DNA of 64,000 nt from Alphaproteobacteria bacterium MedPE-SWcel (GTDB taxonomy: Bacteria; Pseudomonadota; Alphaproteobacteria; Rhodobacterales; Rhodobacteraceae). The notes under the pieces were generated by a model. It was not told where the DNA came from, searched no databases, and saw only the letters and a program-made list of their open reading frames with translations. The stretch lies in NCBI GenBank assembly GCA_001874255.1, contig MPDC01000023.1, positions 1 through 64,000 on the forward strand, in the 5' to 3' direction. Each line of letters starts with the position of its first letter. Within the stretch, counting starts at the first letter, position 1. Position numbers and translations under genes: made by a program. This document shows, piece after piece, positions 1 to 64,000 of this stretch.

Positions 1-173
1 TTGACCCATCCGCTCAAGGTCTGGGGAATACAACCGATCTTGGGTGCAATAGCCGCAATCGCGCCCGCCTGCGTTTCGTATGAACCTTGATGCTCAAACA
101 CCATCCGGACCGCACGTGCGCGGACCTCAGGCGAGTAGCGATTTGCCATTTTGCTTTTCGTCATAACCATCAT
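1..173 (-). CDS. IS3-family transposase OrfA, N-terminal part (runs off window)
   Basis: The first 57 codons of an IS3-type OrfA are readable on the minus strand from an ATG at 173. The protein begins [20 protein letters not shown] and continues with a helix-turn-helix region ending in an LSGWV-type segment, typical of the small DNA-binding protein of IS3-family elements (COG2963). Two further in-frame ATGs (170, 164) make the exact start uncertain. The gene is cut by the window edge, so OrfB and the other end of the element cannot be seen. A terminal inverted-repeat-like sequence lies just upstream at 190-216. Confidence 0.85.
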
Positions 174-189
174 CCTTACTTAAGTTGAT

Positions 190-216
190 GGTCTCCGACA
201 AACTCGGGGCGATTCA
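190..216 (-). repeat. Probable terminal inverted repeat of the IS3-type element
   Basis: Read on the minus strand, this stretch starts TGAATCGCCCCGAGTTTGTC and ends in GGAGACC, just outside the OrfA start. IS3-family ends usually begin with TG and resemble this. The matching end lies outside the window, so the boundary is inferred. Confidence 0.5.
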
Positions 217-478
217 GTGCGCCTGATTCGTGAAAGGGCTCGCCCGTTGGCTATGAGAAGAGACGGCGTAAACTCGAAAAGGCAAGTGTCCAGAAAGTTA
301 GGGGCACCTCAAGCCACTATCCCGTGATCATCTCAGAGGCCGAGGTGCTTGACCCGGGCGGCAAGGAGAAGTTGCGCGGCGGGATGAAAAAAGGAGCGAG
401 GCACGCCGTCTGCCGTCGACTTTTGCGTCCTTCCAGGGGGCAATGCCGCGGCGTCGGACCGATTGAGGTTGAGAGTGA
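217..478. other. Intergenic stretch, no gene seen
   Basis: About 260 bases between the IS end and the LacI-type gene. I see no convincing open frame, RNA gene or promoter. It may be flanking DNA displaced by the insertion. Confidence 0.4.
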
Positions 479-502
479 AAAGTGTCGCCGGTGACGGCGG
501 CA
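478..502 (-). terminator. Candidate terminator of the LacI-type gene
   Basis: An 8-bp stem (483-490 with 495-502, one G-T pair) encloses a 4-base loop just past the stop codon. On the minus strand it is followed by CTTTTC, a short and weak T tract. Confidence 0.4.
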
Positions 503-518
503 CCTTTGTTGTCAGATC

Positions 519-1562
519 CTAAGTGTCGCGCATTCTGAGTGTCGCACCGGGGATCATATCGCCGGGGATCACACGCAAAGGGGCGCTGGCCTCGTCCTCT
601 TCTGACTTCGCGGCGTCAAGCAGTTCCAGCGCCTCAGTCACCATCCTCTCGATCGGTTGGCGTACGGTTGCCAGACGGTATGGCGCGCGTTGGCCTTCGC
701 GTATGCCATCAAAGCCCGCAAGCATGATGTCTTCCGGTATCGACATGCCGAAATGCCCGCGCAACGCATCGGCGCAGCCAATGGCCATGACGTCATTCGC
801 TCCGAAGACGGCATCAGGCCAGTTCGGCGAGGGGCCGTCAAAACGCGCCAAGGTGGCGCGGTAAGCGCCAGCATAACTGGACTGCCCATCAATTTCTTCG
901 ATCTCTACACCGGCTATCGCATCGAGACTTTCGCGAAAGCCCTGAACACGCGCCTTGCTGGTGGAGCCCTTGGGATCGCCGCGCAGAACCAGAAAACGCC
1001 GTGCTCCCGCAGCATGCATGCGCCGCGCCAGGGCACCCGCGCCAGCGACATTGTCGCATACCACTGAGGGGATATTGGCACCGGGGACCTGCCGGTTGTA
1101 CATGATGACCGGAATGCCCAAACCCTCGGACAGCTTGACCATCGTGGAGGTTACACTGGCTGACGTCACCACAACACCGTCCACGGGATACCGAAGCGCC
1201 TGCATCATGACCTCGTCGCTGTTCTGCTCTTCCTGAACGGTGAAGGCGAGGACCTGCCGCCCGGTCTGCTGGATCTGTTCGACGAAACACTGGAGGGTTT
1301 CGGAATAGAAGGGATTGTTGAGGTTCCCGCTGATGACCGCGACGATCTTGGAGGATCTGCGCGACAAGCTGGACGCAAAAACGTTGGGAACATATCCGAG
1401 TTCCTGTGCCGCTGCCAGAATGCGCTCACGCTTTTCGTTGGTGATCGATGCACCGGGCGTGAAGGCGCGCGACACGGAGGGTTGTGACACGCCGGCGGCC
1501 TTCGCCACTTCATAGGAAGTGATGCGAGGTCTCTTGGATCGGGTGCTCTTTCGCTCAGTCAT
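519..1562 (-). CDS. LacI-family transcriptional regulator
   Basis: A 347-residue protein with the standard LacI layout. An N-terminal helix-turn-helix (TSYEVAKAAGVSQPSVSRAF) and hinge helix are followed by a periplasmic-binding-protein-like effector domain ending in GDMIPGATLR. The ATG at 1562 is chosen because GGAGCAGGA directly precedes it; an upstream in-frame ATG at 1586 would place that ribosome site inside the gene. LacI proteins usually repress sugar or nucleoside catabolism genes in response to a small ligand. No obvious target gene lies beside it: it is flanked by the IS element and by the GntR/lyase pair, so its regulon cannot be read here. Confidence 0.85.
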   Translation of the reverse strand: MTERKSTRSKRPRITSYEVAKAAGVSQPSVSRAFTPGASITNEKRERILAAAQELGYVPNVFASSLSRRSSKIVAVISGNLNNPFYSETLQCFVEQIQQTGRQVLAFTVQEEQNSDEVMMQALRYPVDGVVVTSASVTSTMVKLSEGLGIPVIMYNRQVPGANIPSVVCDNVAGAGALARRMHAAGARRFLVLRGDPKGSTSKARVQGFRESLDAIAGVEIEEIDGQSSYAGAYRATLARFDGPSPNWPDAVFGANDVMAIGCADALRGHFGMSIPEDIMLAGFDGIREGQRAPYRLATVRQPIERMVTEALELLDAAKSEEDEASAPLRVIPGDMIPGATLRMRDT

Positions 1563-2069
1563 TCCTGCTCCGGCATAAACAATCACAACAGGATCATTGA
1601 CAGGTTGAGAGCGAAACGCAAATAAGTGAGCGCATTCGCCGGACCGGACGTGTGGATAGACGTGTGGATAAATGGCGCGCCGATATCAAACGGATGCACA
1701 CTGATAAATCGTATAAAGGCACTTAGCCTGCGATCTGTTTGCACCTGCGATACCGCACGCCCAAGACGACACTGCCATGGCCCGCGCGCAGGAAAAGCTC
1801 CCGGTCTACACATCAAAACCAGAATGCACTGCGCCCGGCGCGCTCTTTGATATCCGCAAGTGTGCCGCGGATAAGAAGATGCGGTCGATCCCCAACACCT
1901 CAGGCGCCCCGCGGGTGAGCATCGTTCGCAAGTCCCTGCCGCGAATTTTGTTAGTCCCGAACAATCGGCTTTGCCGCCACTGGAAAGCGGTCGGGCACCC
2001 GGCCTAGCGCTGCAGATGGCGGGAGAGGCATCCATCCCATCAAATGGCTGACGCAGGTCCGGATGCCCC
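1563..2069. other. Intergenic region with a 12-bp direct repeat
   Basis: About 500 bases between two minus-strand genes. The 12-mer GACGTGTGGATA occurs twice in tandem at 1647-1670. The promoter of the LacI gene should lie in its left part, but I see no clear -35/-10 pair. Open frames here are short, lack family features and are likely spurious. Confidence 0.4.
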
Positions 2070-2948
2070 TTATTCGGCGTCGTCCGGCATGTCGCCCCAT
2101 TTCTTTTCAAACTCCCAGACTTCGGAAAATCCGATGAGTGTGTTGAATTCCTGAAAGTCGAACAGCGGCACATCCGGCGACAAAGATGTGCCCGTCGCCT
2201 TCAGGCTCCTCAGCGCGGTTTCAACTGCTGCAGCGGCAGCAAGGCCGGTGAGAGCAGGGAAGATGGCAAGGGAATAGCCGATTTCTTCCAACTGGCTGGC
2301 CGGAAGGATCGGTGTGCGTCCGCCGTCTGCCATATTGGCCATCATGGGGGCATCGATCCGCGCGCAGGCCTCGCGCATCTCGTCCTCAGTGTCGAGCGCC
2401 TCCAGGAACACCACATCGGCGCCGGCGTCCCGATAGCGCAACAATCGCTCAACTGCGGCGTCGAGCCCTTCCATTGCCTTGGAATCGGTGCGGGCGATGA
2501 TCAGGGTGTCGGCCCCATTGCGAGCATCGCAGGCGACTTTGATCTTCTGCTCCATCTCCTGTGACGTGATCACCTGTTTATAGGGCGTATGCCCGCATTT
2601 CTTCGGAAACTGCTGATCTTCCATCTGGATCGCGGTGGCGCCTGCGCCAACATATCCGCGCACGCAATGTGCCACATTCAGCAAGCCGCCAAAGCCTGTG
2701 TCGGCGTCCGCAATGATTCCCGCATCACAGGTCCGCGCGAGCGTCTGAAGCCGACGTAACATCTCGGTATAGGTCGTGATGCCCGCGTCCGGCAGCCCCT
2801 CGACCGAGGCGGTCCCCCAATAGCCGGAGGAGTAGACAAAATCGAACCCGACCTTATTGGCGACCACGGCTGAAATCATATCGTGAATGCCCGGTGCGGT
2901 AACGAACTGCCCCGCATCCAACGCCGCTTTGAGACTGGGTTTGCGCAT
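2070..2948 (-). CDS. Isocitrate lyase/PEP mutase superfamily lyase (methylisocitrate or dimethylmalate lyase type)
   Basis: A 292-residue TIM-barrel protein of the isocitrate lyase/PEP mutase superfamily. The metal-binding stretch IIADADTGFG (about 78-87) and the catalytic loop KKCGH (116-120) are both present. The KKCGH loop is typical of C-C bond lyases such as 2-methylisocitrate or 2,3-dimethylmalate lyase. PEP mutases and phosphonopyruvate hydrolases carry an EDK...NS loop instead, so a role in phosphonate synthesis is unlikely. The gene starts 3 bases after the GntR-family gene at 2952 and is surely cotranscribed with it. The exact substrate cannot be told from sequence. Confidence 0.85.
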   Translation of the reverse strand: MRKPSLKAALDAGQFVTAPGIHDMISAVVANKVGFDFVYSSGYWGTASVEGLPDAGITTYTEMLRRLQTLARTCDAGIIADADTGFGGLLNVAHCVRGYVGAGATAIQMEDQQFPKKCGHTPYKQVITSQEMEQKIKVACDARNGADTLIIARTDSKAMEGLDAAVERLLRYRDAGADVVFLEALDTEDEMREACARIDAPMMANMADGGRTPILPASQLEEIGYSLAIFPALTGLAAAAAVETALRSLKATGTSLSPDVPLFDFQEFNTLIGFSEVWEFEKKWGDMPDDAE

Positions 2949-2951
2949 GGA

Positions 2952-3698
2952 TTAGTTTCCTCTTTGAGTTATTTTTCTCGGAGCCGTGCGCTCCGTTTCT
3001 CCTTGGGTGTCGCCAACGTCGTGGGTTCCTTTGAAGACACAGGCCGCGGAAAGGACATGCGCGCGCATGATCGCTGCGGCCCAGTCTGCCTCGCCGTCGC
3101 GGATTGCGGTGACCAATTGCCGGTGATCCGACAAGGAACGATTGACGTCTTCTTGTCCGAACAAGCGGTAGGATCGCACCAGAAACCCGAGGTCCATCAG
3201 GTTGAGCGCTATGTTCTCGATCCGCCGGTTGCCTGACATCCGCAGGATGTGGCCGTGAAAATTGCGGTTCATTTCGGAATAGCCGTGCACGTCGCGCAAG
3301 GGGGCACCGGCGGCCCCTTCCATGCGGTTTGCGAGGTCTTCGAGGATCGCAATGTCATCGGCGGTGGCCGCGCGCGCAGCTCGGGCCGCGGCTTCGGATT
3401 CGATGATGGCGCGGGTCTCGAAGACATCCCGTGCATCCTGGGCCGACCAGCCTTTGACTAATGCGCCCGCATGGGGGGAAAGCGTGACAAACCCCTCTGA
3501 TGCCAGCCGATGCAACGCCTCGCGCACCGGAGTGCGGGAGACGTTCATTGACTTGGCAAGCGCCCCTTCGGTGAGCCTGCTCCCGACGCCGTATGTCCCG
3601 ATGGATATCTCATCGCGCAGGGCCTCATACACACGCGACGAGGCTGTCGTGTTGGTTTTTTTATCCGCGATGTCGTTTTTCAGGGGCGTCGTCGCCAT
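2952..3698 (-). CDS. GntR-family regulator, FadR subfamily (FCD domain)
   Basis: A 248-residue regulator. A winged helix (about 20-85, with TEGALAKSMNVSRTPVREAL as recognition region) precedes an all-helical FCD ligand domain containing conserved histidines (for example EMNRNFHGHI). FCD regulators commonly sense carboxylic acids, which fits the downstream C-C lyase at 2070-2948. Two TTGTATRCNA sites and a larger inverted repeat lie 60-130 bases upstream and suggest autoregulation and possible control of the plus-strand alcohol dehydrogenase. Confidence 0.88.
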   Translation of the reverse strand: MATTPLKNDIADKKTNTTASSRVYEALRDEISIGTYGVGSRLTEGALAKSMNVSRTPVREALHRLASEGFVTLSPHAGALVKGWSAQDARDVFETRAIIESEAAARAARAATADDIAILEDLANRMEGAAGAPLRDVHGYSEMNRNFHGHILRMSGNRRIENIALNLMDLGFLVRSYRLFGQEDVNRSLSDHRQLVTAIRDGEADWAAAIMRAHVLSAACVFKGTHDVGDTQGETERTAPRKITQRGN

Positions 3699-3761
3699 GG
3701 AACGTCCTCCGGCCGCTGCGCAAGGGCGCGCCTGTGGTCTAAACTGGGGTGAGCTCTGATT

Positions 3762-3824
3762 TTGTATGCAATATATGAGATCGCTATCGATTTATCTATC
3801 GATATTTGACTTATTGTATACGAT
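3762..3824. promoter_or_regulatory. Candidate GntR/FadR-type operator cluster
   Basis: Two near-palindromic boxes, TTGTATGCAA (3762-3771) and TTGTATACGA (3814-3823), match the general FadR-subfamily pattern TNGTATRCNA and lie about 52 bases apart. Between them is an inverted repeat with arms TATCGAT (3785-3791) and ATCGATA (3798-3804). The cluster lies in the divergent region between the GntR gene and the iron alcohol dehydrogenase. Function is inferred. Confidence 0.5.
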
Positions 3825-3902
3825 GGTGGAAATTGCGTGCGAAGCAGAACCTGCGCGGCGATGCCTGCGGCACGCGATCATAGCCCGGGGAGGGGAGCAG
3901 AC

Positions 3903-4037
3903 ATGCGTTTTGAAACTGGCGGCAAGCCTCTTTTTGCTGCGTTGATCGCATCCGTGTCGACCAGGTCGGGATCCGCACGGAGCAGCTCCGGCGTGCAGGT
4001 CGCGGCCTCGCGCTCAGACCCGCGTCGCGCCGAGTAG
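3903..4037 (+). CDS. Possible small ORF or truncated gene start
   Basis: A 44-codon frame begins with ATG at 3903 behind a strong purine-rich site (GGGGAGGGGAGCAGAC). Its first residues, MRFETGGKPLFAALIA, look like the start of an exported or metabolic protein, but the remainder is low-complexity (S/R/A-rich) and I recognise no family. It could be the broken 5' end of a lost gene, in a region with other debris. Confidence 0.25.
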   Translation: MRFETGGKPLFAALIASVSTRSGSARSSSGVQVAASRSDPRRAE

Positions 4038-4046
4038 GAGAGCGTA

Positions 4047-4096
4047 CGTGACGACGATCCGTGACGACGATCCGTGACGATGATCCGTGACGATGA
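4047..4096. repeat. 13-bp tandem repeat, about 3.8 copies
   Basis: The unit CGTGACGACGATC occurs at 4047-4059 and 4060-4072, then as CGTGACGATGATC at 4073-4085 and as a partial copy at 4086-4096. A 13-bp period is not a multiple of three. The array lies about 90 bases before the alcohol dehydrogenase start and would be in its 5' leader. Confidence 0.85.
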
Positions 4097-4187
4097 AGAG
4101 ACAGCGCAGTGACCCACCCAAAGACACGGCACGCGTCCCGTACGAGCCAGATTGCCCTTCCGACCGTTTAACCGAGGATACCTTCCC

Positions 4188-5354
4188 ATGACACAAACTC
4201 TCGCGCCCTTCTCTTTCGACACCCCAGGCTCGATGCGCGTGGAATGGGGCGGCGCGGCGCGGATGGGCGCGTTGTTGCAAGGCTGGTTTGCGGAACGCAA
4301 CGTGCTGATCGTGACGGACCGTTTCCTGAACGAAAACGGACTGTTGGCGCCTGCCATTGCGTCGCTGGAGGCAGAGGGTTTTTCGGTCACCGTTTTCGAT
4401 GATGTGGTCGCCGACCCGCCAGAACATATCGTGACGTCTTGCGTCGCGCAGGGGAAAGCGGCGGGCGCCAACCTTGTTCTGGGGCTTGGTGGTGGGTCCT
4501 CAATGGATATCGCCAAGATTACCGCGCTGATGCTCGCGTCTGATCAGCCGCTCTCGGAAATGTACGGGATCGACAATGTGCGCGGCGACCGGGTGCCGCT
4601 CGTTCAGGTCCCAACCACTGCGGGCACCGGATCAGAGGTGACCAATATCACCATTCTGACAACCGGCGAGACAACCAAGATGGGAATTGTGTCAAAGCAA
4701 CTCTATGCCGATCGCGTCTTGCTGGACGCCGAGTTGACGACGGGATTGCCGCAGGCCCAGACGGCGGCCACCGGGATCGACGCCATGGTCCACGCAATCG
4801 AAGCCTTCACCAGCCAACACAAGAAAAACCCGCTGTCAGATGTTTTCGCGCGCGAGTCGCTGCGGCTGATGAGCGCCAATTTACTCGCCGCCTGTACAGA
4901 TGGGAGCAATCGCGAGGCCCGTGAGGCCATGTTGCTGGGGTCCAATCTCGCCGGGCAGGCTTTTTCCAACAGTCCCGTCGCGGCCGTCCATGCGCTGGCC
5001 TACCCGCTGGGGGGGCACTACCATCTGCCGCACGGCCTGACCAACGCGCTGATGCTTGGCCCTGTACTGCGCTACAACATGACGGCCGCAGCCAGGCTGT
5101 ATGCCGAACTGGCGGATGTCGTGCTTGGCCCCTCCGACGAGGGCATTCAGGCCCGGTCGGCCAGTTTCGTGGCCTTCATGCAGGATCTCATGGAACGCTC
5201 CGGCGCGCCCCTGCGCCTGCGCGACGTCGATGTGCCCGAAGCCGACCTGCCGATGCTGGCCAAAAGCGCAATGCTGCAAAGCCGCTTGCTGGTGAACAAC
5301 CCTGTGGCGGTGACCGAGGACGATGCGCTCAGGCTCTACCGCGAGGCGTTCTAA
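4188..5354 (+). CDS. Iron-containing alcohol dehydrogenase
   Basis: A 388-residue group III (iron-type) alcohol dehydrogenase. The nucleotide-binding GGGSSMDIAK (about 101-110) and PTTAGTGSE precede the metal-binding region with DAMVHAIEA and the histidine cluster HALAYPLGGHYHLPHG. The ATG at 4188 follows GAGGATA at a suitable distance; a longer reading from 4152 lacks a site. The enzyme would interconvert an alcohol or hydroxyacid and a carbonyl with NAD(P). It lies divergent to the GntR/lyase pair and may handle a product of the same pathway, which is an inference from position. Confidence 0.88.
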   Translation: MTQTLAPFSFDTPGSMRVEWGGAARMGALLQGWFAERNVLIVTDRFLNENGLLAPAIASLEAEGFSVTVFDDVVADPPEHIVTSCVAQGKAAGANLVLGLGGGSSMDIAKITALMLASDQPLSEMYGIDNVRGDRVPLVQVPTTAGTGSEVTNITILTTGETTKMGIVSKQLYADRVLLDAELTTGLPQAQTAATGIDAMVHAIEAFTSQHKKNPLSDVFARESLRLMSANLLAACTDGSNREAREAMLLGSNLAGQAFSNSPVAAVHALAYPLGGHYHLPHGLTNALMLGPVLRYNMTAAARLYAELADVVLGPSDEGIQARSASFVAFMQDLMERSGAPLRLRDVDVPEADLPMLAKSAMLQSRLLVNNPVAVTEDDALRLYREAF

Positions 5355-5439
5355 GCGATTGAATGCGCTGCGAGCAGGGAGGGGCAGGTCCGGACAAACT
5401 GTATAGGCTGGACAGGCCAACGGGACACTCATCGGGTTA

Positions 5440-5880
5440 AAGAAGCTTCCTGGTTCGCCGGCGTCGCAGTCGGCGCAGCGCAGCAGGCAGGACAGAAGAT
5501 CGGGCGGATGGCACGCGCGCTCTGGTCTTGGTCGTGTCGTCAAAACCCCGACCGGGTTCATGGCCTGGCGGACACCTTCCTGGCGGGCTTTCACCCGGTC
5601 CGAGAGTGGATCGTCCACGATGCTGAGGTCGGGAACGGTCTGGACCTCCCACTCCGTGGGCGGGTTTGGGCGCGACCGTCATTTGCCGGTGTCTGGGTCG
5701 CGATTATTGATGAGCCGGTTCCAGATCAGGCGGCCAATGTAGAGGTCATTGTTCAAGATGCCGGTGCCGCGCTTGATGTTCCCTGAAATCGTCGAGGGGT
5801 TCCCGACCCCGGTGCCCTGGCCACTCTGCGGCGCGGCAATGCCTTCGGCGTTCGGTGCCGCAGCAATGGTGCGTGCCGAT
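5440..5880 (-). pseudogene. Remnant of a large serine recombinase (Recombinase domain and zinc ribbon start)
   Basis: On the minus strand one frame spells GTGILNNDLYIGRLIWNRL, then DPDTGK, an in-frame TGA at 5679-5681, then RSRPNPPTEW, and further on DDPLSDRVKARQEG and LLSCLLRCADCDAG. These are the landmarks of the Recombinase domain and the start of the zinc ribbon of large serine recombinases, in order and in one frame. The N-terminal resolvase domain with the catalytic serine is missing, the zinc ribbon is cut off, and the TGA replaces what is usually an arginine codon. It is dead. Confidence 0.8.
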
Positions 5881-5964
5881 TGGCCCCCGGCATGGCGGCC
5901 AACATGTCGCCGAAGTGCCGCATGGCTTGCCTCTCGTGACATCGGCGATGCCAACGCACTGCCC

Positions 5965-6198
5965 GAAATAGATGGAAAAGGGGCGTGGCGCGACAACGTC
6001 TTCGTGGAGCGCCTCTGGAGAACCATAAAATACGAAGAGGTCTACCTGCGGGTCTGCGCCAGCGTCTCGGAAGTTCGCGCCGGGATCGGCCGCTATCTCG
6101 GCTTCTACAGCAGACGCCGCCCACATACATCGCTTGACGGCAAAACGCCCGATTGGGCCTCCTTCAACCAACCGATGCCCGAAGCGGCCGCGGCTTAA
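5965..6198 (+). pseudogene. IS3-family transposase OrfB, C-terminal fragment
   Basis: From about 5965 the frame reads DGKGAWRDNVFVERLWRTIK, continues through YLGFYSRRRPHTSLDGKTPD and stops at 6198. This is the end of the DDE integrase domain of an IS3 OrfB, including the last catalytic Glu region. Everything before it in the frame belongs to the opposite-strand recombinase remnant, so the element was truncated on its left. The following 60 bases resemble the 3' end region of such an element. Confidence 0.82.
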
Positions 6199-6259
6199 CC
6201 GGGGCGGAAATCCACTTAGAAAAAAACCGAAACCTGTTCAGATAAACCGAGCCACCTCT

Positions 6260-6355
6260 ACCCGCCTTGCGGCAAATCTTCGCGACAGGCGTGCCTTGTT
6301 CGCCCTGCATCAGGATGAATGTCCTCTGCGCCGCCGCGAGCTTCGATGCGTTCAT
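6260..6355 (-). pseudogene. IS3-family OrfA, N-terminal fragment
   Basis: An ATG at 6355 on the minus strand begins MNASKLAAAQRTFILMQGEQ and continues GTPVAKICRKAG, close to the usual start of an IS3 OrfA (pattern MKASKFTEAQ...EGTPVAEICRKAGIS). The resemblance ends near 6260, where it abuts the 3' end of the plus-strand IS3 fragment. It is a 32-residue stub without the rest of OrfA or OrfB. Confidence 0.65.
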
Positions 6356-6676
6356 GCGATTCCACTCCTTCTTCCAGCCAGGAAAACTTGGCGGAAAGCT
6401 CCAGCGTCATTCGATCCAGTGTTCAGGGGGAAGAGCATTCGCCATGGTCCGGGGGCGAAGGTGGGAAGTCATCTGTCTTCACAGGGCAGAAATGGCCGAA
6501 ACGGGGTGATCGAAATTTGGGCACTTCGCTGCAAGGAGCTCTGCGGGAAGATCGAATTCCCCGGTTGCCACAAAATTTGTGTTGAGGTTCAAATGGACAT
6601 GAACAAGAAACTCAGATCAAGTCGGCAGGTTACTTACCATGCTAACTTTTCCGAAAAGCTCATTACAGGATATGCT
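6356..6676. other. Intergenic region before the ABC operon
   Basis: About 320 bases. The left 80 bases are probably the outer end of the OrfA-bearing IS stub. The rest should contain the promoter of the 10-kb operon, but I see no confident -35/-10 pair or operator. Confidence 0.4.
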
Positions 6677-7693
6677 ATGACCCGTCTGACCTCTTTGGCC
6701 GCTATTGCAGCCAGCTTGTTGGCCTCCTCGCTTTCCGCAGAAACGCTGACCATCTCTTGGTGGGGCTACAACGGTGACAAGCTCAATGCGAATATCATCG
6801 AGCCGTTCAAAGACATCTGCGGCTGCGACGTGGTATTTGAGACCGGCAACAACGCGGATCGCCTTGGCAAGCTGACCGCGCGCAACGGCAAAGGCGTCGA
6901 TGTCATCTATCTGACAGACAGCTACAGCCAGGTCGGCATCGAAAACGGGATCTTTCAGCCTCTGGACCGGTCCAGACTCCCCAATGTCGGCAAGTTGTAC
7001 GACATCGCTCAGGACCCCCAAGGCGGCTATGGTCCGGCTTACGCGGTGGGCCGTGCCGGGATTGTATATGACAGCGCCCAGGTGGCGCCGCTGACATCCT
7101 GGGCGGATCTCTGGCGTGACGATTTGGTTGGCCAGGTTTCCCTGCCGGGGATCACGACCACTGCCGGTCCGATGGTCGTTATGCGCGCCGGTTCCGTTGC
7201 CGGGACGGATGCTTTGACAGACAGCGAAGGTGCCTTTGCCCAGATCGAAAAGATCAAGCCGAACGTGGTCAAGAACTACAACACCGGCTCCGAGATGGTG
7301 AATTTGTTCTCCACCGGCGAGGTTTCCGTGTCCGTTGCACAGGATTTCGCGCTCTATTCGCTGAAAAAGGCGGTCCCGACGATTGAATGGGCTGAGTTGG
7401 AAGATGGCGACATCGCGACCCTGAACACTGTGAACATTCCAGTTGGATCCGAAAATGTCGATCTGGCCTATCAGTTCATCAACTTCATCCTGTCCACAGA
7501 GGTTCAGACAAAGAACGGGGCAGAGGGTGTCGACGCTCCGGTCAATACCGAGGTCGAACTGACGCCGGAACAAGCGGCCGTCTGGACCTATGGCGCCGAA
7601 GCAATCGCGAAACTGAACCGCATGGACTATTCTGCGATGAACAAGCACAAGGCGGACTGGATCGACAGCTGGAACGAGATTTTCGGCTACTGA
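6677..7693 (+). CDS. ABC transporter substrate-binding protein (PotD/PotF-like)
   Basis: A 338-residue periplasmic binding protein. The ATG at 6677 follows ACAGGA and begins a clear signal peptide (MTRLTSLAAIAASLLASSLSA). The mature part begins ETLTISWWGYNGDKLN and has the fold-1 features of the spermidine/putrescine group: it includes DVIYLTDSY and GRAGIVYDS. A longer in-frame reading from 6134 is rejected because it runs through IS debris. It is the first gene of the importer operon and fixes substrate specificity, which cannot be read from sequence; polyamine-type, amino-acid or nucleoside-conjugate ligands are possible. Confidence 0.88.
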   Translation: MTRLTSLAAIAASLLASSLSAETLTISWWGYNGDKLNANIIEPFKDICGCDVVFETGNNADRLGKLTARNGKGVDVIYLTDSYSQVGIENGIFQPLDRSRLPNVGKLYDIAQDPQGGYGPAYAVGRAGIVYDSAQVAPLTSWADLWRDDLVGQVSLPGITTTAGPMVVMRAGSVAGTDALTDSEGAFAQIEKIKPNVVKNYNTGSEMVNLFSTGEVSVSVAQDFALYSLKKAVPTIEWAELEDGDIATLNTVNIPVGSENVDLAYQFINFILSTEVQTKNGAEGVDAPVNTEVELTPEQAAVWTYGAEAIAKLNRMDYSAMNKHKADWIDSWNEIFGY

Positions 7694-7719
7694 TCACATA
7701 AACCAGTCACACAAATCCT

Positions 7720-7742
7720 GGGGCGGATCACACCGCCCCTTT
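7720..7742 (+). terminator. Intercistronic stem-loop after the binding-protein gene
   Basis: GGGGCGG (7720-7726) pairs with CCGCCCC (7733-7739) around a 6-base loop and is followed by TTT. Such stems after binding-protein genes often stabilise the 5' message or cause partial termination, so that the binding protein is made in excess over the permeases. Confidence 0.6.
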
Positions 7743-7762
7743 GACATTGGTGGAAAAATAGA

Positions 7763-8590
7763 ATGAAAAACCGCCTGCTGCCGTGGGGATTGGCTTTGCC
7801 GGCCATTCTGTTGGTGGCGATCTTTCTGGGCTTGCCTGTGATTGAAACGCTTCTGACGACCTTTGCGGACCCCAAAGGAGCCTTCGCGCCCTATATCAAG
7901 TTCTTCAATTCGGGCTTCCGGCGCACCGTACTCTGGCGGACAATGGAAGTGGCAGTGATCACAACGGTTCTGTCGGTCCTGATTGGCTTTGTGACCGCCT
8001 GGGTCGTGGCAAATGCCCCCGCCAAAGCAAAGAGCTATCTCATTATCGCTGCGGTTTTCCCATTGCTCACCGGGGTTGTCGTGCGCAGCTTCGCCTGGCT
8101 GGTCATCCTCGGCAAAAACGGCATCCTCAATTCACTCCTGCTGGCGCTCGGCATCATTTCCGAACCGTTTTCAATGCTCTACACCCAAGGAGCCGTCATC
8201 GTGGCGATGGTCTATCTCTTCGTACCATTGATGATTTTGACCTGTGTCGGTGTTCTTGAAGGCATCCCACAGGACCTGACCGATGCGGCGGCCTCGCTGG
8301 GCGCCACACAATGGGGCGTATTCAAGCAGGTGATCCTGCCCATGGCCGTGCCGGGATTGATCGTTGGGGCCGTGCTTGTGTTCACAGGCTCTTTTACATC
8401 CTACGCCACGCCCCAGCTTCTGGGCGGCGAGCGGCAGATGATGATGGGCACGTTCCTGCATCAACGGGCCATGGTCGTGTTCGACTGGGTCGGCGCGTCG
8501 ACCATTGCGGCAATCATGGTTGTGGTTACTCTGGCGACGGTCCTGTTGATGTCGAAACTCGCCCGTAAACTCAATCCGGTCGCAGGCTGA
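7763..8590 (+). CDS. ABC transporter permease (PotB-like)
   Basis: A 275-residue inner-membrane permease with about six hydrophobic segments. The cytoplasmic EAA-type loop reads DLTDAAASLGATQWGVFKQVILPMAVPG and couples to the ATPase. Size and layout match the first permease of spermidine/putrescine-type importers. It follows the binding protein by 69 bases across a stem-loop and precedes the second permease by 12 bases. Confidence 0.88.
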   Translation: MKNRLLPWGLALPAILLVAIFLGLPVIETLLTTFADPKGAFAPYIKFFNSGFRRTVLWRTMEVAVITTVLSVLIGFVTAWVVANAPAKAKSYLIIAAVFPLLTGVVVRSFAWLVILGKNGILNSLLLALGIISEPFSMLYTQGAVIVAMVYLFVPLMILTCVGVLEGIPQDLTDAAASLGATQWGVFKQVILPMAVPGLIVGAVLVFTGSFTSYATPQLLGGERQMMMGTFLHQRAMVVFDWVGASTIAAIMVVVTLATVLLMSKLARKLNPVAG

Positions 8591-8602
8591 GGGGCAGGGC
8601 AC

Positions 8603-9391
8603 ATGAAACGCAAATTGCACCCCGCCCTGATCGCCTTTGCCGTATTGGTGTTCATCTTTCTGACCGGTCCGCTGGTGATCATCATCGGGTCATCGCTGTC
8701 GTCTTCCGAGTTTCTGGAATTCCCGCCGCAAGGCCTGTCTCTGCGCTGGTATGAAAACGCGTTCGATATCTCGGCCTTCCGCCGGACGATGGGGACGTCT
8801 TTCTTTCTGGCGGTCGCCGGAACTGCGCTTTCCATGCTGGTCGGCGTGCCCGCGGCCTATGCCATGGCACGCTACCGTGTGCAGCTCCCGGGGTGGCTCG
8901 GCAATGTGTTCGTTCTGCCGGTTCTGATCCCCGAAATCGTTCTGGGATTCTCGATCATGAAGACGATCACCACCGGCTATGAGGTTCCCGTGCTTCCCAG
9001 CCTGCTGATCGGCCATGCGCTGCTGGTGCTGCCCTATTGCGTCCGCGTCACCGGAGCCTCACTGAACTCGTTCGACTTCTCGATCGAAGAGGCCGCTGTC
9101 TCCTTGGGCTGCCCCCGCTGGAAAGCGTTCTTCATCGTGATCCTTCCCAATATCCGTGCCGGGCTGATCGCCGCGTTCATCCTCGCGTTCATCACGTCTT
9201 TGAATGACGTGTCGATCTCCCTTTTCCTGACAGGCCCCGGTGTTTCGACACTGCCGATCCAGCTGCTCGCGCATATGGAGCAGTTCTTTGATCCGACAAT
9301 CGCTTCGGTTTCCGTTGTCTTGATGTTCATCACCGTTGGCGTGATGGCTGTCGTGGAACGGACTCTTGGCCTCACCTTCCTGACAAAGTAG
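8603..9391 (+). CDS. ABC transporter permease (PotC-like)
   Basis: A 262-residue inner-membrane permease, partner of the preceding one. It has six predicted membrane segments and an EAA-type loop (IEEAAVSLGCPRWKAFFIVI, then LPNIRAG). AGGGGCAGGG lies just upstream of the ATG. The two permeases form the heterodimeric channel served by the ATPase at 9398. Confidence 0.88.
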   Translation: MKRKLHPALIAFAVLVFIFLTGPLVIIIGSSLSSSEFLEFPPQGLSLRWYENAFDISAFRRTMGTSFFLAVAGTALSMLVGVPAAYAMARYRVQLPGWLGNVFVLPVLIPEIVLGFSIMKTITTGYEVPVLPSLLIGHALLVLPYCVRVTGASLNSFDFSIEEAAVSLGCPRWKAFFIVILPNIRAGLIAAFILAFITSLNDVSISLFLTGPGVSTLPIQLLAHMEQFFDPTIASVSVVLMFITVGVMAVVERTLGLTFLTK

Positions 9392-9397
9392 CCAGAC

Positions 9398-10459
9398 ATG
9401 ACCGTATCTTTGACACTTGAAAACATCACCGCCCACTACGGCAAGACTATGGTTCTGGAAGATCTGAACCTTCATGTCGGCGAAGGCGAGCTGGTCTCGC
9501 TCCTGGGTTCTTCCGGCTGCGGCAAAACCACCACCCTGCGACTCGTGGCGGGGTTTCTGGAACCAACGGCCGGTCATATCAGGCTTGGGGACCGGGATCT
9601 GACCCGGTTGCCATCCCATGCGCGCGATATCGGGTTGGTGTTCCAGACCTATGCGCTTTTTCCGCATCTGAGCGTCAAGGACAATGTGGCCTTCGGCCTC
9701 AAGCAACGCGGCATTGCCACGGCCGAACGCAACAAGCGGGCGATGGATATGGTCGAACGGGTTGGGCTGTCCGGTTTTGCGGATCGCTATCCGGCCAATC
9801 TCTCCGGGGGGCAACGGCAGCGCGTCGCCCTCGCCCGTGCACTGGTCATTGACCCGCCCTTGTTGATGTTTGACGAGCCATTGTCCAACCTTGATGCCAA
9901 GCTGCGCGTTGAAATGCGGGTCGAAATCCGCCGCCTGCAACAAGCGAATGGCACCACAGCGCTCTATGTGACGCATGATCAGGAAGAAGCCTTCTCCATA
10001 TCGGACCGTGTGGCGATCATGAACAAGGGGCGCATCATGCAGCTGGACACGCCCGAAGTGCTGTACTCCCGACCCGCGAATGCCTTTGTCGCGGATTTTG
10101 TCGGCTTTGAGAATGTGATCGAGGCAGTCGCAACCGGAGAGGACGGCGACATGATCCTGGCCGAAGCGGGGGGCGCTCTGCTGAAGCTGCCGAAATCGCA
10201 TTTTGAACTGCCGGGCAAAGAGTTCCTGCTGGCCGCCCGTGCGGATGGGCTGACGGTGACGGCGGCACCGGGTGAAGGCCTGCCCGCAACGCTGGGCTTG
10301 CGGACCTATCTGGGCCGCGCCTACCAATACGTCTGCGAGACACAGGCCGGGACACTGACTGCAAATGGCCCGTTGGGTGCACCGCTGGAGACCGGAGCCA
10401 ATGCGGTTTTGATCCCGCAGCCGGAGCAATGCTGTGTCCTGCCCCGCGAGGCGCTCTGA
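9398..10459 (+). CDS. ABC transporter ATP-binding protein (PotA-like)
   Basis: A 353-residue ATPase. Walker A GSSGCGKTT (about 38-46), Q-loop VFQTYALFPH, signature LSGGQRQRVALARAL, Walker B LLMFDEPLSNLD and the H-loop YVTHDQEEA are all intact. A C-terminal TOBE-like regulatory domain follows residue 240. It starts 6 bases after the second permease and energises import by the complex encoded from 6677 to 10459. Confidence 0.92.
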   Translation: MTVSLTLENITAHYGKTMVLEDLNLHVGEGELVSLLGSSGCGKTTTLRLVAGFLEPTAGHIRLGDRDLTRLPSHARDIGLVFQTYALFPHLSVKDNVAFGLKQRGIATAERNKRAMDMVERVGLSGFADRYPANLSGGQRQRVALARALVIDPPLLMFDEPLSNLDAKLRVEMRVEIRRLQQANGTTALYVTHDQEEAFSISDRVAIMNKGRIMQLDTPEVLYSRPANAFVADFVGFENVIEAVATGEDGDMILAEAGGALLKLPKSHFELPGKEFLLAARADGLTVTAAPGEGLPATLGLRTYLGRAYQYVCETQAGTLTANGPLGAPLETGANAVLIPQPEQCCVLPREAL

Positions 10460-11785
10460 ATGTATCTGACCAACGCCCGCATTCTGACCATGGATGCGGA
10501 GCTGACCGAGCATGAACGGGGCTGGATCTGCATCGAGGGTGACCGCGTCATCGCCCTCGGTGCCGGAGACGCCCCCGCGGCTGGCCTCGACATGGGAGGC
10601 GATCTGATCATGCCCGGCATGATCAACAATCATGTTCATCTGGCGATGTCGCTGTTCAGGGGGTTGGGCGAGGATGTCGATGACCGCCTGATCCGCTATA
10701 TCCTGCCGCTCGAGCGCGCCCTTGTCACAGCAGAAGTGGTCGAGGTGGGCACCGCGCTTTCCACGCTCGAACTCATTCGTGGCGGGGTCACCACCGTTGC
10801 CGACATGTATTACTTTGAGGATCGCGTAGGAGCCGTGCTGGATCACGCGGGGCTGCGCGGGGTTCTGGGGCAGACGCTGGCCAATTTCGATGCACCCGAC
10901 CACAAGAATATGGACGAGGGATTTGCCCGGATCGAAGCCCTGCAGGATGCGTATAAGGATCATCCGAGACTGACGGCCTCTCCCGCCCCGCATGCGCCCT
11001 ATTCAACCGGGCTGGAGGTCATGACGCGTGTCGCGGAGTGGAACGCGGGTTATGACCTGCCGGTCCAGATGCATCTGGCCGAGACCAGACCGGAATTGCA
11101 ATGGGCGCAGGAAACCTATGGCCTCAGCACCGTCGAGGTTACCGACAGAGCGTCTCTGCTGAACAGCAATCTGGTGGCCGCGCATCTGATGTACCCCTCA
11201 GATTCTGACATGGATTTGCTGGCGGAGCGGGGCGTTCACGGCGCGTATAATGCGCGTTCCAACGGCAAGGCCGGTCGCGGGATCGCACCGATAACAGAGT
11301 TGCGTGCAAGAGGGATGTCCGTAGGTCTGGCGACCGATGGCCCGATGTCGGGCAATATGCTGGATCTGTTCTCCCAGTTCGCACCCGCCGCAATGTTTCA
11401 GAAGATCGCGCAGAAGACCCGCGGCGCCATGCCCTGCACCGATATCATCGCCATGAGCACGTCAGAGGCCGCAAAGACATTGGGTCAGGAGGATCAGATC
11501 GGATCGCTTGAGGTCGGCAAACAGGCGGATCTGATCCGCATTTCATTGGATGATCCACGCCAGCAGCCGATCTACGACATCTATTCGACGCTGGTTTTCG
11601 CCACGCTGCCAACCGACGTACAGGCAACCATGGTCGCCGGGAAATGGTTGATGCAGGACCGGAAGGTGCTCAGCATGGACGCCGCCAAAGCAATGTCGGA
11701 CGCCAAACAGATGGCGAACAGATTCAAGGCCAAAATCGTCGAAATTGACAGGTTGCAGTCAGAAGGGAGCGTCTCAAATGGTTGA
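10460..11785 (+). CDS. Amidohydrolase of the TrzA/AtzB/MtaD (nucleobase/nucleoside deaminase) family
   Basis: A 441-residue metal-dependent hydrolase that starts on the base after the ATPase stop codon. The HxH pair is NNHVHLAM (H58, H60), followed by HLAETRPE with the third metal histidine, AHLMYPSD with the fourth, and the catalytic aspartate in LATDGPMSGN. The family includes SAH/MTA deaminase, guanine and 8-oxoguanine deaminases and N-substituted-triazine hydrolases, so deamination or side-chain removal from a purine is likely. The usual HNPxSN(L/M)KLASG segment reads YNARSNGKAGRG here, and AHC reads AHL, so specificity probably differs from classical MtaD. Confidence 0.82.
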   Translation: MYLTNARILTMDAELTEHERGWICIEGDRVIALGAGDAPAAGLDMGGDLIMPGMINNHVHLAMSLFRGLGEDVDDRLIRYILPLERALVTAEVVEVGTALSTLELIRGGVTTVADMYYFEDRVGAVLDHAGLRGVLGQTLANFDAPDHKNMDEGFARIEALQDAYKDHPRLTASPAPHAPYSTGLEVMTRVAEWNAGYDLPVQMHLAETRPELQWAQETYGLSTVEVTDRASLLNSNLVAAHLMYPSDSDMDLLAERGVHGAYNARSNGKAGRGIAPITELRARGMSVGLATDGPMSGNMLDLFSQFAPAAMFQKIAQKTRGAMPCTDIIAMSTSEAAKTLGQEDQIGSLEVGKQADLIRISLDDPRQQPIYDIYSTLVFATLPTDVQATMVAGKWLMQDRKVLSMDAAKAMSDAKQMANRFKAKIVEIDRLQSEGSVSNG

Positions 11786-13157
11786 CGAGATTCTGAATTA
11801 TGCCGAGGCAAACATGAAGGCCTCGCTGGACCGGCTGTTTGAACTGATCCGCATTCCCTCCGTCTCGACCGATCCGGCCCATCGCGAGGATTGCAGACGC
11901 ACGGCCCAATGGCTCGCGGCCGACCTGAGGAGTCTGGGCGCCGATGCCTCTGCCCGCGAGACGATCGGACACCCTATGGTTCTGGCCCATTTCGATGCCC
12001 CTCGGGGCAAGCCGAAAGTTCTGTTTTATGGGCATTACGATGTCCAACCTGCCGACCCACTGGCGCTGTGGGACGGTGATCCGTTTGAACCGGTGCTGGT
12101 CACCGGTCCCGACGGCAAGCCTGATATTCGGGCGCGCGGGGCCTCGGACGACAAGGGCGCGATGATGACCTTTGTGGAGGCCTGCCGGGCCTGGATCGCG
12201 GTGCGCGGCGCATTGCCCATCGGTGTTTCGGTCCTGTTTGAAGGCGAAGAGGAAAGCGGCTCCCAGTCGCTTGGTCCTTTTCTCGCCGAGACGGCGGATG
12301 AGCTGGCCTGCGATGCGGTTCTGGTCTGTGACAGCGATCAATGGGATGCGGACACTCCGGCCATCACCACGATGATCCGGGGCATTTGCGGACAGGAACT
12401 GACGCTCCGAACCGCGCAGCGTGACCTGCACTCCGGGATCTATGGCATGGCGGCGCGCAACGCCCTCACGCTGATGTGCGACCTGATGGCGAGCCTGCGT
12501 GCCCCGGATGGTTCGGTGGCCATAGATGGATTTTATGACGGGGTGGAGGAACTGGATCCGCTGGTGGACGAAGCTTGGAGCGAACAGCATTTTGAGGGTG
12601 AGACATTCCTCAATGATATCGGGCTCAGCATCCCGGCCGGCGAAATCTCCCGCACGATCCAGGAACAGGTCTGGACCCGGCCAAGTCTTGATTTGCACGG
12701 TGTTTGGGGCGGCTACACCGATCCGGGCTTCAAGACGGTCATCCCCTGCGAAGCCCATGCCAAACTGTCGTTTCGCCTCGTGGCAGGGCAGGATCCCGCG
12801 CGGATCGCAAAACTGTTCCAGGACCATATCAACGCGCGCCTGCCAAAGGACTGCAGGGTCGAATTTCACGACCGCACCATGGGTCAGCCGATCGCCCTGC
12901 CTGTAAATTCACCCTATCTTCAGGCGGCTTTGGCCGGGCTGAAAGACGAATGGGGCACGGCGGCGATTTCGGGCATGGGCGGCTCGATCCCGATCATTCC
13001 AAAGCTCAAGGAGGCCACGGGAGCAGATGCGCTGCTGGTTGGATTTGCCGCTTTGGACAACCGCATTCATGCACCGAACGAGAAATTCGACCTCGAGTCC
13101 TTTGAGCGCGGCATACGCTCATGGATCCATATCCTGCAAAGGCTGTCAGAGCTATGA
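11778..13157 (+). CDS. M20-family metallopeptidase (dipeptidase/deacylase type)
   Basis: A 459-residue M20 enzyme. The metal-site motifs are GHYDVQ (H86, D88), RGASDDKG (about 117-124) and the catalytic EGEEESGS (about 151-158), followed by a dimerisation domain. It overlaps the amidohydrolase by 8 bases; the ATG at 11778 is chosen because AGAAGGGAG precedes it. The family cleaves dipeptides, N-acyl- or N-carbamoyl-amino acids. In this operon it could release an amino acid from a nucleoside or base conjugate. The closest general type is the dipeptidase group (M20 dipeptidases of about 460 residues). Confidence 0.88.
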   Translation: MVDEILNYAEANMKASLDRLFELIRIPSVSTDPAHREDCRRTAQWLAADLRSLGADASARETIGHPMVLAHFDAPRGKPKVLFYGHYDVQPADPLALWDGDPFEPVLVTGPDGKPDIRARGASDDKGAMMTFVEACRAWIAVRGALPIGVSVLFEGEEESGSQSLGPFLAETADELACDAVLVCDSDQWDADTPAITTMIRGICGQELTLRTAQRDLHSGIYGMAARNALTLMCDLMASLRAPDGSVAIDGFYDGVEELDPLVDEAWSEQHFEGETFLNDIGLSIPAGEISRTIQEQVWTRPSLDLHGVWGGYTDPGFKTVIPCEAHAKLSFRLVAGQDPARIAKLFQDHINARLPKDCRVEFHDRTMGQPIALPVNSPYLQAALAGLKDEWGTAAISGMGGSIPIIPKLKEATGADALLVGFAALDNRIHAPNEKFDLESFERGIRSWIHILQRLSEL

Positions 13158-14038
13158 CACGCGTGATCATCGACACCGATCCCGGGATCGATGATGCCAT
13201 CGCGATCCTCTTTGCCCTGAACCACGCCGAACTTGACGTTCTGGCAATGACGACCGTGGCCGGCAATATCGGCCTTGACCGCACCACATGGAACGCGGGC
13301 CGCCTCGCGGCATTCATGGACCGTGACGTGGCGGTGCACCCAGGCGCCGACGGCCCTTTGCAAGGCAACGCCATCAACGAGGAGCGGATTCACGGCGATG
13401 ACGGGCTGGGCGGCGTCGCGTTTCCCGAGCCTCGGGGCCCCGCTTCGGACATTGGCGCGACAGAGGCAATGGCCGATCTGCTGAGCCGCCATCCGGACCA
13501 AAGCATCACGGTGATGACACTGGGCCCGCTGACCAATCTGGCGCGGTTGATCACGCAGGACCCCACGGCCGCGCACCGCATAGGGGCGGTTGTCAGCATG
13601 GGGGGCGCCATCCACGAGCCGGGCAATATAGGCCAAAAGGCGGAGTTCAATATTGTCTGGGATGCGCATGCGGCCGACATCGTGTTCCGGGCGGGTCTGG
13701 ATCTCACGCTGGTGCCCTTGGATACGACGCGCAAATTTCGGGCCGACAGGGCCTATCTGAGCGCATTGCGGAGGACCGGACAGAAGGCGGCCATTGCCAG
13801 TGCGGATCTTATCGCGGCCTATCAGGATCAGAAAAACATGTCCGGGCATAGCCGCCCGCTTCATGATCCATGTGTGCCCCTGCTGGTCACCGCACCCACG
13901 GTGTTCGATGTTCAGCCGATGGACGTGTCCGTCGATACAGATACCGGCGCCATCAGACCGGGCGACTGCCGGGTCAAGGTCTCAATGGGGCTGGATGCGG
14001 AGGCCGCACGTCAGATCCTGTTGAGCGGACTGTCCTGA
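13154..14038 (+). CDS. Inosine/uridine-preferring nucleoside hydrolase
   Basis: A 294-residue nucleoside hydrolase. The N-terminal calcium-binding signature IIDTDPGIDDAIAI (D7, D9, D13, D14) is intact, as are MTLGPLTNLARL and FNIVWDAHAADIVF (N/D/H active-site region). It splits a (deoxy)ribonucleoside into free base and ribose. Its ATG overlaps the M20 stop codon (ATGA), so translation is coupled. It links the deaminase/peptidase steps to the base-using enzymes further on. Confidence 0.9.
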   Translation: MTRVIIDTDPGIDDAIAILFALNHAELDVLAMTTVAGNIGLDRTTWNAGRLAAFMDRDVAVHPGADGPLQGNAINEERIHGDDGLGGVAFPEPRGPASDIGATEAMADLLSRHPDQSITVMTLGPLTNLARLITQDPTAAHRIGAVVSMGGAIHEPGNIGQKAEFNIVWDAHAADIVFRAGLDLTLVPLDTTRKFRADRAYLSALRRTGQKAAIASADLIAAYQDQKNMSGHSRPLHDPCVPLLVTAPTVFDVQPMDVSVDTDTGAIRPGDCRVKVSMGLDAEAARQILLSGLS

Positions 14039-14049
14039 GACCCCGGAGA

Positions 14050-14427
14050 TCAGCGCAATCCCTCTTTTACCAATGCACACCAGAAACCGACGCCGCCCGG
14101 CATGCAGGCATCGTTGAAATCATAGGTGGTGTTGTGATGCTGGCCCGCGGGTCGCATCTCACCTATGCCGAGATGCACATAGCAGCCTGGCACCCGGCTG
14201 CTGAAATCGGAAAAGTCATCGTCCGGAGTATTTGGATCACGCTCGGTCACCAGCATCTCCGTCCCGAGGTCCTTGATGATCGCACGGCGGGCAATTGCGG
14301 TTGGTTCATCGGCGTTGATGACTGCGGCGGCGCCTTGCGAATACACCACCGCGCGCTCCAATCTCGCCCCCGGGCCTATCCCTTTGATTTCATCGGCAAT
14401 ATACCTCAGTAAGAAATCCAAGAACAA
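14050..14427 (-). pseudogene. C-terminal remnant of an M20 amidohydrolase (hippurate-hydrolase type)
   Basis: On the minus strand the frame reads DDDFSDFSSRVPGCYVHLG and later YDFNDACMPGGVGFW, the characteristic end of IAA-amino-acid/hippurate hydrolases. Only about 120 residues remain, without the metal-binding HxD and EE motifs. It sits in reverse orientation between two operon genes (nucleoside hydrolase and phosphoribosyltransferase), in the only gap of the operon beyond the binding-protein gap. It is probably a leftover from an earlier arrangement. Confidence 0.72.
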
Positions 14428-14438
14428 GGGATAAGCAC

Positions 14439-15086
14439 GTGCGACTTGATGTCTGGCAGGACCTGCATGATGATCTCAGACCCGGCGTACAGGCCGATGG
14501 CGAGACATTTGCCGCCGCGATGGGTGGAAAACAGCTGCTGCTGCCGATCCGAACCTTGCCAGATGGCCTCCGTGGCGTGGCATCTCTCGTCCTGAACCAA
14601 GCCAGCTTCAGCGTGCTGGATGCGATTGCCGATCACGTGGCCGCCCAACTGCACCCGCATGCCCCCGACATCATCGTCGCAATGCCGACCCTTGGCCTGC
14701 CCCTCGGCGAAGCACTGGCCCGACGTCTGGGCCACAGGCGCATGGTGCCGCTCAGCACCTCACGCAAATTTTGGTATGATGACGGGCTGTCCACCCCAAT
14801 TTCGTCGATCACCTCCCCCGATCAGGTAAAACAGCTCTACGTGGACCCACGCATGGTGCCGCTATTGCAAGACGCGCGCGTTGCAGTGGTTGACGATGTG
14901 CTCTCCAGCGGCAAGAGCATGGGCGCAGCACTGAGCCTCATGACCAAGATAGGTATCGCGCCGCATGTGATTGGATGCGCCATGTTGCAGGGCGAGACAT
15001 GGCGCGATGTTGTCGGGCGGACTCCGGTTTGCCATGCCATTCACACGCCGATCCTGACCAAGACAAAAAATGGGTGGACCCAATGA
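14439..15086 (+). CDS. Phosphoribosyltransferase family protein
   Basis: A 215-residue type I PRTase. The PRPP-binding loop VAVVDDVLSSGKS (about 148-160) is clear, preceded by DIIVAMPTLGLPLGEALARRLG as the first hinge/loop region. It uses a GTG start at 14439 behind AAGGGA. The order relative to purine PRTases (apt/xpt-like) and the neighbouring adenine deaminase suggests salvage of a free purine base to its nucleotide. The precise base is not determinable. Confidence 0.85.
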   Translation: MRLDVWQDLHDDLRPGVQADGETFAAAMGGKQLLLPIRTLPDGLRGVASLVLNQASFSVLDAIADHVAAQLHPHAPDIIVAMPTLGLPLGEALARRLGHRRMVPLSTSRKFWYDDGLSTPISSITSPDQVKQLYVDPRMVPLLQDARVAVVDDVLSSGKSMGAALSLMTKIGIAPHVIGCAMLQGETWRDVVGRTPVCHAIHTPILTKTKNGWTQ

Positions 15087-16933
15087 GCAATCCGGAACTC
15101 TCCCCGCAATACGAGGCGGATCTGCGGCGTGATCTCATCGACGTGGCGCTGGGCAAGCGCCCTGCAGACAGGCTGCTGCGGCTGGACAGATTGCTGGATA
15201 CGGGCACGGCGCTATGGCGGGAGGATGTGGAAATCGCCATCTACCGGGGCCGCGTCGCCTATGTCGGTCCCCGAGGGAGTTATATCGGCACAGCAGATGA
15301 GGTCGTTGCGCGTCCGGGCCTATATGCGGTGCCCGGATTGGGAGAAGTCCACAAACACATTGAATCCAGCCATGTCACCCCGGAATATGAGGCACGCCTT
15401 GTATTGCCGCACGGCAATACCTGGACCTGCGAGGCCAGCCACGAATTCTCCAATGTTGTTCCGGACAGAACGCTGGATTTTTGGGAAGCCGCGCGCAAGG
15501 CAGGCTCACATCTCAAGATATTCCCCCTCCCCGGTTCAGCGGTTCCCCCCACAGCCTGGGAGCATGGGGCCCATTTGGATGGCGCGGACCAATCGCAGTT
15601 CCTGTCGCAATCCCCATGGGTTGCCGGCCTGGATGAGGTCATGGACTGGCCCGCGGTCAAAGGCCGTGACAATCCGGCCCACGAACGTCTTTGGTCAATG
15701 ATCATAGCGACCTGGACAGCACGCGCCGTGGTCGAAGGGCATGCGGCCGGCATTCGGGATCTTCCCAACATCAACGGGTTCGCGGCCTCCGGCATCGCGT
15801 CTGATCACGAGGCCTGGACCGCAGAAGAGGCGTTTGAAAAACTGCAGGCAGGTCTCTTTGTGGAAATCCGCATTCACACCGGTGAAGAGATCATCAAGGG
15901 CCTGCTGGACCGTGGCCTGAAGGACTGGTCACAGGTTGCATTGGCGACGGATGACCGTCCCGCCTCCGAAGTTTTTGCGACAGGGGCCACAGACCGAAAT
16001 GTCCGCATGGCGATCAACGCAGGTCTCTCGCCGGAAATCGCGGTCCAGCTGGTCACGATCAATCCAGCCCGCCACATGCGCCTGACCCCATGGGTCGGCT
16101 CGGTCACACCCGGACGCTTTGCAGATCTGGTGCTGCTGTCGGATCTCGAACAGTTTGAAATTGATCAGGTCTGGGCCGATGGCAGGCAGGTTTCGCGCGG
16201 CGCCGAATTCATTGCCGACGTGCCGCAAATCGACTGGCCGGACTGGGCCACGCAAAGCATCAATATCGGCCGGGACCTGACGGCTGCGGATTTCGCGATC
16301 AAGGCGGCGCCGGGCCGAGACACCATGCAGGCCGCCGTCTTGCGACCTTTCCACTGGGCGGATGATTTCCTGACGTTTGAAATGCCGGTCCGCAACGGAG
16401 AGGTCCAGCGTGATGCGTCCAGAAACCTGACGAAATTCGCGATCATTGACCGCTACAGCGGCCTGGCTTCGGTCTCGAAAATGTTCTGGCTTGGCTGCGG
16501 TCCCCGCGATGAGGACACCGCTCTGTGTTGCTCGATGGCACATGACAAACACAATGTCTGGAGCGTTGGCTCGTCAGATGAGGCGATGGCCCTGGGCGTC
16601 AATACCCTCGCAGAAATGGGCGGCGGTTGGGTCCTGATCCACAGGGGAGAGGTGGTTGCCAAAGTCCGCTACGAAATTGCCGGTCTGATGACAGCACGCC
16701 CCGCAGAACAACTGGATGCCGAGATGCAAGCGCTTTATCTCGCTGGGAAAAAAGTCGACTGGATGTTCGAACCAAGCTTCCATCCCCGCTGGGCTGCGGG
16801 ATTTCCGGACCGTTTGGCGTTTGCCACATTGACCTGCTCTCCATGGCGTTGGAACCTGGTGGCCCCTTCAAAACACGCGCCGGAAGGCCTGGTTCAGGTG
16901 CAGACCGGCGAGACCCACGCTGTTGTGTGGTGA
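15083..16933 (+). CDS. Adenine deaminase-like amidohydrolase
   Basis: A 616-residue protein with the Ade layout. An amidohydrolase barrel carries the metal motif EVHKHIESSH (H90, H92), a conserved LVLPHGNT follows, and the C-terminal Ade domain contains SMAHDKHNVWSVGSSDEAMAL and EIAGLM. Length agrees with adenine deaminases (about 570-600). It overlaps the PRTase stop (ATGA). Classical Ade turns adenine into hypoxanthine; here GLGEVHKH replaces the usual GFIDxHxH, so an altered substrate is possible. It is the last gene of the operon. Confidence 0.85.
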   Translation: MSNPELSPQYEADLRRDLIDVALGKRPADRLLRLDRLLDTGTALWREDVEIAIYRGRVAYVGPRGSYIGTADEVVARPGLYAVPGLGEVHKHIESSHVTPEYEARLVLPHGNTWTCEASHEFSNVVPDRTLDFWEAARKAGSHLKIFPLPGSAVPPTAWEHGAHLDGADQSQFLSQSPWVAGLDEVMDWPAVKGRDNPAHERLWSMIIATWTARAVVEGHAAGIRDLPNINGFAASGIASDHEAWTAEEAFEKLQAGLFVEIRIHTGEEIIKGLLDRGLKDWSQVALATDDRPASEVFATGATDRNVRMAINAGLSPEIAVQLVTINPARHMRLTPWVGSVTPGRFADLVLLSDLEQFEIDQVWADGRQVSRGAEFIADVPQIDWPDWATQSINIGRDLTAADFAIKAAPGRDTMQAAVLRPFHWADDFLTFEMPVRNGEVQRDASRNLTKFAIIDRYSGLASVSKMFWLGCGPRDEDTALCCSMAHDKHNVWSVGSSDEAMALGVNTLAEMGGGWVLIHRGEVVAKVRYEIAGLMTARPAEQLDAEMQALYLAGKKVDWMFEPSFHPRWAAGFPDRLAFATLTCSPWRWNLVAPSKHAPEGLVQVQTGETHAVVW

Positions 16934-17280
16934 TCCCGGCGCGCTCCGTTCCTGGCGACCGCTGTCGGCGATGAGGATCTGGTGAACTGCAGCGCCGAGA
17001 CGTCATCTGCTCTCGGTCTGTGCGCTGGAGGAGGTGTCACACCAGCGCCGGACCCCCTGTCTGCAATCAGATCAAGCGGCCGTGATCCAAGCCTACGTCG
17101 CCTCGCGGGGGCATGCTCCCAGACATTTAACGTGTGATTTATTCTTTTCGCCTACTTTTGGTGCCTATTGTAGAGAGACCGAGGCGCGCTTTGGTTTCGT
17201 CGATCAAATTACCGGGGCGAGATCGTCATGCCGTTGGCTTGGCCGGACCTGCCGACCATCTTTTTATTGGAACGATATTC
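16934..17280. other. Intergenic region
   Basis: About 350 bases between the adenine-deaminase-like gene and the GGDEF-EAL gene. Short frames here show no family features. An AT-richer stretch at 17130-17175 could hold the promoter of the next gene, but no clear -35/-10 pair is visible. Confidence 0.35.
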
Positions 17281-19401
17281 ATGAATGGTGACCTCATCAG
17301 AGAAACAGCGAACGATAACCGTTGGATAACGGCCGTTCTGAGCGCCAATCAGGCGGTGTGGGACCACGACTTCGAGCGGAATCAGCACTACCTGTCGGAC
17401 ACCTGGCGCACCTTGCGTGGACTCACGATCGACGATGAGATCCCACTCACGACGGAAAGATGGCTCACAACCATTCACGAAAACGATGTCGCCCACTTGA
17501 CCGAGGAATGGCGCCGGATCGATCGCGGCGAGACGGACATCATCAATTACAAGTTTCGCCAGCGGCACAAGGAGGGGCATTGGGTCTGGTTCCTCAGTCG
17601 TGGGCGCGTGGTGCGGCGTGATCCAAACGGCCTGCCGGCGCGTATCGTCGGAACCGACACGGACATAACCGACATCAAAACCGTCGAGCTTGAAAGCCAG
17701 CGGATGGCGCAACGTCTCGCCGTGGCCATGGAAGCCGCGGGGATGGGGCGCTGGGAGCTGAACCTCGATACCGGCGAGGCGTATTGGGATGATCGTCTGT
17801 TGCAGATGCTGGCCATCAAGGACGGGAAGAATTATCGCCCCGGTGAAGATTGGCTGCAATTCGTTCACCCCGATGACCGAGACGAGGTTTATCCCTACCT
17901 CGCTGACCGCGTCGAAAAAGGCCTGGATATCGAACAGGACTATCGAATTCTGACCGCAGAAGGCGAGACCATCCACATACGGGCCCTGGCAAATTTCGCG
18001 CAGACTGCTGAAACCGGACGTCGCTACTATGGCGTGAACCTGAATATAACGCGCGACAAGCTTCAGGCAGAGGAACTCGAAAACGCCCGCGCGCTACTGG
18101 AATACGAGAGCCGCCACGATGCTCTGACCAAACTCGCGAACCGTCGAAAACTGGATGAAGCCTATTCAGAGCATGTCGCGAATGGCCGGGGTGGGGTGTC
18201 CGTTCTGCACTTCGACATTGATCATTTCAAACAAATCAACGACACGCTGGGGCATGATGCGGGGGACGCAACGCTTCAACATGCGGCCGGTGTGCTGCAG
18301 CGTCACATAACCGGCAACGCCCTTGTCTCCCGCGTGGGTGGAGACGAGTTCGTGGCGTTGGTGTTCGAAGTGCTGGATGAGCAAGACTTGCAGGCCATCG
18401 CAGAGGCAATCATCCGCGAGATGTCGCGACCATTCTACTATGGCGCACAGAAGTGTGCGATCGGCACCAGCATTGGCATTGCAACCAGCCAAGATTGCAA
18501 TGCCGCAAACAGCAGCCTTTTCATCGACGCGGATCTTGCCCTCTACGAAGCGAAGAAGGCCGGACGCGGCCGGTATTGCTTTTACTCCCCCTCGATGAAG
18601 GAAGAAGCACGCTTCCGGAAGAAGACCTTTGATGAACTCTCCGCCGGCATTGAGCAGGGTGAAATCACTTGCTATTACCAGCCCCAATTTGACGCGGGCA
18701 CATTGGAACTCTCGGGTCTCGAGGCCCTTGTTCGCTGGGAGAGAGAGGGGTTCGGACTGATCCTGCCCCACCAATTCCTCGGTGTTGCCGAGGAGATGGG
18801 CATTCTTTCGGAAATCGATCACCTGGTGTTGCGCCGGGTGCTTCACGACATCGAAAAATGGGAAAATGCCGGGCTCAAGGTCCCGCCGATCTCGGTCAAT
18901 GTGTCATCCAGTCGGCTGAACGATCCCACCTTTGCCGATCAGCTTCGAACCTTCGACATCCCGGCGGGGATGCTGTCTTTTGAACTGCTGGAATCCGCCT
19001 TCCTGGATACGAAGAACAACGTGGTTGATCGAAATCTCCGTGCCATCAGTGACCTTGGCATCGACATTGAAATCGACGATTTTGGGAGCGGCCATGCGTC
19101 GATTGCCAGCCTTTTGACCGTTTCTCCCAAAAGGCTAAAGATCGATCATGTTCTTGTGGGCCCGATGTCGACATCCGAACGCCAGCGGGATTTGGTGAAG
19201 AACATAGTCGGCATCGGCCACATGCTTGGGATCAAGGTCGTCGCAGAAGGAGTGGAGACCTCCGCGCACATCGAAATCCTGAAGGCGATGCGCTGCGATT
19301 TCCTTCAGGGCTTTGGGCTGTCCCCGCCAATGGACGGGCAGAGTATGGGCCAGTTTCTCGCGGAACAATTCGACACGCGCGTCGCCTGCAAGCAGGCCTG
19401 A
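17281..19401 (+). CDS. PAS-PAS-GGDEF-EAL cyclic-di-GMP enzyme
   Basis: A 706-residue cytoplasmic signalling protein. Two PAS_3-type sensor domains (about 15-135 and 145-260, each followed by a PAC-like segment) precede a diguanylate cyclase domain with an intact GGDEF (353-357) and an EAL phosphodiesterase domain with EAL at 481-483. The EAL domain keeps the metal residues: NVSS, IDDFGSGHASI, LKIDH and AEGVET. No RxxD inhibitory site is seen before GGDEF. I chose the ATG at 17281; the frame stays open upstream to 17134, but that part lacks domain features. Both activities could be functional. Confidence 0.88.
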   Translation: MNGDLIRETANDNRWITAVLSANQAVWDHDFERNQHYLSDTWRTLRGLTIDDEIPLTTERWLTTIHENDVAHLTEEWRRIDRGETDIINYKFRQRHKEGHWVWFLSRGRVVRRDPNGLPARIVGTDTDITDIKTVELESQRMAQRLAVAMEAAGMGRWELNLDTGEAYWDDRLLQMLAIKDGKNYRPGEDWLQFVHPDDRDEVYPYLADRVEKGLDIEQDYRILTAEGETIHIRALANFAQTAETGRRYYGVNLNITRDKLQAEELENARALLEYESRHDALTKLANRRKLDEAYSEHVANGRGGVSVLHFDIDHFKQINDTLGHDAGDATLQHAAGVLQRHITGNALVSRVGGDEFVALVFEVLDEQDLQAIAEAIIREMSRPFYYGAQKCAIGTSIGIATSQDCNAANSSLFIDADLALYEAKKAGRGRYCFYSPSMKEEARFRKKTFDELSAGIEQGEITCYYQPQFDAGTLELSGLEALVRWEREGFGLILPHQFLGVAEEMGILSEIDHLVLRRVLHDIEKWENAGLKVPPISVNVSSSRLNDPTFADQLRTFDIPAGMLSFELLESAFLDTKNNVVDRNLRAISDLGIDIEIDDFGSGHASIASLLTVSPKRLKIDHVLVGPMSTSERQRDLVKNIVGIGHMLGIKVVAEGVETSAHIEILKAMRCDFLQGFGLSPPMDGQSMGQFLAEQFDTRVACKQA

Positions 19402-19643
19402 CGGCTGTTGGTTGCTTCCTTCGGCGTTGCCGCAAATATCGGCAAGGACTCCCTGTGCGAAATCAACGATGTCGCGGACGGCCACGCCGAAGCGCCTCTC
19501 TCTCCGCCCGCGTAGGGCGAACCGGTCGGGGCAAGTCGCAGCGCTGCGCAAACATGGTCTGGCATGGGGTGAAGACCGACAGACTCGGCCGAACCAACAC
19601 GGTCCCGGACGCCGCAATCCAGAGCTGTTTGACGCTGAAAGTG

Positions 19644-19991
19644 CTAGTCGGTCGCTTTCTTCACGAATTTGCTTTTGAGCCCCATGGGTCCGACACCGGG
19701 TACCTTGCAGTCGATATCGTGATCGCCATCCACCAGACGTATGCCGCGCACCTTGGTGCCGACCTTGATAACGGCTGACGACCCTTTGACCTTGAGATCC
19801 TTGATCACGGTCACGGTGTCGCCATCTGAAAGGACATTTCCGACACTGTCGCGCACCATTGTCTCGCCCTCCTCTGACCCATTGGACGGAGGGGCCCATT
19901 CATGGCCGCATTCGGGGCAGTTCAACAGGGCATCCACCTGGTAGGTATAGGTGGAGGAACACTCGGGGCAGGGGGGCAAAGTCTCTGTCAT
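19644..19991 (-). CDS. phnA: PhnA/YjdM-family zinc-ribbon protein
   Basis: A 115-residue protein. The N-terminal zinc ribbon has CPEC and CPEC pairs (C8/C11 and C24/C27 region), followed by the PhnA domain with DSVGNVLSDGDTVTVIKDLK and VKGSSAVIKVGTKVRGIRLV. The family is widespread; despite the name, most members have no shown role in phosphonate use. It stands alone, 76 bases upstream of the minus-strand epimerase gene. Confidence 0.9.
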   Translation of the reverse strand: MTETLPPCPECSSTYTYQVDALLNCPECGHEWAPPSNGSEEGETMVRDSVGNVLSDGDTVTVIKDLKVKGSSAVIKVGTKVRGIRLVDGDHDIDCKVPGVGPMGLKSKFVKKATD

Positions 19992-20067
19992 GCCAAGTCC
20001 TTACTCTCATCAGCTGGCCGCGCCTAGAGGGGCGGTTCACGGGTGTGCAAGTTTATAAGCGGTCCCG

Positions 20068-20967
20068 TTATGCCTCGCCGGGATCGTCCAGATACATGCG
20101 CCAGTTGTGCTCAGGCGCAAATCCCAGCATCTCTTCGGCCTTTCTTATCGAATAGAAGGTCTCATGCGGGGCCATCTCTGCAGCCGGGATATCCTGATAG
20201 TACCGTTCGATGATTTCCGCGGTGGTCAGGTTCACGGAGTGGTCCCGATTTGCAACGTTGAAGATCTGAAACCCCAAACCATCGGTCTGCAGGCACCGCT
20301 CCACCATCTGCCCGAGATCGCGCGCATCGATATAGGCAAAGATATTGCGCCGCCGCAGATCCGGGTCGGCCATATAGGCGGGGAAATTCGCCTTGTACTC
20401 GTGCGGCTCGACTACGTTGTTGATCCTGAGGCCGTATATATCTGCACCCGTGCGGCGCTGGAAACACTGGGCGGTGACCTCGTTGGCAACCTTGGACATG
20501 GCATAGCTGTCCTCGGGTACGACCGGGTGCTCCTCGTCAACCGGCAAATAGAGCGGCTTGCGTGCGCCGGCGGCAAAACACACGCCATAGGTGGTTTCCG
20601 AGGAGGCAAAAACGACTTTGCGGATTCCGGCCTTCAGCGCGGCATCGATGACGTTGTAGGTGCCGATCGTATTGATCCGATAGCACTCGTTGTCCGATTT
20701 CATCAAGAGCCTCGGGATGGCTGCGAAATGAACAACGGCATCAAAGCCGGGCGGGGAGGGATGGTCCTCCATTTCATCATATCCGGCCCAGGCATGCATC
20801 ACATCGTGCATCTGGCCGGCATCGGTCATATCCGCCAATCTGTTGTCGACGCCGGGAAGGTCCAGCGGGGTCACATCCACGTTGACCACCCGATGTCCCT
20901 GCGCCAGCAAATATGTGATGGCGTGACGCCCGGCCTTGCCGGAGCCGCCAGTGAAAAGAATGCGCAT
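20068..20967 (-). CDS. NAD-dependent epimerase/dehydratase (extended SDR)
   Basis: A 299-residue extended short-chain dehydrogenase. The Rossmann motif reads LFTGGSGKAGR (a variant of TGxxGxxG) and the active site YAMSK, with the upstream Ser in FASSETTYG. Such proteins act on nucleotide sugars or on sugar lactones (uronate dehydrogenase-like). No sugar cluster surrounds it, so the substrate is unknown. Confidence 0.85.
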   Translation of the reverse strand: MRILFTGGSGKAGRHAITYLLAQGHRVVNVDVTPLDLPGVDNRLADMTDAGQMHDVMHAWAGYDEMEDHPSPPGFDAVVHFAAIPRLLMKSDNECYRINTIGTYNVIDAALKAGIRKVVFASSETTYGVCFAAGARKPLYLPVDEEHPVVPEDSYAMSKVANEVTAQCFQRRTGADIYGLRINNVVEPHEYKANFPAYMADPDLRRRNIFAYIDARDLGQMVERCLQTDGLGFQIFNVANRDHSVNLTTAEIIERYYQDIPAAEMAPHETFYSIRKAEEMLGFAPEHNWRMYLDDPGEA

Positions 20968-21102
20968 CTTGATCCTCCCGGTATGTGTTGACGCCAGGAT
21001 AACGCTAACAGTGGCAAGGTCCAGACCAGTCGTTGTTTTTGGGACGAGCGCCGCGTATCAGGTGAACTCTGCCCTGTGTTCTCCGCATCCGAGGATCTGA
21101 AA

Positions 21103-21741
21103 ATGACACCGTCGTCGCCAAAACCTGCCCACATGCTCTTTGATCTGCAAGGATTGTTGTTCGGCATCCTCATGTGCAGTCTTGGCGTCGTGTTCCTGAA
21201 ATCCGCAGGCCTGGTGACGGGCCAGACGGCAGGCATGGCATTGCTGTTGTCCTACTTGCTGCCGCTTGAATTCGGGCCGTTGTTTTTTGCGATCGGCCTG
21301 CCTTTCCTGATACTCGCATGGACGAAACGCGGTGTCCGGTTTGCCTTGCGGACAGTCATGGTGGTGGTCGGAATTTCCGCAGGTGCTCAGATCCTGCCTC
21401 TGTTCATGAGTTTCGCGACACTGACCCCGAGCCTTGCCGCGATACTGGGCGGTGCCTGCAGCGGAGCCGGATTGATCGCGATCTTTCGCCATAATGCATC
21501 GGCGGGCGGGATGACCATTCTGGGCATTTTGATCGAGCAGCGAACCGGCTTCAAGGCTGGCTGGTTTCAGTTGCTGATTGATGCAGGCGTGTTTGCTGCT
21601 GCCGCGTTGGTGTTGTCGCCCGGGCAGCTGCTCTATTCCTTCATCGGTGCGATGATCACCAATCTGATCATCGTGTGGAACTTCGACGTGGCACAAAGCG
21701 GCACGGGGCGTCCGGGGTATGGCCGGTCGGCCCCCAAATAG
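21103..21741 (+). CDS. YitT-family membrane protein
   Basis: A 212-residue integral membrane protein with five to six hydrophobic segments and the YitT hallmarks GQTAGMALLLSYLL and NASAGGMTILGIL. The ATG at 21103 is preferred because GAGGATCTGAAA precedes it; an in-frame ATG at 21076 exists. The family's role is unclear; transport of small ions or amino acids has been proposed. Confidence 0.82.
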   Translation: MTPSSPKPAHMLFDLQGLLFGILMCSLGVVFLKSAGLVTGQTAGMALLLSYLLPLEFGPLFFAIGLPFLILAWTKRGVRFALRTVMVVVGISAGAQILPLFMSFATLTPSLAAILGGACSGAGLIAIFRHNASAGGMTILGILIEQRTGFKAGWFQLLIDAGVFAAAALVLSPGQLLYSFIGAMITNLIIVWNFDVAQSGTGRPGYGRSAPK

Positions 21742-21904
21742 GCGCGCGGCCGGCCGGGGCAATCAAACAGTCAGCCTGATGCCCTATATAGCTGATGCCC
21801 TGTATCAATGGTCGCAGACCACCCACGCCTCGGCCATGCCGGATGCTGGAGATCGCTTGGAAATGGGTATCGACAGCTCTGCGAATCTCGGCTAGCGTCC
21901 GCCC

Positions 21905-21982
21905 ATGACCCAACAGTATGTCCAGTTTTGGTATTACTTTTATCCGCGCCACATGGCGGACGGAGGGTTTTCTCGTTTCTGA
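21905..21982 (+). CDS. Aromatic-rich leader peptide of aroG (attenuator)
   Basis: A 25-codon frame, ATG to TGA, contains Y5, then the run VQFWYYFYP (residues 6-14: F8, W9, Y10, Y11, F12, Y13), and F22 and F25. Nine of 25 residues are Phe, Trp or Tyr. It ends 35 bases before a strong terminator hairpin and 110 bases before the aroG start. This is the textbook arrangement of ribosome-mediated attenuation by aromatic amino acids. Its own ribosome site is weak. The peptide is too short for ordinary gene calling. Confidence 0.8.
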   Translation: MTQQYVQFWYYFYPRHMADGGFSRF

Positions 21983-22017
21983 CACCGACTGACAGAAATA
22001 TCAGATGACTGCACCAG

Positions 22018-22043
22018 ACCGCCCCCGACCAGGGCGGTTTTTT
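22018..22043 (+). terminator. Attenuator terminator upstream of aroG
   Basis: ACCGCCC (22018-22024) pairs with GGGCGGT (22032-22038) around a 7-base loop and runs into six T. It lies inside the aroG leader, before the start codon, so it must be read through for expression. GGCGG at 21955-21959, near the end of the leader-peptide frame, could pair with CCGCC at 22019-22023 and break it (candidate antiterminator). Confidence 0.85.
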
Positions 22044-22091
22044 GTTTCCGGCCAGGTTCGACAGGGGCTCTTCTTCAAAAGGACCCGAACA

Positions 22092-23186
22092 ATGACCACC
22101 TCGCCTGCCCCCGCGACGACCGACCTCCGGATTACTGATATGCAAGAGCTGATCTGCCCCGATGCGCTTGCGGTGAAGCATCCGCTCACCGACAGGGCCC
22201 GCACGACAGTCCTGACTGCGCGCGCGCAGCTCCAGGGCATCCTGCAGGGGGCGGATGACAGGCTGGCCGTCGTTGTCGGCCCCTGTTCAATCCATGATCC
22301 CGAGGCGGCCATGGAATACGCACGCCGTCTGGCGCCTCTGCGCGCGGAACTGGCGGGGCAGCTTGAAATCGTGATGCGGGTCTATTTCGAGAAGCCCCGC
22401 ACGATTGCGGGCTGGAAGGGCCTGATCAATGATCCTGATCTTGACGGGTCATTCCGGATCAACAAGGGGCTGTCGGCGGCCCGCAGGCTGTGTCTTGAGT
22501 TGAACGAGACAGGCGTGCCGGTCGGCACCGAATTTCTGGACGCTTCGGTGCCGCAGTATCTGTCTGATCTGGTCAGCTGGGCAGCCATCGGAGCGAGAAC
22601 CACCGAAAGCCAGATACATCGCGAAATGGCGTCCGGGCTCAGTTGCCCGGTGGGGTTCAAGAATGGCACCCGCGGCAATGTTCAGATCGCGATTGATGCG
22701 GTGCGGTCTGCCGCTACGCCCCATCATTTCATGGCTCTGGCAAAATCCGGGCTGGCTGCGATTGCCGCAACCGCGGGCAATCCGGATTGCCATATTATCC
22801 TCCGGGGCGGTGGCGGAACAAATTATGATGCAGACAGCGTCGATGCCGCCTGCAAAATGGCCGAAGCTGACGGGCTCCGGCCTCAGGTGATGATCGATGC
22901 CAGTCACGCCAATTCCGCCAAGGATCCGGCGAGACAGGGAGAGGTTCTGAACGATGTCGGGCGCCAGATTGCCCAAGGCGAAACCCGGATCACAGGTGTG
23001 ATGATCGAAAGCCATCTCGTGCATGGTCGGCAGGACCTGCCAAAGGATGGAGACCTTGGAAAACTCACCTTCGGTCAGTCAGTTACCGATGGGTGCATCG
23101 GCTGGGAGGAAACAGAGACACAGCTTCGTGCCCTGGCACAGGCGATTGAAGACCGTCGAGCGGCCGCTCGCCAGCCTGCGGGATGA
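22092..23186 (+). CDS. aroG: 3-deoxy-7-phosphoheptulonate (DAHP) synthase, class I
   Basis: A 364-residue type I DAHP synthase, which condenses PEP and erythrose-4-phosphate at the entry to the shikimate pathway. VVVGPCSIHDPEAAMEYA, VMRVYFEKPRT, GFKNGTRGNV and MIDASHANSAKDP are family signatures and carry PEP- and metal-binding residues. The ATG at 22092 follows AAAAGGAC; an upstream reading from 22005 runs through the terminator and is rejected. The leader peptide and terminator indicate control by charged aromatic tRNA in addition to any allosteric feedback. Confidence 0.93.
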   Translation: MTTSPAPATTDLRITDMQELICPDALAVKHPLTDRARTTVLTARAQLQGILQGADDRLAVVVGPCSIHDPEAAMEYARRLAPLRAELAGQLEIVMRVYFEKPRTIAGWKGLINDPDLDGSFRINKGLSAARRLCLELNETGVPVGTEFLDASVPQYLSDLVSWAAIGARTTESQIHREMASGLSCPVGFKNGTRGNVQIAIDAVRSAATPHHFMALAKSGLAAIAATAGNPDCHIILRGGGGTNYDADSVDAACKMAEADGLRPQVMIDASHANSAKDPARQGEVLNDVGRQIAQGETRITGVMIESHLVHGRQDLPKDGDLGKLTFGQSVTDGCIGWEETETQLRALAQAIEDRRAAARQPAG

Positions 23187-23388
23187 CATAGTGCCGGGGC
23201 AATGTGCTGGGGCAATTTGCGCCGAATTGCCCCGGCATCCCATTTGCGATCCTCTGTGAGGTCGATCCTGTGGCCTGATGGGGAGGGGTTTGAACGGTCG
23301 AGATATCCCTGTTGCCGCCACGCGACTTGCATTCCACAGTGCTGCTCCGCATATGCTTGGGAACCAATGCCCTAAGATCGGAGGCCTC

Positions 23389-24786
23389 ATGGTCCGTGTC
23401 ATTGCCACCACTTTGTCGCTTGTTCTGGCTTTGAGCCTGCCGCTGCTTGGTCAGGCGGAGACCAAAGTCCCGCAAAGCCAGGCTGAAATCTCGCTTGGAT
23501 TTGCTCCCTTGGTCAAAGAAGCCGCTCCGGCGGTGGTGAATATCTACGCAAAGATCATTCGCCAGGACAGCCGGCGCAGCCCTTTCGCCAATGACCCGTT
23601 TTTCGACGATTTTTTCCGCCAGTTCGCGGAGCCGCGAGCAAGGGTGCAGAATTCGCTCGGCTCCGGGGTCATCCTGTCGGCCGACGGGGTGGTCGTGTCG
23701 AATTACCATGTCGTCGGTGAGGCGTCGGATATCCGTGTGGTGACCAACGATCGGCGAGAGTACGAGGCCGAAGTCGTTCTGGCCGATCAGGCGTCAGATC
23801 TGGCAATCCTGCAACTGAAGGACGCCAGCGACCTGCCCTATCTGGAGTTGCGCAACAGCGATGCCGTCGAAGTGGGCGAGTTGGCACTGGCGATCGGCAA
23901 TCCATTTGGGGTCGGACAAACGGTGTCCAGTGGCATCATTTCCGGTCTGGCACGGACCGGGACGGGAGGCGGGCAGGGCTTTGGCTATTACATCCAGACC
24001 GACGCCCCCATCAATCCGGGCAATTCCGGCGGGGCGCTCATTGATGTGAATGGCGACCTGATTGGGATCAATACGCGCATTCTGAGCCGGTCGGGTGGCT
24101 CCAACGGGATCGGCTTTGCCATTCCGGCGAATTTGGTGCGAGAATTTGTACGCCAGGCACAGAGCGGAAGTCCCGAGTTCCGCCGCCCTTGGGCGGGGAT
24201 GACCGGCCAGCCTGTCGATGCCGATCTGGCCGAGGCTCTTGGTATGGGCCAGGTGGATGGCATGCTGATTTCGGAACTCCACCCGCAAAGCCCGTTTGTG
24301 CAGGCGGGGTTCGAAGTGGGCGATGTCGTCACGGCCGTTGACGGTCAACCGGTGAACTCGCCTTCTGAAATGGCCTTCCGCCTATCGGTCGCCACTCTGG
24401 GAGGGGAGAGCCTGATCACGCGGGTCCGTCAGGGACAGGTGGAGATCATTCCGGTGACCCTGAGTGAGGCGCCGGACAATCCTGTTTCGGAGCCTGTTGT
24501 GCTGAATGAACAGACGCAGATGCCGGGCCTGGTGATCGCCCGGGTGAACCCGCGGGTCATCAACCGGCTGCAGTTGCCGCTCTCTGCCGAGGGGGTAGTG
24601 GTCTTGGATCCGGGCCCCTATGCGGGGCGGGGCGGCGTGCAGCCTGGGGACATTTTGGCCGCGATCAACGGGCAGCGGGTGGAGCATCCGTCAGATGTGC
24701 CCCGCCTGCTGCGCGATAGCGGTCGGTGGATGCAACTGGATCTGGCGCGGCAGGGGCAGCGCGTGTCCCTGCGGTTCAGGTTGTAG
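23389..24786 (+). CDS. HtrA/DegP-type periplasmic serine protease
   Basis: A 465-residue Do-family protease. A signal peptide (about 1-23) leads to the trypsin-like domain with the triad H107 (NYHVV), D137 (SDLAIL) and S213 (NPGNSGGAL). Two PDZ domains follow (about 255-345 and 370-460). The ATG at 23389 is preceded by GGAGG; the longer frame from 23278 is rejected. It acts in envelope protein quality control. The rarA gene follows four bases after its stop, so the two may be cotranscribed. Confidence 0.92.
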   Translation: MVRVIATTLSLVLALSLPLLGQAETKVPQSQAEISLGFAPLVKEAAPAVVNIYAKIIRQDSRRSPFANDPFFDDFFRQFAEPRARVQNSLGSGVILSADGVVVSNYHVVGEASDIRVVTNDRREYEAEVVLADQASDLAILQLKDASDLPYLELRNSDAVEVGELALAIGNPFGVGQTVSSGIISGLARTGTGGGQGFGYYIQTDAPINPGNSGGALIDVNGDLIGINTRILSRSGGSNGIGFAIPANLVREFVRQAQSGSPEFRRPWAGMTGQPVDADLAEALGMGQVDGMLISELHPQSPFVQAGFEVGDVVTAVDGQPVNSPSEMAFRLSVATLGGESLITRVRQGQVEIIPVTLSEAPDNPVSEPVVLNEQTQMPGLVIARVNPRVINRLQLPLSAEGVVVLDPGPYAGRGGVQPGDILAAINGQRVEHPSDVPRLLRDSGRWMQLDLARQGQRVSLRFRL

Positions 24787-24790
24787 TCAG

Positions 24791-26128
24791 ATGCCGGATC
24801 TCTTTGACAGCGAGGGCGCGGGCGCTGAGACCGGGCAAATCGGGGCCAGCGATGCATCGCGCCCGCTTGCTGACCGGTTGCGGCCCCGGGCGCTCACAGA
24901 GGTGGTCGGGCAGGAGCAGGTCCTGGGTCCCGAGGCGCCGCTGGGCGTGATGCTGGCGTCCGGCAGTCTGTCGTCGCTCATCTTTTGGGGGCCGCCCGGG
25001 GTCGGAAAGACCACCATCGCGCGGCTGCTGGCCCAGGAAACCGACCTTCATTTTGTGCAGATCTCAGCCATTTTCACAGGTGTCCCGGATCTGAAAAAGG
25101 TCTTCGAAGCGGCTCGGATTCGCCGCCAGAATGGTCAGGGCACGTTGTTGTTCGTGGATGAAATCCACCGTTTCAACAAGGCGCAGCAAGATGGGTTCCT
25201 GCCGCATATGGAGGACGGCACCCTCCTTCTGGTCGGGGCAACCACGGAGAATCCGAGCTTTGAGCTGAATGCGGCACTGCTGTCGCGCAGTCAGGTTCTG
25301 GTACTGGAGCGGCTGAGCCTTGCGGATCTGGAACGGCTGACCCAGCGCGCGGAACATGCATTGGAACGTGCATTGCCGCTGCAGCCGGAGGCACGCGAGG
25401 CGTTGCAGCAGATGGCCGATGGCGATGGGCGCGCGCTCCTCAATCTGATCGAGCAGGTCTCGGCGTGGAAGGTTCCGTCGCCACTGGGGCGCGACGCGCT
25501 TGCCACCCGGCTGATGCGGCGCGCCGCAAAATACGACAAGTCAGGTGATGAGCACTATAATCTGATCTCTGCCCTGCATAAATCCGTACGGGGGTCTGAT
25601 CCTGATGCGGCTCTCTACTGGTTTGCCCGCATGCTGGAGGGAGGCGAGGATCCCCGCTATCTAGCCCGTCGTCTGACCCGAATGGCGGTCGAGGATATCG
25701 CATTGGCCGATCCCCAGGCGCAGTCCATCTGCCTGCAGGCCTGGGACACCTATGAACGATTGGGCAGCCCCGAGGGCGAACTGGCGCTGGCGCAGGCGGT
25801 GATCTATCTTGCGCTCGCCCCGAAAACCAACGCGGGCTACATGGCCTACAAGGCGGCGCGCAGGCTGGCCAAGGAGACGGGCTCGATGCCGCCGCCCAAA
25901 CATATCCTCAACGCGCCAACCAAGTTGATGGAAGAACAAGGCTATGGTGCGGGCTATGCCTATGATCACAACGCCGAGGACGGGTTCTCCGGGCAGGACT
26001 ATTTCCCCGAAGGCGTAAAGCGGCCGGTTCTGTACCAGCCCGTGGAGCGTGGCTTCGAACGAGAATTGCGCAAACGGACAGAATTCTTTGCCAAAAAGCG
26101 GATGCAGCGGCAAAAGGACGGTCCATAG
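24791..26128 (+). CDS. rarA: Replication-associated recombination protein A (AAA+ ATPase)
   Basis: A 445-residue RarA/MgsA. The AAA+ module has Walker [12 protein letters not shown] (about 65-75) and Walker [18 protein letters not shown], with sensor region [14 protein letters not shown]. The C-terminal MgsA domain includes [19 protein letters not shown]. It acts at stalled forks as a clamp-loader-like tetramer. The ATG at 24791 is the first in frame with homology; it follows htrA directly. Confidence 0.93.
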
Positions 26129-26246
26129 CCCGCTGCCGGGTTTGCGCGATCAGGTGTGAGGTCGCGGCAATAAGGCAGGTCAGAACAGGTGATGCCTCTT
26201 GGGTGGATTGAACCGGATCGGCCGTCTTCTTTCTGGGCACGCCAGC

Positions 26247-27629
26247 CTAGGCGAGAACGCGGACCCATGTGCCCATGCCCGCCGCGTGATGGGACAACAT
26301 GTGGCAGTGCAAAAGCCAATCGCCCGGATTATGCGCCTGAAACGCAATCTCGCGGGTTTCCCCCCGCAACATCAAAAGCGTGTCGCGGAGCGGGCCGAGG
26401 CGACCATCGGAATGAACCTCGGAAAAATGCATACCGTGCAGATGCATGGCGTGGGGGAACTGCGTGTCGTTGATCATGCGGATGCGGACTGTTTCCCCCA
26501 GCGCCGCGGTAAGCAACGGGTCTATTGGGCGGCCGACCGTGCTGTTGAGCGCCCAGAACTGCCCCCTTTGCGCCAAGTCCCGGCCATCTCGCGCCTCACC
26601 TTCGAAATCCGCGCTTTCCAGCCATGCCATGGCACCGCCCTGCATCCTGAGATCGACACGGCGGGCGGAGGACAGGCTGATCGGAAAGTCCGGGTTCGGC
26701 GCGAGGGGCGGGGGCGCTGCGCGGCGGGCAGAGCTGCCTGACGAGACCGGGAAACGGACCATTTCGTAGCCGCCGTCTTGTTCGAACTGGAGGAGAAAGG
26801 CGTCCTCGCCGTCTGGTGCCGTCACATCGCAAAAGAGATCCACGCGCTGCGCCGGGGCGAGGACAATGCGGTCGGAGAGTGCGCGCGGGCTGGCGAGCGG
26901 CATGCCGTCGTAGGCCATGATCCAGCCCTCAAGGCCTTGAAGCCCCAGTGCAAATATGCGGGCGTTGGCACTGTTTATCAACCGAAGACGCAGGCGGTCG
27001 CCCCGGCGGACAGGCTGCGCCGCATGCAGGCTGCCGTTGACCAGAAGCACATTCCCCAGGCGACCGGCATGAGACAGGTCATGGGGGGCTGTGAAAGTGT
27101 CATCCACCTGCGCCTCTGCGGTGACACGCATGTCATCGATGACCAAAGGAAGATCCTGATCGACGTCGGGGGCATCTGTTTCCGCGACGATCAAAGCGCC
27201 TTGCAGGCCGCGCTCGACCTGTTCCACGGATTGGGCATGGGAATGATACCAATATGTCCCCGCGTCCGGCAGTGCGAAATCATATGTGAATCGCTCGCCG
27301 GGTTGAATGGGGGGCTGCGTGACGCCGGGTACGCCATCCATCGCGTTGTCCAGGCGGATGCCGTGCCAATGCAGGCTGGTGGGCTGTGGCAGTTGGTTTT
27401 CGACCTCGACGCGCAATCTGTCACCCTGCGGCAGACGCAGGGTTTCGCCCGGCATTGAGCCGTTGACACACCACAAATTCGTTTCCGGGTAGCCCTCGGG
27501 AGCAATTTGTTGCGAGGCGGGGGCGAGTTGCAAGTGCCGGACTTGCGACGCCCGGGCACGATGCGGCAGCGCGGGAGCGACCGAAAGAGCAGCGAAACCC
27601 GCGAGGAAACGGCGGCGGCTGGACAGCAT
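26247..27629 (-). CDS. Multicopper oxidase, Tat-exported
   Basis: A 460-residue periplasmic cupredoxin-domain enzyme. A twin-arginine signal (SSRRRFLAGFAAL) is at the N-terminus. Copper ligands are complete: HWHG, WYHSH, HAMHLHGMHF and LLHCHMLSHHAAGM, giving the type 1 Cys-His and the trinuclear cluster. The ATG at 27629 is chosen because CAGGAG lies about 10 bases before it. Family members oxidise Cu(I), phenols or metals. No methionine-rich insertion typical of CueO is seen. It is divergent from crcB. Confidence 0.9.
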   Translation of the reverse strand: MLSSRRRFLAGFAALSVAPALPHRARASQVRHLQLAPASQQIAPEGYPETNLWCVNGSMPGETLRLPQGDRLRVEVENQLPQPTSLHWHGIRLDNAMDGVPGVTQPPIQPGERFTYDFALPDAGTYWYHSHAQSVEQVERGLQGALIVAETDAPDVDQDLPLVIDDMRVTAEAQVDDTFTAPHDLSHAGRLGNVLLVNGSLHAAQPVRRGDRLRLRLINSANARIFALGLQGLEGWIMAYDGMPLASPRALSDRIVLAPAQRVDLFCDVTAPDGEDAFLLQFEQDGGYEMVRFPVSSGSSARRAAPPPLAPNPDFPISLSSARRVDLRMQGGAMAWLESADFEGEARDGRDLAQRGQFWALNSTVGRPIDPLLTAALGETVRIRMINDTQFPHAMHLHGMHFSEVHSDGRLGPLRDTLLMLRGETREIAFQAHNPGDWLLHCHMLSHHAAGMGTWVRVLA

Positions 27630-27874
27630 GGGTCGGGGTCTCCTGTTGATCTGCATGCGAGGGTAGCCAAACGGAGGGAGCGGGCAAGTCTTCCATCCAC
27701 TGGAAGCTTACGCGATTGTGATCTCCCTTGTCCTGGTGGCGGGCGGGAAGTCGGACCACATGTCAATGTCGGCAAACAGGCAGACAGGCAGGTAGCCTGT
27801 CCTGCGCCTCGTGCAATGCGGCCATGGGGCCGCAAAACTTGACATCCGCCTCGCTCCGCGCGAAGGACGCCTGC

Positions 27875-28255
27875 ATGTTGATATCCGTTCTGAATGTGGC
27901 GCTTGGTGGCGCAATCGGCGCCAGTTGCCGGTATCTGGCCGGTCTGGGAATGATGCGGCTGTTGGGGCCGACCTCATTCCCGTTGCCGGTTCTCAGTGCG
28001 AATGTTCTTGGCTCCGCCGTGATGGGCGCCTTCATCGTCCTCGCTGCGCACAAAGGCCTGACCCATATGTCACCCTTCGTGATGACGGGGCTGTTGGGTG
28101 GGTTCACGACGTTTTCGGCCTTCTCGTTGGAGGCTGTCACCTTGATTGAGCGCGGGGCCTATGGTCATGCCGCGCTTTACATTGGCCTGTCTGTAGGCCT
28201 GTCCATTGCAGCCCTTGCCCTTGGCATGATGGCGGCCAGAGGAGTGCTGACATGA
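27875..28255 (+). CDS. crcB: Fluoride ion channel CrcB (Fluc)
   Basis: A 126-residue, four-helix membrane protein. GGAIGASCRYLAG and GLLGGFTTFSAFSLE are the Fluc signatures lining the dual pore. The ATG at 27875 follows GAAGGAC. The stop overlaps the start of the pseudouridine synthase gene (ATGA). No fluoride riboswitch is visible in front. Confidence 0.92.
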   Translation: MLISVLNVALGGAIGASCRYLAGLGMMRLLGPTSFPLPVLSANVLGSAVMGAFIVLAAHKGLTHMSPFVMTGLLGGFTTFSAFSLEAVTLIERGAYGHAALYIGLSVGLSIAALALGMMAARGVLT

Positions 28256-29298
28256 GCGGCGTGCAAATGATCACCGTCACCGAAGACGATGGCGGCCAGC
28301 GGATAGACCGCTGGCTGCGTCGCTTGTTTCCGCATGTCAATCAGGGCCGCATCGAAAAGATGTGTCGCAAGGGCGAGCTGCGGGTCGATGGCGGGCGGGT
28401 GAAAGCCAGCTCCCGCGTGGAAACCGGACAGGTTGTTCGCGTCCCTCCCCTGGCCGAGTCGGATCTGAAACCGGCCGAGCCACGCCCGGTGCATATTTCC
28501 GAGGCCGATGCCAAGATGATCCGCAACTGCGTGGTCTACAGGGACGACGATGTGCTGGTGTTGAACAAACCTGCGGGCCTCGCGGTCCAGGGCGGGTCCG
28601 GGACCACCAAACATGTGGACGGCCTGTCAGAGGCGCTGCGCTTTGACGCCGAAGAAAAGCCCCGCCTGGTGCACCGGCTGGACAAGGACACCTCTGGTAT
28701 CCTCGTGCTTGCCCGCACGCGCCGTGCGGCGCAGGGGCTGACGGCCGCGTTCAGGCATAAAAACACGCGCAAGATCTACTGGGCGTTGGTTGCCGGCGTG
28801 CCGACACCGTATCTGGGCGAGATCAAGACCGGTCTGGTCAAGGCTCCGGGGCACGGCAAGTCGGGCGAGGGTGAGAAAATGATCCCCGTCGATCCGCAGG
28901 ACATCAATTCCACTCCCGGCGCCAAACGGGCGCATACATTCTATGCGACCCTGTACCGTGTGGCGAGCCGTGCCAGCTGGGTGGCGATGGAACCGGTGAC
29001 CGGCCGGACGCATCAGCTGCGTGCCCATATGGCGGGTATGGGGCACCCCATCGTGGGCGATGGCAAATACGGGGGATCCGGTCAGGAAAACCTCGGCGAT
29101 GGTTGGGGCGCGCAGATGGGCGGGCTGATCTCGAAAAAACTGCACCTGCATGCACGGCGTCTGCAGTTCGAACATCCGATCACCGGCAAGGTCATATCCG
29201 TGACGGCCTCTCTGCCTGATCATATGAAAGAAAGCTGGGACACCTTCGGCTGGACCGAAGATCTGGCGGATGATGATCCTTTCGAGAGCCTGTTTTGA
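28252..29298 (+). CDS. RluA-family 23S rRNA pseudouridine synthase (RluC type)
   Basis: A 348-residue protein. An N-terminal S4 domain (about 10-70: QGRIEKMCRKGELRVDGGRV) precedes the catalytic domain with HRLDKDTSGILVLART, whose Asp is the nucleophile, and GRTHQLRAHMA. It isomerises uridines in 23S rRNA; RluC and RluD cannot be separated with certainty by eye. It is translationally coupled to crcB and to the HAD gene. Confidence 0.9.
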   Translation: MSGVQMITVTEDDGGQRIDRWLRRLFPHVNQGRIEKMCRKGELRVDGGRVKASSRVETGQVVRVPPLAESDLKPAEPRPVHISEADAKMIRNCVVYRDDDVLVLNKPAGLAVQGGSGTTKHVDGLSEALRFDAEEKPRLVHRLDKDTSGILVLARTRRAAQGLTAAFRHKNTRKIYWALVAGVPTPYLGEIKTGLVKAPGHGKSGEGEKMIPVDPQDINSTPGAKRAHTFYATLYRVASRASWVAMEPVTGRTHQLRAHMAGMGHPIVGDGKYGGSGQENLGDGWGAQMGGLISKKLHLHARRLQFEHPITGKVISVTASLPDHMKESWDTFGWTEDLADDDPFESLF

Positions 29299-29993
29299 GC
29301 GAGGTCGGACGGGCAGGGCCGCAGGATGGCCCGTTGCGGCTGATTCTGTTCGATGTGGACGGCACTCTGGTCGACAGCCAGGGAACGATCGTGGCCTGTA
29401 TGGCCGAGGCCTTTTGTGCCGAAGGTCTGACCCCGCCCCCGCGTGAGGCGGTGCTCTCAATCGTCGGACTGTCGCTGCCACAGGCATTGGCTCGGCTGGC
29501 GGCAGAGCACTCCGGCCAGATGCAGGCCGCGCTCGTTGATGGCTACAAGCGAGCGTACCAGGCAGCGCGTCTGCGCGAGGGAGCGGCCCATTCCCCGCTG
29601 TACCCGGGCGCGCGGGCGACCCTGGAGGCGCTGCATGCGGTGCCGGATTACATTCTGGGTGTCGCGACCGGAAAGTCGCAGCGCGGTCTCGATGCTCTGA
29701 TCGAGGTGCATGGTCTGGATATGTTCGTGACCCGACAGGTCGCCGATCACCACCCGTCGAAACCTCATCCGTCGATGATCTACACGGCGCTGTCCGAAAC
29801 AGGTATCGCACCAGAACATGCGGTGATGATCGGAGACACCAGTTTCGACATGGACATGGGGCGAGCGGCAGGGGTGACAACGATTGCTGTCGACTGGGGC
29901 TACCACCCGGCAGAGACGCTGGGCGCGGATCATCTGCTGACGCGTTTTGACAGGCTGCCGGGCTTGCTGCAGCAGCTCTGGGCGACTGACTGA
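29295..29993 (+). CDS. HAD-family phosphatase (Gph-like)
   Basis: A 232-residue hydrolase of HAD subfamily IA. Motif I LFDVDGTLVDS carries both catalytic Asp, motif II GVATGKS, motif III K in HHPSKPHPSM, and motif IV MIGDTSFDMDMG. It begins with TTG overlapping the TGA of the preceding gene (TTGA); no ATG or GTG lies earlier in frame. Substrate may be phosphoglycolate or another small phosphate. Confidence 0.87.
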   Translation: MSEVGRAGPQDGPLRLILFDVDGTLVDSQGTIVACMAEAFCAEGLTPPPREAVLSIVGLSLPQALARLAAEHSGQMQAALVDGYKRAYQAARLREGAAHSPLYPGARATLEALHAVPDYILGVATGKSQRGLDALIEVHGLDMFVTRQVADHHPSKPHPSMIYTALSETGIAPEHAVMIGDTSFDMDMGRAAGVTTIAVDWGYHPAETLGADHLLTRFDRLPGLLQQLWATD

Positions 29994-30009
29994 AGAAGGA
30001 CACTGACAG

Positions 30010-30714
30010 ATGAGTGAATGGAAACAGAAACGATTCTGGACATCCGTGGGGGTGGAGGCGGCCGATGACGGCTTCGCTGTGACCCTGGATGGGCGGCGGG
30101 TCAAAACACCGGCCAAGACGCTGCTGGTTGTCCCGAGCAGGTCCATGGCGCAGGCGATTGCCTCTGAATGGGATGCCCAGCAAGATGTTGTGAATCCACT
30201 GTCCATGCCCCATACGCGCTCTGCCAATGCGGCGCTGGACAAGGTCACGCCACAGTTCTGCGAAGTCGCGGATATGCTGGCTGAATACGGGGATAGCGAC
30301 CTGTTGTGTTACCGGGCGGAGTCTCCCGAGGAATTGGTGGCCCGGCAAACCGAGTTCTGGGATGCGGCGCTGGATTGGGCCGCCGACGCGCTGGGCGCGC
30401 GGCTGGTGCCGTGTCCGGGCCTGCTGCATGTGCCGCAAGACGATGCTGCGCTTCAGATCTTGCGGCGGCAGATCCACGACATGTCGGCATTCCAGCTTGC
30501 GGCCTTTCACGATTTGGTTGGGCTGAGTGGATCTTTGATCCTGGGGTTTGCTGCGACAAAGGCCTGGCGGCCGCTGGATGACATCTGGTCCATTTCCCGC
30601 CTTGACGAGCATTGGCAAGCAGAGATCTGGGGCGAGGATGAAGAAGCTCAGGCCCAGGAGGCCGCGAAGAAACAGGCTTTTCTTCATGCCGCAGCATTTT
30701 ATGCACATGCCTGA
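30010..30714 (+). CDS. ATP12-family F1-ATPase assembly chaperone
   Basis: A 234-residue ATP12 homologue. KRFWTSVGV, VTLDGRRVKTPAKTLLVVPS and AIASEWDAQ are the family's N-terminal signatures. In mitochondria ATP12 protects the F1 alpha subunit before assembly; alphaproteobacterial copies are thought to do the same. It follows the HAD phosphatase by 16 bases and probably ends the crcB transcription unit. Confidence 0.9.
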   Translation: MSEWKQKRFWTSVGVEAADDGFAVTLDGRRVKTPAKTLLVVPSRSMAQAIASEWDAQQDVVNPLSMPHTRSANAALDKVTPQFCEVADMLAEYGDSDLLCYRAESPEELVARQTEFWDAALDWAADALGARLVPCPGLLHVPQDDAALQILRRQIHDMSAFQLAAFHDLVGLSGSLILGFAATKAWRPLDDIWSISRLDEHWQAEIWGEDEEAQAQEAAKKQAFLHAAAFYAHA

Positions 30715-31058
30715 AACGCCGATAGAGAGCACCCCTGTCGCAACGTTGTCGGGCAGGCGCGATCCGTAGCGGTACAGGCAAATGATTCCATGTGTGATAC
30801 TCGGCATCTTGCGAGGATGCCGTTGTCGCAATTGTGACAGTCAAATTCGTAAAAAAGACGCCTAAATTTTGCCAGAAGCCCCGACGGGATGCTCAAAAGC
30901 CCATTGAATTCGGTGATCCTACCCTTGACGTTTGTTGATGAATCCGCCCAAACTCGGCTGCGAAAACGGGGCGAACCCCGTTTCACACAGCCTGCCCCGT
31001 GACGGGGGAGGCGACAAAGAACCACCGTTGTCAGGTGGGTAGTCAGGAAGAGGTAAAA
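30715..31058 (+). promoter_or_regulatory. 5' leader of bztABCD with three hairpins
   Basis: This 344-base gap carries a perfect 8-bp hairpin, AAACGGGG (30964-30971)/CCCCGTTT (30976-30983) with a CGAA loop. A CCCC/GGGG stem follows (30995-31007), then an ACCACC/GGTGGG stem near 31021-31040. TTGACG near 30925 could be a -35 box. The function of the stems is unknown; they could stabilise the message or control expression of the transporter. Confidence 0.5.
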
Positions 31059-32075
31059 ATGAACAACTCCGTATTCTTTGGTGCGCTGACCGTGGCCGGT
31101 CTCGCCGCCGGTGCCGCAGCTGCTGGTACACTGGACGACGTCAAGGCCCGCGATAAGCTGAACTGCGGCGTCACCACCGGTCTCGTCGGGTTTGCCGCGC
31201 CGAATGCAAACGGCGAATGGGAAGGTTTCGACGTTGCCGTGTGCCGCGCCGTCGCCGCTGCTGTCCTGGGTGACTCGACCAAAGTCGAATTCGTCCCCAC
31301 AACCGGCAAGACCCGCTTCACCGCGCTCGCTTCCGGCGAGATCGACATGCTGGCCCGTAACACAACCTGGACCTTCTCGCGCGATGTCGACCTGAAGTTC
31401 GAATTCGTCGGCGTGAACTACTACGACGGTCAGGGCTTCATGGTTCCCAAGGAGCTGGGTGTGTCCTCCGCGAAGGAACTTGATGGCGCGACCGTCTGCA
31501 TCCAGACCGGCACCACCACCGAGCTGAACCTGGCGGATTTCTTCCGCTCCAACAACATCAGCTACGAGCCGGTTCCAATCGAAACCAACGCCGAAGCGCA
31601 GCAGCAGTACCTTGCCGGTGCTTGCGATGTTTTCACAACTGACGCGTCCGGTCTGGCCGCGACACGCGCGACGTTCGATGATCCGACGGTGCATGTGGTT
31701 CTGCCGGAAATCGTTTCCAAAGAGCCGCTCGGCCCGCTCGTTCGCCATGGCGACAACGAATGGGGTGATGTGGTCCGCTGGACTCTGAACGCGCTGATCG
31801 CTGCCGAAGAGCTGGGCGTCACCTCCGCTAACCTCACCGAAATGACGTCCGGCACCAACAACCCGGAAGTCAACCGTCTGCTCGGCACCGAAGGCACCCT
31901 GGGCGAGATGCTCGGTCTTGAAGCGGACTGGGCTGTCAATGCTCTGTCCGTCGGTGGCAACTACGGTGAAATCTTTGCGAAAAACATCGGTGAAGACACC
32001 CCGATCGGTCTGGCGCGTGGCTTGAACGCACAGTGGACCGATGGTGGCCTGCTCTACACACCGCCATTCCGCTAA
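31059..32075 (+). CDS. bztA: Glutamate/glutamine/aspartate/asparagine-type ABC transporter binding protein
   Basis: A 338-residue polar amino-acid binding protein of the BztA/AapJ group. A signal peptide (about 1-23) is followed by TLDDVKARDKLNCGVTTGL and the ligand-site segments FTALASGEIDMLARNTTWTF and VCIQTGTTTELNLADFF. The ATG at 31059 follows GGAAGAGG. It heads the four-gene bzt unit and is separated from the first permease by a strong intercistronic hairpin. Confidence 0.92.
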   Translation: MNNSVFFGALTVAGLAAGAAAAGTLDDVKARDKLNCGVTTGLVGFAAPNANGEWEGFDVAVCRAVAAAVLGDSTKVEFVPTTGKTRFTALASGEIDMLARNTTWTFSRDVDLKFEFVGVNYYDGQGFMVPKELGVSSAKELDGATVCIQTGTTTELNLADFFRSNNISYEPVPIETNAEAQQQYLAGACDVFTTDASGLAATRATFDDPTVHVVLPEIVSKEPLGPLVRHGDNEWGDVVRWTLNALIAAEELGVTSANLTEMTSGTNNPEVNRLLGTEGTLGEMLGLEADWAVNALSVGGNYGEIFAKNIGEDTPIGLARGLNAQWTDGGLLYTPPFR

Positions 32076-32091
32076 TATAGCATCCGGAAAA

Positions 32092-32120
32092 GGGCGTGGG
32101 ATGATCCCGCGCCCTTCTTC
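32092..32120 (+). terminator. Intercistronic hairpin between bztA and bztB
   Basis: GGGCGTGGGA (32092-32101) pairs with TCCCGCGCCC (32105-32114), one G-T pair, with a TGA loop, followed by TTCTTCCTCC. It probably causes partial termination or protects the bztA message. A second stem, GCGGGG (32155-32160)/CCCCGC (32165-32170) with a CAAA loop, lies before bztB. Confidence 0.75.
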
Positions 32121-32209
32121 CTCCTAAAAAACGAACGCTGCGGCAGATCGCAGAGCGGGGCAAACCCCGCCGAGACGACAGGAACCGCAGGCCTCGGGGA
32201 TCCCATCAT

Positions 32210-33442
32210 ATGTCGACTTTGTCTGACCTGCCGAAAGAGAGTTTTCGGCTGTCTATGCTTATTAACGATACCCGCTATCGTTCCCTGACGTTTCAGGTGA
32301 TCGCGGCCATCGTTCTTGCCCTGTGTATCTGGTACCTCGGCAACAACCTTATACAGAACCTGCGCGCTGCGGGTCTGAATATCTCATACAACTTCCTCGG
32401 CGATCCGGCCGGCTATGACATCAACCAGCGATTGGTTGAGTACGACAGCCAGTCAAGTCACGCCCGCGCCGCTCTGGTCGGCGTCCTGAACACGCTGTTG
32501 GTGGCCTTCTTGGCCTGCGTGACGGCGACGGTCTTCGGCGTGATTGCAGGCGTCCTGCGCCTGTCGAAGAACTGGCTCGTGTCCAAGCTGATGATGATCT
32601 ACGTGGAGATTTTCCGGAATATTCCGGTCCTGATCTGGATCATCATCATCTTCACGATCATGACAGCTGTGCTGCCGGGACCTCGGGCCTTTCGCGGGGA
32701 CAACGCCACAAGCAGCATGCTGTTTGATGCCTTCGCGTTCACCAACCGCGGGATCTATACTCCCGGTCCCTATTTCGAGACCGGCATTTTCGCCAACGCG
32801 GCCCTGAACTGGCTCTTGGTACTTGCCGTGCTGGTTGCGTCGTTCTTTGGCGCCCGTAAAATCAACGCCTGGGCCACGGCCAAGCAAGAGGCAACCGGTA
32901 TCCGACCGAACACAAGAGCGATGATCCTCGGTGTCTGGCTGATCCCCTTTGTCCTGTTGATGCTGATCATGGGGCTGGCATGGGAAGTTCCCGAGCTCAA
33001 AGGGTTCAACTTTTCCGGTGGCCTGAAAATCGGCGGCCCACTGATCGCTTTGTGGTTTGCATTGTCGATCTACACAGGGGCCTTCATTGCCGAAAACGTC
33101 CGTGCGGGGATCCAGGCGATTTCCAAAGGTCAGACAGAAGCCGCGGCAGCCCTCGGTCTGCGTCAGGGCCGGATCATGAACCTGGTGATCCTGCCGCAAG
33201 CGCTGCGTGTCATCATCCCTCCGTTGATCTCTCAGTATCTCAACATCACGAAAAACTCGTCGCTGGCGATCGCCGTGGGCTATGCGGATATCACCGCGAC
33301 TTTGGGTGGCATTACGCTCAACCAGACGGGCCGCGCCATTGAGTGCGTTCTGCTTCTGATGCTGTTCTACTTGACTGCGTCGCTGCTGATTTCGATGGCG
33401 ATGAACGTCTACAACTCTTCGGTCAAGTTGAAGGAGCGCTGA
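32210..33442 (+). CDS. bztB: Amino-acid ABC transporter permease (BztB/AapQ)
   Basis: A 410-residue permease of the polar amino-acid family, longer than usual at the N-terminus and with an extra central segment, as in BztB/AapQ. About eight membrane segments are visible. The EAA loop reads GQTEAAAALGLRQGRIMNLV followed by ILPQALRVIIPP. It pairs with the next permease; only 3 bases separate them. Confidence 0.92.
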   Translation: MSTLSDLPKESFRLSMLINDTRYRSLTFQVIAAIVLALCIWYLGNNLIQNLRAAGLNISYNFLGDPAGYDINQRLVEYDSQSSHARAALVGVLNTLLVAFLACVTATVFGVIAGVLRLSKNWLVSKLMMIYVEIFRNIPVLIWIIIIFTIMTAVLPGPRAFRGDNATSSMLFDAFAFTNRGIYTPGPYFETGIFANAALNWLLVLAVLVASFFGARKINAWATAKQEATGIRPNTRAMILGVWLIPFVLLMLIMGLAWEVPELKGFNFSGGLKIGGPLIALWFALSIYTGAFIAENVRAGIQAISKGQTEAAAALGLRQGRIMNLVILPQALRVIIPPLISQYLNITKNSSLAIAVGYADITATLGGITLNQTGRAIECVLLLMLFYLTASLLISMAMNVYNSSVKLKER

Positions 33443-33445
33443 GAC

Positions 33446-34744
33446 ATGAGTGACCAAACAACCAACTCCGTCGCCTATGTCGCCGAAACGATGCTGCCGG
33501 AGCTTCCGCCTCCGGCGCGCGAAACGGGTGTCATAAAGTGGCTGCGCCAGAACTTGTTCTCCAATTTCGCGAACTCGATCCTGACCCTGGTGTCTTTGTG
33601 GGCCATCTATGTCCTGCTGAGCAACACGTTGCCGTGGATCCTGAACGGCGTCTGGACCACAAGTTCGCTCAACGAGTGCCGCGAAGTGCTGGACAACAAG
33701 GTCGGCGCCTGTTTCTCGGTTCTGACTGAGCGTTGGCATCAGCTGCTGTACGGCTTCAAATATCCAATCGATGCCTATTGGCGGCCGAATTTCGCGCTCG
33801 TGTTGTTGCTCGTGGCAGCGGCACCGGTCCTGTTCTTCGACCTGCCGCGCAAGATGCTGGCCTTCACCGCCGTCTATCCGTTCATTGCCTTCTGGTTGAT
33901 CTGGGGCGGCACGATCATGACCCCGATCGTGGCCTTCATTGGCTTCGCGGCAGGCGCTGCGATCTTCCAGATCTACGGCAAGAAGAGCTTTGCCATCGGG
34001 TTCTTTGGTGCAATTGGCGCCGCGCTGGTCGTCTGGATCGTCGGCGGGGCCTTGATCCCCGAGGGCGCCTCGGACTCTGCATGGCTTTCGGCGGTCCCCT
34101 CCCGTGACCTGGGCGGCTTTATGCTGAACCTGATGCTCGGCGTGACCTGTGTGTCCCTGTCGCTGCCCTTGGGTATCGCGCTGGCGCTCGGGCGTCAGTC
34201 GGACATGCCATTGATCAAATGGATCTGCGTGGTCTTCATCGAGTTCGTGCGAGGCGTGCCTCTCATCACGCTTCTGTTCGTCGCCTCGGTGATGCTGTCG
34301 TATTTCTTCCCGCCGGAATCGACCGTCGATCTGTTTCTCCGGGTGGTGATCATGATCACCATGTTCTCTTCGGCCTATATCGCCGAGGTGATCCGGGGTG
34401 GCTTGGCCGCTTTGCCAAAAGGACAGTACGAAGCCGCAGACAGTCTCGGGCTGGATTATCCGCAGGCCATGCGCTTGATCATCCTGCCACAGGCGCTCAA
34501 GATCTCCATACCGGGCATCGTGAATGTGGCGGTGGGCTTGTTCAAGGACACCACGCTTGTTTCCGTAATCTCCATGTTTGACCTGGTGGGCATGATCCGT
34601 GGTCCAGTTCTCGCCTCTACCGAGTGGAACGGGGTCTACTGGGAGCTTCTTGGCTTCGCTGCGGTTCTCTTCTTCGTCGTATGTTACGGCATCTCTCAAT
34701 ACTCTCAGTGGCTCGAGCGTCGTCTCGCCACAGATCACCGATAA
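33446..34744 (+). CDS. bztC: Amino-acid ABC transporter permease (BztC/AapM)
   Basis: A 432-residue permease, second subunit of the channel. The long N-terminal membrane region is typical of BztC/AapM. The coupling loop is GQYEAADSLGLDYPQAMRLI followed by ILPQALKISIPG. RBS and spacing suggest tight cotranslation with bztB and bztD. Confidence 0.92.
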   Translation: MSDQTTNSVAYVAETMLPELPPPARETGVIKWLRQNLFSNFANSILTLVSLWAIYVLLSNTLPWILNGVWTTSSLNECREVLDNKVGACFSVLTERWHQLLYGFKYPIDAYWRPNFALVLLLVAAAPVLFFDLPRKMLAFTAVYPFIAFWLIWGGTIMTPIVAFIGFAAGAAIFQIYGKKSFAIGFFGAIGAALVVWIVGGALIPEGASDSAWLSAVPSRDLGGFMLNLMLGVTCVSLSLPLGIALALGRQSDMPLIKWICVVFIEFVRGVPLITLLFVASVMLSYFFPPESTVDLFLRVVIMITMFSSAYIAEVIRGGLAALPKGQYEAADSLGLDYPQAMRLIILPQALKISIPGIVNVAVGLFKDTTLVSVISMFDLVGMIRGPVLASTEWNGVYWELLGFAAVLFFVVCYGISQYSQWLERRLATDHR

Positions 34745-34756
34745 GGAGTTCAACAT

Positions 34757-35548
34757 ATGTCTGAACTGGCAATCGAACGCGAAATCGACCGCTCCAAAAT
34801 GCAGGTCTCGGATGAGGTCGCGATCCAAATCTCCAGCATGAACAAGTGGTACGGATCTTTTCACGTGCTGCGCGACATCAACCTGACCGTGAACCGCGGC
34901 GAACGGATCGTCATCGCGGGCCCGTCCGGCTCGGGAAAGTCGACGTTGATCCGGTGTCTCAATGCGCTGGAAGAGCATCAGGCGGGCAAGATCCTCGTTG
35001 ATGGCACCGAGCTTTCCAATGATCTCAAGAACATCGACAAGATCCGGTCAGAGGTTGGCATGGTGTTCCAGCACTTCAACCTGTTCCCGCATTTGACGAT
35101 CCTGGAGAATTGCACGCTGGCCCCGATCTGGGTGCGCAAGACGCCGAAGAAAGAGGCCGAAGAGCGGGCGATGCACTTCCTTGAGAAAGTGAAAATCCCC
35201 GAGCAGGCCGACAAATACCCGGGCCAACTGTCGGGGGGGCAGCAGCAACGTGTGGCCATCGCCCGCTCGCTCTGCATGATGCCGCGCATCATGTTGTTCG
35301 ACGAGCCGACCTCGGCGCTGGACCCGGAGATGATCAAGGAAGTGCTCGATACGATGATCGAACTGGCGGAGGAAGGCATGACCATGCTCTGCGTGACCCA
35401 CGAGATGGGATTTGCCCGTCAGGTGGCGAACCGGGTTATCTTTATGGATGCCGGTCAGATCGTCGAACAGAACGAGCCTGAGGAGTTCTTCAACAATCCG
35501 CAAAGCGAACGGACCAAGTTGTTCCTCAGCCAGATCCTCGGTCACTGA
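34757..35548 (+). CDS. bztD: Amino-acid ABC transporter ATPase (BztD/AapP)
   Basis: A 263-residue ATPase with Walker [11 protein letters not shown]-loop [11 protein letters not shown], signature [15 protein letters not shown], Walker [16 protein letters not shown] and H-loop VTHEMGFAR, all intact. Length equals known BztD. It closes the operon; a strong terminator follows 21 bases later. Confidence 0.93.
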
Positions 35549-35569
35549 GAATTCTGACAGAACTGGAAA

Positions 35570-35603
35570 GAGGTCGGGCTTCGCGGTCCGGCCTCATTTT
35601 TTT
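35570..35603 (+). terminator. Rho-independent terminator of bztABCD
   Basis: GAGGTCGGGC (35570-35579) pairs with GTCCGGCCTC (35586-35595), allowing G-T pairs, and runs into A and seven T. Confidence 0.9.
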
Positions 35604-35718
35604 GGGTAACCCGCAAATAGGGTCAGAGAGCTGGCCTGTGGGATGTTGTCCGTCCCGTGACCGGATTGGCCAACAGCTGCAGCCCTGGCTGGTGCAGATC
35701 CGGCACGTGCCGAGGGGG

Positions 35719-36216
35719 CTATTCGCCAACCAGCTCGCGCGGGACCACGAAATCCAGCACCTTGCCGGTCCCCGATTGCAGCTCTTGCCAGTCCTCGATG
35801 TCAAACTCCACCAGAAGGGTTGCGCCGGTTGGGTAGTCCTCAAAGCGAGAATGAGGCGGCGGGTATTTCACAATCTGATGGGCAAAGTCGCGCAGACCGG
35901 GATTATGTCCGAGCAACAGAACACGGGGCTTTGTCGCTTCCCGGAGTACGTCGAGGATGATCTGCGGCGTCGCATGATACAGACGCTCGGTATAGATTGC
36001 AGGGGCGTCAATTTTCATCAGATCGCAGGTCTCACGCGTGCGCTGCGAAGAGGACGATAATATCTGATCCGGCAGTAAACGCTGATCTCGCAACCAGGCC
36101 CCGAGCGCCTCGGCCGAACGGCGGCCCCGGGCACTGAGAGGGCGAGCGTGGTCACTCGGCGAGTCGTTGTTCCAGGCGGATTTGGCATGACGGGTCAGGA
36201 CGAGGGTACAGGTCAT
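35719..36216 (-). CDS. SixA-like histidine phosphatase
   Basis: A 165-residue protein of the histidine phosphatase superfamily. The RHG-type motif is LVLTRHAKSAW (catalytic His), with a second His in LLLGHNPGLRDF. SixA acts on phosphohistidine proteins in E. coli; the substrate here is unproven. The ATG at 36216 overlaps the stop of the ferredoxin-like gene (ATGA), so the two form a unit. Confidence 0.87.
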   Translation of the reverse strand: MTCTLVLTRHAKSAWNNDSPSDHARPLSARGRRSAEALGAWLRDQRLLPDQILSSSSQRTRETCDLMKIDAPAIYTERLYHATPQIILDVLREATKPRVLLLGHNPGLRDFAHQIVKYPPPHSRFEDYPTGATLLVEFDIEDWQELQSGTGKVLDFVVPRELVGE

Positions 36217-36905
36217 AAGCGGTGAAAATACCTCATGTGATGGGCGGTCTGCGCGGGCGGTCGCCCGGCACCGATGCTGAGGGGACAGGCCCGGCGTGCA
36301 ACACATCCTGATGTCATGCACTCCGCGCCTTCACGCGTATCAAGGTGGTTGTGACACGCTGCCAGTTTGTAGGGGCCCCCGTCAACCAATGCGTGTGCCG
36401 GACATGCAGAAAGGCATGGTTTCTCTGCACAGCTTTCGCATGGAGAGACCGCCAGCCGAGGTTTCGGAATATCGAAAGTCTCGTCGAACAAAAGCGCTCC
36501 TCTGTAGGAAATCATCATGCCCACCTCATCATGCACCATCATCTGCGACGGGGATGTGAAAGCGCGCCCAGAGGCAAGCGCCCAGGACACAAAGGGCACG
36601 TGAGGTGGTCCCGTGAAGGGATAGTATGCCTGCGCGCCGAAAGTGGCCGCGAGGCGTCCAATCACGCGTTCGGACCAGCGATCGACAGGATCTGCGGCGC
36701 CATCCTGGCTTTCGGGTGCGGCCGTCAGCGCGTCCCAGAAGCCGGAGCCTGTGCCGATCAGAATCAGGGTTCCCCGCGCGGCGGCGGGTACAGGCACAGG
36801 TTCAGGATGCAGCGCCCCGTAGATCATCAGACCCAAGGGCGCGAGCGCGTCGGACAGACGCTGGTAGAGCGCGCTAGAGGGGCAGGGGGAGACTTTTGCC
36901 GACAT
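36213..36905 (-). CDS. Ferredoxin-like iron-sulfur protein
   Basis: A 230-residue protein. A cysteine cluster CESCAEKPCLSACP (C-x2-C-x4-C-x3-C) near residue 155 would bind a [4Fe-4S] centre; further cysteines follow (ACHNHL, CMTSGC, RRACPL), possibly for a second cluster. The preceding region resembles that of QueG-like and other conserved 4Fe-4S proteins, but corrinoid-binding motifs are not evident. Start at ATG 36905 chosen over a GTG at 36923 because GGTGG precedes it. Function unknown. Confidence 0.75.
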   Translation of the reverse strand: MSAKVSPCPSSALYQRLSDALAPLGLMIYGALHPEPVPVPAAARGTLILIGTGSGFWDALTAAPESQDGAADPVDRWSERVIGRLAATFGAQAYYPFTGPPHVPFVSWALASGRAFTSPSQMMVHDEVGMMISYRGALLFDETFDIPKPRLAVSPCESCAEKPCLSACPAHALVDGGPYKLAACHNHLDTREGAECMTSGCVARRACPLSIGAGRPPAQTAHHMRYFHRL

Positions 36906-36989
36906 GCCACCAGCTAGCCGCACCTTCGCGGACTTGGCAAGGCTGGAGGCGTGCCGGGGTGATCTTCACCGCTTCGGCGCGCCCTGGCG

Positions 36990-37850
36990 TCAGCCGCGAA
37001 TCATGGATCCCGCGCCGTGGTCGGTGAACAGTTCCAGAAGCACCGCATTCGGCACCCGACCATCGACGATCGTGCAGGCGCGGACGCCGCCTCGCACGGC
37101 ATGGACCGCCGTTTCCGTTTTGGGAATCATGCCGCCCGCGATGACACCGGCATCTGTCATGGCCTCGACGTCAGCGGCCGTCAGTTCCGTCACCACCACG
37201 CCCTCGGCGTTCTTGACGCCGGCGACATCGGTCAACAGGAGCAGCCGGTCTGCTTTCAGGGCGGCGGCGACGGCGCCGGCGGCCGTATCGCCATTGATGT
37301 TGAAGGTCTCGCCCTCCGTACCGGCTCCGATCGGCGCGATGACGGGGATGAATTCCTTTTCGAACAGATTCCGCAGCATTTCGTCGTTTACCGCCGATGG
37401 GGTGCCGACAAAGCCCAGGGCGGGATCGGTCACCTCGCAGGTGATCAGGTTCGCATCCTTGCCGGAGAGGCCTATGCCTTTGCCGCCTTGGGCGTTGATG
37501 GCTTGCACGATACGCTTGTTGACCATGCCTGAGAGCACCATCTCAACCACATCCATGGTGGCCTTGTCGGTGACCCGCTTGCCGTTCACGAATTCGGATT
37601 TGATCTGCAGCCGCTCAAGCAGCGAGTTGATCATTGGACCGCCGCCATGCACGACCACCGGGTTCACGCCCACCTGACGCAGCAGCACCACATCGCGGGC
37701 AAAGCTTTCCATGCCTTCGTCGCTTCCCATGGCATGGCCGCCAAGTTTGATGACGACGATGGCGTCATCGTATCGCTGCAGGTAGGGCAGCGCGCTTGAC
37801 AGGGTTTCGGCAGTGGCAATCCAGTCGCGGTTCATGTCTCGGGTCTTCAT
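36990..37850 (-). CDS. argB: Acetylglutamate kinase
   Basis: A 286-residue ArgB of the amino-acid kinase family: second step of arginine synthesis, phosphorylating N-acetylglutamate. KLGGHAMG (phosphate-binding), [26 protein letters not shown] and [10 protein letters not shown] are present. An N-terminal helix of the kind used in arginine-inhibited hexameric forms is present. An internal ATG at 37835 is also possible as start. Confidence 0.95.
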
Positions 37851-38023
37851 CGCTGTCAGGTCCTGAGGCGGCCCGAAAAAAGGGCACGGGGTGTTACAAG
37901 CGTGTTACGCATTTCTGACCGGCCTGCCAAGTGAGGATCGGGTGGGCCATTCCCATTGCGGTGCCCGACTGTGGTGCTAGTGTTGCAGCCGCAGCATTCT
38001 GCTTCTCGAGAAGGACCAGCCCT

Positions 38024-38755
38024 ATGCGCCGGAAAACCCTGCTTCTGACTGGTGCCAGCCGCGGTATTGGCCATGCGACTGTCCGCAGGTTCAACGCGGA
38101 AGGATGGCGGGTCATTACCTGTTCACGCCATCCATTCCCCAAGGAATGTCCCTGGGGCGGCGGTGCCGAGAACCACGTCCAGCTTGATCTGTCGGACCCG
38201 TCGGACACAATAAACGGCGTCGGTGAAATCCAGGACCGGCTCGACGATGGCAAGCTGGACGCGCTTGTGAACAACGCCGGTATTTCGCCGAAGGGTCCCG
38301 ACGGAGAGCGGCTGAGCACGCTGACCACGGACCTGATGGATTGGGCCAAGGTCTTTCATGTGAACTTTTTTGCCTCGGTGGTTCTGGCACGCGGATTGCG
38401 GGACGAGTTGGCCGCGGCCAAAGGATCGGTGGTCAATGTGACCTCCATTGCCGGCAGCCGCGTGCATCCCTTTGCCGGCGCGGCATATTCGACATCCAAA
38501 GCGGCCCTTGCGGCGCTTACCCGCGAAATGGCGCATGATTTCGGTCCGTTGGGCGTGCGGGTCAACGCGATTGCTCCGGGCGAGGTGGAGACCTCGATCC
38601 TGAGCCCCGGGACAGATAAGATCGTAGCCCAACTGCCGATGCGGCGTCTTGGTCAGCCGTCAGAGGTCGCAGATGCGATCTTCTTCCTCTGTTCCGAGCA
38701 AAGCTCCTACATCTCGGGAACAGAGATCGAAGTGAATGGCGCACAGCACGTCTGA
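38024..38755 (+). CDS. Short-chain dehydrogenase/reductase
   Basis: A 243-residue classical SDR. TGASRGIGHA binds the nucleotide; NNAG, S in VTSIAGS, and YSTSK are the structural and catalytic motifs. The ATG at 38024 follows GAGAAGGACC. It is divergent from argB. Substrate unknown. Confidence 0.9.
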   Translation: MRRKTLLLTGASRGIGHATVRRFNAEGWRVITCSRHPFPKECPWGGGAENHVQLDLSDPSDTINGVGEIQDRLDDGKLDALVNNAGISPKGPDGERLSTLTTDLMDWAKVFHVNFFASVVLARGLRDELAAAKGSVVNVTSIAGSRVHPFAGAAYSTSKAALAALTREMAHDFGPLGVRVNAIAPGEVETSILSPGTDKIVAQLPMRRLGQPSEVADAIFFLCSEQSSYISGTEIEVNGAQHV

Positions 38756-38796
38756 TGCGGATGGGCGCACCACGGATTGCTGCACCACCGCCGGAT

Positions 38797-38821
38797 GGCC
38801 CGGACCGAGACAGTCCGGGCC
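38797..38821. terminator. Hairpin between convergent genes
   Basis: A perfect 9-bp inverted repeat, GGCCCGGAC (38797-38805)/GTCCGGGCC (38813-38821), lies between the ends of the SDR and PepSY genes. There is no T tract on either side, so it may act as a barrier or mRNA end stabiliser. Confidence 0.45.
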
Positions 38822-38828
38822 GCTGCGC

Positions 38829-40241
38829 CTAGCTTATCGCCCGTTTCAAAGCAGGTACGTTTGACAGGATCAAGACGTCCACTGCAAGGACCGCCAGAAG
38901 GGTGATCCCGACCAACGGGAAGGCCAGCGAGGTGAACAGGCCGACCAGGACTGCCCCTTTCCAGAATGGCAGATCTGCGGGCATCGGCGGTGCTGCAAGG
39001 CGACCCGCTTTGCTCGGTCGACGTTTGACCCACATCACCAGCCCCGAAATGCAGACAAAGATCACCGCCAGGCAAAAGAAGACGTTCAACACGAAATTCC
39101 AGAGCCCGACCAATCCCATATGCAGCGGGATCCCCACGGCCATTGCCTTTCCGGCCCATGAATAGTCGTCGTATTTCACGTCGGCCAGTATTTTCCCGGT
39201 GAACTGATCAATGTGCACGGTCCGGTCGATGAAGGGATTTTCGCCGTCGCCGGACATGCTGTCACGGTTCAGGGTCCAGACCCCGCTCTCGCTGGTGGGA
39301 ATCGCGACCCGAAACCGCCCCTCCATCCCCAGTTCGCGCCCAAGGCCAATGACCGCGTCGAGTGTGACAGCTTGGCCCGCAGGCAGCCCCGTGACCCCCG
39401 CATCGGAACCGGAGGCGGGCATGGGGGTCTGTTCCAGGGCCCACGGTACATCATTTGTATTGCCATGGTTCAGATGCGCTGCATGGGTCGTGTCGGACAG
39501 GGGCACGGCATCCCATTTCTGGGCCGGGAAGGTCGACCAGGCCTGCACGAACTTGCCCCCCCAGACGCCGGTCCAGGACAGGCCGGAAATCAGGAAGACA
39601 ATCAGCAGCGCCGAGATCCAGAACCCGAGAACCCCGTGCAGGTTCTTCCAGAGCGCGCGTCCCCGCGCCCGAACGTTCGGAACCAGCGCAGCACTCCAGT
39701 TGCCACGGGGCCACCAAAGATAGAGACCGGTCATGACCAGCACCAGCCCGAGACCGGCAGCGACTTCGATCAACCGGTCGCCGGTGTCTCCGATCAACAG
39801 GGACCCGTGCACATTATCCGCCCAGTCGTACCAGCCTGCACGGCGGTCCCAGATCTCGATGACTTCGCCCGTATATTGATTGAGCGCGACCATCTGATTG
39901 CCGCCCTCTTCTGGGGCAATGCGAAAGACCACCGCGAGATTGTCGTCTTTTGGACCGATCCATTCAACGATCTGCCCGGGCTGCGCGGCGCGGGCAATCT
40001 GCATTTGGGTGGTGGTGGGCAATTCGGTTGCGGTCGGCTCGACAGGGATTTTTTCCCCATCGCGGCCATCGACCTGAGTGATGAACATCATCATCAGACC
40101 CGTGACGGCCAGCATCAGCAGAAATGGGATTACATAGAGGCCAGCATAGAAATGCCAACGCCAGGCGGCGAAGTAAAATTTCTGCGACAGGCTGTTCGGC
40201 GACGGACGGCTGTCCGCAGGTGTGGTTTGGCTCAGTGCCAT
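38829..40241 (-). CDS. PepSY-associated TM (iron-regulated) membrane protein
   Basis: A 470-residue inner-membrane protein of the PepSY_TM family. A first membrane helix after WRWHFYAGLYVIPFLLML, two periplasmic PepSY-like regions, and three further helix groups (including NLHGVLGFWISALLIVFLIS) are visible. Conserved histidines in membrane-flanking positions could bind heme or metal. Members often accompany siderophore or copper uptake genes; here the small DUF2946-like gene lies upstream and may be cotranscribed. Confidence 0.87.
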   Translation of the reverse strand: MALSQTTPADSRPSPNSLSQKFYFAAWRWHFYAGLYVIPFLLMLAVTGLMMMFITQVDGRDGEKIPVEPTATELPTTTQMQIARAAQPGQIVEWIGPKDDNLAVVFRIAPEEGGNQMVALNQYTGEVIEIWDRRAGWYDWADNVHGSLLIGDTGDRLIEVAAGLGLVLVMTGLYLWWPRGNWSAALVPNVRARGRALWKNLHGVLGFWISALLIVFLISGLSWTGVWGGKFVQAWSTFPAQKWDAVPLSDTTHAAHLNHGNTNDVPWALEQTPMPASGSDAGVTGLPAGQAVTLDAVIGLGRELGMEGRFRVAIPTSESGVWTLNRDSMSGDGENPFIDRTVHIDQFTGKILADVKYDDYSWAGKAMAVGIPLHMGLVGLWNFVLNVFFCLAVIFVCISGLVMWVKRRPSKAGRLAAPPMPADLPFWKGAVLVGLFTSLAFPLVGITLLAVLAVDVLILSNVPALKRAIS

Positions 40242-40312
40242 TGAAGAATTCTCCAGACCAAAAGATGCCGGACCGCAGGGGCCGGGACATCAGGGACATT
40301 GTGATTTTTGGA

Positions 40313-40681
40313 TCAGGAGAATGCGGGGGGGCCGCGCGCGTCGTAATGCCAGTAGAAACCGGCGCTGTGATGGGTGAACGGACGCCGCAGCCACAGGTCC
40401 TGCTCCGGCCCCATGAGGGGAACGGGGATTCCCACGGAGGAATGGGTGACGACCGGCATATGGAGCGCAAAAGGACAGCCGCCGGGGCCATCCCCGGTGT
40501 TGCCGTGCGGGGGCTCTTGTTGTGGCTCGCCGAGGTCGACCCAACGTTCCTGCGAGCCGTCCTCGGTGCACAGAACCAGCAGGACCTTGCCATCATCGCC
40601 TGCAAACGGCATCAAACCCGCAGGAATGAGGCCCGCCGCGAGAATGGCGACCAGCGCCAGATATGGAACGAGTCGGCGCAG
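40313..40681 (-). CDS. Small DUF2946-like exported protein, probable CTG start
   Basis: From the ATG at 40615 the frame gives 100 residues with VLLVLCTEDGSQ and a CPFALHMP segment, like DUF2946 proteins. The frame extends upstream without ATG, GTG or an early TTG and encodes RRLVPYLALVAILAAGLIPA, an evident membrane/signal helix of the family. It is bounded by the engB stop (TAA at 40685-40687). A CTG at 40681, six bases after GGACTAAG, is the best start and gives 122 residues. It lies between engB and the PepSY membrane gene, and copper or heme handling is possible. Confidence 0.6.
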   Translation of the reverse strand: MRRLVPYLALVAILAAGLIPAGLMPFAGDDGKVLLVLCTEDGSQERWVDLGEPQQEPPHGNTGDGPGGCPFALHMPVVTHSSVGIPVPLMGPEQDLWLRRPFTHHSAGFYWHYDARGPPAFS

Positions 40682-40684
40682 AGC

Positions 40685-41335
40685 TTAGTCCAGATGCGCG
40701 ATGATCGACCGCAGGGTTGCGATGCCATCGCCTTTTTCCGAGGAGGTGAGCACCAATTCCGGATATGCGGCAGGATGTTTGGACAATGCGCCCCGAACCT
40801 GGTCCAGAATTTTCTCGCGGTCCTGCGCTTTGACCTTGTCCGCCTTTGTCATCACCACTTGAAAGGTCACGGCGGCGCTGTCCAGGAGGGACATGATTTC
40901 CTCATCCACCTTTTTCACGCCGTGCCGGCTGTCGATCAGCACAAAAGCGCGCCGAAGAGTCTGCCGACCGGACAGATACTGCTTCAGCAGCTTCTGCCAC
41001 TTTTCGACGACGGCCAGCGGGGCATTCGCATAGCCATAGCCGGGAAGGTCAACCAGGTAGAGCTCCGGGCTTTGCACGAAAAAGTTGATCTCCTGCGTCC
41101 GGCCGGGGGTGTTGGACGCTCGCGCAATTCCCTTTGTGCCGGTCAGCGCATTGATCAAAGATGATTTTCCGACGTTGGAGCGACCTGCAAAACAGACCTC
41201 TATCCTGTCCGCAGGCGGCAGGCCGGACATCGCGACCACACCCTTTAGAAACTCTGACTGCCCGGCAAAGAGCTTGCGCCCGGTTTCGAGAGCGAAGGCG
41301 TCGGGCTCATCAGTGAGCGGGAAGGGCAGTTGCAT
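40685..41335 (-). CDS. engB: Ribosome biogenesis GTPase EngB (YihA/YsxC)
   Basis: A 216-residue TrmE-Era-type GTPase. G1 AGRSNVGKSSLIN, G2 TPGRTQ, G3 DLPGYGYA and G4 TKADK are intact. It is required for large-subunit assembly. It follows yidC in the same direction, with a terminator-like hairpin between. Confidence 0.94.
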   Translation of the reverse strand: MQLPFPLTDEPDAFALETGRKLFAGQSEFLKGVVAMSGLPPADRIEVCFAGRSNVGKSSLINALTGTKGIARASNTPGRTQEINFFVQSPELYLVDLPGYGYANAPLAVVEKWQKLLKQYLSGRQTLRRAFVLIDSRHGVKKVDEEIMSLLDSAAVTFQVVMTKADKVKAQDREKILDQVRGALSKHPAAYPELVLTSSEKGDGIATLRSIIAHLD

Positions 41336-41405
41336 GGTGAGGATGGCCTTTTGGCTGGCAGGATGGGCCGTCTTCTACCACCGCCAGAGGCGCGGCCACA
41401 ATGGA

Positions 41406-41432
41406 AAATGCCGCGCACAGGGCGCGGCATTT
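41406..41432 (-). terminator. Terminator after yidC
   Basis: AAATGCCGCGC (41406-41416) pairs perfectly with GCGCGGCATTT (41422-41432). On the minus strand it is followed by TTCC after the stem's own T run. It lies 20 bases past the yidC stop. Confidence 0.8.
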
Positions 41433-41451
41433 CAGGAGGTGCGGCGAAGAC

Positions 41452-43281
41452 TTACTTTTCTTCGGTTTTTTCTTTCCGTTTGAAGCTCTTCTTGATGTTG
41501 CCGAAGACATCCGGCGAATATCCGTGGCTGCGCATGATCAGGTACTGCTGCGAGAAGGTGATCACGTTGTTGGTGATCCAGTACACAACGAGACCAGAGG
41601 CAAAGCCGCCCAGCATGAACATGAACACCCAAGGCATCCAGGCAAAGATCATGGCCTGAGTTTCATCGGTCGGAGCCGGGTTCAGCTTCTGCTGCAGCCA
41701 CATGGAAACGCCCAGCAGGATGGGCAGGATACCGATAAAGACCAGCGCCAGAAGGGACTCGGGAGTTGGCGCGCCCCAGGGCAAGAGACCAAAGAGGTTG
41801 TAGAGCGAGGTGGGATCCGGAGCAGAGAGATCGCGGAAGGGACCAAAGAAGGCGGAGTGCCGCAATTCCAAGGTCACGAAGATAACCTTGTAGAGCGAGA
41901 AGAAGATCGGGATCTGGATCAGGATCGGCAAGCAGCCCGCCGCGGGGTTCACTTTTTCCCGCTTGTAGAGTTCCATCATCTCCTTCTGGACCTTCTGGCG
42001 ATCATCACCGGCGCGTTCGCGCAGTTTCTCCATCTCGGGCTGGAGTTCCTTCATCCGCGCCATCGAGGCATAGGATTTATAGGCCAGGGGAAAGACGAGG
42101 ATCTTCAGGAGGAAGGTCAGCGCGATAATGGCGACGCCCATGTTGCCGATCGCGCCATTCAGCCAGTGCAACACGGCAAAGATGGGTTTGGTAAAGAAGA
42201 AGAACCAGCCCCAATCGATACTGTCGAGGAAGCCTTCGATGCCGCCTCGCTCATAGTCGCGGATGGCAGCCCATTCCTTGGCGCCGGAAAACAGCTGGGT
42301 TTCGGTGCGCGCACTTTCCCCAGCGGCGAGTGTCATCGTCGGCAACACCACGTCGGTCTGGTAGATATCCCGCCGCTCGTCGTATTTCGCGATGGCGCGG
42401 AAACTTTCACCAGGGGCAGGGATCAGGGTGGACATCCAGTAGTGGCCGGTGAACCCGATCCAGCCATGGTTGGCAACGGCGGTTACCTGTGCGCGCGATC
42501 CGTCGCGCGGGTCCGGGTCGAAATCGGTCATGTCGTCGTAGTCGATTTCCGACAGTTCGCCGTCGGCCATGCCCACGACGCCTTCATGCAGAATGAAGAA
42601 ATTCGCGAGCTCTGCAGGAACGCCATGGCGGGCAAGGGTGCCATAGGGTGCCAGCGACACCGCGCCGCCGCCCGAGTTGGTCACTGACTGCGCCACAGTG
42701 AACATATAATCGGCGTCGACGGCGATCTCGCGCGTGAAGGTCAGACCGCTGCCGTTGTCCCAGGTCAGGGTCACAGAGGAGTCCGGCGTCAGGAGTGCGC
42801 CTTCTTCGGCTTCCCAGAGGGTATTCGCGCCCGGCACGTCATCGAGGCCGAGGCCCGTCCCCGGGGCCCAGCCAAACAACGCATAGTAGGCGTTCGGCTG
42901 ACCTGCGGGGGACAACAGGCTCACGATGGGCGAATCGTCGTCCAGTGTTTCGCGATAGTCCTTGAGTTGCAGGTCATCGATACGTCCCCCCTTGAGAGAG
43001 ATCGAACCGGCAAGGCGCGGCGTGTCGATCGAAAGGCGCGGAGCGTCTTCGACGGGCTCGACGGTGGAAGAGGTCGCATCCGCGGCCGCTCCTTCGGTTG
43101 CCACGCCCGCACTGGGAGCCGTCGCAGAGGGCGTTCCAGTGCTCGCATCTGGCGCGTTGTCGCTGACCTCGATGGTCGGTTCCGGCGCGGGTTCCGGCTG
43201 GGGAACAAAGGCATACCAGCCGAGGAGAACCACCGCGCTCAGGGCAGTTGCGAGAAGTAGATTCTTGTTCTGATCGTCCAT
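41452..43281 (-). CDS. yidC: Membrane protein insertase YidC
   Basis: A 609-residue YidC. The canonical start MDDQNKNLLLATALSAVVLL forms the first membrane helix; a large periplasmic beta-supersandwich domain (about 60-355) precedes the conserved insertase core with five helices and the hydrophilic groove. The linker after helix 1 is rich in P, E, A and T. The ATG at 43281 is chosen to match the MDDQNKN start; an upstream ATG at 43302 exists. It belongs to the rnpA-yidD-yidC cluster. Confidence 0.94.
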   Translation of the reverse strand: MDDQNKNLLLATALSAVVLLGWYAFVPQPEPAPEPTIEVSDNAPDASTGTPSATAPSAGVATEGAAADATSSTVEPVEDAPRLSIDTPRLAGSISLKGGRIDDLQLKDYRETLDDDSPIVSLLSPAGQPNAYYALFGWAPGTGLGLDDVPGANTLWEAEEGALLTPDSSVTLTWDNGSGLTFTREIAVDADYMFTVAQSVTNSGGGAVSLAPYGTLARHGVPAELANFFILHEGVVGMADGELSEIDYDDMTDFDPDPRDGSRAQVTAVANHGWIGFTGHYWMSTLIPAPGESFRAIAKYDERRDIYQTDVVLPTMTLAAGESARTETQLFSGAKEWAAIRDYERGGIEGFLDSIDWGWFFFFTKPIFAVLHWLNGAIGNMGVAIIALTFLLKILVFPLAYKSYASMARMKELQPEMEKLRERAGDDRQKVQKEMMELYKREKVNPAAGCLPILIQIPIFFSLYKVIFVTLELRHSAFFGPFRDLSAPDPTSLYNLFGLLPWGAPTPESLLALVFIGILPILLGVSMWLQQKLNPAPTDETQAMIFAWMPWVFMFMLGGFASGLVVYWITNNVITFSQQYLIMRSHGYSPDVFGNIKKSFKRKEKTEEK

Positions 43282-43527
43282 CTGGACCGCCACCTCATGC
43301 ATGCAAAGACAGGGTGTGGTTCAACAGAGGTCGGTCGGTAAGGTCAAGGGAAATCCGGGTCTCGTGTCGGACTCAGGTCAGCAAAACCTGAAAAACATGA
43401 GAAATTCCGGGTGGACACCGACTGTCTGCCACTCTCGCGCCAGGCGCGGGCTACCGAACAGAGAAGAGCGCTTGATTGAAGAACACAGGAACAAAGCCCA
43501 CTGCGGCCTTGTCAAATCTCCTACCGC

Positions 43528-45072
43528 TCAGTGACGGAGCCGCCCGATCAGGGGGGCATCCTGCAGTTTTGCTTCATGACCAATCACCCAGTCCAGGGTC
43601 TGGTCAAAGGGCATCGGGCGCCCGATCCCGAAACCCTGCACGTGATCGCATCCCAATTGCGCCAGCAGGGCATGCTCGCCGACGGTTTCGACGCCTTCGG
43701 CCAGCGTCTTCAGTTCCAGTCGCTCAGCCATCGTCAGCACGGCTGCGATGAGTTTCTGCTGTTCCGGATCATGGTCGGATTTCGTGACAAACGAGCGATC
43801 AATCTTGATCCGAGACACGCGGAACCGGCGCACCGATGCGATGGAGGCATGCCCGGTGCCAAAATCGTCAAGATCGATATGGCAGCCCATTTCACCGAGG
43901 GTGGTAATATTTCGGGCAACCACTTCGTCCGGCTGGTCCGTCATGACCGTTTCGAGAACTTCAATCGTGAGTCTGTCCGGACTTAGGCCAAACCGGTCGA
44001 GTTCCCAGCGGATACGATTAACCAAAGCAGGGTCACGCAGTTCGTCGGTCGCGAAATTGACCCCGACCGACGGTACGGTGAGCCCGGCCGCATCCCAGGA
44101 TTTGATTGCGGTCAGCGCCTGCTGCACCATCTGCTGGCTGAGCTTCTGCAGCAAGCCTGCCTGTTCCAGAGCCGGCAGGAACGCGGAGGGAGGGATCATC
44201 CCCTTGACTGGGTGACACCAGCGCGCCAAGGCCTCAAAGCCGGAGACACGGCCGGTGTCGGTGCTGATCTGCGGCTGGAACCAGGCCTGAATCATGCCGT
44301 TCTCAAGGGCTTCGGCGGCGTCTTCTACCAGATCGTCGCCCCGTTTGAGGTGCACATGGGTTCCGCTGGAATAGGCGCGCATGCTGGCAGGTCCGACGCT
44401 GATGGCCTCGTCCAGAGCGGCGACCGCACATTCAAGCCAGCTGCCGGGCGCGCCCTTGGGGGCGCGGTGGCGCATGCACATGCCGATGGAACAAGACACG
44501 AACAGTGACGTTCCATCGACTAAAATCGGTTCTTCTACTGCGGTTTGCAGGCGCCCAGCCATCTGAATGCACAATTCCAGGTCCAGTTGCATGATGGGGG
44601 TCAGGCAAATGGCAAAGCGATTGCGTCCGAGGCGTGCGACCGTATCACGGTGGCGCAGAACTGATCCGATGCGCTCGCCGCAGCGTTGCATGGCGATGTC
44701 GCCGGCATCGTGGCCATGCGCCGCAACCAGATCGTCGAAGTCATCAATCTCGATGATCACCAGTGCCGATTTCAGGCCACTGTCCTCGGTGCGCAGGTAG
44801 ACGTCTTTGACATGGCTATCAAAGCTGGGGGCCAGCATCAGACCGGTGAGCCCATCGCGTTCGGGTGTGGTGTTCTCGGCCTGCGAGAACCCACCGAGCA
44901 TCGCGAACATCAGGGGTAGCCCCAGTGCGGCTGCCAACAGCGCCAATTCACCTCCGAACCAGAAAGCACCAAGCGTTACCGCAGGCAGGAACGCCAGAAT
45001 CGGCGGGCCAAATACCACTTGTGCAATCCCGTCTCTGATCCGATGAAGGAGACGTGAATTCGGAAATTTCAT
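43528..45072 (-). CDS. EAL phosphodiesterase with degenerate GGDEF domain
   Basis: A 514-residue membrane protein. Two hydrophobic segments (about 18-62) anchor it; a GGDEF-fold domain follows in which the active loop reads GRNRF (149-153), so it cannot make cyclic-di-GMP. The EAL domain has EAL at 280-282, and NFATDEL, DLDDFGTGHASI, RIKIDRSF and AEGVET, so phosphodiesterase activity is likely. The GGDEF-like part may sense GTP. It is convergent with nothing nearby and stands alone upstream of yidC. Confidence 0.88.
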   Translation of the reverse strand: MKFPNSRLLHRIRDGIAQVVFGPPILAFLPAVTLGAFWFGGELALLAAALGLPLMFAMLGGFSQAENTTPERDGLTGLMLAPSFDSHVKDVYLRTEDSGLKSALVIIEIDDFDDLVAAHGHDAGDIAMQRCGERIGSVLRHRDTVARLGRNRFAICLTPIMQLDLELCIQMAGRLQTAVEEPILVDGTSLFVSCSIGMCMRHRAPKGAPGSWLECAVAALDEAISVGPASMRAYSSGTHVHLKRGDDLVEDAAEALENGMIQAWFQPQISTDTGRVSGFEALARWCHPVKGMIPPSAFLPALEQAGLLQKLSQQMVQQALTAIKSWDAAGLTVPSVGVNFATDELRDPALVNRIRWELDRFGLSPDRLTIEVLETVMTDQPDEVVARNITTLGEMGCHIDLDDFGTGHASIASVRRFRVSRIKIDRSFVTKSDHDPEQQKLIAAVLTMAERLELKTLAEGVETVGEHALLAQLGCDHVQGFGIGRPMPFDQTLDWVIGHEAKLQDAPLIGRLRH

Positions 45073-45139
45073 AGCGATGGGACCTTTCGACTTCGCCGGT
45101 GGCTATCGAACAGACTAGGTCCCGGGTCTGACCGCAGGG

Positions 45140-46027
45140 TTAACGCAGCTGCGGGATTTCTTCAGATTCCATCGAAATATCGAAATTTTTAAGCTCAAGC
45201 CCAGTAAAATCAAAGAGTTTCGGGTCCAGAAGATGCGATGGGCGTGCGTTCATCAGAGCTCGGAACATAATTTGCCGCCGCCCGGGGCTGTTTGATTCCC
45301 AACCATCGAGAATCTGTTTGACCTGTTGGCGTTGCAGGCCGTCCTGGCTGCCGCAGAGGTCGCATGGAATGATCGGATAGCTCATGGAGCGCGCAAATTT
45401 CTCGCAATCCGCCTCTGCCACATGGGCGAGCGGCCGAAACAGGAAGAGATCCCCTTCCTCATTCACCAGCTTTGGCGGCATTGTTGCAAGGCGGCCGCCG
45501 TGAAAGAGGTTCATGAAGAAGGTCTCCAGAATATCATCCCGGTGATGACCAAGCACCACGGCCGAGCAGCCTTCTTCTCTTGCAATTCGGTAGAGATTTC
45601 CACGACGCAACCGCGAGCACAGGGCGCAAAACGTACGCCCCTGCGGGATCTTGTCCATAACAATGGAATAGGTGTCCTGATACTCAATGCGGTGCGGAAC
45701 CTGCATTTTTTCCAGAAACTCCGGCAGCACGGTCGCGGGGAAGCCGGGCTGTCCCTGATCGAGATTGCAGGCCAGGAGGTCGACGGGCAGGAGACCGCGC
45801 CATTTCAGCTCATAGAGGATCGCCAGCAAGGTGTAGCTGTCTTTCCCACCTGACAGGCAGACAAGCCATTTGGGGACAGTTCCATCCTCGCGCCGCTCCA
45901 CCATACCATATTGTTCGATCGCTTCGCGTGTGTTGCGAACGATACGTTTACGGAGCTTTTTGAACTCTGTGGTTTGCGGCGCGCCCTGAAAGAGCGGGTG
46001 AATCTCGTCGGTGTCAGTGTCCAGCAT
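45140..46027 (-). CDS. ttcA: tRNA 2-thiocytidine synthetase TtcA
   Basis: A 295-residue PP-loop ATPase. The PP-loop SGGKDS (59-64) and cysteines for the iron-sulfur cluster (CALC, then C in IIPCDLCGS) match TtcA, which thiolates C32 of some tRNAs. The ATG at 46027 follows GGCGGAAA; an in-frame ATG at 46078 is possible but gives an atypical basic extension. Confidence 0.92.
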
Positions 46028-46308
46028 GGATTTCCGCCTAGCGCCTGTCCGCACGAAAGCCAAGTAAAACTTGGGCAAATGACTAAGGACATGTCTCGGA
46101 TCGGGCCAAGGGGCCTATCGGTCGGAAATTCCCCTTGCCGCCATCGCACCCGCCGTTGCCGTTTGCGCCCCTCAGGCAGGACATGGCAAGCGGACCGACG
46201 TCTCAGGCGGTTGGTGAGGCACTACAGTTTGCATGCCATGCCCATCATATACTCTCAGGTTGGGCACATGGAACGGGACCCTTGGCGAGTTCCACAGATG
46301 CGGGAGGT

Positions 46309-46569
46309 CTAGCGGTTCTTTCTTGTGCTTTGGTCATGCTCCGGGTCGCTGCCTGGAACAGGATCATAGCCGCATCCGCCGAGGGGGTGGCACCGCCCGA
46401 TGCGCCGGACGATCAGCCAGGTCCCCCGAAATGGCCCATGCCGGTTCAGCGCCTCGAGCGCATAGGCAGAACAGGTTGGCTGATAGCGGCAATTGAACCC
46501 GACCCAGGGGCTGAAGACCAGTCGGTAGCCGCGAATGGGAAGGGCGATGATACGCGCAAGGATGTGCAT
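46309..46569 (-). CDS. yidD: Membrane protein insertion efficiency factor YidD
   Basis: An 86-residue Yid[31 protein letters not shown] and [14 protein letters not shown] are the family signatures with three conserved cysteines. It assists YidC. The ATG at 46569 fits the usual MHILARI-type start. It follows rnpA by 54 bases. Confidence 0.94.
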
Positions 46570-46623
46570 GAAACCTGAGATACCCCGGCGCCATCGGGGG
46601 CGCAACCGAGGCTGACCTGAAGA

Positions 46624-47079
46624 TCAGCTACCGTGAATCCTGCGCAAGGCGTAAAGGAAGTCTTTTTGCATCAGCAGAAATGGCCGCGTGGTGGTTTCAC
46701 CCGCGCGCCCGATGAGCACATAATCCCAGCCGGGTCTGCCGTGTTCCTGCAACAAAAGGCGTGCGACCTCGCGCAGCCGGCGTTTGGCCCGGTTGCGGGT
46801 GACGGCATTGCCGACTTTTTTGGAACAGGTGTAGCCGACACGAAACGGAGCGTCATCGCCACGTTGCCGCCCCTGAACCATCATGCTTTGCGTGCCTTGT
46901 TTGCGCGCCCGTGCCGCAGCGACGAAATCCCTTCGCTTGGTTATCACCTCCATACCCGCACGAATTTTGCGAGGTTTCGGCGGCGTCGGTCGGGACTTTG
47001 TCGCGAGGGTGGTGGGGATGTCGGGGGCGCAAACGGAAACCGCCGGAGGCGTCGTTCCCTGGTCAGCGGTGCCGTCCAT
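46624..47079 (-). CDS. rnpA: Ribonuclease P protein component
   Basis: A 151-residue RnpA. The RNR motif region reads CSKKVGNAVTRNRAKRRLRE. The domain itself begins near ITKRRDFVAAARARKQGT; an N-terminal extension of about 40 residues, rich in P and T, precedes it. Start at ATG 47079 is chosen over 47100 because CGGAGG lies five bases upstream. It follows rpmH by about 50 bases. Confidence 0.92.
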   Translation of the reverse strand: MDGTADQGTTPPAVSVCAPDIPTTLATKSRPTPPKPRKIRAGMEVITKRRDFVAAARARKQGTQSMMVQGRQRGDDAPFRVGYTCSKKVGNAVTRNRAKRRLREVARLLLQEHGRPGWDYVLIGRAGETTTRPFLLMQKDFLYALRRIHGS

Positions 47080-47127
47080 GGGAGCCTCCGGCGGTCTCAT
47101 ATCCGTCTGGAAACGTGGGCGCGAAAG

Positions 47128-47262
47128 TTACGCGCTCAGTTCCTTGCGGCCGCGGGCGCGGCGTGCGTTGAGGATTTTGCGGCCTGCCTTGGTGGCCATG
47201 CGCGCACGGAAGCCGTGGCGGCGTTTGCGAACCAGGTTCGAAGGCTGATAGGTGCGTTTCAT
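47128..47262 (-). CDS. rpmH: 50S ribosomal protein L34
   Basis: A 44-residue protein starting [20 protein letters not shown] and ending [11 protein letters not shown], an exact match to the L34 pattern. It heads the minus-strand rpmH-rnpA-yidD unit. Confidence 0.97.
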
Positions 47263-47334
47263 CGCTCCGGTCTCCAAATGCTAACGTCGGGTATGGCGCG
47301 GAATCGCACCCCCGTGATCTATCTCGAAGCCCGG

Positions 47335-47363
47335 TCTCTAGACCCCTGATCCCGCTCTGTCAA
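47335..47363 (-). promoter_or_regulatory. Promoter of rpmH
   Basis: On the minus strand TTGACA (47358-47363), a 17-base spacer and TAGAGA (47335-47340) form a near-consensus sigma-70 promoter, 73 bases before the rpmH start. Confidence 0.75.
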
Positions 47364-47658
47364 ACCCATTGACCGGGTTTTCAAGCCTACCTGCCATATT
47401 TCTGTAAAAAACAGCGAGAGAGATGAGGCTATTGGTGCCGAAACAGCTGTCTTCCTTGGCTTTGAAGCGTGGTGAGGAGAATCACCGACTGTTCAATTGT
47501 TACAATATGTCGCCGACAGGCACCGATTTCTCACAAATAGCCCATCTCTTTTCAAGCACACGTGAGGGGGCATCAGCCGCTCTCGTCATCTGCCCATCTT
47601 CGGGGATAGAGCAAACAGGCAGCCGTACCTGCGGCAACCGCCTCCACAAGGACCCAAG
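47364..47658. other. Intergenic region between divergent rpmH and TVP38 genes
   Basis: About 295 bases, not clearly coding. An AT-rich patch near 47400-47415 may be part of a promoter for the TVP38 gene, but no clear box pair is seen. Confidence 0.35.
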
Positions 47659-48393
47659 ATGAGCGATCAAAACCCCTCCGCATGGCGCAAGCGACTGATG
47701 CGCCTTCTGCCGCTGCTGTTGCTGTTCGGTGTGGGGGGAATTGGCGCATTGGTGTTTGGGGATGCCTTGTCGTTTGACACGCTGCGAGACAATCGCGCGG
47801 CGCTTATGGCGTTCCGGGACCAGAACTACCCGGGGCTGTTGCTGGCCTTCGTGCTCACCTACATTGCGATCGTGGCCTTTTCGCTGCCGGGGGCGGCCGT
47901 GGCCTCGGTGGCGGGCGGGTTCTTGTTCGGGTTGATTGCCGGGACTGCCATCAACGTGATCGCCGCCACCCTTGGCGCAATGGCGATTTTTCTTGCCGCG
48001 CGTTTCGGATTGGGCGCAGCCCTCTCCGCGCGGATGGAGGCAAGCGAAGGGCGTATCCGGCAGCTGAAGTCCCGATTGCATGACGCCGAGGTCGAGGTCC
48101 TGCTGCTGTTGCGTCTGGTTCCGGCGGTGCCGTTCTTCGTTGCCAACCTGCTGCCTGCGCTGGTCGGGATACGCGCGTGGACGTTCTTTTGGACCACCGG
48201 GCTAGGGATCATTCCCGGCGCCATTGTCTTTACCTGGATCGGCGTAGGGCTTGGCGAGGTGTTCGACCGGGGCGGGCGCCCGGATTTGTCCCTGCTGTGG
48301 GAACCGCAGGTGATCGGTCCGATTCTCGGGCTTTGCGCGCTGGCGGCCTTGCCCCTCGTGATAAAAATATTGCGCGGCAAAGCAGAGGTTTGA
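47659..48393 (+). CDS. TVP38/TMEM64 (DedA-like) membrane protein
   Basis: A 244-residue membrane protein with about six hydrophobic segments. The VTT/SNARE-assoc signature reads SLPGAAVASVAGGFLFGLIA followed by GTAINVIAATLGAM, and RLVPAVPFFVANLLPALVG. These proteins may be lipid scramblases or transporters. It precedes the flavin reductase by three bases; the pair is often found together. Confidence 0.9.
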   Translation: MSDQNPSAWRKRLMRLLPLLLLFGVGGIGALVFGDALSFDTLRDNRAALMAFRDQNYPGLLLAFVLTYIAIVAFSLPGAAVASVAGGFLFGLIAGTAINVIAATLGAMAIFLAARFGLGAALSARMEASEGRIRQLKSRLHDAEVEVLLLLRLVPAVPFFVANLLPALVGIRAWTFFWTTGLGIIPGAIVFTWIGVGLGEVFDRGGRPDLSLLWEPQVIGPILGLCALAALPLVIKILRGKAEV

Positions 48394-48396
48394 GCC

Positions 48397-49812
48397 ATGG
48401 AAAAACAATCCTGTGATCTCCTGATCATCGGCGCCGGATCGGCCGGTCTCTCCCTGGCGGCGGGGGCCAGTCAGATGGGCGCCGATGTCGTGCTGCTGGA
48501 AGCCCATGAAATGGGGGGCGATTGTCTCAACTACGGCTGTGTTCCGTCCAAGGCCCTGTTGGCGAGTGGTCATGTGGCGCATGCGCAATCCCACGCCGCA
48601 GCCTACGGTGTCCGGAACCAGACGGCAGAGGTGGATTATGCCGCAGCTCAGGATCATGTGCAGAATGTGATCGACACGATCGCCCCTGTCGACAGCCAGG
48701 AGCGGTTCGAGGGGCTGGGAGTCCGGGTTATCCGCGCGGCCGGGCGCTTTGTCGGCCCCACCGAGGTCGAGGCGGGCGGCACCCGCATTGCCGCGCGCCG
48801 GATCGTGGTCGCCACCGGGTCCCGGCCTCTGGTTCCGCCGATCGAGGGATTGGGCGCGGTCCCCTATCTGACCAATGAGACGCTATGGGCGCTTCGGGAG
48901 CAACCACAGCATTTGATCGTGATCGGCGGCGGCCCGATCGGCATCGAGATGGCCCAGGCGCATCGTCGACTCGGGAGCAGGGTCACGGTGCTGGAGGCCA
49001 AGCGGGCACTGGGGCGGGAGGACCCCGAGGCGGCAGGCCTTGTGCTTGATCGTCTGCGGCGCGAGGGGGTCGAAATTCTGGAAGAGACCGGCGCGAACCG
49101 GGTCCGGCAGGAGGGCGATCATATTGTTGTGGAGACCAGGAATGGCCAGATCTCCGGTTCCCATCTGTTGGTGGCTGTGGGGCGGCGGCCCAACGTGGAG
49201 GGGTTGAACCTTGAGGCGGCAGGCATTGAAACCAGCAATGCGGGTATTCATGTGGATACCAGCCTGCGGACAACGAATTCAAAGGTCTATGCCATTGGCG
49301 ACGTGGCAGGGCAGGGGCAGTTCACCCATCTTGCGGGGTATCATGCCAGCGTCATTCTGCGCTCTCTTCTGTTCGCTCTGCCCTCCAGAACCCGGAGCGC
49401 CCATATCCCCCGCGCAACCTATACCGACCCCGAGATTGCGCAGGTGGGGCTGACGGAGGCGGAGGCCCGTGCACAATATGGCACGACGCTCGAGGTTGCG
49501 CGCTTCGACTACAGCCACAACGACAGGGCCATCGCAACGCGGCAGGCGGAGGGGTTCATCAAGGTCATGGTGGTCCGTGGGCGTCCGGTCGGCGCGACGA
49601 TTGCCGGGCCTCAGGCGGGGGAATTGATCGCCACCTGGTCTCTGGCGCTCGCCAATCGGCTGAAGATGAGCCAAATCGCCGCAATGGTCGCACCCTATCC
49701 AACGTTTGCAGAGCTTAACAAACGGGTCGCGGGGGCGTATTTCTCCCCGAGACTATTTGATAATACCATCGTAAAGCGGGTTGTCCGGCTGGTGCAGCGC
49801 TGGATACCCTGA
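48397..49812 (+). CDS. FAD-dependent pyridine nucleotide-disulfide oxidoreductase (MerA/Lpd-like)
   Basis: A 471-residue flavoprotein. FAD-binding IIGAGSAGLSLAAGA, redox-active GGDCLNYGCVPSKAL, NAD-binding VIGGGPIGIEMA and the FAD loop VYAIGDVAGQG are intact. The C-terminal segment reads APYPTFAELNKR, not the HxxxxE typical of lipoamide dehydrogenase, so it is probably not a true Lpd. No N-terminal HMA domain and no vicinal C-terminal cysteines are present, so it is not a mercuric reductase either. Confidence 0.88.
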   Translation: MEKQSCDLLIIGAGSAGLSLAAGASQMGADVVLLEAHEMGGDCLNYGCVPSKALLASGHVAHAQSHAAAYGVRNQTAEVDYAAAQDHVQNVIDTIAPVDSQERFEGLGVRVIRAAGRFVGPTEVEAGGTRIAARRIVVATGSRPLVPPIEGLGAVPYLTNETLWALREQPQHLIVIGGGPIGIEMAQAHRRLGSRVTVLEAKRALGREDPEAAGLVLDRLRREGVEILEETGANRVRQEGDHIVVETRNGQISGSHLLVAVGRRPNVEGLNLEAAGIETSNAGIHVDTSLRTTNSKVYAIGDVAGQGQFTHLAGYHASVILRSLLFALPSRTRSAHIPRATYTDPEIAQVGLTEAEARAQYGTTLEVARFDYSHNDRAIATRQAEGFIKVMVVRGRPVGATIAGPQAGELIATWSLALANRLKMSQIAAMVAPYPTFAELNKRVAGAYFSPRLFDNTIVKRVVRLVQRWIP

Positions 49813-49828
49813 GACGAAGACGGGGCCT

Positions 49829-51214
49829 ATGTTGAACACGCTTTCGGGCAGATTTCTGATCCTGACAACGGTCTTCGTGATGTTGGCCGAAGTGCTGATC
49901 TTTGTCCCCTCCATCGCCCGTTTCCGGCAGGACTATTTGAAGGACCGGCTGGAGCGGGCCCAAATCGCGTCGCTCGCGCTGCTGGCTGATGACATGCTGG
50001 ACGGTGCGCTTGAACAGGAACTGCTGGCGAACGCAGGCGTCTACAACGTTGTCCTGCGCCGCGACGAGATGCGTCAACTGGTGCTGTCGTCGCCCATTCC
50101 GCGTCCGATCGCGGGGACCTTCGATCTCCGGGATGCGGGGGCCTTGATCCTGATCCGAGACGCGATGGCCAGGCTCATCGACCCCGAGAATGAAATCATC
50201 CGCGTGATCGGGGCCCCGGTGCGGGATGCTGGGCTTCTGATCGAGGTCACGATCGAAACAGCGCCTCTGCGGGAAACCATGATCGACTATGGGGTACGCA
50301 TTCTTTTGTTGTCCGCGGTGATCTCTGTCCTCACCGCGGTCTTGCTGTTCGTGGCGGTGCGCATCGTGCTGGTGAAGCCGATCAAGGGCGTGATCGGGTA
50401 CATGCAGCGCTACGCCGCAGCTCCGGAGGATGCGCGTGGGATCATAACGCCCAAGGCCGGCGTGATTGAACTGCGCGAGGCGGAGGAGGCCCTGCAGAAG
50501 CTGCAGATCGAGTTGACGCATGCCCTGAAACAGCGGGAGCGATTGGCGCAGCTCGGCGGGGCCGTTGCCAAGATCAGCCACGATCTGCGAAACATCCTGA
50601 CCTCGGCCCAGCTTTTTACCGATCGGATCGAGATGAGCGAGGACCCTTTGGTGCGTCGCCTGGCGCCCAAGCTGGTGAACTCGATCACCCGCGCTGTCTC
50701 GTTGTGCGAGGGAACGCTGGCCTTTGGCCGCGCCGAGGAGCCAGCCCCGACATTCGGCCGGGTTTGCCTGCATGAAATCGTGGATGATGTGGCTGAGGGC
50801 GAGAACCTCGTTTCATCCGACGTGGAGGTGGAAATCGTCAACTCGGTGCCTCTGCCCACCATGATCCGCTGCGACAAGGAGCAGATCTTTCGCGTGATCA
50901 TGAACCTGGTCCGCAACGCGCGACAGGCGATCACAGCTACCGGCCAAAGCGGTCGCATCACCATCTCGATGCGGGAAGAGGACGAGGCCTGGTGGATACG
51001 GGTGGCCGACACCGGGCCGGGCCTGCCGAAAAAGGCCCGGGACAATCTCTTTACGCCTTTTCAGGGGGGCGCACGCAAGGGCGGCTCCGGCCTTGGGCTC
51101 GCCATCGCTGCCGAGCTGATCAAGGGGCACGGAGGGCAGCTGAGGCTGGGGGCGACCGGAGCGGAGGGCACGGTGTTTGAAATCTGCCTGCCAAAGGGGG
51201 ATGGGACTGTATAA
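49829..51214 (+). CDS. Membrane sensor histidine kinase
   Basis: A 461-residue kinase. Two membrane helices (about 8-30 and 165-190) enclose a periplasmic sensor region; a HAMP-like segment leads to the H box KISHDLRNILTSA, N box NLVRNARQAI, G1 ADTGPGLPKK and G2 GGSGLGLAI. No response regulator is encoded nearby, so it is an orphan here. It follows the flavin reductase by 16 bases and may be in its operon. Confidence 0.9.
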   Translation: MLNTLSGRFLILTTVFVMLAEVLIFVPSIARFRQDYLKDRLERAQIASLALLADDMLDGALEQELLANAGVYNVVLRRDEMRQLVLSSPIPRPIAGTFDLRDAGALILIRDAMARLIDPENEIIRVIGAPVRDAGLLIEVTIETAPLRETMIDYGVRILLLSAVISVLTAVLLFVAVRIVLVKPIKGVIGYMQRYAAAPEDARGIITPKAGVIELREAEEALQKLQIELTHALKQRERLAQLGGAVAKISHDLRNILTSAQLFTDRIEMSEDPLVRRLAPKLVNSITRAVSLCEGTLAFGRAEEPAPTFGRVCLHEIVDDVAEGENLVSSDVEVEIVNSVPLPTMIRCDKEQIFRVIMNLVRNARQAITATGQSGRITISMREEDEAWWIRVADTGPGLPKKARDNLFTPFQGGARKGGSGLGLAIAAELIKGHGGQLRLGATGAEGTVFEICLPKGDGTV

Positions 51215-51304
51215 TATTGTTCATTCAGGTCTGGGGCGCTTCTGCAATTATTTTCCTTTTGGGGTTGCGCTGCCGTGGTCGTGGGGGTAGGTCGGGCCCT
51301 CAAC

Positions 51305-51381
51305 GGACCGATAGCTCAGCTGGATAGAGTACTTGACTACGAATCAAGGGGTCGGGGGTTCGAATCCTCCTCGGTCCGCCA
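51305..51381 (+). tRNA. tRNA-Arg (anticodon ACG)
   Basis: A 77-base cloverleaf. Acceptor GGACCGA pairs with TCGGTCC, then discriminator G and encoded CCA. The anticodon stem CTTGA/TCAAG encloses CTACGAA, giving ACG (position 34 A, converted to inosine by TadA). The T arm GGGGG/CCTCC encloses TTCGAAT. No sign of integration at its 3' end. Confidence 0.97.
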
Positions 51382-51950
51382 TTTTCTCCCCATTGTGAAA
51401 GAGTGACGACGCCCGGGTGGGCATGATTTCCGCTCTTTCATGCGAATATGCCGGACCCTGCCGAACACCTGGACGCGCTGACTTGCCGCATCTCCTGACG
51501 GCTCTGGCGGAGTGAAGCCACCTTCCGACATCCGTGTGGCTGGCGTCAGCGACAGAACTGCTGCTGCGTTATCTGTGCCCTGAGATTGGCACCCCTGAGA
51601 TTGGCGCCCCTCAGATCGGCATCCCGGAGGTTGTCATCAACGTGCGGCAGTGCTGCGCCTGCGCAGAGCCTCAGACTGCGCCAAGTTTGGGCCGATTTTT
51701 TCGCTGTTGTGACGTTTGATTCCCCTCTTTGAGCCTCCGGTTCCCTGATCTGGGGACGGACCATTGCAGTGGCAGGCCGTGGGAGAGGGGCTGTTGGCCT
51801 GTCTTCGACCCCGGAGCGCAGGATGTCGAAGCGGAATGCGCGTGAAATTGTTTCAGTTGCGTGAAATTGAATAGTCTGCGTCGATGCTGCCTTGCGTGCG
51901 TGCGCGTGCAGGGGCAGACTGAGGGGGCAATACGAAAACAGGAGAGCCGT
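51382..51950. other. Intergenic region with a short pentapeptide-like stretch
   Basis: About 570 bases between tRNA-Arg and phoH. On the minus strand, 51575-51632 encodes LRDADLRGANLRGANLRAQ, four A(D/N)LxG-type repeats ending in a stop at 51546. No start codon or ribosome site is evident, so it may be the tail of a decayed pentapeptide-repeat gene or chance. The right end should hold the phoH promoter. Confidence 0.35.
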
Positions 51951-52961
51951 TTGGCCACAAGTGTTCTGCCCCCGTCCTCCGAGCACACCCCAGCACCTGA
52001 AATGCTGTTGGAATTTCCTGACAATCGACTCCTGATAGAGCTGTGCGGCGAATTCGACCGCAATCTTGCCGAAATCGAGCAGCGACTGGGCGTGCAAATC
52101 ATCCGGCGCGGAAATCAGTTGATCGTGCACGGTGAAACCGACCTGAGCCAGCAGGCGGTGGAGCTGCTGGAGACCCTCTATGAGCGGCTGGAAGGTGGCC
52201 GCCCTGTGGAGCGCGCGGATATCGACCGGGAGTTGCGCCTGGACCGATCTGATGAGGAGGTCACGCCCGATCGCCAGATGGAGCTGTTCACCGGTGGCAA
52301 GGTTGAGATCAAGACACGCAAGAAGTTGGTCGAGCCCCGCACGGATGCCCAGAAAGCCTATGTTAAGAACCTGTTCGAGCATGAGATGGCTTTTGGTATC
52401 GGTCCCGCAGGCACCGGCAAGACCTATCTTGCGGTGGCGGTCGGGGTGTCCATGTTCATTCAGGGATATGTGGACAAGATCATCCTCTGTCGTCCCGCAG
52501 TTGAAGCCGGTGAGCGTCTGGGCTTTTTGCCTGGCACGCAGGAGGAAAAGGTCGATCCCTACATGCAGCCGCTGTATGATGCGCTGAATGATTTTCTTCC
52601 GGGCAAGCAGCTGGCGAAGCTGAAAGAAGAAAAAACCATTGAGATTGCGCCTTTGGCCTTCATGCGCGGGCGTACCCTGTCCAATGCCTATGTGGTGCTC
52701 GACGAAGCCCAGAATGCCACCACCATGCAGATGAAGATGTTTCTGACCCGCTTGGGGGAAGGGTCTCGTATGGTGATTACCGGGGACCGCACGCAGGTCG
52801 ATTTGCCTCGGGGGGTGCAATCCGGTCTGCGGGATGCGGAACGGCTGCTGGGTCCGATCCCGAAGATTTCGTTCAATTACTTCACCTCCAAAGATGTTGT
52901 GCGTCATCCGTTGGTGGCCGCGATCATCGAAGCCTATGAGGCGGATGAGCCTGCTGCGTGA
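51951..52961 (+). CDS. PhoH-family ATPase
   Basis: A 336-residue PhoH2-like protein. An N-terminal KH-like region (about 15-90) precedes the PhoH ATPase: Walker A GIGPAGTGKTYLA, ILCRPAVEAGERLGFLPG and Walker B YVVLDEAQNAT. A TTG at 51951, six bases after AGGAGAG, is the likely start; its second residues (ATSVLPP) fit the family N-terminus. A longer reading from 51861 lacks a site. Members sit upstream of ybeY and are thought to act in RNA metabolism. Confidence 0.9.
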   Translation: MATSVLPPSSEHTPAPEMLLEFPDNRLLIELCGEFDRNLAEIEQRLGVQIIRRGNQLIVHGETDLSQQAVELLETLYERLEGGRPVERADIDRELRLDRSDEEVTPDRQMELFTGGKVEIKTRKKLVEPRTDAQKAYVKNLFEHEMAFGIGPAGTGKTYLAVAVGVSMFIQGYVDKIILCRPAVEAGERLGFLPGTQEEKVDPYMQPLYDALNDFLPGKQLAKLKEEKTIEIAPLAFMRGRTLSNAYVVLDEAQNATTMQMKMFLTRLGEGSRMVITGDRTQVDLPRGVQSGLRDAERLLGPIPKISFNYFTSKDVVRHPLVAAIIEAYEADEPAA

Positions 52962-53021
52962 TGCTCTGGGTCACCGCTGCGCCCCCGCTGCAATCGGAGG
53001 CGGAGGTGGAAGGGGCGGAGG

Positions 53022-53051
53022 CCTCCGGCGGAGGTATTTTAGAAAAGATGA
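53022..53051 (+). terminator. Terminator-like repeat, copy 1
   Basis: CCTCC (53022-53026) pairs with GGAGG (53030-53034), followed by TATTTT, then AGAAAAGATGAA. It lies 60 bases past phoH. Nearly the same sequence, inverted, occurs at 59778-59810. Confidence 0.65.
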
Positions 53052-53058
53052 AAGCGGA

Positions 53059-53538
53059 TCACTCTGCGAGAGACAGCTGCATGAAGGCGCTTTGGGGATG
53101 CGGCTGATAGGCGCCGAAGGCCTCGCAATACTGGTATCCGAGAGCCTCGTAGAGCGCCCGCGCCGGGTCAAAGGCGGGCAGCAATTCAGAGCCGGTTTCC
53201 AGCAGGATATGCTGCGTTCCGGCCCGCGCTGCAATATCATGCAGTGCCAGCATCAGTTGTTTCGCGATGCCGCGGCCCCGGGCGGCTTGCGCAACATGCA
53301 CCGATTTGACCTCCATCTGCCTGTTGCCAAGATCCATGAGCGCACCGCAGCCCAGGGCCGTATCGCCCTCGAATGCCGCAAAGAAATCGATGCCAGGCGC
53401 CTGAAGTGCGTCGAGGTCCAGGGCGTGGCAGGCTTCTGGGTCGCTGGTTTCGGACGTATGCGCCAGATGGGCCGTCAGCAGCGGCCGGACTGCCGGGGCG
53501 GCCGGGTTTGTCCGACGGATGTCAAGGGATGATGTCAT
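53059..53538 (-). CDS. GNAT-family N-acetyltransferase
   Basis: A 159-residue acetyltransferase. The acetyl-CoA loop is QAARGRGIAKQLM, preceded by MEVKSVHVA, and ARALYEALGYQY follows. The ATG at 53538 is preceded by AGGAG at 11 bases; a longer frame from 53613 is less likely because it overlaps ybeY. It sits in reverse between phoH and ybeY and interrupts a usually compact core cluster. Confidence 0.87.
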   Translation of the reverse strand: MTSSLDIRRTNPAAPAVRPLLTAHLAHTSETSDPEACHALDLDALQAPGIDFFAAFEGDTALGCGALMDLGNRQMEVKSVHVAQAARGRGIAKQLMLALHDIAARAGTQHILLETGSELLPAFDPARALYEALGYQYCEAFGAYQPHPQSAFMQLSLAE

Positions 53539-53611
53539 CAGGGCATAGTCTCCTGTTTGGATGGGGAGAAAGATCCTTTTTCTTTTCGCGGTGTCAAGAT
53601 AAGGCGAGGCC

Positions 53612-54124
53612 ATGATACTTGACGTTGTGATTGAAGACGCCCGCTGGAATGCCGTGGCCCTGAGGCAACAGGCGGCCGTCGCGGTTGATATGACCCTGTC
53701 CGTTTTGGGCTATGGGGAGGAGGACTGGGAGGTCACCCTGCTCGGCTGTGATGACGCCCGGATTGCTGAACTGAACGCGGAGTTCCGCGAAAAAGACAAG
53801 ACGACCAACGTGTTGAGCTGGCCCGCGCAGGAATTGAGTGCGGCAGAGGACGGGGGCGCGCCCGCTCCGCCAGAGATGGATTTCATGGGCGACGCTGCGC
53901 TGGGCGATATCGCGATATCCTACGATACCTGCATGTCGGAGGCCGCAGATGCAGGCAAGGATCCGCTGCATCACGTGTGCCATCTGCTTGTTCACGGAAC
54001 GTTGCATCTTTTGGGATATGACCACATTCGTGACGGTGACGCCACGGTTATGGAAACTTTGGAGGTCGAGATACTTGGCAAACTGGGTATCCCTGACCCA
54101 TATATCTTGCAGGACGGGTCGTGA
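53612..54124 (+). CDS. ybeY: Endoribonuclease YbeY
   Basis: A 170-residue YbeY. The zinc site is HGTLHLLGYDH (three His), near residue 128. It functions in 16S rRNA 3' maturation and ribosome quality control. It precedes corC by 22 bases. Confidence 0.94.
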   Translation: MILDVVIEDARWNAVALRQQAAVAVDMTLSVLGYGEEDWEVTLLGCDDARIAELNAEFREKDKTTNVLSWPAQELSAAEDGGAPAPPEMDFMGDAALGDIAISYDTCMSEAADAGKDPLHHVCHLLVHGTLHLLGYDHIRDGDATVMETLEVEILGKLGIPDPYILQDGS

Positions 54125-54146
54125 TGGACCTCTTTGGATTGGAAAA

Positions 54147-55049
54147 ATGGGCGATATAGAAGGCAGTTCTAACGCAGCGCATCGCGCGCTGCAGAGCTTT
54201 GATGCGGTGGAACCGCGATTGAACGGGGGCGACAGCCCTGGGTTCCTGAGTAAGTTTTTCGGGAGTTTCACCCCATCGTCGGAAGATCCGCAACCCCAGA
54301 CGGGGTCCGATGAGATACTTGCAGACCCGCCGCCGGGCATGATGAACCTCCGCCGTCTGCGGGTTGAAGACGTGGCCATTCCCACTGCGGAAATCGATGC
54401 CGTGCCAGTGACCATTTCGCGCGAGGAGTTGGTTCAGGTCTTCCGTGACACCGGTCTGACGCGCATTCCCGTCTACGAGGGCACGCTGGACACTCCGCTG
54501 GGGTTTGTCCATCTCAAGGATTTCGCCCTGACTCACGGTTTTGATTGTGAGGACAATACCTTTGATCTTGCACATATGCTGCGACAGCTCTTGTTCGTGC
54601 CGCCGTCCATGCCGATTGGCGTGCTGTTGACCAAGATGCAGGCAGAGCGGCGTCACATGGCGCTGGTGATCGATGAATATGGCGGTGTGGATGGCTTGTT
54701 GACCATCGAGGACCTGATCGAACAGGTTGTGGGCGAGATCGAGGACGAGCACGACAGCGGCGAGGATCAGACCTGGGTTCAGGAAAAGCCGGGCTGCTAC
54801 GTCGCGCAGGCCCGCACCCCACTGGGTGAGTTCGAAAACGAGATCGGTATCCCGCTCACCCAGCACGAGGATGTGGATGGAGAAGAGATCGACACGCTGG
54901 GAGGTCTTGTCTTCATGCTGTCCGGGCGCGTGCCTGCCCGTGGTGAGGTGATCCAGCACCCCGAGGGGCCTGAGTTCGAGGTCATCGATGCCGATCCCCG
55001 GCGGATCAAACGGTTGCGGGTGCGCCTGCCGGGTATTGCCGCAGAATGA
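54147..55049 (+). CDS. CorC/HlyC-type CBS-domain protein
   Basis: A 300-residue protein. Two CBS domains (about 75-195: RIPVYEGTLDTPLGFVHLKD, MALVIDEYGGVDGLLTIEDL) precede a CorC_HlyC transporter-associated domain (about 210-295). No membrane CNNM domain is present, as in CorC. It was linked to magnesium/cobalt homeostasis. The ATG at 54147 follows GGA. Its stop overlaps lnt (ATGA). Confidence 0.9.
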   Translation: MGDIEGSSNAAHRALQSFDAVEPRLNGGDSPGFLSKFFGSFTPSSEDPQPQTGSDEILADPPPGMMNLRRLRVEDVAIPTAEIDAVPVTISREELVQVFRDTGLTRIPVYEGTLDTPLGFVHLKDFALTHGFDCEDNTFDLAHMLRQLLFVPPSMPIGVLLTKMQAERRHMALVIDEYGGVDGLLTIEDLIEQVVGEIEDEHDSGEDQTWVQEKPGCYVAQARTPLGEFENEIGIPLTQHEDVDGEEIDTLGGLVFMLSGRVPARGEVIQHPEGPEFEVIDADPRRIKRLRVRLPGIAAE

Positions 55050-56581
55050 CGCTTCCGCCAGTGCTCTTGCGGTTTGGCCCCTTCGGGCTGGGCTTTGGGG
55101 CAGGCGCCGTGATGGCGCAGGGGCTGGCTCCGGTCTCCTTCGTCGGCGCGGGGCCGTTGGCTGTCTTCGTGATTGGAGCCTTGTTTCGCAACATCGGCAC
55201 ATCCGCCCGCGCAGGCTGGCTCGGTTGGGTTTTCGGCGCCGGGTATTTCTGTGTCGGCCTTTCCTGGATCACGGAGCCCTTTCAGGTCGATGCCGCCGCC
55301 CATGGCTGGATGGCTCCCTTCGCGCTTGCGGGACTGGGAGGCGGTCTGGCGGTGTTCTGGGCGCTGGCATTTTGGAGTGCAGCGCGATGTGCACGGGCGC
55401 ATTGGGCCGTCATTGCGCTGGTCGGGACCTGGACCCTGGCAGAGCTGGCCCGGGCCTATGTGTTGACCGGCTTTCCCTGGGCGGGATTTGCGCAACTGGC
55501 CTTGCCGGCTGAGGCCGCCTTGCGCTTGGCCCCATGGGTAGGGGCGCAGGGCGTCGGGATGCTCTTGCTTTTGTCAATACTACCCCTTGTATATCTGCGC
55601 CGATCGCGGGGGGTGGCCTTGATCCCTGTCTGCGTCGTTGCTGTTGCGGTGGTGCTGTCGCCCGCGCCGGAACAAAAGGACCTGCCGCTGACGAACAAGA
55701 CTGTGCGCCTGGTGCAGCCAAATGCACCGCAGGACGAAAAATGGCGTCCGGAAAAACGTTGGGTTTTTGTCGAGCGCATGCTCGAACTCACCGCTGCACG
55801 TGGCGATCATGACCTCAGCGATGCCGTCGCAGGCGCGCGTCCGGATCTGGTGATCTGGCCCGAAACCGCGATCCCGACGTTGCAGAACCACATTGATGAC
55901 GTGACACCGGCGCTGGTACAGGCGGCAGGCGGCGCGGAGCTGTTGTATGGTATTCAACGTGAAGAGAACGGACGCTACTTCAACTCCGCCGTGGTGATGA
56001 GTGCCGAGGGAGAGGCGCTCGACATCTATGACAAAAGGCACTTGGTGCCCTTCGGCGAATACATGCCGCTCCCGCATCTTTGGGAGAGGTTCGGCGTCTT
56101 CGGCCTCGCGGCCCGCGCTGCCGCCGGCTATGCGCCCGGGGCGCGCCATATGCTGCTGGACACATCGGTTGGCCGGGCGCTCCCCCTCATCTGTTATGAG
56201 GGTGTGTTTGCGCAGAATGTCGGGGCTGCGCCCTCGCGGCCGGATTTTCTGGTCCTCATCACCAATGACGCCTGGTTCGGCAGCTATTCCGGCCCTTATC
56301 AGCACCTCGTACAGGCCCAGTTGCGCGCGGCTGAGCAAGGCTTGCCGATGCTGCGGGCCGCCAATACCGGCGTCTCTGCGGTGATCGATCCCTACGGCCG
56401 TATCCGCGACCGCATCGGGCTTGGCGTTGCCGGCTACCTGGATGGCGATCTTCCGCAGCCTCTGCCCCCGACGTTGTACAGCTACAGTGGCGACTGGCTG
56501 GTACTGCTCTTGGCTCTGCTCATTGGGAGTGTCGCCACCCTGCCACGTCTGTGGTCAAATTCGTCTCGAACACTTGCTTAA
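55046..56581 (+). CDS. lnt: Apolipoprotein N-acyltransferase
   Basis: A 511-residue inner-membrane enzyme that adds the third acyl chain to lipoproteins. N-terminal membrane helices precede a nitrilase-like domain with the triad Glu in VIWPETAIP, Lys in YDKRHLVPFGEY and Cys in PLICYEG. A C-terminal helix follows. Confidence 0.95.
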   Translation: MTLPPVLLRFGPFGLGFGAGAVMAQGLAPVSFVGAGPLAVFVIGALFRNIGTSARAGWLGWVFGAGYFCVGLSWITEPFQVDAAAHGWMAPFALAGLGGGLAVFWALAFWSAARCARAHWAVIALVGTWTLAELARAYVLTGFPWAGFAQLALPAEAALRLAPWVGAQGVGMLLLLSILPLVYLRRSRGVALIPVCVVAVAVVLSPAPEQKDLPLTNKTVRLVQPNAPQDEKWRPEKRWVFVERMLELTAARGDHDLSDAVAGARPDLVIWPETAIPTLQNHIDDVTPALVQAAGGAELLYGIQREENGRYFNSAVVMSAEGEALDIYDKRHLVPFGEYMPLPHLWERFGVFGLAARAAAGYAPGARHMLLDTSVGRALPLICYEGVFAQNVGAAPSRPDFLVLITNDAWFGSYSGPYQHLVQAQLRAAEQGLPMLRAANTGVSAVIDPYGRIRDRIGLGVAGYLDGDLPQPLPPTLYSYSGDWLVLLLALLIGSVATLPRLWSNSSRTLA

Positions 56582-56635
56582 CTCTACCGAGATATAGATT
56601 GACCGGACACACGGGTGCGCGTACTGCGGTCCGAC

Positions 56636-56684
56636 TGTCGCCACAACGGCTTCCTGGCGTGGCGGTTTAACCTGAATGGAGCAC
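56636..56684 (+). promoter_or_regulatory. SAM/SAH riboswitch of metK
   Basis: The stem CGCCAC (56639-56644)/GTGGCG (56659-56664) encloses the conserved AACGGCTTCCTGGC, and a downstream AATGGAGCA (56675-56683) follows after a short A/T-rich link. GGAG of that segment is the metK ribosome site and can pair with CTTCC of the loop to form a pseudoknot. Size and conserved core agree with the SAM/SAH riboswitch class, which sequesters the ribosome site on ligand binding. Confidence 0.9.
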
Positions 56685-56690
56685 TTTCTC

Positions 56691-57872
56691 ATGAGCCTCA
56701 AAGATTACACTTTCACCTCGGAGTCCGTTTCGGAAGGGCATCCTGACAAGGTCTGTGACCGGATATCGGATGCTGTCCTGGATGCGTTGATTGCCGAAGA
56801 ACCCGAAGCGCGCGTCGCTGCGGAAACCTTTGCCACCACCAACAGAGTGGTCATCGGGGGCGAAGTGGGCCTCTCTGATCAGGCCAAGTTGAAGGACTGC
56901 ATGGGCCGGATCGATGAAATCACTCGGGCCTGCATCAAGGATATCGGCTACGAGCAGGACAAGTTCCATCACGAGACGGTGGAGATCACCAACCTTCTTC
57001 ACGAGCAATCTGCCCATATCGCACAAGGTGTGGATGCAGATGGTGACAAGGACGAGGGCGCAGGCGACCAGGGTATCATGTTCGGTTTTGCCACCGACGA
57101 GACGGACGCAATGATGCCGGCTCCGATCCAGTACTCGCATGCAATTCTGCGTCGCCTGGCGGAGGTGCGTAAGAATGGTACGGAACCGGCATTGGGTCCG
57201 GATGCCAAGTCGCAGATCTCGGTTCGCTACGCAGATGACAAACCTGTTGAGGTCACCTCGCTCGTGCTGTCGACCCAGCACCTGGACGAAGCACTGACAT
57301 CGGCTGATATCCGCGCGATGGTAGAGCCTTACATCCGCGAGACTCTGCCTGACGGGTGGTTGACGGCCAAAACCGTCTGGCACGTCAACCCGACCGGGAA
57401 ATTCGTGATCGGTGGCCCCGATGGCGACGCCGGTCTGACCGGGCGAAAGATCATTGTCGATACCTATGGCGGTGCGGCTCCACACGGCGGCGGTGCGTTC
57501 TCGGGCAAGGATCCGACCAAGGTTGACCGCTCGGCGGCCTATGCGGCGCGCTATCTCGCAAAGAATATCGTGGCTGCAGGTCTCGCGCATAAATGTACCC
57601 TTCAGCTTTCATACGCAATTGGCGTGGCCGCGCCGTTGTCGATCTACGTCAATACCCATGGAACCGGTGCCGTGCCGGACCAGGTGATCGAAGGGGCCGT
57701 GAGCAAGTGCATGGATCTGACACCACGGGGCATCCGCACGCAATTGGGGCTCAACAAACCGATTTATCAGCGCACCGCAGCCTACGGCCATTTCGGCCGC
57801 GCCCCTGACGCAGACGGTGGGTTCTCTTGGGAGCGCACAGATCTGACAGAGGCACTAAAACAAGCCGTCTGA
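56691..57872 (+). CDS. metK: S-adenosylmethionine synthetase
   Basis: A 393-residue MetK that makes SAM from methionine and [33 protein letters not shown] and [19 protein letters not shown] are all present. The ATG at 56691 lies nine bases after the GGAG held by the riboswitch; an earlier ATG at 56676 lies inside the riboswitch and is rejected. Confidence 0.97.
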
Positions 57873-57908
57873 GATCGCGGACTTCGATCCTCGCGGCACA
57901 GTGTTTTG

Positions 57909-57938
57909 ACAAAAGGCGGGGGAAACCTCGCCTTTTGT
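57909..57938 (+). terminator. Terminator of metK
   Basis: ACAAAAGGCG (57909-57918) pairs perfectly with CGCCTTTTGT (57929-57938); a few further inner pairs are possible. It lies 37 bases after the metK stop. The T run is within the stem. Confidence 0.75.
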
Positions 57939-58084
57939 GCACTCTTGCCGCCTCACACCGCAGAGCCTTTGTCCAGACAGGCGAACAGGCAACGCGATCC
58001 TGCCGTGGCGCGCGCCGGTCCATGCTCTGAGAGAACGGGTTTGCATTGAGCCGGTCAGAGCCGCTATGAAAAGTCGAGCACAGG

Positions 58085-58777
58085 ATGATGAAAACGGGGT
58101 CTTGCATGGCGGGAACAGGACTATGGCGCCCGCTCGGGATCCTCCTCTGCGGCGGGTGGGGTGCGGTATTGACAGCTCCCACCGTCGCCTTTGGCACGGA
58201 AAACAGCCGCCTGTTTGTCTCCGAAACGACCCTCGTGTTCGACACGGAAACTGGCGAAGAAAACCAGCCGGGTGAAATCGTCGTCGAGGACATCGAAGGG
58301 TTTCGCACGCTCCTGAGCGCGCATCCGGCCGTGACCGAGGTGCGGCTCGATTCCGGCGGCGGCAGTGTCTATGCCAGTTCGGAGATCGCCTGGATCGTGG
58401 CGGATTACGGCCTGAATACAACAGTGCAGGGTGAATGTATCAGCGCCTGCGTCGATATCTTTCTTGCCGGCGCGCGCAGACAGATGACGCGGGGATCAAA
58501 GATCGGGTTCCATCGCCGGTCATGGTCGCCGAATTCGGTCGAGAGCTACTACACTGATCTCCGCGAAAGCCGGGGCTGGGACACGCCGTTTGTCTTTGGG
58601 TCGTGGATCTACGAGGATACGCAGCGCGAGATGTATGACTATCTGAACTATATGGTGGATCGCGGCGTTGACCCGGGGTTTGCCATCAAGACCCTGCAGA
58701 TGGATCCCGGCGACGAATGGTATCCCTCGCGCCGCACCTTGGTCGCGGCGGGCGTATTGCGCGACAAGGCGCCGTAG
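58085..58777 (+). CDS. Predicted exported ClpP/crotonase-fold protein (COG3904-like)
   Basis: A 230-residue protein with an N-terminal hydrophobic signal (about 10-36). LDSGGGSVYASSEIAWIVADYG and GECISACVDIFLAGARRQM match the ClpP-like fold of predicted periplasmic proteins of COG3904, where the Ser between two Cys is in the nucleophile position. Whether it is a working protease is not known. An adjacent ATG at 58088 could equally be the start. It lies between metK and trmB, downstream of the metK terminator. Confidence 0.75.
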   Translation: MMKTGSCMAGTGLWRPLGILLCGGWGAVLTAPTVAFGTENSRLFVSETTLVFDTETGEENQPGEIVVEDIEGFRTLLSAHPAVTEVRLDSGGGSVYASSEIAWIVADYGLNTTVQGECISACVDIFLAGARRQMTRGSKIGFHRRSWSPNSVESYYTDLRESRGWDTPFVFGSWIYEDTQREMYDYLNYMVDRGVDPGFAIKTLQMDPGDEWYPSRRTLVAAGVLRDKAP

Positions 58778-58908
58778 CCATACACCCTGTGTGGGCCCGC
58801 CGGAGCCCCCTGGCGCAGGGCTCGCCATCGCGCAGCGCTGCCCCGATGCCGTCGCGGCTTGACCTCTGGTCTCTGATGCGGCAGAGGGGGGCGCGATTTT
58901 CGCACGGC

Positions 58909-58956
58909 CTGACCATAGCACTGACCATCGAACTGACCACCACACTGACCGAGACC
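58909..58956. repeat. 12-bp tandem repeat, four copies
   Basis: CTGACCATAGCA, CTGACCATCGAA, CTGACCACCACA and CTGACCGAGACC follow each other at an exact 12-base period. The array ends 27 bases before the trmB ATG. Confidence 0.88.
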
Positions 58957-58982
58957 TGTTGACCAGAGGGAACCCATTCCAG

Positions 58983-59753
58983 ATGTCCGAAGATGATTCC
59001 CACCCGTCGCATGCAACGCCGCCGCAAACCGATCCCGATCGCGAAGGCCGACATGTCTCGGGCGCCCCATGGCGCAACTTCTACGGCCGTTTCAAAGGCA
59101 AGACATTGAAGCCGAATCAAGAGCGCTATCTTGATGAGGACCTGCCGCGTCTGAGCCCCGGACCCGTCGGCTGGGAGGAAAACCCCCGCCGCGAGCCTCT
59201 GGATCTGGAGCGGGTGTTTGGCAACCGGGATATCTGGCTCGAGATCGGGTTCGGCGGCGGCGAACATCTGGTGCATCAGGCCGAACGCAACCCGGATGTC
59301 GGCATCATCGGAGCCGAGCCCTACATCAACGGCATCGCAATGCTGTTGGGAAAACTGCGCCAGTCAGAGGCCGCCAACGTCCGCGTTCATCCCGGCGATG
59401 CCCGGGACCTGATGGATGTGATCCCGGCAGCGACTGTATCACGCGCTTTCTTACTCTACCCCGATCCCTGGCCCAAGGCGCGTCACCATCGTCGTCGGTT
59501 CGTGACCCAGGATCATCTGGCGCCACTTGCGCGCGTGCTCAAGCCCGGGGCGATCTTTCGCGTGGCCACTGACATTCCGGACTATGTGCGTCAGACACTG
59601 GAAGAAGTCCCGAAGGCGGGCTTTGAGTGGCTGGCCGACGGTCCGCAGGACTGGCGCCAACCGTGGCAGGACTGGATCTCGACGCGGTATGAACAAAAGG
59701 CTCTTCGTGAGGGGCGTAGACCGCACTACCTGACCTTTCGCCGATCCGGTTGA
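58983..59753 (+). CDS. trmB: tRNA (guanine-N7)-methyltransferase
   Basis: A 256-residue TrmB that methylates G46. SAM-binding LEIGFGGGEHLVHQA and the signature LLYPDPWPKARHHRRRFV are intact. The ATG at 58983 follows AGAGGGAA; a TTG at 58959 at the end of the tandem array is possible. Downstream of metK, as usual in this group. Confidence 0.94.
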   Translation: MSEDDSHPSHATPPQTDPDREGRHVSGAPWRNFYGRFKGKTLKPNQERYLDEDLPRLSPGPVGWEENPRREPLDLERVFGNRDIWLEIGFGGGEHLVHQAERNPDVGIIGAEPYINGIAMLLGKLRQSEAANVRVHPGDARDLMDVIPAATVSRAFLLYPDPWPKARHHRRRFVTQDHLAPLARVLKPGAIFRVATDIPDYVRQTLEEVPKAGFEWLADGPQDWRQPWQDWISTRYEQKALREGRRPHYLTFRRSG

Positions 59754-59777
59754 TATATCCGGACACTGCGCCCGACC

Positions 59778-59810
59778 TTCATCTTTTTGAAAATACCTCG
59801 GAGCGCGAGG
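59778..59810 (-). terminator. Terminator-like repeat, copy 2
   Basis: On the minus strand CCTCG/CGAGG stem, then TATTTT, then CAAAAAGATGAAG. It matches the repeat at 53022-53051 in its tail. Here it is in the opposite direction to trmB. Confidence 0.6.
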
Positions 59811-60044
59811 CAGCGCCTCGCATCTGACATTTGCGTGCGTGTCCGCACCCTTGCGCCCGCGAAGACCGCAGCCTGCAGGGCATGCCAACAGAGCAACCTG
59901 TCTGGCTGACCCCACAGGCGGCCGGGCAATGCGCGGTGTGCAAATGGTCAGGTCGCGTTCTTGCCGATCGCGCGCGCTTGATGATGGACGCAGACTGCGT
60001 CATGCGCTAACAGCCTTTCGACGATCTTCTGAAGAGGAAACCTC
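59811..60044. other. Intergenic region before aroA
   Basis: About 230 bases with no recognisable gene. The aroA promoter should lie here. Confidence 0.35.
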
Positions 60045-61397
60045 ATGTCCGGCCACGGCACGCCCACCCCTATGACCTCCCGCCGCGCAGGCCCGCTCAA
60101 GGGCGTGGCAGATGTGCCAGGGGACAAGTCGATTTCTCACCGGTCCCTGATCCTCGGCGCCATGGCAGTGGGCGAGACACGGATTAGCGGCCTCCTGGAA
60201 GGCGAGGACGTGCTGGACACCGCCAAGGCGATGCAGGCCTTCGGAGCCGAGGTGATCAATCACGGCAGCGGCGAATGGTCGGTGTTCGGGGTCGGGGTCG
60301 GAGGCTTTGCCGAGCCGGACAATGTGATTGACTGCGGCAACTCGGGAACCGGTGTACGGTTGATCATGGGGGCCATGGCAACCTCGCCGATCACCGCCAC
60401 CTTTACCGGGGATGCCTCATTGAACAAACGGCCAATGGCGCGGGTCACCGATCCGTTGGCGCTGTTCGGCGCCCGCTCCGTGGGCCGCGACGGGGGGCGT
60501 CTGCCGATGACCATCGTCGGGGCGGCGGACCCGGTGCCGGTGCGGTACACGGTGCCGGTCCCCTCGGCGCAGGTGAAATCTGCGGTGCTTCTGGCGGGGC
60601 TGAACGCGCCCGGCAAGACCGTTGTGATCGAGCACGAAGCCACGCGTGACCATTCCGAGCGGATGCTGGCGGGATTTGGCGCAGAGGTTACGGTTGAGGA
60701 TACCGAAGAGGGTCGTGTGATCACGCTGACCGGCCAGCCGGAGCTGAAACCTCAGGTGATCGCAGTGCCCCGCGATCCTTCGTCGGCGGCTTTTCCGGTC
60801 TGCGCCGCGCTGGTGACGCCCGGGTCTGACGTATTGGTGCCGGGGATCGGCCTGAACCCGACCCGTGCCGGTCTCTTTGCCACCCTGCGCGATATGGGGG
60901 CGGATCTGACCTATGAGAACGAGCGTGAGGAGGGCGGCGAGCCGGTGGCTGATCTGCGGGCCAGATATTCCCCCGATATGCGCGGCATTGACGTGCCCCC
61001 GGCGCGCGCCGCATCGATGATCGACGAATACCCGGTGCTGTCCGTCGTGGCGGCCTTTGCCACCGGCACCACCATGATGGCGGGCGTGAAAGAGCTGCGC
61101 GTCAAGGAAAGTGACCGTATCGACGCAATGGCCCGCGGCCTGCGTGCCAATGGAGTGACCGTTCAGGAAGGCGATGACTGGTGGAGTGTGGAGGGCTGTG
61201 GCCCGGATGGCGTTCCGGGCGGCGCCACCTGCGAAAGCTTCCTCGATCACCGTATTGCGATGTCGTTCATGGTGATGGGGATGGGGGCGCAAAGCCCGGT
61301 CTCTGTTGATGACGGCAGCCCGATTGCCACCTCGTTCCCGATCTTCGAGCGGTTGATGGGCGATCTGGGCGCGCAGATCAGCCGCAGCAATAGCTGA
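60045..61397 (+). CDS. aroA: EPSP synthase (3-phosphoshikimate 1-carboxyvinyltransferase), class II-like
   Basis: A 450-residue AroA. Its sequence is much like the CP4-type class: [55 protein letters not shown] and DHRIAMSF. The PEP-site loop reads [10 protein letters not shown]; the position that is Ala in the CP4 enzyme is Gly here, the usual glyphosate-sensitive residue. It joins PEP to shikimate-3-phosphate. It starts behind GAAGAGGAAA. cmk follows. Confidence 0.95.
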
Positions 61398-61528
61398 CCA
61401 GAAGCGCCCGTGGCGGGATCTTGATCCGCAGGGATAGGAAGGGCCCGGGTGCACAGCCGCGTGACAAGCGCCCTCCTGCGGCATAGAAATAGCGCAACCA
61501 CAGCACAATACGCCCGCCGGGCACGCCC

Positions 61529-61583
61529 GACAGGTCAGTGACAAACCCGTGACAGCCCTGCGACAGACCGGTGACAGACCGGT
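61529..61583. repeat. 11-bp tandem repeat, five copies
   Basis: GACAGGTCAGT, GACAAACCCGT, GACAGCCCTGC and two identical GACAGACCGGT copies run at an exact 11-base period. The array ends 33 bases before the cmk ATG. Confidence 0.88.
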
Positions 61584-61616
61584 GACCGGCGGCAGACGAA
61601 GGAAAGACGGAGACCC

Positions 61617-62225
61617 ATGGCCTTTACCATCGCAATCGACGGGCCCGCAGCAGCGGGGAAGGGGACCATTTCCAAAGCCGTGTCCGAGCACTTTGGTTTT
61701 GGCCATCTCGACACAGGCCTCCTGTACCGGGCGGTCGGCGCGCGGATGCTGGATGGCGCCGAGCCCGTGCGTGCAGCCGAAGCCTTGGAAGTGGCCGATC
61801 TGGAGCGGGACGACCTGCGCACGGTGGCGGTGGCACAGGCGGCCTCCAAGGTCGCAGTGATTGCGGGCGTCCGGGCGGCGCTGGTGGATTTTCAGCGCGC
61901 TTTTGCCCGCCGGGCCGGAGGCGCGGTGATGGACGGGCGTGATATCGGAACGGTGATCTGCCCCGAGGCCGAAGTGAAGCTGTTCGTGACCGCAAGCGCC
62001 GAGGTGCGGGCGAGGCGGCGGTTCCTCGAATTGACCGCCAAGGGCAGCGTCATCACCCTCGAAGAGGTGTTGGCGGATGTGCGTGCCCGCGACGAGCGTG
62101 ACATGACCCGGGCCGAGGCTCCTCTGAAGCCTGCCGATGATGCGATCCTGATCGACACCAGCACCCTGAGCATCGACGACGCAGTTGCCCGTGCCATTGC
62201 CGAAGTGGCAGCGCGTCAACATTGA
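61617..62225 (+). CDS. cmk: Cytidylate kinase
   Basis: A 202-residue CMP kinase. The P-loop is [15 protein letters not shown]; the CMP-binding region includes [32 protein letters not shown] precedes the ATG. The aroA-cmk-rpsA order is common. Confidence 0.95.
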
Positions 62226-62322
62226 CCGACCTTTGCAGGAAAACGCATGTGCTGCCCGCAGGCGGCGCAAAAGGCATGTGCGCAGGCGCACAGGGGCCGA
62301 CCCCGGCGTCAGGTTTTTAAAC

Positions 62323-62350
62323 TTGAACCGATCAGTTTAGTTGCTATGTC
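62323..62350 (+). promoter_or_regulatory. Candidate promoter of the nitroreductase gene
   Basis: TTGAAC (62323-62328), 16 bases, TATGTC (62345-62350), 39 bases before the start codon. Only a moderate match. Confidence 0.4.
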
Positions 62351-62388
62351 AGCGGGAGCAACGAATTCCCTGAAAGGACCCCTGATAG

Positions 62389-63018
62389 ATGTTTCTGGAC
62401 AAGCTGAACTGGCGCTATGCCACCAAGAAGATGGACCCCTCGAAAGCCGTCCCCGAAGACAAGGTCGCGCAGATCGTCGAAGCGATCAGGATGGCTCCGA
62501 CATCCAGTGGTGTGCAGCCGTTCGAATTGCTGGTGATCCGCAACAAGGAGCTGCGCGAGAAGATCCGCCCGGTGTCCTGGGATCAGGCGCAGATCACCGA
62601 TGGTTCGCATCTTTTGGTTTTTGCCGCCTGGGACAACTACACGGCCGAGCGCATCGATGCGGTTGTCGAGCAGCTGGTGGAAGAGCGCGGCGCCTCCGAG
62701 ATGTTGCAGGGCTACTATGACAAGCTGAAAGCGATGTACCTGCCTCGCGATGCAGAGGTCAACTATGCCCATGCGGCGCGTCAGGCCTATATCGCGCTCG
62801 GCTTTGCGCTGGCGGCGGCGGCAGAATTGGGCGTCGACAGCACCCCGATGGAAGGGTTCGACCCGGATCAGGTGGACGAAATCCTCGGCCTGAAGGAAAA
62901 AGGTCTGCGTTCCGTCATTCTGCTGCCCTTGGGCTATCGTGCCGAAGACGGCGATTGGTTGCTGCCGATGAAAAAGGTCCGCAAATCCGAGGCAGCGCTG
63001 GTCACCGAGATCGACTGA
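62389..63018 (+). CDS. Nitroreductase-family flavoprotein (NfsB-like)
   Basis: A 209-residue FMN protein. RYATKKMDPSKAVPE with the FMN-binding RxxTKK start, MAPTSSGVQPF, and ILLPLGYRAEDGDWL near the end fit the NfsB group. It would use NAD(P)H to reduce nitro compounds or quinones. It is inserted between cmk and rpsA and has its own promoter-like sequence. Confidence 0.9.
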   Translation: MFLDKLNWRYATKKMDPSKAVPEDKVAQIVEAIRMAPTSSGVQPFELLVIRNKELREKIRPVSWDQAQITDGSHLLVFAAWDNYTAERIDAVVEQLVEERGASEMLQGYYDKLKAMYLPRDAEVNYAHAARQAYIALGFALAAAAELGVDSTPMEGFDPDQVDEILGLKEKGLRSVILLPLGYRAEDGDWLLPMKKVRKSEAALVTEID

Positions 63019-63040
63019 TCCATTCAAATCCGCCCGGAGG

Positions 63041-63095
63041 CGGACTGGGAGCGAACTGGGCGCACACTGGGGGCGAACCGGGCACACACTGGGGG
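63041..63095. repeat. 11-bp tandem repeat, five copies
   Basis: CGGACTGGGAG, CGAACTGGGCG, CACACTGGGGG, CGAACCGGGCA and CACACTGGGGG run at an exact 11-base period from 23 bases past the nitroreductase stop, in the upstream region of rpsA. Confidence 0.88.
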
Positions 63096-63346
63096 CAGGC
63101 CATAGGGCTCTGCTCCCGGTGTTGAAACCCGCGCTGGGCACGGGCCGGGCGATAGAGTCCAAGACCCCTTGCCAGCAGGGCCGGAACCCCCTATACAGCG
63201 CCTTGTCAACAGAGATGCGAAAACGCACCAAGACAGACTGGGCAGGGTCGGGGCATACCTCGGCCCTTTGTGTTTGTTTGTGCCCGGGCTGTCAGCGCAT
63301 CGCCTCTCGTCCGACCAACCCATCTAAGACCGGCGGAGACAACCGC

Positions 63347-63370
63347 ATGGCCAGAAAAACCGATTTGTAA
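63347..63370 (+). CDS. Possible 7-codon upstream ORF of rpsA
   Basis: ATG at 63347, behind CGGCGGAG, opens a 7-codon frame (MARKTDL) that stops with TAA at 63368. The TAA overlaps the AAAGGAAA ribosome site of rpsA. It could couple translation of rpsA or be chance. Confidence 0.3.
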   Translation: MARKTDL

Positions 63371-63387
63371 AGGAAACCTGAGACCAC

Positions 63388-64000
63388 ATGGCTCAAACAA
63401 CATCGATGGAGGAATTCGAAGCCCTCCTGCAAGAAAGCTTCGAAATGGACACCCCCGAAGAGGGTTCCGTAGTTAAAGGCAAGATCATCGCCATCGAGGC
63501 GGGTCAGGCCATCATCGACGTCGGCTACAAAATGGAAGGCCGCGTTGAGCTCAAAGAATTCGCAAATCCTGGTGAAGCGGCTGAAGTCTCCGTCGGTGAC
63601 GAAGTCGAAGTCTACCTGCGCGCGGCTGAAAACGCCCGTGGCGAAGCTGTCATCTCTCGCGAGATGGCGCGCCGCGAAGAAGCCTGGGACCGCCTGGAAA
63701 AAGCCTACGCAGACGATCAGCGCGTCGAAGGCGCGATCTTCGGCCGCGTCAAAGGTGGCTTCACGGTCGACCTCGGCGGCGCCGTGGCCTTCTTGCCCGG
63801 CTCGCAGGTTGACGTCCGCCCCGTGCGCGACGCAGGCCCGCTGATGGGTCTGAAGCAGCCGTTCCAGATCCTGAAGATGGACCGTCGTCGTGGCAACATC
63901 GTTGTGTCCCGCCGTGCGATCCTCGAAGAGTCCCGCGCCGAGCAGCGTGCCGAAGTCATCGGCAATCTGACCGAAGGCCAGGCCGTCGAGGGTGTGGTCA
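63388..64000 (+). CDS. rpsA: 30S ribosomal protein S1, N-terminal part (runs off window)
   Basis: The first 204 residues of S1. The start MAQTTSMEEFEALLQESFEM and two S1 RNA-binding repeats (GSVVKGKIIAIEAGQAIIDV and VEGAIFGRVKGGFTVDLGG) are clear. It binds mRNA on the 30S subunit. AAAGGAAA lies 12 bases before the ATG. The gene is cut by the window end. Confidence 0.97.
   Translation, partial: MAQTTSMEEFEALLQESFEMDTPEEGSVVKGKIIAIEAGQAIIDVGYKMEGRVELKEFANPGEAAEVSVGDEVEVYLRAAENARGEAVISREMARREEAWDRLEKAYADDQRVEGAIFGRVKGGFTVDLGGAVAFLPGSQVDVRPVRDAGPLMGLKQPFQILKMDRRRGNIVVSRRAILEESRAEQRAEVIGNLTEGQAVEGVV

Follow-up and report, generated by a model that had tools for sequence, protein, structure and literature searches.

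The window considered here, by which we mean the whole 64,000-nucleotide stretch of DNA from Alphaproteobacteria bacterium MedPE-SWcel that was analysed, contains a gene for a type I 3-deoxy-7-phosphoheptulonate (DAHP) synthase, aroG, which is preceded by a short leader ORF and an intrinsic terminator, with a yitT-like gene upstream of the leader on the same strand (Table 1). DAHP synthase carries out the first step common to phenylalanine, tyrosine and tryptophan synthesis. An initial annotation of the region, made from the sequence, had proposed that these parts form an attenuator, and most of what it described is found as claimed. The downstream gene is indeed aroG, in that its product matches PF00793 and exceeds the TIGR00034 cut-off; it does not reach the threshold of NF006723, a stricter 'AroG' equivalog (507 vs 568 bits). 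The 25-codon frame encodes MTQQYVQFWYYFYPRHMADGGFSRF, with the nine Phe, Trp and Tyr residues that had been counted (Y5, F8, W9, Y10, Y11, F12, Y13, F22 and F25). Six of these had been placed within a stretch of seven codons; all six are present, but the run is denser than that, being six of six (F8-Y13). It is the only run of at least six aromatic codons in the six frames of the window, and no such run arose in 60 dinucleotide shuffles of the window or in 5000 shuffles of the 350-bp intergenic region.

The GC hairpin with six T that was said to lie before aroG is also there, at 22016-22040 with T at 22038-22043 and the aroG ATG at 22092, and places an intrinsic terminator between the leader ORF and the structural gene. 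The hairpin has nine pairs and a loop of seven (one found by the terminator scan vs a mean of 0.3 in shuffles), and within it CCGCC at 22019-22023 pairs with the GGCGG of the 3' arm at 22033-22037. A second GGCGG, at 21955-21959, had been suggested as a competitor of the terminator stem, and folding predicts exactly such a pairing with CCGCC 22019-22023. The fold of 21905-22044 as a whole is better than those of its shuffles (z -2.45; 2 of 200 shuffles equally good).

Table 1. Features of the aroG leader region, in window coordinates
Feature	Position	Strand	Basis or remark
Predicted promoter: -35 TCGACA (21870-21875), 17-nt spacer, -10 TAGCGT (21893-21898)	21870-21898	+	
Leader peptide ORF, 25 codons, ATG	21905-21982	+	Probably leaderless; 6 nt between -10 box and start; no Shine-Dalgarno
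Putative sensor run F8-W9-Y10-Y11-F12-Y13	21926-21943	+	Unique in window, conserved, folding scan
Putative protector (1:2) hairpin UCCGCGCC-ACAU-GGCGGACGGA	21943-21964	+	MFE fold
Region 2, GGCGG, antiterminator 5' core	21955-21959	+	Predicted partner of region 3 once a stalled ribosome covers region 1
Region 3, CCGCC	22019-22023	+	Predicted partner of region 2 (antiterminator) or region 4 (terminator)
Intrinsic terminator	22016-22043	+	Hairpin 22016-22040 overlapping T run 22038-22043
Shine-Dalgarno of aroG, AGGA	22080-22083	+	Sequence
aroG, type I DAHP synthase, 364 aa	22092-23186	+	Pfam PF00793, TIGR00034

An in-frame ATG at 22005, upstream of the aroG start, would give a product of 393 instead of 364 aa. 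It is an unlikely start because the frame would cross the terminator, and it could lead automatic gene callers to begin aroG within the attenuator. Elsewhere in the window, a SAM/SAH riboswitch (RF01727, 59.3 bits, above gathering) at 56635-56683 overlaps the start of a 398-codon ORF (56676-57872) which, by eye, looks like the methionine adenosyltransferase gene metK; a SAM/SAH riboswitch before metK is an ordinary arrangement in Rhodobacterales.

Predicted promoter and start of the leader

Promoter-like pairs scoring at least 7/12 lie upstream of 25 of 27 Rhodobacterales leaders, 24 of them with a 17-nt spacer. The -10 box is TAGCGT in 21 Rhodobacterales leaders (16 were aligned) and ends 7 nt before the ATG in 22 and 6 nt before it in three, the window being one of the latter. 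The case for a promoter rests on this conservation, because a stricter sigma-70 scan (9/12) found none at the leader. A Shine-Dalgarno 4-mer was found before the leader ATG in none of 62 leaders; the corresponding control, positive in 27/27 aroG regions, is a weak one, the stretch searched there being much wider than for the leaders. With a -10 box only 6-7 nt before the ATG and no Shine-Dalgarno, the leader mRNA is therefore probably leaderless, starting at or beside the leader AUG. This reading is weaker outside Rhodobacterales, because there only 15 of 35 leaders reach a promoter score of 7/12, with -10 distances of 6 to 10 nt.

DAHP synthases of the family

Type I DAHP synthase is sparsely distributed: a protein search found it in 9 of 149 family genomes, and in a search of the class the TIGR00034 cut-off was exceeded in 8 of 289 genomes, both counts including the window's own. 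Type II DAHP synthase (PF01474) is present in all 16 family genomes tested, eight with and eight without type I, and is also carried by the window's own genome. When the region upstream of that type II gene was scanned for short ORFs in which three or more of seven codons are aromatic, the sole candidate was a TTG ORF, LWWPFALRSRRTA, some 500 nt away, which does not resemble the leader of aroG. Since the type II enzyme is universal in the tested genomes and, in the window's own genome, has no such leader, and type I is rarer, aroG looks like an accessory, switchable isoenzyme.

Occurrence of the leader across AroG loci

The best 80 of at least 584 AroG relatives were combined with nine loci from the family and, after removal of three duplicates, gave 86 distinct loci. 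A leader was scored where a terminator follows an ORF that has four or more aromatics within seven codons. In this set, drawn from the best 80 relatives and the family loci, the leader-terminator layout occurs at 63/86 loci and at all 28 of the Rhodobacterales clade. The 23 loci without it belong to Vibrio, Enterobacteriaceae, Motilimonas, Verrucomicrobiota, other gamma- and betaproteobacteria, a record titled as Melainabacteria, and two alphaproteobacteria. One of these two (L048) has no visible leader; the other (L039) has, by eye, a reduced FARYF leader (F, Y, F) that was scored as no leader. At one Rhodobacterales locus (L009) the automatic terminator pattern failed, and a leader was scored from a hairpin and T-rich tail seen by eye. 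Three further loci (L054, L080 and L084) have aromatic-looking ORFs without a terminator pattern and were scored as lacking a leader.

On the AroG tree the leader and no-leader labels, which were assigned by hand, need four changes, vs 20.5 for shuffled labels, and a single clade of 59 loci holds 58 leaders, L039 being the exception. Two records titled Nocardioides marinus and Mycobacterium sp. (L025 and L034) carry an alphaproteobacterial aroG and leader and group in this tree with Leisingera and Inquilinus; they are probably mislabelled or contaminated assemblies. A further seven alphaproteobacterial loci include five with a leader, one (L093) with an FY pair only, by eye, and one (L092) truncated where its contig ends. 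Of 16 genomes listed from two other families of the class, seven were examined, and all seven have the leader. Among the 30 top-scoring DAHP synthase loci from elsewhere in the phylum, outside this class, two (L152 and L157) combine an aromatic ORF and a T run. Their runs read LYFYFF and FDFFYFWF, and they may be aromatic attenuators outside the alphaproteobacteria.

The leader thus recurs in Rhodobacterales, Caulobacteraceae, Novosphingobium, Inquilinus, further alphaproteobacteria and Pseudoxanthomonas. Conservation of the frame in relatives had been set by the initial annotation as a test of its reading, and the frame passes it: frame, run, GGCGG, terminator and spacing all recur before aroG.

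A covariance model trained on 25 Rhodobacterales leaders matched in 9 of the 149 family genomes, eight times at aroG and once falsely, and in this family search it missed the divergent leader at L009 (genome G138). In a search of the order it matched 13 of 292 genomes, once each. Besides the window's own locus, 17 match loci were inspected, of which 16 lie upstream of aroG; two matches from the order search (G851 and G894) are outside these 17. The false match (L128, in G097) was rejected: the terminator there adjoins a tRNA-like stretch, and no aromatic leader is present. At 27 chosen loci outside the training set the model found 17/17 leaders (E <0.001) and gave no match at the 10 loci without one. 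It found no second copy of the leader in the window's own genome, where it gave one weak partial match (E 0.46).

Conservation of codons and of RNA

To tabulate codons we used 25 of the 28 Rhodobacterales loci, leaving out L009 and L010, which have another run order, and L020, a near-copy of L018. The alignment of related leaders for which the initial annotation had called bears out the conservation of aromatic codons: from one position before the tryptophan (W-1) to four after it (W+4), 138 of 150 cells are aromatic, and the tryptophan itself is kept in 25/25. At each of the four positions after W, phenylalanine and tyrosine exchange. The residue after the run is proline in 24 of the 25 leaders; further on, the encoded residues vary (R/S/G/C, M/T/K/Q, D/V/A), and the nucleotides GCC....GGCGG are identical in all 25, with a preceding CCG in 23. 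The F/Y swaps within the run, together with a varying peptide over kept RNA, therefore indicate selection on the run for its codons and on the sequence after it mainly at the RNA level. Three Phenylobacterium leaders (L041, L050 and L059) offer a natural test of this point. One extra base 3' of the run alters their downstream peptide and leaves much of the RNA in place: they carry GGCGGAGGAAGGGGATCG, close by eye to GGCGCCGGAAGGGGATCG of L079, with a spacing of 12 instead of 11 nt. The extra base, found in one clade, is probably a single event, and it points to a C-terminal peptide sequence that is not itself selected.

In a wider set of 75 leaders, four or more of eight codons are aromatic, with a mean of 5.6; phenylalanine and tyrosine occur in every run and tryptophan in 67, leaving eight without it. 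Some alphaproteobacterial leaders (L094, L095, L096, L098, L093 and L039) have no tryptophan in the run or only two to three aromatics left, and retain the RNA part and the terminator. For phenylalanine and tyrosine the run favours codons ending in U: TTT accounts for 35 of 56 Phe codons there (aroG genes, 15 of 134; four window genes, 26 of 68) and TAT for 53 of 57 Tyr codons (aroG genes, 55 of 123; four window genes, 17 of 32).

A ribosome extends about 11 nt beyond the codon in its A-site. In the leaders, the distance from the end of the last aromatic codon to GGCG is 11 nt in 47 of 65 entries, a count that includes duplicates and 21 entries whose scanned value of 14 was corrected by one codon; in the remainder the distance is 14 nt in six entries and 2 to 17 nt in the other 12.

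Predicted alternative RNA structures

Structural support was sought in 55 leaders (40-48 distinct, depending on the part) by exchanging the two halves of each element between leaders. Own halves fold better than swapped ones for both the terminator and the antiterminator, with none of 2000 permutations as good in either case. For the protector hairpin, whose putative role would be to free the terminator once the leader has been fully translated, own arms match no better than swapped ones (280/2000 permutations as good); the segment itself reaches -4 kcal/mol or below in 55/55 leaders, with a mean of -9.8 vs -5.8 when shuffled. Because the leaders are related, the values from permutation and Fisher tests should not be read as true probabilities. 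The GGCGG/CCGCC antiterminator is lengthened in many leaders by extra GG/CC pairs (19 leaders shown). Within the 25 Rhodobacterales leaders the core shows no covariation because it never varies, an invariance that is as expected for bases with alternative partners, and alifold, applied to 49 antiterminator sequences, recovered a four-pair core with no compensatory pair. Changes on both sides of a pair are seen at two terminator pairs (four cells) and one protector pair (one cell). Some of the 'broken' protector pairs resemble a one-base register shift, as in the folds of L028, L030 and L033.

Folding was then modelled with a ribosome on the leader, using 62 leaders for a comparison of three states, and 23 core and 30 other leaders for a codon-by-codon scan. 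Loci without a located terminator and duplicates were dropped from these sets, and divergent leaders also from the scan and permutation sets. In the window the modelled antiterminator probability is 0.96 with the A-site at F12 or Y13; it is 0.59-0.62 at F8-Y11, near the value of 0.57 without a ribosome, 0.59 at P14 and R15, 0.34 at H16, and no higher than 0.16 between codon 17 and the stop codon (0.15 at the stop itself). The proposed alternative pairings, for which a folding check had been suggested, are thus borne out by the model, 0.96 at F12/Y13 standing against 0.16 or less from codon 17. Over the 23 core leaders the mean lies at 0.88-0.96 for A-sites from W to W+3, drops to 0.70 at W+4 and does not exceed 0.34 from W+5 onwards; with the ribosome at W itself the mean is 0.88, and the value exceeds 0.5 in 22 of the 23. 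Shuffling the spacer and region 2 lowers the stalled-state probability from 0.99 to 0.33. In silico, then, a ribosome waiting at codons for the pathway products favours an antiterminator that excludes the terminator.

Across all lineages the stalled state favours the antiterminator (>0.5) in 62/62 leaders. It is still favoured in 33 of the 62 with the ribosome at the stop codon and in 39 without a ribosome, so that the equilibrium model lends better support to the stalled than to the released state.

A model for control of aroG

From the observed parts, their conservation, their spacing and the modelled pairing we infer a start site, ribosome stalling, termination and an amino-acid response as follows. 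RNA polymerase would start at or beside the leader AUG, as the promoter position suggests, and a ribosome would translate the leader during transcription. When charged aromatic tRNAs are scarce, the ribosome would wait within F8-Y13, its leading edge covering the 5' side of the protector and so leaving GGCGG 21955-21959 free. This GGCGG could then pair with CCGCC 22019-22023 before the 3' arm of the terminator exists, giving readthrough into aroG. With charged aromatic tRNAs available the ribosome would proceed over or past region 2, whereupon CCGCC would pair with GGCGG 22033-22037 and transcription would stop at the T run. On comparative grounds we consider it very likely that the aroG leader is a ribosome-mediated transcription attenuator of this kind. 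The initial proposal of an attenuator is supported by the layout at 63/86 AroG loci, the antiterminator that folding predicts and an aromatic run unique in the window; six consecutive, conserved aromatic codons make this a leader ORF rich in codons for the products of the pathway.

Two accounts that dispense with sensing of tRNA charging have to be weighed against this attenuator. The well-kept order of the run in most Rhodobacterales, with its tryptophan in 25/25 leaders and the proline after it in 24/25, might reflect a TnaC-like nascent-peptide arrest, in which FWYxFYP would stall the ribosome on a free aromatic amino acid or another signal and not through scarcity of tRNA. We regard this as very improbable: F and Y swap, the order of the run differs by lineage (FWYYFY, FYFWYYF, YFWYFSF, SFYWFR), tryptophan is missing from 8 of 75 runs, U-ending codons are enriched, and conservation 3' of the run tracks the RNA more than the peptide. 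Slighter still are the chances that the terminator merely ends yitT transcription or yields a small RNA, with an aroG promoter downstream of it. The yitT-like gene upstream does lie on the same strand, and a short terminated RNA is expected anyway, but the conserved promoter sits 5' of the leader, the sequence upstream of the leader varies among relatives (by eye) whereas leader, terminator and aroG stay together, and the aromatic run would be left unexplained.

How the three amino acids are weighted is a question within the attenuator reading. That one leader senses all three, as initially suggested, is plausible, and in the window species the folding scan predicts that Phe and Tyr at codons 12-13 would weigh most. 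The leader might even be a Phe/Tyr attenuator in effect, with tryptophan and the early codons kept for other reasons and only Phe/Tyr starvation opening aroG, a sub-case to which we give appreciable credit while doubting it on balance. It would fit the window values at F12/Y13 (0.96) as against F8-Y11 (0.59-0.62), and the presence of Phe and Tyr in all 75 runs and of Trp in 67; a further point in its favour is that the aroR leader of C. glutamicum is reportedly responsive to Phe only (PMC11802643). Against it, tryptophan is invariant in the 25 Rhodobacterales leaders, and a stall at W gives a mean of 0.88, with 22 of 23 core leaders above 0.5. A bolder version of the attenuator, in which one leaderless RNA integrates three tRNAs, so that shortage of Phe, Tyr or Trp alone would open aroG, and the RNA of about 139 nt and the peptide set free under aromatic plenty would also act in trans, like rnTrpL and peTrpL of S. 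meliloti, we think unlikely.

Relationship to known attenuators and RNA families

The kind of mechanism proposed is a known one. In the pheL and trpL leaders of Escherichia coli a leader ORF, alternative hairpins and a terminator serve a single amino acid and other genes. The aroG leader shares leader ORF, alternative hairpins and terminator with the Phe leader family (Rfam RF01859), and differs from it in that the latter concerns a single amino acid and other genes. Membership of that family was rejected, the full-length window match reaching 27.3 bits vs a gathering threshold of 55; at 16 other chosen loci, 14 of them leader-bearing, no Phe_leader match was found up to E 1. No gathering-level Rfam match was found in the region, and none of the sub-threshold matches of 21700-22200 is to a riboswitch or T-box.

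Attenuation of DAHP synthase transcription by an aromatic-codon leader peptide also has a precedent in C. glutamicum aroR-aroF, an attenuator reportedly described by Neshat et al. in 2014. Its leader contains Phe-Tyr-Phe, and its reported response is to Phe only (PMC11802643; PMC4046766). Like aroR, the present leader is an aromatic leader before a DAHP synthase gene; in contrast to aroR, leaders of the window type have at least four of eight codons aromatic, mostly include tryptophan and occur in Pseudomonadota. The likeness to the aroR type concerns the way in which the aroG leader would work. The DAHP synthase gene aroF of Acholeplasma is likewise preceded by a short ORF with one or more Phe codons, uORFC-13-1, and by a terminator stem, for which the mechanism is its authors' proposal. 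This ORF differs in being confined to Acholeplasma and unassigned environmental sequences, and in having a ribosome-binding site and at least one Phe (PMC8632094). Sinorhizobium meliloti trpL is likewise an alphaproteobacterial attenuator with a leaderless leader ORF, its rnTrpL transcript starting at the AUG, which for aroG is a prediction. It differs in sensing Trp only, in controlling trpE(G) and in the trans-acting functions reported for its RNA and peptide (PMC7298713, PMC10117765). No description of an alphaproteobacterial aroG attenuator was found in the literature searched, and an earlier prediction may exist in the 2004 survey of attenuators in proteobacteria by Vitreschak et al. The aroG leader is accordingly a well-conserved new case of a mechanism of known kind, represented by trpL and pheL, with precedent for DAHP synthases.

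Implications

With this reading, the accessory DAHP synthase found in Rhodobacterales, other alphaproteobacteria and Pseudoxanthomonas gains a regulatory logic. The natural variants of the leader, with or without tryptophan, with a changed frame or with reduced runs, allow one to ask which codon positions of an attenuator count, and the mixed run allows one to ask whether a single leader may combine three amino acids in the manner of an OR gate.
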